IMG/VR virus record: IMGVR_UViG_3300032006_000081 | Location: 1 to 24,119 of that record | Length of the DNA stretch: 24,119 nucleotides | Reading direction: 5' to 3' (one strand) | Source: a virus | Shown here: in pieces, positions 1 through 24,119 of the stretch | Numbering within the stretch: the first letter of the stretch is position 1 | Layout of the letters: every line of letters begins with the position of its first letter | The notes under the pieces: model-generated | Database searches by the model: none | Told to the model about the DNA's origin: nothing | What the model saw: the letters and a program-made list of their open reading frames with translations, nothing else | Position numbers and translations under genes: made by a program

Positions 1-2211
1 ATAGTAACTAGTAATAGTTTGATGGTTACTAGCCCTTGGTTGAACTACAACACCGAATGCATTAGGTAGAACTCCCCAAGAAGAATCCACAATAAACTTT
101 GCTGCTATTCCTTGCGAACTAGTAAAGGTTCCTGCTGCGTTATAACCAGCCCAACGATTCCTTACCAGTAGTCCATAGTTAGTTGAACTAGTAATAGTAT
201 TCCCATAGTTATTAGCATAGACATTAATTGCGTTATAGTTTTGTCCAGTTAAGGTACTAGTTGTCCCCGCTATTTCTTTAAAGATATCTAATCTACTAGC
301 AGGATCGGCAATTCCAATTCCTACATCTCCAGTATGTTCGATTACCATTTTACTGGTCGGTTGTGCCGAACCAGCAGCAGCAGTCTGAAAGTCTAATGAG
401 CCGTTAGTCTCAAACTGAATTGCAGACACACCCACAGAAGTATTATCAGCACCGAAACTTCCACCAGCACGGTCATAGTTATTGCCAATCATCATCATCC
501 CATCATCGCCACTTCCGTACCTACCAATCCTTAGATATGTTGCATTGCCAGTTGTTCTCTGTGATTTAAATCTGGCATTATCTCTTGTATTAGCATCGTT
601 ATAGCCATCGACTGAAAGTCCGTCACCAAGAGTTAAATTGGTGTCATTTAATGTCATTCTAGTACTGTTCTCAGTATTGAAGACCATATTTGTGCCTTCA
701 TAACCAAGATAACCATTAGCATCTGTAGTATTACTAATTCTTAAATAAGAATTCGCACTGTTAGTTCTATCTATCCAAACACCCGAACCAGTAATACCAG
801 AGGATTTAATTTGCCCTGTAGAAGTTATTGTTCCTGAAACAGACGTATTACCGCCCAAGGTTAAAACATTAGCCGCCGTAACACTAATTGAATTAACAGA
901 AGCAGCTTGGTTATAAATAGTGAAATTATCACTCGCACCAGCATCATTACCTAAATTCCATTTAGCAGTTGTGCCATTAAGAAATCTTAATCTTGAATTC
1001 TGACCTGATACGGAATCAACATCTAAGAAAGAAGCAGCAGTTCCTGTACCCTTTACGACTACGTTATTTCCTGCTGGCTCAATTGCTAAGTCACCAGCAG
1101 ATGTAGCTATTTTTCCTGCATCTTGCATAGTGATATCACCCTCAAGATGTAGGTTTCTCCAAGCATACCCAGTACTACCTAGATCATAAGTATCATCTGC
1201 TTGTGGTTTTAAATGGTCTTGTATGTAAACACTTCCCCCAGCAGTATTAATTGTGAGGTCATTAGCACCTGTAGAAATTGTATTTCCATTTACTGTAATA
1301 TTATCTACAGTCAGGGTTGTAAGAGTTCCAACTGAAGTAATAGCAGTTTGTGCGGCACCTGTGACTGTGGCAGCCGTTCCGCTCGTATTACCAGTTACGT
1401 TACCTTCTAAATTAGCGATAAGAGTACTGGTTGTATGTCCAGTACCACTTGTATTAACCGTTGTAGTGGGAGCTACCTGGTTTCCGTGAAAAAGAATGTA
1501 TTTAGATGCTCCAGCATCCCAGACTAAACCTGTGTAGAGATTTGTACCATTAGTTCTGTATCGACCATAAAATCCTATATCAACTGCATTAGTAGTATTA
1601 GTAGTAGCTAAAGCTACTAATGGATCAGCAACATTAATAGTTGTGCTACTAACCGTAGTCTCAGTGCCACTAACAGTTAAGTCTCCAGAAACTAAAAGAT
1701 CCCCACTCATGGTTACTCGTTCTGCACCATTTCTAGAGTCAAATACGAGTATCCCCGTCTTACCAGCAGCATCAAAGCTTAAAGCTTCATCATCGTTATC
1801 CATTAAAGTCCAAACTCGAGCAGCCGCTGTAGTGATGTTTCCATTTAGAGCAATACTAGTGGCCGTTACAGCTCCTGAAGTAGCACCTGTCACATTACCT
1901 ACAAATGTTGTAGCTGTAACAGTTCCTGATCCAGGATTGTAGTGAAAATCTCCATCCATCTCTATGGACTGCTGACCTGTAGCAGTAGCCGCATTAGCAA
2001 CAAATGGTATTAAGTTATTTTCAGAAGTACTTTCATTGTCAGTTACAAGAACAGTAGTAGGGCTGACCTCATTCCAAGAATCTGTATCCCATTGATAAAA
2101 TTTATTGGTATCGGTCTCAACAAATATTACTCCCATCTCATTTGCAGTAGGAGTGGGTTTAGTATCTGACGCAATACCAGAAATACTGGTTCCTATGTAT
2201 CTGATTGCCAC
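1..2211 (-). CDS. Second tail-fibre protein (GTG start), 3' end outside window
   Basis: The frame is open for 737 codons from GTG 2209-2211 to the left edge with no stop. GTG is the only usable start: an in-frame TAG lies at 2221-2223 and AGGAG (2218-2222) sits 6 bases before the GTG. The N-terminus has a fibre-type signature: GVIFVETDTNKFYQWDTDSW. Next come FHYNPGSGTVTATTFVGN, a GAERVTMSGDLLVSGDLTVS module near residues 130-190, TTINVADPLVAL, then GFYGRYRTNGTNLYTGLVWD, then many 'gnvtGnTsG..a' and 'vGtLttLtvdnitvnGnt' modules. The region near 80 bp from the edge (AINVYANNYGNTITSSTNYG) resembles the fold before a C-terminal chaperone. Several modules match the giant fibre in sequence. Whether it ends in an S74 domain cannot be seen. 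Confidence 0.82.
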   Translation of the reverse strand, partial: MAIRYIGTSISGIASDTKPTPTANEMGVIFVETDTNKFYQWDTDSWNEVSPTTVLVTDNESTSENNLIPFVANAATATGQQSIEMDGDFHYNPGSGTVTATTFVGNVTGATSGAVTATSIALNGNITTAAARVWTLMDNDDEALSFDAAGKTGILVFDSRNGAERVTMSGDLLVSGDLTVSGTETTVSSTTINVADPLVALATTNTTNAVDIGFYGRYRTNGTNLYTGLVWDAGASKYILFHGNQVAPTTTVNTSGTGHTTSTLIANLEGNVTGNTSGTAATVTGAAQTAITSVGTLTTLTVDNITVNGNTISTGANDLTINTAGGSVYIQDHLKPQADDTYDLGSTGYAWRNLHLEGDITMQDAGKIATSAGDLAIEPAGNNVVVKGTGTAASFLDVDSVSGQNSRLRFLNGTTAKWNLGNDAGASDNFTIYNQAASVNSISVTAANVLTLGGNTSVSGTITSTGQIKSSGITGSGVWIDRTNSANSYLRISNTTDANGYLGYEGTNMVFNTENSTRMTLNDTNLTLGDGLSVDGYNDANTRDNARFKSQRTTGNATYLRIGRYGSGDDGMMMIGNNYDRAGGSFGADNTSVGVSAIQFETNGSLDFQTAAAGSAQPTSKMVIEHTGDVGIGIADPASRLDIFKEIAGTTSTLTGQNYNAINVYANNYGNTITSSTNYGLLVRNRWAGYNAAGTFTSSQGIAAKFIVDSSWGVLPNAFGVVVQPRASNHQTITSYY
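1640..1820 (-). repeat. Fibre module copy shared with 10730-10900
   Basis: The two tracts encode near-matching segments: MSGDLLVSGDLTVSGTETT here and MSGDLVVSGDLTVTGDTTT in the giant fibre, each preceded by LSFDaAGKxG[IM][LI]V[FL]D[ST]RN. The similarity is visible at the DNA level (for example the shared agatccccNctcat and ttaccagcag tracts), so this is a copied or recombining module rather than just a common fold. Confidence 0.65.
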
Positions 2212-2261
2212 GCTTAACTCCTAGAATTAACTTCACCTAATACATTTTTCTAATAATTCAG

Positions 2262-2267
2262 ATTATA
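2262..2267 (-). promoter_or_regulatory. Candidate -10 box upstream of the second fibre gene
   Basis: A perfect TATAAT lies on the minus strand in the 95-bp gap before GTG 2211. The best -35 candidate 17 bp upstream is TTCTGA, a poor match (3 of 6). A 5-bp TCAGA/TCTGA hairpin lies just upstream. The long gap in a packed region supports it, but AT-rich chance is possible. Confidence 0.3.
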
Positions 2268-2306
2268 CGATATTTGAATAATCTTCAGAAGTCTCTGATA
2301 TGAGAA

Positions 2307-2576
2307 CTAAGCACTAATCGTATCTATATTAAATGTTAAAGATGTACCACCACCATTACCTAGTTGTGGATCAGCTATAGTAATAATATCGTCTACAGCG
2401 TACCTACTTCCTTTAGTTGTAATAGATACGCTAGCCGCTCCACTGCCATTTACAGTTACCGTAAATACTGCTCCCGTTCCATTTCCGTTAGTAGAAAAAG
2501 AACTAACATTGTATGTACCAGCCGTTCTGGATGAGTCAGCGTCACTTATTGTATCTATTGTTTCAATCTTACTCAT
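2307..2576 (-). CDS. Stand-alone 89-residue beta-module protein
   Basis: After a short start (MSKIETIDTISDADSSRTAG) the protein is one copy of a module: TYNVSSFSTNGNGTGAVFTV, then SVSITTKGSRYAVDDIITIA, then GNGGGTSLTFNIDTISA. This 'GtY.v......GtGa.F.v.v.G.G..sv.it..GsgY.v.d.iti....lGg....tFnI' module is normally found in long tandem arrays inside marine phage structural proteins. Here it is a complete gene. ATGA overlap with the preceding gene shows translational coupling; only a weak TAGG lies upstream. It is probably a small virion or fibre-cap subunit. Confidence 0.65.
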   Translation of the reverse strand: MSKIETIDTISDADSSRTAGTYNVSSFSTNGNGTGAVFTVTVNGSGAASVSITTKGSRYAVDDIITIADPQLGNGGGTSLTFNIDTISA

Positions 2577-3376
2577 TGCCTATTCACATTGTTTTTAAAC
2601 AGCCATTCACTTCTAACAAGATCGTTAATACCTATATGATTCATAACTTTTATATATTCTTCCCCAAAATTCTCAACACATTCATCAAGAAACTTATAAA
2701 AATGGTCTACTGAAGGCATAACACCATCCTCATCCATCATCTTTTCACAACTATTAATATAGTTTCCAATAACTCTTTGTGCAGTTTGTAAATGGATACC
2801 GTACTGTTCAAAATATTCAGCATTACCTTGAGTTATACGACCCGTTAAAATCATATCTCTATGCCCCTGTCTAAACACCTGTCTAACATGATGTCGTATT
2901 TCATCAAGTTCAGAATCTTCTTCGTCCCAGAATTCTGGAATATTGTTGTTTTTTCGTATCTCTTCATAGGCATCCTGTAAAGCACCTATTTCCCGTAACG
3001 CCCCATCAATATATATCTTACTTCTTTCTAGACTATGTTCTGCTTGTTCAAGCTTTATCATAGACAGTTCATCACCTTTCTCTGACCATTTGTCTCTAAG
3101 TAGTTTACCTTTTCTAAGTTTCCAGTAAGTTGATTCAACTGCCTGTCTTTTCGTTTCTATTTGAGAAAGAATCTGACGTAATCTTCGGTAAGGAGAATCC
3201 GTCAACATAGTTAACGTCATAAGCTGAGTCGTGGTCTGAGTGTTTCTTTTGCCAGCAGTATTATTAGCCCTGTCTATTTCAACCATACGCTTAGATATTT
3301 TCGCCATTTTTTTAGGCGTTATCGTTGGTAGGTTTTGGACAAAATCTTCGGGTATTGCTAAATCTTTAATTGCCAT
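2573..3376 (-). CDS. Helical coiled-coil phage protein, unknown function
   Basis: 267 residues, mainly helical and charged. Seen: a hydrophobic-basic start MAIKDLAIPEDFVQNLPTIT, a long helical/coiled-coil stretch at about residues 60-150 (RRLRQILSQIETKRQAVEST, then LEQAEHSLERSKIYIDGALR), and a C-terminal helical domain containing RDMILTGRITQGNAEYFEQY and IGNYINSCEKMM. A '...G.i..g..Ey.eQ.GI...' pattern resembles uncharacterised structural proteins of marine myophages, a weak resemblance made from memory. It lies among fibre genes, so a fibre assembly chaperone, connector or baseplate role is possible. GGGGG lies 8 bases before ATG 3376. Its TGA overlaps the next ATG (ATGA). Confidence 0.65.
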   Translation of the reverse strand: MAIKDLAIPEDFVQNLPTITPKKMAKISKRMVEIDRANNTAGKRNTQTTTQLMTLTMLTDSPYRRLRQILSQIETKRQAVESTYWKLRKGKLLRDKWSEKGDELSMIKLEQAEHSLERSKIYIDGALREIGALQDAYEEIRKNNNIPEFWDEEDSELDEIRHHVRQVFRQGHRDMILTGRITQGNAEYFEQYGIHLQTAQRVIGNYINSCEKMMDEDGVMPSVDHFYKFLDECVENFGEEYIKVMNHIGINDLVRSEWLFKNNVNRQ

Positions 3377-3379
3377 ATT

Positions 3380-4174
3380 TTAATCCCCCGAACTACTTGC
3401 CATAGAATGAATCTCATCTTGTAAATTGCCCGCATCTGTAGCATTTCCAGCAGACTGAATAGTTATATATTGAACTGCATCTATTGAAACTCTTGACGGA
3501 TATGCATCGTCAGGGACAACACCACCCCAAAATTCTCCTCTTGTACCATTACTTACTCCAGAAGGCCAGTAATTACCATCAGGTCCCCACATGTTCCCCC
3601 AAGTATTTTGTTGTCCATAAATAACCATATCTCCAAAATCTGTCGCATTACCTGTTGAGTCTATTGTTACGTATTGCATATATTCTACATAGTCATAATT
3701 ATCTTTTTGTCCACCACCCATTACCCCTCTTGACCCATCTACTACTGAAGTACTAGACATTGAATTCATATTCTCTACTAAATTTCCAAAGTCGCTTGCG
3801 TTACCAGTACTTGCGAATGACCAGTAACCAATTTTATTATTGTCTACATATTGTCCACCCTGCCAAGTAGCATAAATGGCTCCGTGTCGTATTCCTCTAG
3901 TAGGATTAGATATTCCTCCACATTGCCATCCAGCAACTGTAAGACTTCCCCAAAATTGAGTGTTACCTGTAGAAGCCATAGTTACATATTCCATATCAGT
4001 GGTCTGTCCACCAGAAGTTCCTTTATATCCCCCAAGATACAGACCATATGTATTACTATTAGATGCCCCCACATTAGCTGCTCCCATATGTGTTTGAGTA
4101 CGTAGGTCACCAAAATCACTAGCATTTGAAGTGCTAGCAATAGTTAAATAATCTATGGTAGTTTTTCTTCCCAT
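3380..4174 (-). CDS. Propeller-repeat tail protein (C-terminal part of a split protein)
   Basis: 264 residues, almost wholly made of a ~50-residue repeat. Five copies start at IDYLTIASTSNASDFGDL, MEYVTMASTGNTQFWGSL, IGYWSFASTGNASDFGNL, MQYVTIDSTGNATDFGDM and VQYITIQSAGNATDAGNL. Each is followed by a G-x-R-G-x3-GG type turn (SRGVMGGG, TRGEFWGGV), except the last, which ends early at SMASSSGD. With the blade in the preceding gene this gives six blades, where the first ORF would supply the closing strand of the last blade ('Velcro' closure). Such kelch-like propellers are common in tail fibre tips. ATG 4174 follows the preceding TAA directly and has GGGAG 8 bases upstream, so it can be translated alone. 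Confidence 0.68.
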   Translation of the reverse strand: MGRKTTIDYLTIASTSNASDFGDLRTQTHMGAANVGASNSNTYGLYLGGYKGTSGGQTTDMEYVTMASTGNTQFWGSLTVAGWQCGGISNPTRGIRHGAIYATWQGGQYVDNNKIGYWSFASTGNASDFGNLVENMNSMSSTSVVDGSRGVMGGGQKDNYDYVEYMQYVTIDSTGNATDFGDMVIYGQQNTWGNMWGPDGNYWPSGVSNGTRGEFWGGVVPDDAYPSRVSIDAVQYITIQSAGNATDAGNLQDEIHSMASSSGD

Positions 4175-4573
4175 TTAATCTTCTCCCGCCATCTGTATAA
4201 ATCGACTTCCATTAGATACCCCCGCAGCATATGCGACATCATCTGTTAAATCTCCGAAGTCACTTGCGTTACCATTAGAGGTTATAGCTTTATAATTAAT
4301 AAGTCTCTTCATATAACCGTTACCATCTCCTACAGGATATAGATTACCTCCAGCACCTATACCTCTAGCCCCAAGAAAACCAGGAATAGGGGGGCCACTA
4401 GAAGTACCATAAAAATCAGCAGCTAATTGTATCTCCCCCGAAGCGGGAGCATTCCCTTCATCATGATAATCGCTTAACTGAATTTCCTGGTTACTATGTG
4501 TGCCAGTAAATTCAGCATAAATATCAGTTAGCTTTATTTGACCACTACCCGTTATTTCGTCATCAGGAGGCAT
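4175..4573 (-). CDS. Tail protein with ISLSDF-type anchor and first propeller blade (N-terminal part of a split protein)
   Basis: 132 residues. The N-terminus repeats a virion-type motif three times: SGQIKLTDIYAEFTG, NQEIQLSDYHDEGNAP and SGEIQLAADFYGTSSG. This is like the 'iSlsdfyG' elements at the base of marine phage fibres. From residue ~64 it enters a beta-propeller: GFLGARGIGAGG (end of a blade), then INYKAITSNGNASDFGDLTD (a full blade start), then GVSNGSRFIQMAGED and TAA. The next gene starts at the adjacent ATG in the same frame and continues the repeat, so this looks like the front of a 397-residue protein interrupted by one stop. Its own start ATG 4573 has no clear ribosome-binding site and overlaps the fibre gene by 11 bases, implying coupling. 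Confidence 0.65.
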   Translation of the reverse strand: MPPDDEITGSGQIKLTDIYAEFTGTHSNQEIQLSDYHDEGNAPASGEIQLAADFYGTSSGPPIPGFLGARGIGAGGNLYPVGDGNGYMKRLINYKAITSNGNASDFGDLTDDVAYAAGVSNGSRFIQMAGED

Positions 4574-7500
4574 TCTTTAATTCCGTTATTTCTTCTTTTA
4601 GTTCTTTAATAGATTCTACAAGAAGTCCTATTATTCCGTTGTAATTCAAGGCTTTATAATTTCCCTTATCAAACGGATCGTCAACATTTTTTACTAATTC
4701 TGGAAGAACTTCTTCTACGTCTTGTGCTATTAATCCAGCACTACTTCCTACATTTTCATCTTTCCAATCAAATAATACTCCCCGTAATTGAGAGACTTTA
4801 TCAAGAGCCTGATCAATAACAGTTACATTTTTCTTCAAAGCTATGTCAGAAGTAATTGTTGTAGAGTAAGCATATATATCCTGTCTTGCATGGAAGTCTC
4901 CATCATTCTGCATTCTGAAGTCCAAGGCTCCGCCAACATAGAAATCTATTTCATTAAAGTTTCCCGATTCTCTAAGATATGTATCACCACCACCATCTAA
5001 GTAAACACCTTTGCTAGTGCCAACAGATATATATCCACTTGTTTTTAACCCGCCTGTGACAGGATTAAAAGTAAAAGTGGCTGATCCAGAATAAAGAACC
5101 TGTTGAGCAGAGGTACTCGCATTGTCTATAAAGGATACGTACTGATCAGCATTGGTAGAATCAGCGGCAGCTCTTATTTTATCTACTCCACCCGGAACAG
5201 TTACTGCCCCTTGATAATCAAGGCGTAGGACCTCAGTACCGCTACCAAAACCAGTACCCCTTGCTCCTGAGTATTCAATTCGTAATGCTCTAGGATTGTT
5301 AGCATCTGCCCACATTGCCCAGCTTCTATCATCAGTACCACTGCTGGCAAACATCCTCATCCCACCTTCAAAAGTTGTAGAACCCGAACCCGGCAAAGGC
5401 ACACCTAGACCCAGCCAAGTACCTGATGCGGGGGCTGCAATATCTAAGTTGTAAGCTGGAGTGTCAGTACGAAGCCCTACATTTCCAGTACCCATATCCA
5501 TTACTAGGATATTGTCTACTCGGTCAGAACCATCATCATTTAACGATTGGAACCAACCTACCCCGCCATCAATTCGGTACATCATCCATTTATCATTACT
5601 TGAACCGCCCGAATCTATCACATGTAGAGAAGGAGGATTAGCCTCTATTAGCATTTGACCATGAGCAACAGTATCTTTTATATGAAATCCAGTAACATCT
5701 AAATCTACTGTACCGTTAGCTACGTTTTGGAAGGCGGAATCAGTATTAATTCCCACCTGTACTTTATACTGACTACTTACATATCTAGACCGTAGCGAAA
5801 GGTTTTTCTGAGGCTGACTATTAACGTAAGTACCGAAAGTAAGAATACCGTTATTTGAAGCGTTGTTAAGTTGGACCTCAGTATCTGAATCAGATAATCG
5901 TACATTAGCCTTAGTAGACCCTGTAGCTGTCTGAAGATACATGTAATCCCCAGAATAAACACCAAACATATTAACTGCGACAGTACCAGCCGAAGAAATT
6001 TTAAGTGGCGTTAACATAGAAGAACCATTGTGTACCTTGAATAACATTTCTGAGGCATAAGCCCCGGAACTCCAAGTACCGTCAGCAAGAGCAGTTATTT
6101 CGGCTCCATTCTGAGAAGCTGAAGGATCATCCCCTCTAAAGAGAATTGTTCCTAATCTATTGCCATCTGCTATTGAAGAGTCGGCTCTTGTTAAAGCTAG
6201 ATATGCACCTGTAGCATGTTGTGGAGCTAGAACGCCCGCCGTTAATGTCGCATACCTAGTGCCAGCAAGGTCGAAATTAATCTGGGTAGTTGCGTCTAGG
6301 GTTATTGGATAACCTACATTCATATGTAATCCAAGAGAGGCCCTTGTATCATAATCTATTTGCATCTCAGCGTAGTGGTTAGTGTTGGTATCAGCATTAA
6401 ATGTCCAAGCTATACCAGATTTAGTTCCAGTTACTCCACCTTTTAAGAGAAGAAATTTAGCATTGCCGTCAATAATCACATCATTTAATGCTCTAAATCG
6501 TCCGTCAGATTCAAGTTTAAGATCAATATTTCCTGCTCTACCAATTCTTAAATCGTCTTCATAAGCATCTAAAAAGTAATACTGATATGTAGTGTCATGA
6601 TCAGCCGCGGTGCTAAGTCTTAGCTCCCCACCTTCAGCGTTTCCAGTAGCACCGCCCAAGGCATGGAATATACCGGGAACTGAATCATTAATCCCCATAT
6701 ACATGGTGTAGGCACTACTATCTATAAAACCTACTTGAACATTATTATGTTTAAAATAAAAATCTGTATTATTTGCTGTATCAAATGTGAAGTTACCAGT
6801 ATTATTGTCTATCGTGAAATTGCTACCAGTATGGTACATAGTCGTATCAACAGACGCATTCCCAGAAGTACCACCAAAACCTAGATAGGTATTATCCAAG
6901 AAGTGCATCCTGTTTTGGTTTTCGTCCCAAATCACATGCCGTCCAGCAGTAGCACCAAAGAAAGTAACATCTACTCCAGTATCATCTACCCCAAAATTAA
7001 CCGCCCCGCCATTAACTAGTACATTACCATTAAATTTACTTACTCCTGAGCCTACCAACAGGGCGTATTGGTTAGTACCATCGTCAGGAGCATCTTTAAT
7101 GTAAAGAGTTGCTGCGTCTGTTACAGTTCCTGAACCATCACCTAAATCGGGATGGGAAAGATATAAGGTTGCAGCTATTGCAGATACCCCTGCGGTTGTG
7201 ATACTTCCACCAACGTCAATCCCCATAGCTACCTGTGCAAGGAAGGCTGAGTCTCCGCTGTGACCAGTAATATCTGGTCCTATTGCAACCCCTACTGTTT
7301 TATCACTAGTACCATCACTGGTATAGACATGTTGTATATAGTGCCCGTAATAGTAATCTCCAGAATCGAATATCCTATATCTGGCATTGTTACCTACCGT
7401 AGCCCCTTCACCAATAACAAAACTATCATTACTGTCATCAGAAGCTATGTACCAATCCTGACCTCCAGAATGCCCATTAAAGTACAATCCGTAATCAGCC

Positions 7501-10500
7501 TCTGCACCAGAACCAAGAGTTAATGATCCTGCTTGCATAGTGATTGCACCGCTAGCAGCAATTGACATATTAGTAGTACCGCCATCTTGAAGATAAAGAG
7601 CGTCACCACTAGCTAAATTGATGTAAGCAGCATTATTGCTTGAATCATCATTTATCGTCATACCGCTAGCAAATGTAATATTGGCATCTTGTACTAAGCC
7701 TAACCCTGTAAGCGTACCTACTGAAGTTATACTGCCTTGAGCTGCTGTTGCTAACGTACCTACTAAGCTAGATCCAGTGATCGTACCGAAAGTAGCATTC
7801 ATAGCAGTTCCAGAGAAAACCTCTGAGCTATTAGTGGCTGCAGTAAATCCAGTAAATACCCCCGCAGAGTCATCATATCCAAAAAATCCGACTCTAGCAG
7901 AAGAGCCATCGTGATAGCGGAACTCAATTCCTCTATCTTTGTTATCGTCTGAACCAGGAGCAGTATCTCCACCTAAAGTAAATATAGGATCATCTACTGT
8001 AACCGTAGTGCTGTTAACCGTAGTGGTAGTTCCATTTACAGTTAAGTTACCTACCGTAGCAGTACCAGTAGTAGTTATATTCTCATTGCCAAAACTTATA
8101 GTGCCGCTACTATCTGTAATAGAAGCAGCCGCTACAGTAAGAGTGCCAAAAATTCCACTCGTAGTACTAAGTGCATTGGTAGAAGGATTATACGTAATCC
8201 CAGCGTCATAAAGTATTTGTTGTGCGGAAGTATTAGCGTTATTTAAGAAGGCAATAAATTGACCTTCATTAGTCGCATCCGCTGCTGCTGTAATATTAGT
8301 TGCTGTAGTAGCAGTCGCTGAATTTCCTGACCACCCAGTGGAGCTTATTGTTCCTAGAGTGGCACTAGCGTCCATAAAGACGATATCCCCGCCATCAGCA
8401 TTTAATGTGATATCTCCCGCAACATCTACCGTAAGGTCACCAGAAGATAAATCTAACTCAGTTCCACTTAAAGTAAGGTTACCGACTACAAAAGAACCGC
8501 CAGTAATTGCGGCTGTAGTTGTTATGGTATTTCCAGTACTAATAGTTCCAAAACCAGAGGCTATCGTGCCACCAGCCAAAGCCCCGACAGACGTAATATT
8601 TGTCTGAGCCGCTGTAGTTATAGTACCCGCTAAGCTAGTAGCAGTAATAGTGCCAGTAACATCAAGAGGAGTAGCTGGGTTGGACTTGCCTATACCTAGT
8701 CTATTATTAGTAGAATCCCAGAACAATTGACCATTATCGGAGGCATGCCCACCGCTACCATCGGAAAACTGTACATGTCCAACAGTTCCTGACGCAGTTC
8801 CTGAAGTCGAAGTTGCCATATCTAAGCGAGATACAGTAACAGTAGTGGAATCATCATTATTTCCTACTGCATTTAGAGCAGCTCCACTATTCTGATATAA
8901 CTGAACGGTTAGGTAGTCAGCTACATCATCAACATAAAATGTGGTACTTGCACCAGAAACAGTACTTGTACCACCAGAGGCAGATGTAGCCCTATCTCTA
9001 AGAATTATATTAGTAGCATTACTGTTAGAAGTATCTGTGTGAGTTACCCGCATCTCTCTGTAGCCAACGGCATCGGCAGCCCATTCTTGCTGAACACTAA
9101 TTAACCAGTACCCCGTCTGACCAAAAGTAATCCGCTCTGTGTTGCTACTAGCATCGTGCATAGTGCCAACATCATAAGATTCGGTCCAAGCTGTCATCGT
9201 GGTAGCAGAGTCATTAGATACAGAAGTAGTTCCATTAGTCAGATAAAGTTTTGTTCCTTTAAATGCACCACCACCAGCCAATGCTCCAGAATTTGTAATC
9301 TTTATTTCCGAATCAGAATCGCTTCTATAATAGAGTTCATTGTCACTCTTGGCATAAACCATGCCATAACCAGTTACAGCAGAAGGAGTAGACTGCTCTT
9401 TAAGAGCTAATGAATTGTTTTTAATTTCGACATTACCAGCAGCACCAAATGCTGTAGCTGAAGATCGAAATTGAATCTCATTACCACTTCCACTTGGTAA
9501 TCCCGTGATACCTAAATTACCAGGGGCAACCTTCTTATAAGAAGAAGCATTATCATCATAAAGAAGTAGGTAATCACTAGTCTGATCTACACCTGATGTA
9601 ATAGCAGTTTGACCTGTAATTACATCTGTATGAACCATAGCCATTTGAACAGCAGTATTAGCTATGGTTACCACACCAGCATCAGTAGAAGTCACGTCTC
9701 CTGAGAGAACGTAATCTACCCACTTGGATGATGTAGTGTCGTAAAAAAGTAATGAAGCATCGGCAATAGAAGTTAAGTTGGTATCTGTAGCCGCCGCTAT
9801 ACTCGATGTAGTGTTATTGTCAACATAATATTTAATTGATTGCTGAGTGGCTAAAGAAGTCGCACTATCAGACCCCATATTGTCTTCATCAAGTACAGTA
9901 ATTGCAGATGGGGTAGCAGCACTTCCTGTAAGGTTTCCTATAACTCTCATGCTGGCTAAGTTAGCCATATGAGATAAATCAATCGCTCCCGCAACAATCT
10001 CAGCACTATCTACAGCATTAGCCTGGATAGTAGAAACACCCGTTACATTCGCAGTGCCATCAAACGAAGCAGAAGTCCAAACAACATCTCCTGTCATTCC
10101 TATAGTTCTAGGGTTGGCCAAAGAAGTGGCTGATTCGGCAGTTCCTGTCACTACTCCAGAAAACCCCCCTGAAGCAGTAAGTACTCCAGTACTAGGGTTG
10201 TAGGTTAAGCCTGAATCAGTTTCTATTCCTTGTGTGCCTGTTTGTCCGTCCACAAAAGTTACATATACAGTCTCATTTGTAGTGTTATTTGCCGTTGCAG
10301 TTACATTCGTAGCTTCTGTAGCTGTTCCAGCTAATGACCCTGTAAAAGTAGTTGTAGTTAAATTATTAGTTGAGGGATTATATAAAAGACCAGCATCATA
10401 AAGAACTTGCTGAGCCGAAGTATTGCTATTATCTAAGAAAGCGATAAATTGATTCTCATTCTCAGCATTAACTGCAGCTGTAACATTCGTAGAAGTAGTT

Positions 10501-13500
10501 GCTGTATCTGCATTACCAACAAGAGCCGCCTGTAACGATCCTGCTGAAATAGTTAAATCCCCAGATGATGATCCTGTGGCTGATGTAGTTCCGACAATAA
10601 AGCTGTCAGTACTCTCATCCCAAGCTATGATGGCATTAGCAGAAGAACCTCTCTCTATGACTATCCCAGCATCCCCACTTGGCGTACCACTAGTACCGTT
10701 AGCTAACTCAATCAATTTATCCGTTATTGTCGTATTCGTGGAACTTGCTGTTGTTGTATCTCCAGTTACAGTCAAATCTCCTGAAACAACAAGATCCCCG
10801 CTCATAGTGACTCTTTCTTGACTGTTTCTAGTGTCAAGAACAATCATTCCCGCTTTACCAGCAGTGTCAAAACTTAATGCAGATGCATTGTTATCAATCA
10901 AGTCCCAATCTGTAGCCTGACCTGTAGTAGTAATATCGCCTGTTGATGTCAAACTAGCTACAGTTGCGGCTCCTGTAGTAGCAGTCCCTACTACCGTTAA
11001 AGCACCGGGAATCGAGATTGTTGTCCCTCCCGCACCCATTGTTAAGGTGTTTGCTCCGACTGTATCGAATATTGTCTTATTCCCTGCGGTTAAATCTAAG
11101 TCGGTTAATGCTGTTAAAGCAGTTATCGTTCCGCCTAATGAAGTGGACGTACCACCTATCGTAATAGCACTATTTGCTAAAGAACCATTTGCTATATTTG
11201 AAAGAGTATTACTTGACCCAGAAATAGTTTTATTTGTTAATGTTTCAGTTAACGATGTAGTCGCTAATGTGGATGTTGCATTAGGTAAAGTTACAGTAGC
11301 ATTACCACTATAATTAGCGTGGGCTGTGGACTGTAATTGAGTATAGTGGGCGTTACCTACTTCACAATAAAATCTTACATGTGAGACAGCTCCACCATTT
11401 TTAATAGATATGGAACCTTGCTCAATATCTACCCCATTAGCACCATCAATTCGTACTACACCAGAACCATTTGGAGTTAAAGCTATATTATTATTAGATG
11501 AACTAATTAATGAACCTTCTATGTCTACATTAGCGACTATCTTTGAACCGCCCGAATTGGCAGTATTAAAAGTAAGGTAAGAATTACTTCCCTCTTTAAT
11601 AACGAAAGCTGTAGCAGAGTTATCAATTATTCCTATGCTAGAAGCTTCTCCAGCCATATCCAATAAATCCGTGGTCATGACTACATTTCCAGTACCATTA
11701 GGAAGAATAGAGATATTCCCATTAGCCCCATTAGCTACCGTTATAGAACCACTATTTGATCCCGCATTGGTATTAAGGGTTAAATCACCCGTACCGTTGG
11801 TAGTGACAAACGCAGTAGCATTTGCATCCCCAACTCGCACAGTATCCGCATCAAGCTGAACATCCCCTGTACCATTCGGAGCCAAAATCATCGCTCCATT
11901 AGTGTTAGTTGTTGAAATGGTATTCCCATTCAACGTGATGTTATCTACACGAATTTCTGTTGCTACAGCATTAGTACCTATAGTGACTCCGTCAATGGAC
12001 CCACCATTAATATCAACAGTTGTGACAGTACCTAAATCTGTCCAAGTTCCTGTAAGAGCACCACCCCCGGTGACTGTTAATGATCCAGCTAAAGAAGTAG
12101 ATCCGCCCGCTACCATCAAAGCATGATTAGCTCCACCCTCTGTTGGAGCATTTTGAATGTAAACCGTAGCTGCCGTAGTGGCAGTACCAGTAGCTGTGAT
12201 AACTGGCTCAACGACATGCAAGCTAGACACAACTGCAGCAGTTCCCGTGGGAATCGTAACTCCAACAGGAGCCAATCTAACTGCACTAAATGAAGTATCC
12301 GCTACTGCTGTCAAAGCTGGAGGAGCTATCCGTATAAATGCAGTATTAACTACTGAATTACCTAATCCAAACGATCCCACGCCTCCAAACGTATTAGCAT
12401 CTAAAACGAAGGCATTGGCATTGCCGTTAGACTCAATTCTAAAATCTGAATCAGCACTAGACTCATTAACTACAACCCCACCCGCACCATCAATGGCTAA
12501 AATACCAGTGGATGTAGATACCGTGGTAGCTTCTTTAAATTGGAAAGCTCCAGTAGCGTAAGTTAATTTAGCAACATCATTGATTGAGTATTCCCATCCT
12601 GCTCCACTAGGAACATTAAGGTGCATCTGATTAGTACCATCAGCATCTCTACCAACTGAGTAATCTGCCCCAGTAACAGCTGTTCCAGTTCCCCAAGTTA
12701 GTTGACTATGGGAAAGAATATTTCCTGTACCAACAACTCTGGTGTTAATTATTAGATCAGTACCGTTATAGCTAATGTCAGCATCGCCACCAGTACCGAA
12801 AGTAGCATTAACATTGTCATTAAATGACATATCGTTAGCTACAGTTGTAGTCCCATTAAAAGTAACTCCAGCTATATTTCCAGAATTAATATCAACACGG
12901 GTCATATTATGATTAGCAAAATCAATAGCCCCACCAGCACTCCACGCACCTAAAGTAAGAGTGCCAGAAGAGGTGTTGATCGTTGTAGCCTTTGCAAAAG
13001 CAAATGCTCCATCAGTGTGATTTAACTGAGAAGTACCAGCAATTGTGGTATTTAAAGTATTTGATCCATGCGTATAGGTAATCTTTCCTACATCATTATC
13101 AGAAGCATCGCCAAAGACGATTCCACCAACCGTAGGAGCTAATATATTAATGTACGCATTATCACTGTTTTCTAAAATTAATAAGGAATCAGCCACAGCA
13201 GAAACCGATCCAGCAGTAGCTTCCCATAAGTGCAAAAGATTATCTGGTGAAGGTAAACCTGTCCTACCTATAATAAAATCTGATCCACTAGCAGTCTTCA
13301 ATTCTAACTTTACATCCGTACCATCAGAAGCAAAATCAGCATCAGCACCTAAAGTACCAAGTAATAACGAAATATTGTCATTAAAGACTGTATCTCCAGA
13401 AGAAAATGTCGAGGTAACTTCAGATGTGTCGGTGGACTTAATGTCCAATACATCTGTCATAGTTCCATTTACCATGACAGAGAAAACTACCTGACCATCT

Positions 13501-14039
13501 CTAGTACCAGTAGTTACATCTGTAAATTGCCACTTCATCTGAGCAGCATCATTCTGAGAACCACTAGAGTCCTCTAACTGATAAGTTATGTATGCTGAGT
13601 CATTATCGGCAGCTGAAGCTCTATTACCGCCTCTAAAAACAGCTACCCGATTCGAAGCAGAATCAAAAGCATTTTGAACTGTTAAAGGCTGGGTAGTTGC
13701 GTTAACGCTAGAAGTTATATCTACTCCAGTAGTAGGAGAAAGAGTTAACCTAGTAGCTCCATTAATCTGAAAGAAAATGTTGTTGCTGGCCCCATTAGCA
13801 TTGAGAGTTAGGTTCTCACCAGAAGCAGAACGAATAGTGCTGGCTTCAAGAATTCCAGCTGAACTAGAGATAACTCCAGCATTAGTTATGCTAAAGACAG
13901 GGCTGCCTCCACCAGAAGGACGACACATTATGTAGTCCCCTGATCCGCTTTGGACTAACTCCAAAGCCGCCTGGGAATCGTTAAGAATAAACTGCCTTTG
14001 GGCAGGATAAAACGATATTTGCCGAAGATCTACAGGCAT
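4563..14039 (-). CDS. Giant tail-fibre/adhesin protein (3158 aa) with C-terminal Peptidase_S74 chaperone
   Basis: A very long Gly/Thr/Ser/Ala/Asn-rich fibre protein likely to trimerise and contact the host surface. Seen: from the N-terminus (MPVDLRQISFYPAQRQFILN) many short beta modules of the type 'gt.t.tG.lt.ts.....gdltv.g.ttt.nst'. A module (GRNSQERVTMSGDLVVSG-like) lies near residues 1046-1103, and a C1q/TNF-like jelly roll near 1592-1741 (GYWLISVQQEW ... DYLTVQLYQNSGAALN). A related 'TVNGTTTTVNSTTVTVDDPI' module is near 1983-2116. A motif N-x-[TS]SAQQ-[VI]-LY recurs near 1184-1219, 1913-1950 and 2952-2993. The last 95 residues are a Peptidase_S74 intramolecular chaperone: SDIALKKNV with Ser3064, AGLIAQDVEEVLPELV and YKALNYNGI, then a Lys/Glu coiled coil. 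The chaperone should cut itself off before Ser3064 after folding. GGGAGG precedes ATG 14039. Its stop overlaps the next start by 11 bases. Confidence 0.9.
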   Translation of the reverse strand: MPVDLRQISFYPAQRQFILNDSQAALELVQSGSGDYIMCRPSGGGSPVFSITNAGVISSSAGILEASTIRSASGENLTLNANGASNNIFFQINGATRLTLSPTTGVDITSSVNATTQPLTVQNAFDSASNRVAVFRGGNRASAADNDSAYITYQLEDSSGSQNDAAQMKWQFTDVTTGTRDGQVVFSVMVNGTMTDVLDIKSTDTSEVTSTFSSGDTVFNDNISLLLGTLGADADFASDGTDVKLELKTASGSDFIIGRTGLPSPDNLLHLWEATAGSVSAVADSLLILENSDNAYINILAPTVGGIVFGDASDNDVGKITYTHGSNTLNTTIAGTSQLNHTDGAFAFAKATTINTSSGTLTLGAWSAGGAIDFANHNMTRVDINSGNIAGVTFNGTTTVANDMSFNDNVNATFGTGGDADISYNGTDLIINTRVVGTGNILSHSQLTWGTGTAVTGADYSVGRDADGTNQMHLNVPSGAGWEYSINDVAKLTYATGAFQFKEATTVSTSTGILAIDGAGGVVVNESSADSDFRIESNGNANAFVLDANTFGGVGSFGLGNSVVNTAFIRIAPPALTAVADTSFSAVRLAPVGVTIPTGTAAVVSSLHVVEPVITATGTATTAATVYIQNAPTEGGANHALMVAGGSTSLAGSLTVTGGGALTGTWTDLGTVTTVDINGGSIDGVTIGTNAVATEIRVDNITLNGNTISTTNTNGAMILAPNGTGDVQLDADTVRVGDANATAFVTTNGTGDLTLNTNAGSNSGSITVANGANGNISILPNGTGNVVMTTDLLDMAGEASSIGIIDNSATAFVIKEGSNSYLTFNTANSGGSKIVANVDIEGSLISSSNNNIALTPNGSGVVRIDGANGVDIEQGSISIKNGGAVSHVRFYCEVGNAHYTQLQSTAHANYSGNATVTLPNATSTLATTSLTETLTNKTISGSSNTLSNIANGSLANSAITIGGTSTSLGGTITALTALTDLDLTAGNKTIFDTVGANTLTMGAGGTTISIPGALTVVGTATTGAATVASLTSTGDITTTGQATDWDLIDNNASALSFDTAGKAGMIVLDTRNSQERVTMSGDLVVSGDLTVTGDTTTASSTNTTITDKLIELANGTSGTPSGDAGIVIERGSSANAIIAWDESTDSFIVGTTSATGSSSGDLTISAGSLQAALVGNADTATTSTNVTAAVNAENENQFIAFLDNSNTSAQQVLYDAGLLYNPSTNNLTTTTFTGSLAGTATEATNVTATANNTTNETVYVTFVDGQTGTQGIETDSGLTYNPSTGVLTASGGFSGVVTGTAESATSLANPRTIGMTGDVVWTSASFDGTANVTGVSTIQANAVDSAEIVAGAIDLSHMANLASMRVIGNLTGSAATPSAITVLDEDNMGSDSATSLATQQSIKYYVDNNTTSSIAAATDTNLTSIADASLLFYDTTSSKWVDYVLSGDVTSTDAGVVTIANTAVQMAMVHTDVITGQTAITSGVDQTSDYLLLYDDNASSYKKVAPGNLGITGLPSGSGNEIQFRSSATAFGAAGNVEIKNNSLALKEQSTPSAVTGYGMVYAKSDNELYYRSDSDSEIKITNSGALAGGGAFKGTKLYLTNGTTSVSNDSATTMTAWTESYDVGTMHDASSNTERITFGQTGYWLISVQQEWAADAVGYREMRVTHTDTSNSNATNIILRDRATSASGGTSTVSGASTTFYVDDVADYLTVQLYQNSGAALNAVGNNDDSTTVTVSRLDMATSTSGTASGTVGHVQFSDGSGGHASDNGQLFWDSTNNRLGIGKSNPATPLDVTGTITATSLAGTITTAAQTNITSVGALAGGTIASGFGTISTGNTITTTAAITGGSFVVGNLTLSGTELDLSSGDLTVDVAGDITLNADGGDIVFMDASATLGTISSTGWSGNSATATTATNITAAADATNEGQFIAFLNNANTSAQQILYDAGITYNPSTNALSTTSGIFGTLTVAAASITDSSGTISFGNENITTTGTATVGNLTVNGTTTTVNSTTVTVDDPIFTLGGDTAPGSDDNKDRGIEFRYHDGSSARVGFFGYDDSAGVFTGFTAATNSSEVFSGTAMNATFGTITGSSLVGTLATAAQGSITSVGTLTGLGLVQDANITFASGMTINDDSSNNAAYINLASGDALYLQDGGTTNMSIAASGAITMQAGSLTLGSGAEADYGLYFNGHSGGQDWYIASDDSNDSFVIGEGATVGNNARYRIFDSGDYYYGHYIQHVYTSDGTSDKTVGVAIGPDITGHSGDSAFLAQVAMGIDVGGSITTAGVSAIAATLYLSHPDLGDGSGTVTDAATLYIKDAPDDGTNQYALLVGSGVSKFNGNVLVNGGAVNFGVDDTGVDVTFFGATAGRHVIWDENQNRMHFLDNTYLGFGGTSGNASVDTTMYHTGSNFTIDNNTGNFTFDTANNTDFYFKHNNVQVGFIDSSAYTMYMGINDSVPGIFHALGGATGNAEGGELRLSTAADHDTTYQYYFLDAYEDDLRIGRAGNIDLKLESDGRFRALNDVIIDGNAKFLLLKGGVTGTKSGIAWTFNADTNTNHYAEMQIDYDTRASLGLHMNVGYPITLDATTQINFDLAGTRYATLTAGVLAPQHATGAYLALTRADSSIADGNRLGTILFRGDDPSASQNGAEITALADGTWSSGAYASEMLFKVHNGSSMLTPLKISSAGTVAVNMFGVYSGDYMYLQTATGSTKANVRLSDSDTEVQLNNASNNGILTFGTYVNSQPQKNLSLRSRYVSSQYKVQVGINTDSAFQNVANGTVDLDVTGFHIKDTVAHGQMLIEANPPSLHVIDSGGSSNDKWMMYRIDGGVGWFQSLNDDGSDRVDNILVMDMGTGNVGLRTDTPAYNLDIAAPASGTWLGLGVPLPGSGSTTFEGGMRMFASSGTDDRSWAMWADANNPRALRIEYSGARGTGFGSGTEVLRLDYQGAVTVPGGVDKIRAAADSTNADQYVSFIDNASTSAQQVLYSGSATFTFNPVTGGLKTSGYISVGTSKGVYLDGGGDTYLRESGNFNEIDFYVGGALDFRMQNDGDFHARQDIYAYSTTITSDIALKKNVTVIDQALDKVSQLRGVLFDWKDENVGSSAGLIAQDVEEVLPELVKNVDDPFDKGNYKALNYNGIIGLLVESIKELKEEITELKNAS
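4566..4850 (-). other. Peptidase_S74 autoprocessing domain; predicted cut before Ser3064
   Basis: Codons for residues 3064-3158 of the giant fibre. Catalytic Ser3064 is encoded at 4848-4850 and the partner Lys lies in LKKN a few residues on. In endosialidase-type fibres this domain drives trimer folding and then cleaves its own N-terminal bond, so it is expected to be absent from the mature virion. Confidence 0.85.
10730..10900 (-). repeat. Fibre module copy shared with 1640-1820
   Basis: Partner of the module copy in the second fibre gene; it corresponds to residues ~1046-1103 of the giant fibre. Protein and DNA similarity are both visible across the tract. Confidence 0.65.
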
Positions 14040-14049
14040 TTATACCTCC

Positions 14050-14739
14050 CTAGAATGAACGAGTATCCTCAATACCTCTATAGAAAATATGGACGAAGCC
14101 AATATCCAAAGTGGAACTTCCTCCACCCTCTGTATCTAAGTAATATTGAAGGTATCCAATAATATCTGGAATATTAGTAGTATGAGTCGCTACTAGATTT
14201 CCATTTACAGAAAATTCGATCTGACCGCCCGTTACGGTTATTCGATAGAGATTCCTGTTGGTGAGAGTAATCCCACTTATAGCAGTTGTGCTCTCTGTTC
14301 CTGCATTATCTGTGATAGAAATCAAACTATCACTATTAAGACCAAATCCTATCAAATTAGTCGTAGCTCTGGTAGCAGAAGCAGACGCATTTAGTCCCAT
14401 AAACGTAGCAGAATTATCTACATTAGCTACATTTGTAAACTTTGCTTCCCATTCCACATACATCCCACGCACCATTGAAGTTGGAGACTGAGAATCAAAC
14501 ACACTCGGAGTAGCCCTAAAAGTAAAAATAGTGCGAAGACGAGCAGTCTGGTTAACAGGAACAACTATTGCCGCCTTTGGCATATCAGTGTCAGTTTTGA
14601 CACGAGTGATATAAGAATCACTACTTCTGTTCCAAGCTCCAGTAAATTCGTCTGTATCGTTAGCCCACTGTTCACTTAAATACTGAAAGTAATCACTTCT
14701 ATAGGCATTCGATACGGTATAAACATTAAAAAGTCCCAT
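14050..14739 (-). CDS. LamG/jelly-roll-like virion protein
   Basis: 229 residues. The core from about residue 60 resembles a concanavalin/LamG jelly roll: ARLRTIFTFRATP, then GMYVEWEAKFTNV, then ATFMGLNASA, then LYRITVTGGQIEFSVNGNLV, then DIGFVHIFYRGIED. The 'Y.it..gg.i.fsvnG.lv..h' segment is especially typical of phage concanavalin-like folds. AGGAGC precedes ATG 14739. It is directly upstream of the giant fibre gene (10-bp gap) and may be a fibre-attached glycan-binding protein or a tail surface protein. No catalytic residues of a depolymerase are visible. Confidence 0.6.
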   Translation of the reverse strand: MGLFNVYTVSNAYRSDYFQYLSEQWANDTDEFTGAWNRSSDSYITRVKTDTDMPKAAIVVPVNQTARLRTIFTFRATPSVFDSQSPTSMVRGMYVEWEAKFTNVANVDNSATFMGLNASASATRATTNLIGFGLNSDSLISITDNAGTESTTAISGITLTNRNLYRITVTGGQIEFSVNGNLVATHTTNIPDIIGYLQYYLDTEGGGSSTLDIGFVHIFYRGIEDTRSF

Positions 14740-14750
14740 TTATTATGCTC

Positions 14751-15716
14751 CTAGAAGCCCATCGCATAGCCAATAACCCTTGGAGTTTCAGTACCAGCGG
14801 CATTGACGAAGGAGACATTCTCTTTAATTATTTTATGAATATCTAGTTTATAGTCTATGCCCACCCCCAAGTAGTACCCAAGAGGTGTAGCCGTCCTAAT
14901 CGCCACAGTTCTATCAAAATCTATGTAAGTTGCATGGCTTGAATATATTGATAAATAATGAATCTCACTCAATCCAGGCTCTCTTACAGAAGCTGAAGCA
15001 TCAGTAGTTCCAAGCCATCGTGAAAATCTCTCACTCAAAGGATCAACTACATCACTTACAGCCGCTGCGGGAGGATTGGGGTCCCTGACAGATGTACCGC
15101 TTCCCATAACAACTTGCCAAGAAGGCTCAATCTGAGCTGAATCGGCAAGAAAAGTTATATTTTGTTGAGATGGGGTATGGATATACAGCCTAATAGAACT
15201 CTCAGAAGTTTTTACTCTGTGAGTAACGGTACTTCTTCCATTCCAATTGCCCGCCATAGTCACAGTATTCCCATTACTGAATGTCGAACCCCCATCACTG
15301 GAAGCCCGAACTCTGGCTGTACCGCCAGCAGAACGCCTCAGATACACTGACAAAGCATAATTTCCCGGAGGAATATTAGTTACTTCATAATAAGCACCTT
15401 CAGCTGCAGCAGCGTTAGAAGTATTGATAGACATTGAATGTGTACCAACTCTAGGAGTGGTAGTTACTCGTGTAACAGTTGCTCCATCTGCGGTCCATCC
15501 AGCGGGAGGAGGCCCAGCGGCTCCCATCATATGAGGATTCTCTATCAAGTTGTATGTAGGAGTGCTAGGAGTTGTAGTAATCAAATCCTGAGCTGTATTT
15601 GTTGTGCTTAGAGTCACATCAATAGGAACAAACCGCATAGGAGTAGCAACAGACTCCCGCACAGTTCGATACTCATGCTCTCCAAATCTATATTCAAAAC
15701 CTCTATCAAGTGGCAT
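14751..15716 (-). CDS. Tail-associated protein with carbohydrate-binding-like beta-sandwich
   Basis: 321 residues. The middle part, about residues 55-195, has the pattern of a CBM4/9- or galactose-binding-like sandwich: NLIENPHM ... AGWTADGATVTRV ... GTHSMSIN ... GAYYEVTNIPPGNYALSVYL ... ITFLADSAQIEPS. Phages often use this fold for glycan contact. The N-terminus contains YRFGEHEYRTVRESVATPMR, the C-terminus SFVNAAGTETPRVIGYAMGF. The flanks may attach it to the virion. GGGGGG precedes ATG 15716. It sits between the tandem paralogs and a jelly-roll protein, so it is probably a tail, baseplate or receptor-contact component. The fold assignment is by eye and moderate. Confidence 0.62.
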   Translation of the reverse strand: MPLDRGFEYRFGEHEYRTVRESVATPMRFVPIDVTLSTTNTAQDLITTTPSTPTYNLIENPHMMGAAGPPPAGWTADGATVTRVTTTPRVGTHSMSINTSNAAAAEGAYYEVTNIPPGNYALSVYLRRSAGGTARVRASSDGGSTFSNGNTVTMAGNWNGRSTVTHRVKTSESSIRLYIHTPSQQNITFLADSAQIEPSWQVVMGSGTSVRDPNPPAAAVSDVVDPLSERFSRWLGTTDASASVREPGLSEIHYLSIYSSHATYIDFDRTVAIRTATPLGYYLGVGIDYKLDIHKIIKENVSFVNAAGTETPRVIGYAMGF

Positions 15717-15733
15717 TTTGCCCCCCTATTTCT

Positions 15734-16093
15734 TTAATTTGTTCCCCAGACAGCACCAATAATTCTTCCGTTTAGAGGAGTAGCCCGGATAACAGATATT
15801 TGTCCTGTTAAACGTATAAACTCCTCAACATATCCAGTTCCAGCTGGAACAAGCATTGATGTGCCTGTAGTTGTTGCGTCTCCATTAAAATTTACATACA
15901 AGTCAGCTTTATCTACCATCAACGTAATGTGGTTCGCCTCAGTCATAAAGCTTGAAACAGTTAATACTGTCTCAGCATCGCTCCCACTAGTCGTAAGAGC
16001 GAAAGGTTTAAACCCTTCATAGGGCTGAACAAGCTCAATCCCTAAACGGAGTTTTATTTTTTCATCAGACTTAAACTCGTGTGGTGTTGTCAT
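15734..16093 (-). CDS. Small beta-rich structural protein, paralog B
   Basis: 119 residues. After a distinctive hydrophilic N-terminus (MTTPHEFKSDEKIKLRLGIE) the sequence follows paralog A along its length, with ADLYVNFNGDATTTGTSMLV, PAGTGYVEEFIRLTGQISVI and NGRIIGAVWGTN. The start is ATG 16093, directly after the TGA of paralog A with no gap, and GGGGA precedes it. The tandem arrangement points to gene duplication and divergence. The pair may form a hetero-oligomeric ring, as duplicated small virion proteins sometimes do, but that is speculation. Confidence 0.7.
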   Translation of the reverse strand: MTTPHEFKSDEKIKLRLGIELVQPYEGFKPFALTTSGSDAETVLTVSSFMTEANHITLMVDKADLYVNFNGDATTTGTSMLVPAGTGYVEEFIRLTGQISVIRATPLNGRIIGAVWGTN

Positions 16094-16423
16094 TCAACGT
16101 CCCCAGACACAACCACGAATACGTCCATTAGTAGCCCCAACTCGCATAACGGAGATTAATCCAGTTACACGAACCTCTTCTTCGGTATAACCAGTTCCAG
16201 CAGGAACTAACATAGAAGAGCCATCACTAGTTGCGGCACCATTAAAATTTACATATAAATCACCAAGCTCTACCACAAATGTAATTCTATTTGCCTCCTC
16301 CATTACAGAAGCAACATCTATTACTGTTGTAGCAGAAGCTCCAGCCGTTGTAGTAGTGAAACCACGATAATTAGGTAACGGCTGCATTAACTCAATTTGT
16401 GTACGTATCTCAGGTGCTGGCAT
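16094..16423 (-). CDS. Small beta-rich structural protein, paralog A
   Basis: A 109-residue, all-beta-looking protein with ADLYVNFNG-type (GDLYVNFNGAAT), SMLVPAGTGYTEEEVRVTG and NGRIRGCVWG motifs. It is a clear paralog of the adjacent gene at 15734-16093: a hand alignment of about 102 positions gives about 59 identities. The C-terminal 'isv.r....Gri.g.vWG' strand pair is typical of small virion beta-sandwich proteins. The start is ATG 16423, overlapping the previous TAA by one base, with AAGGA just upstream. It probably encodes a minor virion component, perhaps neck, tail or a fibre adaptor. The function is inferred only from context. Confidence 0.7.
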   Translation of the reverse strand: MPAPEIRTQIELMQPLPNYRGFTTTTAGASATTVIDVASVMEEANRITFVVELGDLYVNFNGAATSDGSSMLVPAGTGYTEEEVRVTGLISVMRVGATNGRIRGCVWGR

Positions 16424-16611
16424 TATTCCTTGACCTCTGATAATTTGTCTCTAACTTTTGAATCCACATAAAAAAGTTTAACCTTCCCTATATGGGGATG
16501 CTTAAAAGGAACCATAGGTAACTCTTGCGGTCCGACTCGAACAACTCCGAATTCATGACTCTGCATCTTATTCACTCTACGAGCAAACCAGGAAATTACC
16601 TTACCTAGCAT
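16423..16611 (-). CDS. Small hypothetical protein (62 aa)
   Basis: A short basic protein starting MLGKVISWFARRVNKMQSHE, then a beta-like stretch with GVVRVGPQELPMVPFKHPHI and a charged end. I chose ATG 16609-16611 because GGAG (16618-16621) lies 6 bases upstream; a TTG one codon earlier is also in frame. The amphipathic N-terminus (ISWFARRV) may associate with a membrane. It overlaps the previous gene by 11 bases and the next by one (TAATG), so all three are probably translationally coupled. No family is recognised. Confidence 0.62.
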   Translation of the reverse strand: MLGKVISWFARRVNKMQSHEFGVVRVGPQELPMVPFKHPHIGKVKLFYVDSKVRDKLSEVKE

Positions 16612-16795
16612 CAAATACTCCTAATCTTTTTCCTATCATTGACCATTCAATAGGAGATACTTTTCCATGATCTCCCACCGCTTTCGTGAGTTTTGCTATT
16701 AACTCATCTTTATCTTTAGACCCCTTTAACCGATCCTCTATTGCTAATCCTAGCCCCTCAGCACCTGACGATTTCTTTGACCATAATCCAAACAT
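16601..16795 (-). CDS. Small hypothetical protein (64 aa)
   Basis: A Lys-rich helical protein beginning MFGLWSKKSSGAEGLGLAIE, with a second helix DKDELIAKLTKAVGDHG and ending IGKRLGVFDAR. No known domain is recognised. GGAGAAGGTC precedes ATG 16795. Its 3' end overlaps the start of the next gene by 11 bases and supplies that gene's GGAG ribosome-binding site, which indicates translational coupling. Confidence 0.65.
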   Translation of the reverse strand: MFGLWSKKSSGAEGLGLAIEDRLKGSKDKDELIAKLTKAVGDHGKVSPIEWSMIGKRLGVFDAR

Positions 16796-16837
16796 GACCT
16801 TCTCCTTCTTCTCCGTTACCTAAACCTTATTCCTATT

Positions 16838-16975
16838 TTATTTCTCCGCTATTGTTAAAAGTACTACTGTTATCGCCAATCCAACTATCGCTATGAGCAC
16901 ACACAGCTGTATAAAACAACCCCATGCCGTTGAGTCTACCTTCCCAAGTATCTTAAAAGGATTAGATACTCTCAT
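16838..16975 (-). CDS. 45-residue single-span membrane protein
   Basis: ATG 16973-16975 to TAA 16838-16840. The N-terminus MRVSNPFKILGKVDSTAWGC is followed by a long hydrophobic helix at about residues 19-42 (CVLIAIVGLAITVVLL) and a short TIAEK tail. GGTAGG lies about 7 bases upstream, and GGAG abuts the ATG. It fills most of the 200-bp gap between its neighbours. It could be a pinholin- or spanin-like lysis component or a partner of the other membrane proteins nearby. The helix is clear; the function is not. Confidence 0.68.
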   Translation of the reverse strand: MRVSNPFKILGKVDSTAWGCFIQLCVLIAIVGLAITVVLLTIAEK

Positions 16976-16997
16976 CTCCTAACCTACCCATAGATTC

Positions 16998-17228
16998 TTA
17001 ATCTTTATCCGTTATAGATGTCGCACCTTTATCTACAACAAGTTTTTCGTCATCTAGCTCTACGAAAGTATGTTTTTCTGCTCTATCGTTCAGATCGTCC
17101 AATTTCTCACACGCATCTGTTAATAAAGTAATAGCAAATTCCTTCGTTGCCAGATCAGATCGTTTTATATCGTCTATTATTATTTGTGCCAATCCCATCC
17201 AATTCGGAGCTATATTTACCGTTTTCAT
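16998..17228 (-). CDS. Small hypothetical protein (76 aa)
   Basis: A soluble, acidic protein with predicted helices at about residues 10-22 (MGLAQIIIDDIKR) and 24-50 (ATKEFAITLLTDACEKLDD), followed by a charged C-terminal tail. I recognise no family. The start is ATG 17228, preceded by AAGGGATAGGC; it follows the 483-residue gene by 31 bp, in the same direction. Size and composition suit a small accessory or assembly factor. Confidence 0.65.
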   Translation of the reverse strand: MKTVNIAPNWMGLAQIIIDDIKRSDLATKEFAITLLTDACEKLDDLNDRAEKHTFVELDDEKLVVDKGATSITDKD

Positions 17229-17259
17229 GCCTATCCCTTACCTTTGCCTTATCCATAGA

Positions 17260-18711
17260 TTATTCGTTTGTAACCGTTCTTGTTGGTGCTCCAATGCTAA
17301 CCTCAACATTGTCACTAACATTCCAGTTAGCTGCGGTCACACTCTGGTTAATCTTAAATTCCTTAGTATTAAACCCATCAGCAGCACCAGCATTTCCACC
17401 CCCACCTATTTCGTTAAGCTGAATGGTCAGTGTTCCAATCTTCATACGGTCGAAGGAACAGGAGCCACCTTCCGTATATAAATTGCTCAAAGTTAATTTA
17501 TCAATCTTCCCATTTGTTGCGGTAGTCGGAGCATCAATATGTATTCGGTCATATGAACCTCCAGAAGTAACCATCGCTTCTGCCTGATGGTGTCCGCCTC
17601 CAACTGCTCTCATTCTTGAAGTTCCTGGTGTCTGGTTAATACTTTGACCATCTGAGGCATTTCCAATTACATTGATGGTGTGAGCCGTAATATTGTCAAA
17701 GTACATAGTTGTACACCGTGACTTTTCAATCAGCATTTCACCTACCTCTAGGAAGGTATCAGTACCCCCAGATACTATTGACCCTCCAATCAATACGGCA
17801 GTAGCACTAGCAGCTGTGCCTCCAGATGCTGTATATGCTGATGAAGGTACTGCACCTCCAGTAAATACAGTTCCTACGGTCACATTCTCAATTTTAATCT
17901 CTCTTACGGGAGTCGTACCCATAACAACTCTTAACGTGTTGTCTTCCTTATATTCTTGCCTCCAAGCCATTGTCTGTTCCAAAGTAGGATCTGGGTTCTG
18001 TGCAGGGGCAGCATAAATGCCCGAATCCCCATTTGAAAAACTTCTGTCCGCTAAGACCGTCTCATTCACCACGACTCCAGTTCCAGCCGTACCTCCGATT
18101 GCCAATAAACCTATAGCCATCTGAGGGCTGAATCCGCATGCTCTTAGTAGTGAATAAGGACTTTTAGCTACATTAAATGCGGTTTTCCATTTTTGAGATT
18201 CCGAATTTAAGTATTCGATCTTTGCAAATATCCAATCTCTCCATACGGTTACTTTCCTATAGAGCGTAATAGGAGACTTAATAACTGCCATTGGAGCAGC
18301 TCTAAAGGCTCTCCACCATGCACCAAAGTTAGTTGCATGTAACATAAATCCAAGAATAATTAATCCAATCGATACTCCAATAGTTGGAGCAAAGTTCGCT
18401 TGTGCAAACATAATTCCATCAAACACGAACTGGTCAGTTACATTAATCGATGCACCTGTCCAAAGGATATTCTCCAATTTAAATGGAAGAATGGAAGATG
18501 CCCAATAAATTACATTGCCAATCTGATTCTGATTTATAAAGGAAGCAGCTAGGCCAATAGCACCAGCAAATACTAACAACGTAGTATTTATCGCTCCCAG
18601 CACTGTACCTATACCATGAAAGGGAACTCTCATTTTAGAGAAAGGATTACGGATGCGTGGAGTCCTAAAATATAAATTCCTCTTAGCATATCGCTTTATT
18701 CTACGTATCAT
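17260..18711 (-). CDS. Membrane-anchored protein with beta-rich C-terminal domain, unknown function
   Basis: A 483-residue protein of two unlike halves. The N-terminus is very basic (MIRRIKRYAKRNLYFRTPRI). Hydrophobic segments follow at about 34-59, 109-126 and 197-215, with a Trp/Arg-rich amphipathic stretch at 130-170 (GAWWRAFRAAP). From about 220 to the end it is soluble and beta-rich, with repeated short strands (IKIENVTVGTVF, YFDNITAHTINVIG, IDKLTLSNLYTEGG, FDRMKIGTLTIQLNE) like a small beta-solenoid. It has a strong AGGAGGA site before ATG 18711 and lies 25 bp after the holin-like gene. I do not recognise a family. Possibilities are a virion membrane/ejection protein or a host-envelope-modifying protein. 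The ORF is real; the role is unknown. Confidence 0.7.
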   Translation of the reverse strand: MIRRIKRYAKRNLYFRTPRIRNPFSKMRVPFHGIGTVLGAINTTLLVFAGAIGLAASFINQNQIGNVIYWASSILPFKLENILWTGASINVTDQFVFDGIMFAQANFAPTIGVSIGLIILGFMLHATNFGAWWRAFRAAPMAVIKSPITLYRKVTVWRDWIFAKIEYLNSESQKWKTAFNVAKSPYSLLRACGFSPQMAIGLLAIGGTAGTGVVVNETVLADRSFSNGDSGIYAAPAQNPDPTLEQTMAWRQEYKEDNTLRVVMGTTPVREIKIENVTVGTVFTGGAVPSSAYTASGGTAASATAVLIGGSIVSGGTDTFLEVGEMLIEKSRCTTMYFDNITAHTINVIGNASDGQSINQTPGTSRMRAVGGGHHQAEAMVTSGGSYDRIHIDAPTTATNGKIDKLTLSNLYTEGGSCSFDRMKIGTLTIQLNEIGGGGNAGAADGFNTKEFKINQSVTAANWNVSDNVEVSIGAPTRTVTNE

Positions 18712-18736
18712 TAATTCTTCCTCCTACTACGGTTGG

Positions 18737-18943
18737 CTACGCGGCTCCACCATCCTCACCGTTACCGTTAGGCCCGCTATCACTCTGTAAAACGTCTTTT
18801 GCCAAAGCAATAATGCCCGCAATACATCCGACAGCGATTTCATTCAATCCTTCCCTGATCCCTAAAATAGCTACTATTCCTAAAATACATAGAGCCAAAA
18901 ATATCTGAGGTCGTATCTTCCCTAGGAAATACCTTAATACCAT
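18737..18943 (-). CDS. Small two-helix membrane protein, holin-like
   Basis: 68 residues. Seen: a basic N-terminus (MVLRYFLGKIRPQ), a hydrophobic helix at about 13-29 (IFLALCILGIVAILGI), a short REGLNE turn, a second helix at about 34-48, and a hydrophilic Gly/Asn/Asp-rich tail. Two closely spaced helices with a charged tail resemble small class II holins, which permeabilise the inner membrane at lysis. No endolysin is recognisable next to it, so it could instead be a virion or assembly membrane protein working with the 483-residue membrane protein downstream. The ribosome-binding site GGAGGA lies within the end of the preceding zinc-ribbon gene. Confidence 0.6.
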   Translation of the reverse strand: MVLRYFLGKIRPQIFLALCILGIVAILGIREGLNEIAVGCIAGIIALAKDVLQSDSGPNGNGEDGGAA

Positions 18944-18949
18944 TTGTCC

Positions 18950-19060
18950 TTATCCTCCCTCTTTCCGTTCCTTATTTCTGCAAACGTAGCATTGCCTTTC
19001 TCCGCTTTTAATACGGAGCTTTGCCCCACATTTACACTTTGTCCAATTCCTTCTTGCCAA
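18950..19060 (-). CDS. 36-residue zinc-ribbon protein (TTG start)
   Basis: A short frame opens right after an in-frame TAA (19061-19063) and runs from TTG 19058-19060 to TAA 18950-18952. The peptide begins MARRNWTKCKCGAKLRIKSG and continues with ERQCYVCRNK. Its Cys residues at 9, 11, 24 and 27 (C-x-C-x12-C-x2-C) make a classic four-Cys zinc ribbon in a very basic protein. AAAGG lies about 10 bases before the TTG. The GGAGGA of its last codons doubles as the ribosome-binding site of the next gene, ATG 18943. Such tiny ribbons are usually nucleic-acid- or protein-binding adaptors; the function here is unknown. The Cys pattern makes chance unlikely despite the length. Confidence 0.62.
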   Translation of the reverse strand: MARRNWTKCKCGAKLRIKSGERQCYVCRNKERKEGG

Positions 19061-19080
19061 TTATCTCTTACCTTTCAAAC

Positions 19081-19116
19081 AAAAAATGGGGTAATCAAAA
19101 CTGACTACCCCATTTT
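19081..19116 (-). terminator. Strong Rho-independent terminator after the capsid unit
   Basis: The arms at 19083-19096 and 19103-19116 pair over 14 bp with one G-U wobble, around a 6-base loop. On the minus strand the stem (AAAATGGGGTAGTC pairing with GATTACCCCATTTT) is followed by a run of six T. The + strand also carries four T after the stem, so weak bidirectional action is possible. It lies 70 bp downstream of the decoration gene stop and 21 bp upstream of the next start. Confidence 0.88.
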
Positions 19117-19185
19117 CAATGGTATTGAAACTTTAGAGTAGTCGAGCTGACTCGTACCACCACTATTAATTATTAAATTTTAAAA

Positions 19186-19533
19186 CTAGTATCCTACTGC
19201 CATAATCCTAAATTTAGTGTTGGTTACCTGAGCAGTTGTTGCGGTAGACGGTCCTGCACTTCCTGCATCCCGTGTGTACACAAACTTCTCATTTACGTAG
19301 TCATACGTAACCCCATACCCTAAATCTGCAGCAGTAGTTGCGGTTCCAGTATCGCTAAGGGTAACTGGGTTACCACAAAGAACGATATCAAAACCCCTAA
19401 GACCTAAGTCGCCTGGAGCAAAGGCATCGCCAGTAGCTGTGCCTGTTCCTGTGCCGACTACGTCTGCGGTAACTATTCTTTTGTTACCAAAAACTGATTC
19501 ATGAATTATTGTTGTAGCAAATGTTACTGCCAT
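19186..19533 (-). CDS. Probable head decoration/minor capsid protein
   Basis: A 115-residue protein, Gly/Thr/Ala-rich with alternating hydrophobic residues, predicted all-beta and soluble. It has no transmembrane segment. Motifs seen: a start of AVTFATTIIHESVFGNKRIV, a central GDLGLRGFDIVLCG, and an end of TNTKFRIMAVGY. The C-terminal 'kFrimAvG' strand is common in small phage head proteins. It is the last gene before a strong terminator and follows the capsid gene, so a capsid-surface decoration or stabilising role is the best guess. This rests on position and composition rather than on a recognised domain. The start is ATG 19533, preceded by AAGGAG at a rather long spacing of about 11 bases. 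Confidence 0.55.
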   Translation of the reverse strand: MAVTFATTIIHESVFGNKRIVTADVVGTGTGTATGDAFAPGDLGLRGFDIVLCGNPVTLSDTGTATTAADLGYGVTYDYVNEKFVYTRDAGSAGPSTATTAQVTNTKFRIMAVGY

Positions 19534-19566
19534 TCTCTAAATTACTCCTTCTCCTGCCGCTTCCAC

Positions 19567-19656
19567 CTATACCAACCTCTCTAAGGTTTCCCTCAGATAC
19601 TTACGACACAAGAAAAACTTATGAGGCAGTGGAAGTGCCTGTCGCAAGGCAAACAC
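19567..19656 (-). CDS. Possible 29-residue small basic ORF between capsid and decoration genes
   Basis: The 154-bp gap after the capsid gene contains an open frame starting at GTG 19654-19656 (alternative GTG 19660-19662) and ending at TAG 19567-19569. The peptide reads FALRQALPLPHKFFLCRKYL and then RETLERLV: one Cys, amphipathic and basic. GAGGT lies 7 bases before the GTG at 19656. The frame is too short for codon statistics and could be chance. The same gap also has a 5-bp AACCT/AGGTT hairpin. Low confidence. Confidence 0.25.
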   Translation of the reverse strand: MFALRQALPLPHKFFLCRKYLRETLERLV

Positions 19657-19687
19657 AACCACTACCTCTATTTACTCACCTATTCGA

Positions 19688-21004
19688 CTAAGCGTTTAGG
19701 TCCGTTATCTTTGCATGAGTATCCAGACGAAGTGCCCTTAGCTCACCGATGGTGTAAAACAACCCTCGGAGAACGAAAGCGTTAGCCTGGAAGAAGTCTC
19801 TGTTATCGATGTACTGCGTAGGAGCAGCGACAGCGAGTTCCAGATACCTCGTATCCAAAACATAGATGTTTGAACCCATTGCTGCGTCAGCAGCGGTGTA
19901 GGAAGTCTGGATGTCTGGGTCAACGATTACTGGGATACCCCTGTAAGTGCTAACTTGGAATCCAGCATGTGAACCTGGGAGGGTCGACTCATCGCCTACC
20001 TTCACAACAAACTCACCCCAATCCATGTACCTCTGTTGGGCCTGCAAGAGCGAGGACAGTCGGTCGAACTGGTCATAACCCATAAGGATTACATCCGGGT
20101 CAGCACCGTTTATCCTGACTTCTCGAATGGCCTGATCTAGAAGTGCTAGGGTCAGGTTTCGTCCTGTACCGTTGTTGTCTAGAACAACGGAGGCTGAGTT
20201 CCAGCCACCAGCAGCACGGGTTGCTTGGTTATAAACATCCGCACCAGCTGAAACAGATACACCAGCAATCGTGCGTCCGTCCTCTTCAACGATATCGTCA
20301 ATAGAGGTCATTCCTGCACGGCTCTTGATGTAAGCAATTTCACCATCGGAAAGGCTTCCACCACCAGACCAAGTCAAAACACCTGTGCTGTTATTCACAG
20401 CAGTAATTGTTCGGGCTGTGTCGTTGATGGCTGTGCCACCAAAAGTGTCACCAATCCTAACTGTTCCACCAGCATTGAATATCGCTCCAGAAGCAGATGC
20501 ACCAGCACCTGTGGCGATGGAGTTTGAGCGAAGCAGAAGCTCAGTATTAAGCTCCTTAATGTGATCCCTAGCAGCAGCTTCCTGCTCGACCGCCAGGTTA
20601 TCGCCCATACCACCTTCCAAGCCACTCATGATCTGGGACTTGAGCGAAACACCAAAGTCAGTAGCAACTATTCTTGGTGCTGAGTCAACTGCCTGATAGG
20701 CAGAAACATCAACAGTAGGTAGTGCTCCTGTCTCGGTTACTGGTCGGGAGCGGTTATCGCCCCTATCGGAACGAACCCTCCAACCAGTTGTAGGACCCCA
20801 CTGGACTTTCCGAAGAATGTTCCAGAATCGGGTCTGGTTGTTCAGAGCGTCCCAGACCTTACGGCCATAGGTAGCTGTGAACACGTCTGATACCTGGAGA
20901 TATGTCTGCTTAGCAAAATATCCCGGTGGCATCATGCTTGAGCGAAGATTTCTCTCCGCTGCTCCGATGTACTCGGCTATAGATATGTCATTCTGTTGCG
21001 TCAT
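19688..21004 (-). CDS. Major capsid protein (HK97-fold)
   Basis: A 438-residue protein whose size, position after protease and scaffold, and sequence style fit an HK97-fold major capsid protein that self-assembles into the icosahedral head. Seen: a helical N-terminal arm (residues 8-45), a spine-helix-like segment at 136-160 (AVEQEAAARDHIKELNTELL), and a region at 283-330 with DQAIREVRINGADPDVILMG. The C-terminal part (355-438) has RGIPVIVDPDIQ, NIYVLDTRYLELAV and FVLRGLFYTIGELRALRL, the alternating strand pattern of the A/P domains. Residues ~176-228 (VRIGDTF ... GEIAYI) look like a small beta-barrel inserted in the A domain. There is no long N-terminal delta domain, which fits a separate scaffold. 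Codon use is slightly richer in G/C than in the fibre genes, as in a highly expressed gene. The ribosome-binding site is the GGGGG just before the previous stop. Confidence 0.85.
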   Translation of the reverse strand: MTQQNDISIAEYIGAAERNLRSSMMPPGYFAKQTYLQVSDVFTATYGRKVWDALNNQTRFWNILRKVQWGPTTGWRVRSDRGDNRSRPVTETGALPTVDVSAYQAVDSAPRIVATDFGVSLKSQIMSGLEGGMGDNLAVEQEAAARDHIKELNTELLLRSNSIATGAGASASGAIFNAGGTVRIGDTFGGTAINDTARTITAVNNSTGVLTWSGGGSLSDGEIAYIKSRAGMTSIDDIVEEDGRTIAGVSVSAGADVYNQATRAAGGWNSASVVLDNNGTGRNLTLALLDQAIREVRINGADPDVILMGYDQFDRLSSLLQAQQRYMDWGEFVVKVGDESTLPGSHAGFQVSTYRGIPVIVDPDIQTSYTAADAAMGSNIYVLDTRYLELAVAAPTQYIDNRDFFQANAFVLRGLFYTIGELRALRLDTHAKITDLNA

Positions 21005-21006
21005 TA

Positions 21007-22023
21007 CTAAGCACCCCCGTTTCTAGGATAGTAGTACAGGGTCTGCGGAGTAAGTTCGCCAGAATTATTCCTCATGGAATTTACCTTCTTGAAGGTTCCA
21101 CGGAGGTCATCCGGGTCATTGACGTTCAAAATCTGCTCAACTGCACCTGTAAATTGATCTTGTTTTTCCCAATTCACATCAGCATCAGTCTTAGCAAATG
21201 ACTCGCCCTCAACACCGATCCTCTTGTCTGGCATAGGGCCAGCTTCAGCTATAGGAGTAGGAGTAGCACTAGCCCGTACAGGCTGGTCACTTCCGCTAGG
21301 TGTGAAGTTAAATTTCTTCATCCCAGCAGCAATGCCCTGCTTAATCTCGGCGGGCATGGACTTCTTAATAGAAGCCAACTCACCTTTCAGGTTGTTGTAC
21401 TCTGTCCTTTCGGCTTGTTTCTGAGTCAGAAGACCTTTGATGTCCTTGAGAATGTTTCCAACGCTGTCATTGCTGTAAGACATATGTCCTGCAGCTACGC
21501 CTTCCATTTCCTCTTCGTCACCGTTCTCTTCGTCCTCAATTATCTCGTCCGCTTCTTCTTCCTCCATAATTGGAGGTGCGGCCTCTTCCTCTTCCATTTC
21601 TTCTTCGTTCTTGTCCATGTGATGCGTCTTCTCAAGGCCCTCAGGAACTCTTCGCTCTTCACCAGGATAAGTAAATCCAGCATTGTCGCCTCGTGAGCCA
21701 CCTTGCTGAACATTCTCCCCATCCACGTAGTGTTTGGCTACAAAATCCTTTAGGATTTGCTCCAATTCAGACTTATGGATATAGGCATCCTCAGATTGCG
21801 AACCAGCTTTCGTAGAATTCTGGCCCGATGATCCGAAGGTATCTCTACCCGTAGTCTCGCCACCCGTGATTGGGTCGAGCTTACCCTGCCAATCAGCAGG
21901 GAGATCCTTACTGGAAGCATCTTCGCCTCGGACATGAGGTGGATAATTCACCGCATATTCCTTAGCTATATACTCCCTAAGAGCTTTAAGAATAGGCAAT
22001 AGTTCTTCTTGGCGATTTGCCAT
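21007..22023 (-). CDS. Probable head scaffolding protein
   Basis: A 338-residue hydrophilic protein with no signal peptide or membrane segment. Seen: a helical N-terminus (residues 4-24), a Gly/Ser-rich linker, a second helix near 84-98, a very acidic stretch at 139-175 made largely of Glu and Asp, a predicted coiled coil near 187-232, and a C-terminal part ending in YYYPRNGGA. An acidic, flexible, coiled-coil protein between protease and major capsid protein is what is expected of a scaffold, probably the substrate of the protease upstream. The role is inferred from position and composition; I see no family signature. The start is set by GAGGAGG about 10 bases before ATG. Its TAG is separated from the capsid ATG by 2 bp, so the two are likely translationally coupled. 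Confidence 0.6.
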   Translation of the reverse strand: MANRQEELLPILKALREYIAKEYAVNYPPHVRGEDASSKDLPADWQGKLDPITGGETTGRDTFGSSGQNSTKAGSQSEDAYIHKSELEQILKDFVAKHYVDGENVQQGGSRGDNAGFTYPGEERRVPEGLEKTHHMDKNEEEMEEEEAAPPIMEEEEADEIIEDEENGDEEEMEGVAAGHMSYSNDSVGNILKDIKGLLTQKQAERTEYNNLKGELASIKKSMPAEIKQGIAAGMKKFNFTPSGSDQPVRASATPTPIAEAGPMPDKRIGVEGESFAKTDADVNWEKQDQFTGAVEQILNVNDPDDLRGTFKKVNSMRNNSGELTPQTLYYYPRNGGA

Positions 22024-22062
22024 ACCTACTCTACCTCCTCTGTAAGGTGATTAATAAGAATA

Positions 22063-22092
22063 ACTATACCGACTAAATGTTACATGTGTAAA
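22063..22092 (-). promoter_or_regulatory. Sigma70-like promoter for scaffold/capsid unit
   Basis: On the minus strand the -35 box TTTACA (22087-22092, 5 of 6 matches to TTGACA) lies 18 bp from the -10 box TATAGT (22063-22068, 5 of 6 to TATAAT). They sit in an AT-rich 100-bp gap that is unusual in this tightly packed region. Transcription would start about 30 bp before the scaffold ATG at 22023, which has its own GAGGAGG ribosome-binding site. With the terminator at 19083-19116 this would define a capsid transcription unit. Confidence 0.55.
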
Positions 22093-22102
22093 GTTTTTTT
22101 GC

Positions 22103-22122
22103 AAAAAGTCCAATTAATTGGA
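22103..22122 (-). terminator. Weak hairpin plus T-run just after the protease stop codon
   Basis: A perfect 14-bp palindrome (TCCAATTAATTGGA, 22109-22122) follows the protease TAA at once. On the minus strand it is followed by CTTTTTG. It could fold as a 5-bp stem with a TTAA loop and a five-T tract. The stem has only two GC pairs, so termination would be inefficient; it could equally be an operator-like palindrome. It lies directly upstream of the capsid-unit promoter. Confidence 0.28.
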
Positions 22123-22123
22123 A

Positions 22124-24119
22124 TTAACCTGTGACAATTCCCTTAACATTTAGATTGGAATCATACTCAACTTGCACACCCTCATAGCAATCTGGGCACG
22201 TTTGTTGGTCAGGTATTTGCAAAATATCTGTAATATAGGAGTTCTGATTCATGGGCTGAACACAAAGAGTAACTTCATACATTTCCATATTAGTTACTTC
22301 TGTCCAACATTTACCGTGATCACACTTCAATTCTTTCTCTTTGGCGTTTCCAGCAATACTGAAGCCTCGCATAGTGCCCTTCATAATCTCTCGCATAGCT
22401 TTTCTAGCAACCTCTAGATCAGTTCTAATTGCGGCTACTACGAACAATCCTTCAGGTCTTACTTCAGTTTTCCATATCTTCCCATCTTCATCGGTAAACT
22501 CTGGAATTATCTGACCTACCTGTATACCAGAATGAAAAATGTTCACATTGGCATATTCTGGACGAGCTAAGAAATTCTCTAGAGCCTTTCTCATCCCTTC
22601 TAATCCAATTCTGTGACCTTCTTGGTCTATCACATAGTAATTACCCCATCCAGCCACAACCAATGTATTCGCAGTATCCATAAAGTCAGACTGTTTTTCT
22701 AACTTATTGGGAACTAAAGCCTTCATTACTCCCATATCTAAATTCTCAGGAGTATCCCCACTTTTTGCCAACATAGGAGATAAAAGATTAGAAACTACGC
22801 CTGATACAGCATCTCCAAGCTGATTCTCTGGAGTTAATCTAGTGTCATAATCCATATCACCAGAAAGATTCGTATACTGCTCAGCAGCCATATCATCTGT
22901 TCGTAATCTGTGAGAATCCTCATCTATAAACTTTCTACGAACAATCTCATTCTCTGCCGTTTCATCCATCTCTGCGGGCTTATAAGTATCTTCATGCTCT
23001 GCAATGACCAGATTACTTACATTGTCTCCAAGAGGTTCTTGTTCTAGGGGTAAAGTTTCATTCCTAACCCCACGCCCTCCACGTATTCTTCGTGACTCTG
23101 AATCTCCAGGCTTGTGCCTGTCAACAGAATTGGGTTTCTTGCCGTCTTTTATTCCACTACCTAATTCAGGTACATCTGGAGCTGGTAACTGAGAGAGGCC
23201 TTCTTGAGTTCCATATACTTCAGCATTCTTCTCTAAACTGTTATCTACAGATTCTGCAACAGAATCAAAAATCGTCTCTAAATCGTCATCATCATTATCT
23301 GACTCAGACTTATCTAGGCCAGAACCATTGGTAGATTTGGAAGATTTAGGTCTTAAAGAACTATCATATTGCTCAGGAGTTCCTCCCCCACCATATGTAG
23401 CAGTATGAGTAGCATCAGAACCTGAACTACCTCCTGCGGTCATAGCAGTTCCGCCTCCGCCTCCATCGCCACCAAACCCTCCAGCAGCTCCGCCACCGCC
23501 AGCACCGCCTCCTCCACCGCCGCCTTCTTTCAAAGTATATTTCTGATTAACTTCCATCAATCTTTGTCGATAGACTTGCTCAGCTGAAGGCTCTAACTCC
23601 ATCTCTTTATGAAGAAGAGGATCGGGTTTCCTCTTAGATCGTAATCTTGAATCGAATTCTGAAGCCTCATCAGCTTCATCTTTAGTCATGGCATCATCCC
23701 TCTGGGGAATTAAATCCACGCTACCGTCACCACCGCCCTCAGTGCCCTCTGCTCCAGCACCTTGAGCTGCCATAGGTTGCACACCTATCTCATCATCCAT
23801 CTCTTCTGGAAGATCGATAACAGCCCCTGAACTAAAAGCCTGAGTGGCGTTCCCTGTCTCAGCACTTGAAAAGGCTTCCTGACCAGGTTCACCCGGCTTA
23901 CGCTCAGCAGAGATCGGGTCTTGCTCATCTTCTTTTCTATTTACATTAAATGGGTAAGCTTTTTGTTGAAGATTATTAGATCCCTGAGTGTCGGCTAAGT
24001 GATGATAAACATCACTCATGTATGCTCCAGCTCGTGAAATCTTATCTAGAATCCAATAATCAATTTCCTCGTTATCCTGAAACATATTTATAAGTTTCTG
24101 AGAATAATCATTGATCTTA
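22124..24119 (-). CDS. Prohead (capsid maturation) protease, XkdF-like, with long disordered N-terminal arm; 5' end outside window
   Basis: Probable serine protease that cleaves scaffold and capsid precursors during head maturation. Seen, numbering from the first in-window ATG (24083-24085): the last ~190 residues hold His518 (IFHSGIQVGQII), then Ser576 in GTMRGFSIAGNA, then YEVTLCVQPMNQ. This order and spacing match the XkdF/prohead-protease fold (His, 'lrGfSi.G' Ser, 'EvslV..P'). Residues ~35-420 are low-complexity, with acidic stretches and a polyglycine run near 190-220. Residues 9-30 (WILDKISRAGAYMSDVYHHL) form a helical segment of a kind seen in proteins of marine myophages. After the protease core, Cys588, 593, 608, 630 and 633 (CDHGKC and CPDC) could bind zinc. 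The frame stays open from 24085 to 24119 and the ATG has no Shine-Dalgarno sequence, so the true start is probably upstream. It precedes the scaffold and capsid genes, the usual place for this enzyme. Confidence 0.72.
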   Translation of the reverse strand, partial: KINDYSQKLINMFQDNEEIDYWILDKISRAGAYMSDVYHHLADTQGSNNLQQKAYPFNVNRKEDEQDPISAERKPGEPGQEAFSSAETGNATQAFSSGAVIDLPEEMDDEIGVQPMAAQGAGAEGTEGGGDGSVDLIPQRDDAMTKDEADEASEFDSRLRSKRKPDPLLHKEMELEPSAEQVYRQRLMEVNQKYTLKEGGGGGGGAGGGGAAGGFGGDGGGGGTAMTAGGSSGSDATHTATYGGGGTPEQYDSSLRPKSSKSTNGSGLDKSESDNDDDDLETIFDSVAESVDNSLEKNAEVYGTQEGLSQLPAPDVPELGSGIKDGKKPNSVDRHKPGDSESRRIRGGRGVRNETLPLEQEPLGDNVSNLVIAEHEDTYKPAEMDETAENEIVRRKFIDEDSHRLRTDDMAAEQYTNLSGDMDYDTRLTPENQLGDAVSGVVSNLLSPMLAKSGDTPENLDMGVMKALVPNKLEKQSDFMDTANTLVVAGWGNYYVIDQEGHRIGLEGMRKALENFLARPEYANVNIFHSGIQVGQIIPEFTDEDGKIWKTEVRPEGLFVVAAIRTDLEVARKAMREIMKGTMRGFSIAGNAKEKELKCDHGKCWTEVTNMEMYEVTLCVQPMNQNSYITDILQIPDQQTCPDCYEGVQVEYDSNLNVKGIVTG

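Follow-up and report, generated by a model that had tools for sequence, protein, structure and literature searches.

Two abutting genes on the minus strand of a marine phage contig (IMG/VR record IMGVR_UViG_3300032006_000081; the 24,119 nucleotides analyzed are referred to here as the window) probably encode a functional propeller made of two chains, likely an adhesin, produced through translational coupling from a ribosome-binding site that is encoded by the Gly-Gly of the blade itself. In the proposed mechanism, two polypeptides from the locus would make up a single Kelch-fold propeller with six blades, most probably a virion adhesin. Ribosomes would end chain 1 at a TAA codon and then begin chain 2 at the adjoining ATG, the restart being aided by a ribosome-binding site in the Gly-Gly turn of the blade they have just completed. 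Two mixed blades would join the chains into a ring: chain 1 would contribute strands a and b of blade 2 and strands b, c and d of blade 1, and chain 2 would contribute strands c and d of blade 2 and strand a of blade 1.

The junction and the predicted ring

The 132-residue open reading frame (4573 to 4175) closes with TAA (4177-4175), and the ATG that follows directly in frame (4174-4172) opens the 264-residue frame that ends at position 3380 (Table 1). This junction had been reported in a preliminary description of the window, together with the GGGAG located 8 bases ahead of the second ATG (4187-4183), and both were confirmed. The same description held that only the two parts together give six blades, which also proved correct: scoring with a blade-motif position matrix placed one motif upstream of the stop and five downstream, and the joined model is six-bladed. 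The motif spacing read through the stop is 48 residues, and the family median in open junctions is also 48. A double glycine follows strand b in most units of the propeller; the chain 1 turn immediately ahead of the stop is AG rather than GG.

Table 1. Features of the split propeller locus and its neighbors in the window
Feature	Position	Strand	Remarks	Basis
Chain 1 gene, 132 aa	4175-4573	minus	Ends with TAA; predicted layout: anchor-like N-terminal domain (aa 1 to ~66), blade 1 strands b, c, d, blade 2 strands a, b	ORF, predicted fold
Chain 2 gene, 264 aa	3380-4174	minus	Predicted layout: blade 2 strands c, d; blades 3-6; final strand (a) completing blade 1	ORF, alignment with relatives, predicted fold
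TAA-ATG junction, gap 0	4172-4177	minus	In the predicted b-c loop, past the Gly-Gly turn	
GGGAG, Shine-Dalgarno-like	4183-4187	minus	8 bases ahead of the second ATG; within the conserved-turn codons	
267-aa gene after the split propeller	2573-3376	minus	phrog_1409-like; marker used to place relatives	
3158-aa fiber gene	4563-14039	minus	C-terminal S74 intramolecular chaperone; overlaps the chain 1 start by 11 bases	

When the two chains were modeled as one joined sequence (alignment of 58 rows), the prediction had a pLDDT of 80.6 and a pTM of 0.79, with most of the ring core above 90 and the junction at about 90. The joined model was collinear with designed six-blade Kelch rings and with Keap1 (Z 36-38, rmsd 2.0-2.6), and the match spanned residues 69-397, i.e., both sides of the stop. 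Read through, the window pair is predicted to be one six-bladed Kelch-type propeller with four-stranded blades that close into a ring. In Keap1, KLHL12 and the designed SAKe6 rings there are likewise six four-stranded blades, a Gly-Gly after strand b and a C-terminal strand that completes the first blade; unlike the window propeller, these are single chains, and identity is only about 10-12%. On this model, the window propeller is Kelch-like by fold only. Pfam gave no family for chain 1 or chain 2 at E values up to 0.1, and hence no Kelch, and relatives of the propeller gave no Pfam Kelch match either. PHROG gave a single weak, unnamed match, to chain 2 only, and there was no match in a sequence search of the PDB or, with the joined protein as query, among cultured-phage proteins.

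The order of the predicted strands, together with the collinear match to Keap1, puts the stop inside blade 2, in its b-c loop, and makes the last strand of chain 2 the one missing from blade 1. Two of the earlier claims are revised by this model: the stop had been placed between blades, and the first ORF had been thought to hold the strand that closes the last blade, whereas the predicted arrangement is the reverse. With the stop in the b-c loop of blade 2 and the final strand of chain 2 in blade 1, the chains would share two blades. Chain 2 modeled alone had a pLDDT of 43, albeit from a shallower alignment (12 rows, compared with 58 for the joined sequence); this poor model hints weakly that chain 2 depends on chain 1.

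Intact relatives and recurrent splits

With the downstream 267-aa gene as a marker, 31 loci were found in IMG/VR. Nearly all carry a single intact ORF, mostly of 309-390 aa, directly before the marker gene, and none of the 31 has a split of the window type. The joined window sequence aligned over its full length with the first four relatives aligned (31-37% identity), and its whole length is collinear with the marine phage propeller family of IMG/VR. As nearly all the relatives carry one collinear intact gene at this place, and not unrelated separate genes, the window pair can be traced to a single ancestral gene for a propeller. The one-gene propellers of marine phages resemble the window pair in having six blades and the same closing strand, and they often stand directly before a gene of the 267-aa type; they differ in being continuous, whereas the window pair and its analogs are cut in a b-c loop. 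The window propeller is distant from its nearest relatives (tree distance of 1.75). A consensus-like relative used as a query against cultured phages matched only Synechococcus phage S-SKS1, which was considered as a further split (L337, 3923-5775) and then kept as a contrast case, as its frameshift lies outside the b-c loop and has no restart. The remainder of the S-SKS1 propeller past the frameshift is unannotated. Propeller relatives were also seen in contigs recorded as Pirellulales, Parcubacteria, Maricaulis, Epulopiscium, Porticoccaceae and Nomurabacteria (L411-L416).

IMG/VR contigs yielded approximately 18 more split propellers. Every one is cut in the b-c loop, two or three residues past the Gly-Gly turn; with few exceptions the stop is directly adjacent to the following start or overlaps it, and the blades of the two parts sum to six (1+5, 2+4, 3+3 or 4+2). 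About 10 changes of state are required on a FastTree of 329 propellers, a figure that is rough owing to the repeat alignments. Whereas 3657 inter-blade junctions were open, the few breaks that occurred within propellers all fell in the b-c loop, a pattern beyond chance.

The splits were collected in two ways. The blade-motif position matrix was applied to all loci at a threshold of 12 bits, later 5 (the reverse-strand maximum was -21 bits). In 112 loci fetched irrespective of restarts, closed ORFs held 6 (130 ORFs), 12 (22) or 18 (1) motifs, with some at 4-5 or 10-11 where motifs were weak, and only L047, L068 and L081 showed broken neighbors within a propeller, each 2+4. Most other breaks in the scan simply marked where one tandem propeller gene gives way to the next; arrays of such genes, with 6, 12 or 18 motifs, occur in L033-L112 and other loci. 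Pattern scans for a start codon shortly before a blade select for restarts and are therefore uninformative on frequency, and the TAATG scan was noisy, as Asn-Val codons match too. These scans added splits of 2+4 (L209/L211, L225, L289, L305, and L161/L325 with two consecutive split propellers of 2+4 each, at 11905-13179 in L161), 3+3 (L218, L304, L334), 4+2 (L125/L217) and 1+5 (L235/L331), as well as L260/L284, a longer double propeller in which the cut follows blade 3. The sums for L125, L217 and L218 each include one weak blade read by eye. A test for association between splits and the 267-aa gene was not significant (6 of 16 split compared with 73 of 365 intact propellers, Fisher p 0.11), and no association is claimed.

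The junctions take the form of TAATG, ATGA, TTGA, TGATG, TAA-ATG or short gaps, and many shift the second part into another reading frame. L304, L305 and L325 have TAA-ATG without a gap, as in the window. These observations bear on programmed readthrough, raised earlier as a source of a minor full-length form alongside the short chain. The window stop is in frame and reading is open on both sides of it, as readthrough would require. However, it could not join the parts of the many sister splits that change frame (TAATG, ATGA, TGATG), and the 27-base spacer at the L068 junction holds several stops. TAA is, moreover, generally the least leaky stop. Readthrough is rejected as the general cause and is highly improbable in the window itself. 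The changes of frame also argue against stop reassignment as the general cause. Reassignment of TAA in the phage or its host, which the preliminary description already thought unlikely, has the open frame in its favor and nothing else; seven other window genes end on TAA, and its likelihood is negligible.

The blade sums and the position of the cut also bear on whether the products have separate roles, chain 1 serving, for instance, as a tail anchor while chain 2 forms a five-blade ring by itself. The parts are translated separately, and lectin propeller fragments can self-assemble in the laboratory (PMC4735018); however, independent products would not account for a total of six at any cut position, from 1+5 to 4+2, or for a cut that leaves mutually fitting half-blades on both parts. 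Separate action is thus a rather improbable reading. Assembly of the two chains into one ring, with coupled translation and an adhesin role, is the reading preferred here, and a split propeller made from two polypeptides, one of the options first listed for this locus, is supported by splits in other phages that recur at this loop and are conserved.

Putative ribosome-binding sites, and selection on both parts in relatives

The window GGGAG pairs with the 16S tail at an energy of -7.4 kcal/mol. This is stronger than at 97.5% of the window's 121 internal Met codons and in the same range as at genuine gene starts of the window. Actual split starts have a median of -9.75, compared with a median best local energy of -6.4 in intact loops; as the latter is the best of six windows, the contrast is conservative. 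The codons of the Gly-Gly turn (e.g., GCAGGGGGAGAT) are themselves Shine-Dalgarno-like. The layout is similar where tandem propeller genes adjoin, in that a conserved ...HGG ending stands ahead of an overlapping TAATG. Coupled translation, which would yield the two chains in near-equal amounts, is a natural reading of this arrangement. In tandem arrays such as those of L033-L112, gene ends of the form ...SNGHGGL plus a stop set a GGAGG-like site immediately ahead of the overlapping TAATG that follows.

In pairs of relatives that share a split, both parts are under purifying selection. L305 and L325, which have the TAA-ATG layout of the window, gave a dN/dS of 0.12 on each chain, with dS above 1 and near or at saturation. 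The values for the two parts were 0.27 and 0.12 in L047/L225, 0.48 and 0.42 in L125/L217, and 0.46 and 0.37 in L047/L068, the last compared with 0.58 for a neighboring intact propeller. The splits of these pairs are old and have been kept.

A different explanation is that the window carries a recent nonsense change, or an assembly error, in an ordinary one-gene propeller, and that the second ATG is coincidental. The parts are in frame with a normal loop length, so that one substitution would suffice; the split is known from a single metagenomic contig, and searches that included IMG/VR and phages with a related capsid found no close relative that shares it. Taken alone, the contig could be read in this way, and a recent nonsense change was among the options first suggested. 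However, a chance change would leave unexplained why the stop falls in the one loop common to all other splits, why it abuts an ATG with a Shine-Dalgarno-like site 8 bases ahead, and why an identical zero-gap TAA-ATG is conserved between L305 and L325 at a dS above 1; nor would it explain the recurrence of splits or the purifying selection on the parts in relatives. This explanation is considered unlikely. The window has the b-c loop cut, the abutting restart with a gap of 0 and the 1+5 sum of six that mark the other splits, and its own split is probably functional, judging by this likeness to conserved splits in loop, junction type, Shine-Dalgarno site and blade sum.

Phage context and known systems

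Phages with a closely related capsid protein were mostly 81-86% identical over its full length, with a few partial matches of up to 96%. No match to the propeller was found among the 30 such records searched, many of them fragments, and those examined carry other adhesin genes, so they cannot test the window stop. The presence of other adhesins would fit a propeller that is a swapped host-recognition module. In L407-L409, closely related capsid and neck genes accompany different fiber and adhesin genes. The 'fiber tip' role first suggested would be plausible, although the propeller is a separate gene after the S74 fiber gene. It is a more speculative proposal, and a doubtful one, that split propellers serve marine phages as two-chain adhesins with exchangeable parts, in which a cut at the loop that encodes the ribosome-binding site would let parts of the ring swap between phages without rebuilding the whole protein.

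Propellers completed by a second chain are known: those of Seh1 and Sec13 are completed in this way (PMC8907234). The Sec13-Sec31, Sec13-Nup145C and Seh1-Nup85 complexes resemble the predicted window pair in that another chain completes the propeller (PMC8907234), but there an unrelated scaffold protein donates a whole extra blade, whereas the window pair, known from sequence and a model, is cut within a blade and is supplied by two neighboring genes. Reassembly of propeller pieces is possible in the laboratory, and Tachylectin-2 fragments and designed propeller oligomers are like the window pair in that a propeller can be rebuilt from separate pieces (PMC4735018); those systems are laboratory-made or homo-oligomeric, whereas the window pair is natural and consists of two different chains. 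A non-exhaustive search of the open-license literature found no natural two-gene split propeller.

If the proposed reading is right, this would be a natural two-piece propeller that has evolved repeatedly, with a cut at a fixed loop within the blade and a varying position along the ring, and the native split pairs could be used to test the assembly of repeat rings during translation. It would also suggest that splits arise easily, as a likeness to a ribosome-binding site is already present in the conserved Gly-Gly codons. In that case gene callers will list the split halves as unrelated short proteins.

Three further observations concern neighboring genes. The phrog_1409-like gene matched 200 ORFs, and in many contigs of marine phages such a gene neighbors those for propellers. 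At 2307-2576 of the window, an ORF of 89 aa is similar to a short internal segment of a very large short-tail-fiber family (phrog_4527, E 3e-12). At 15734-16423, adjacent short genes of 119 and 109 aa resemble a tandem duplication.
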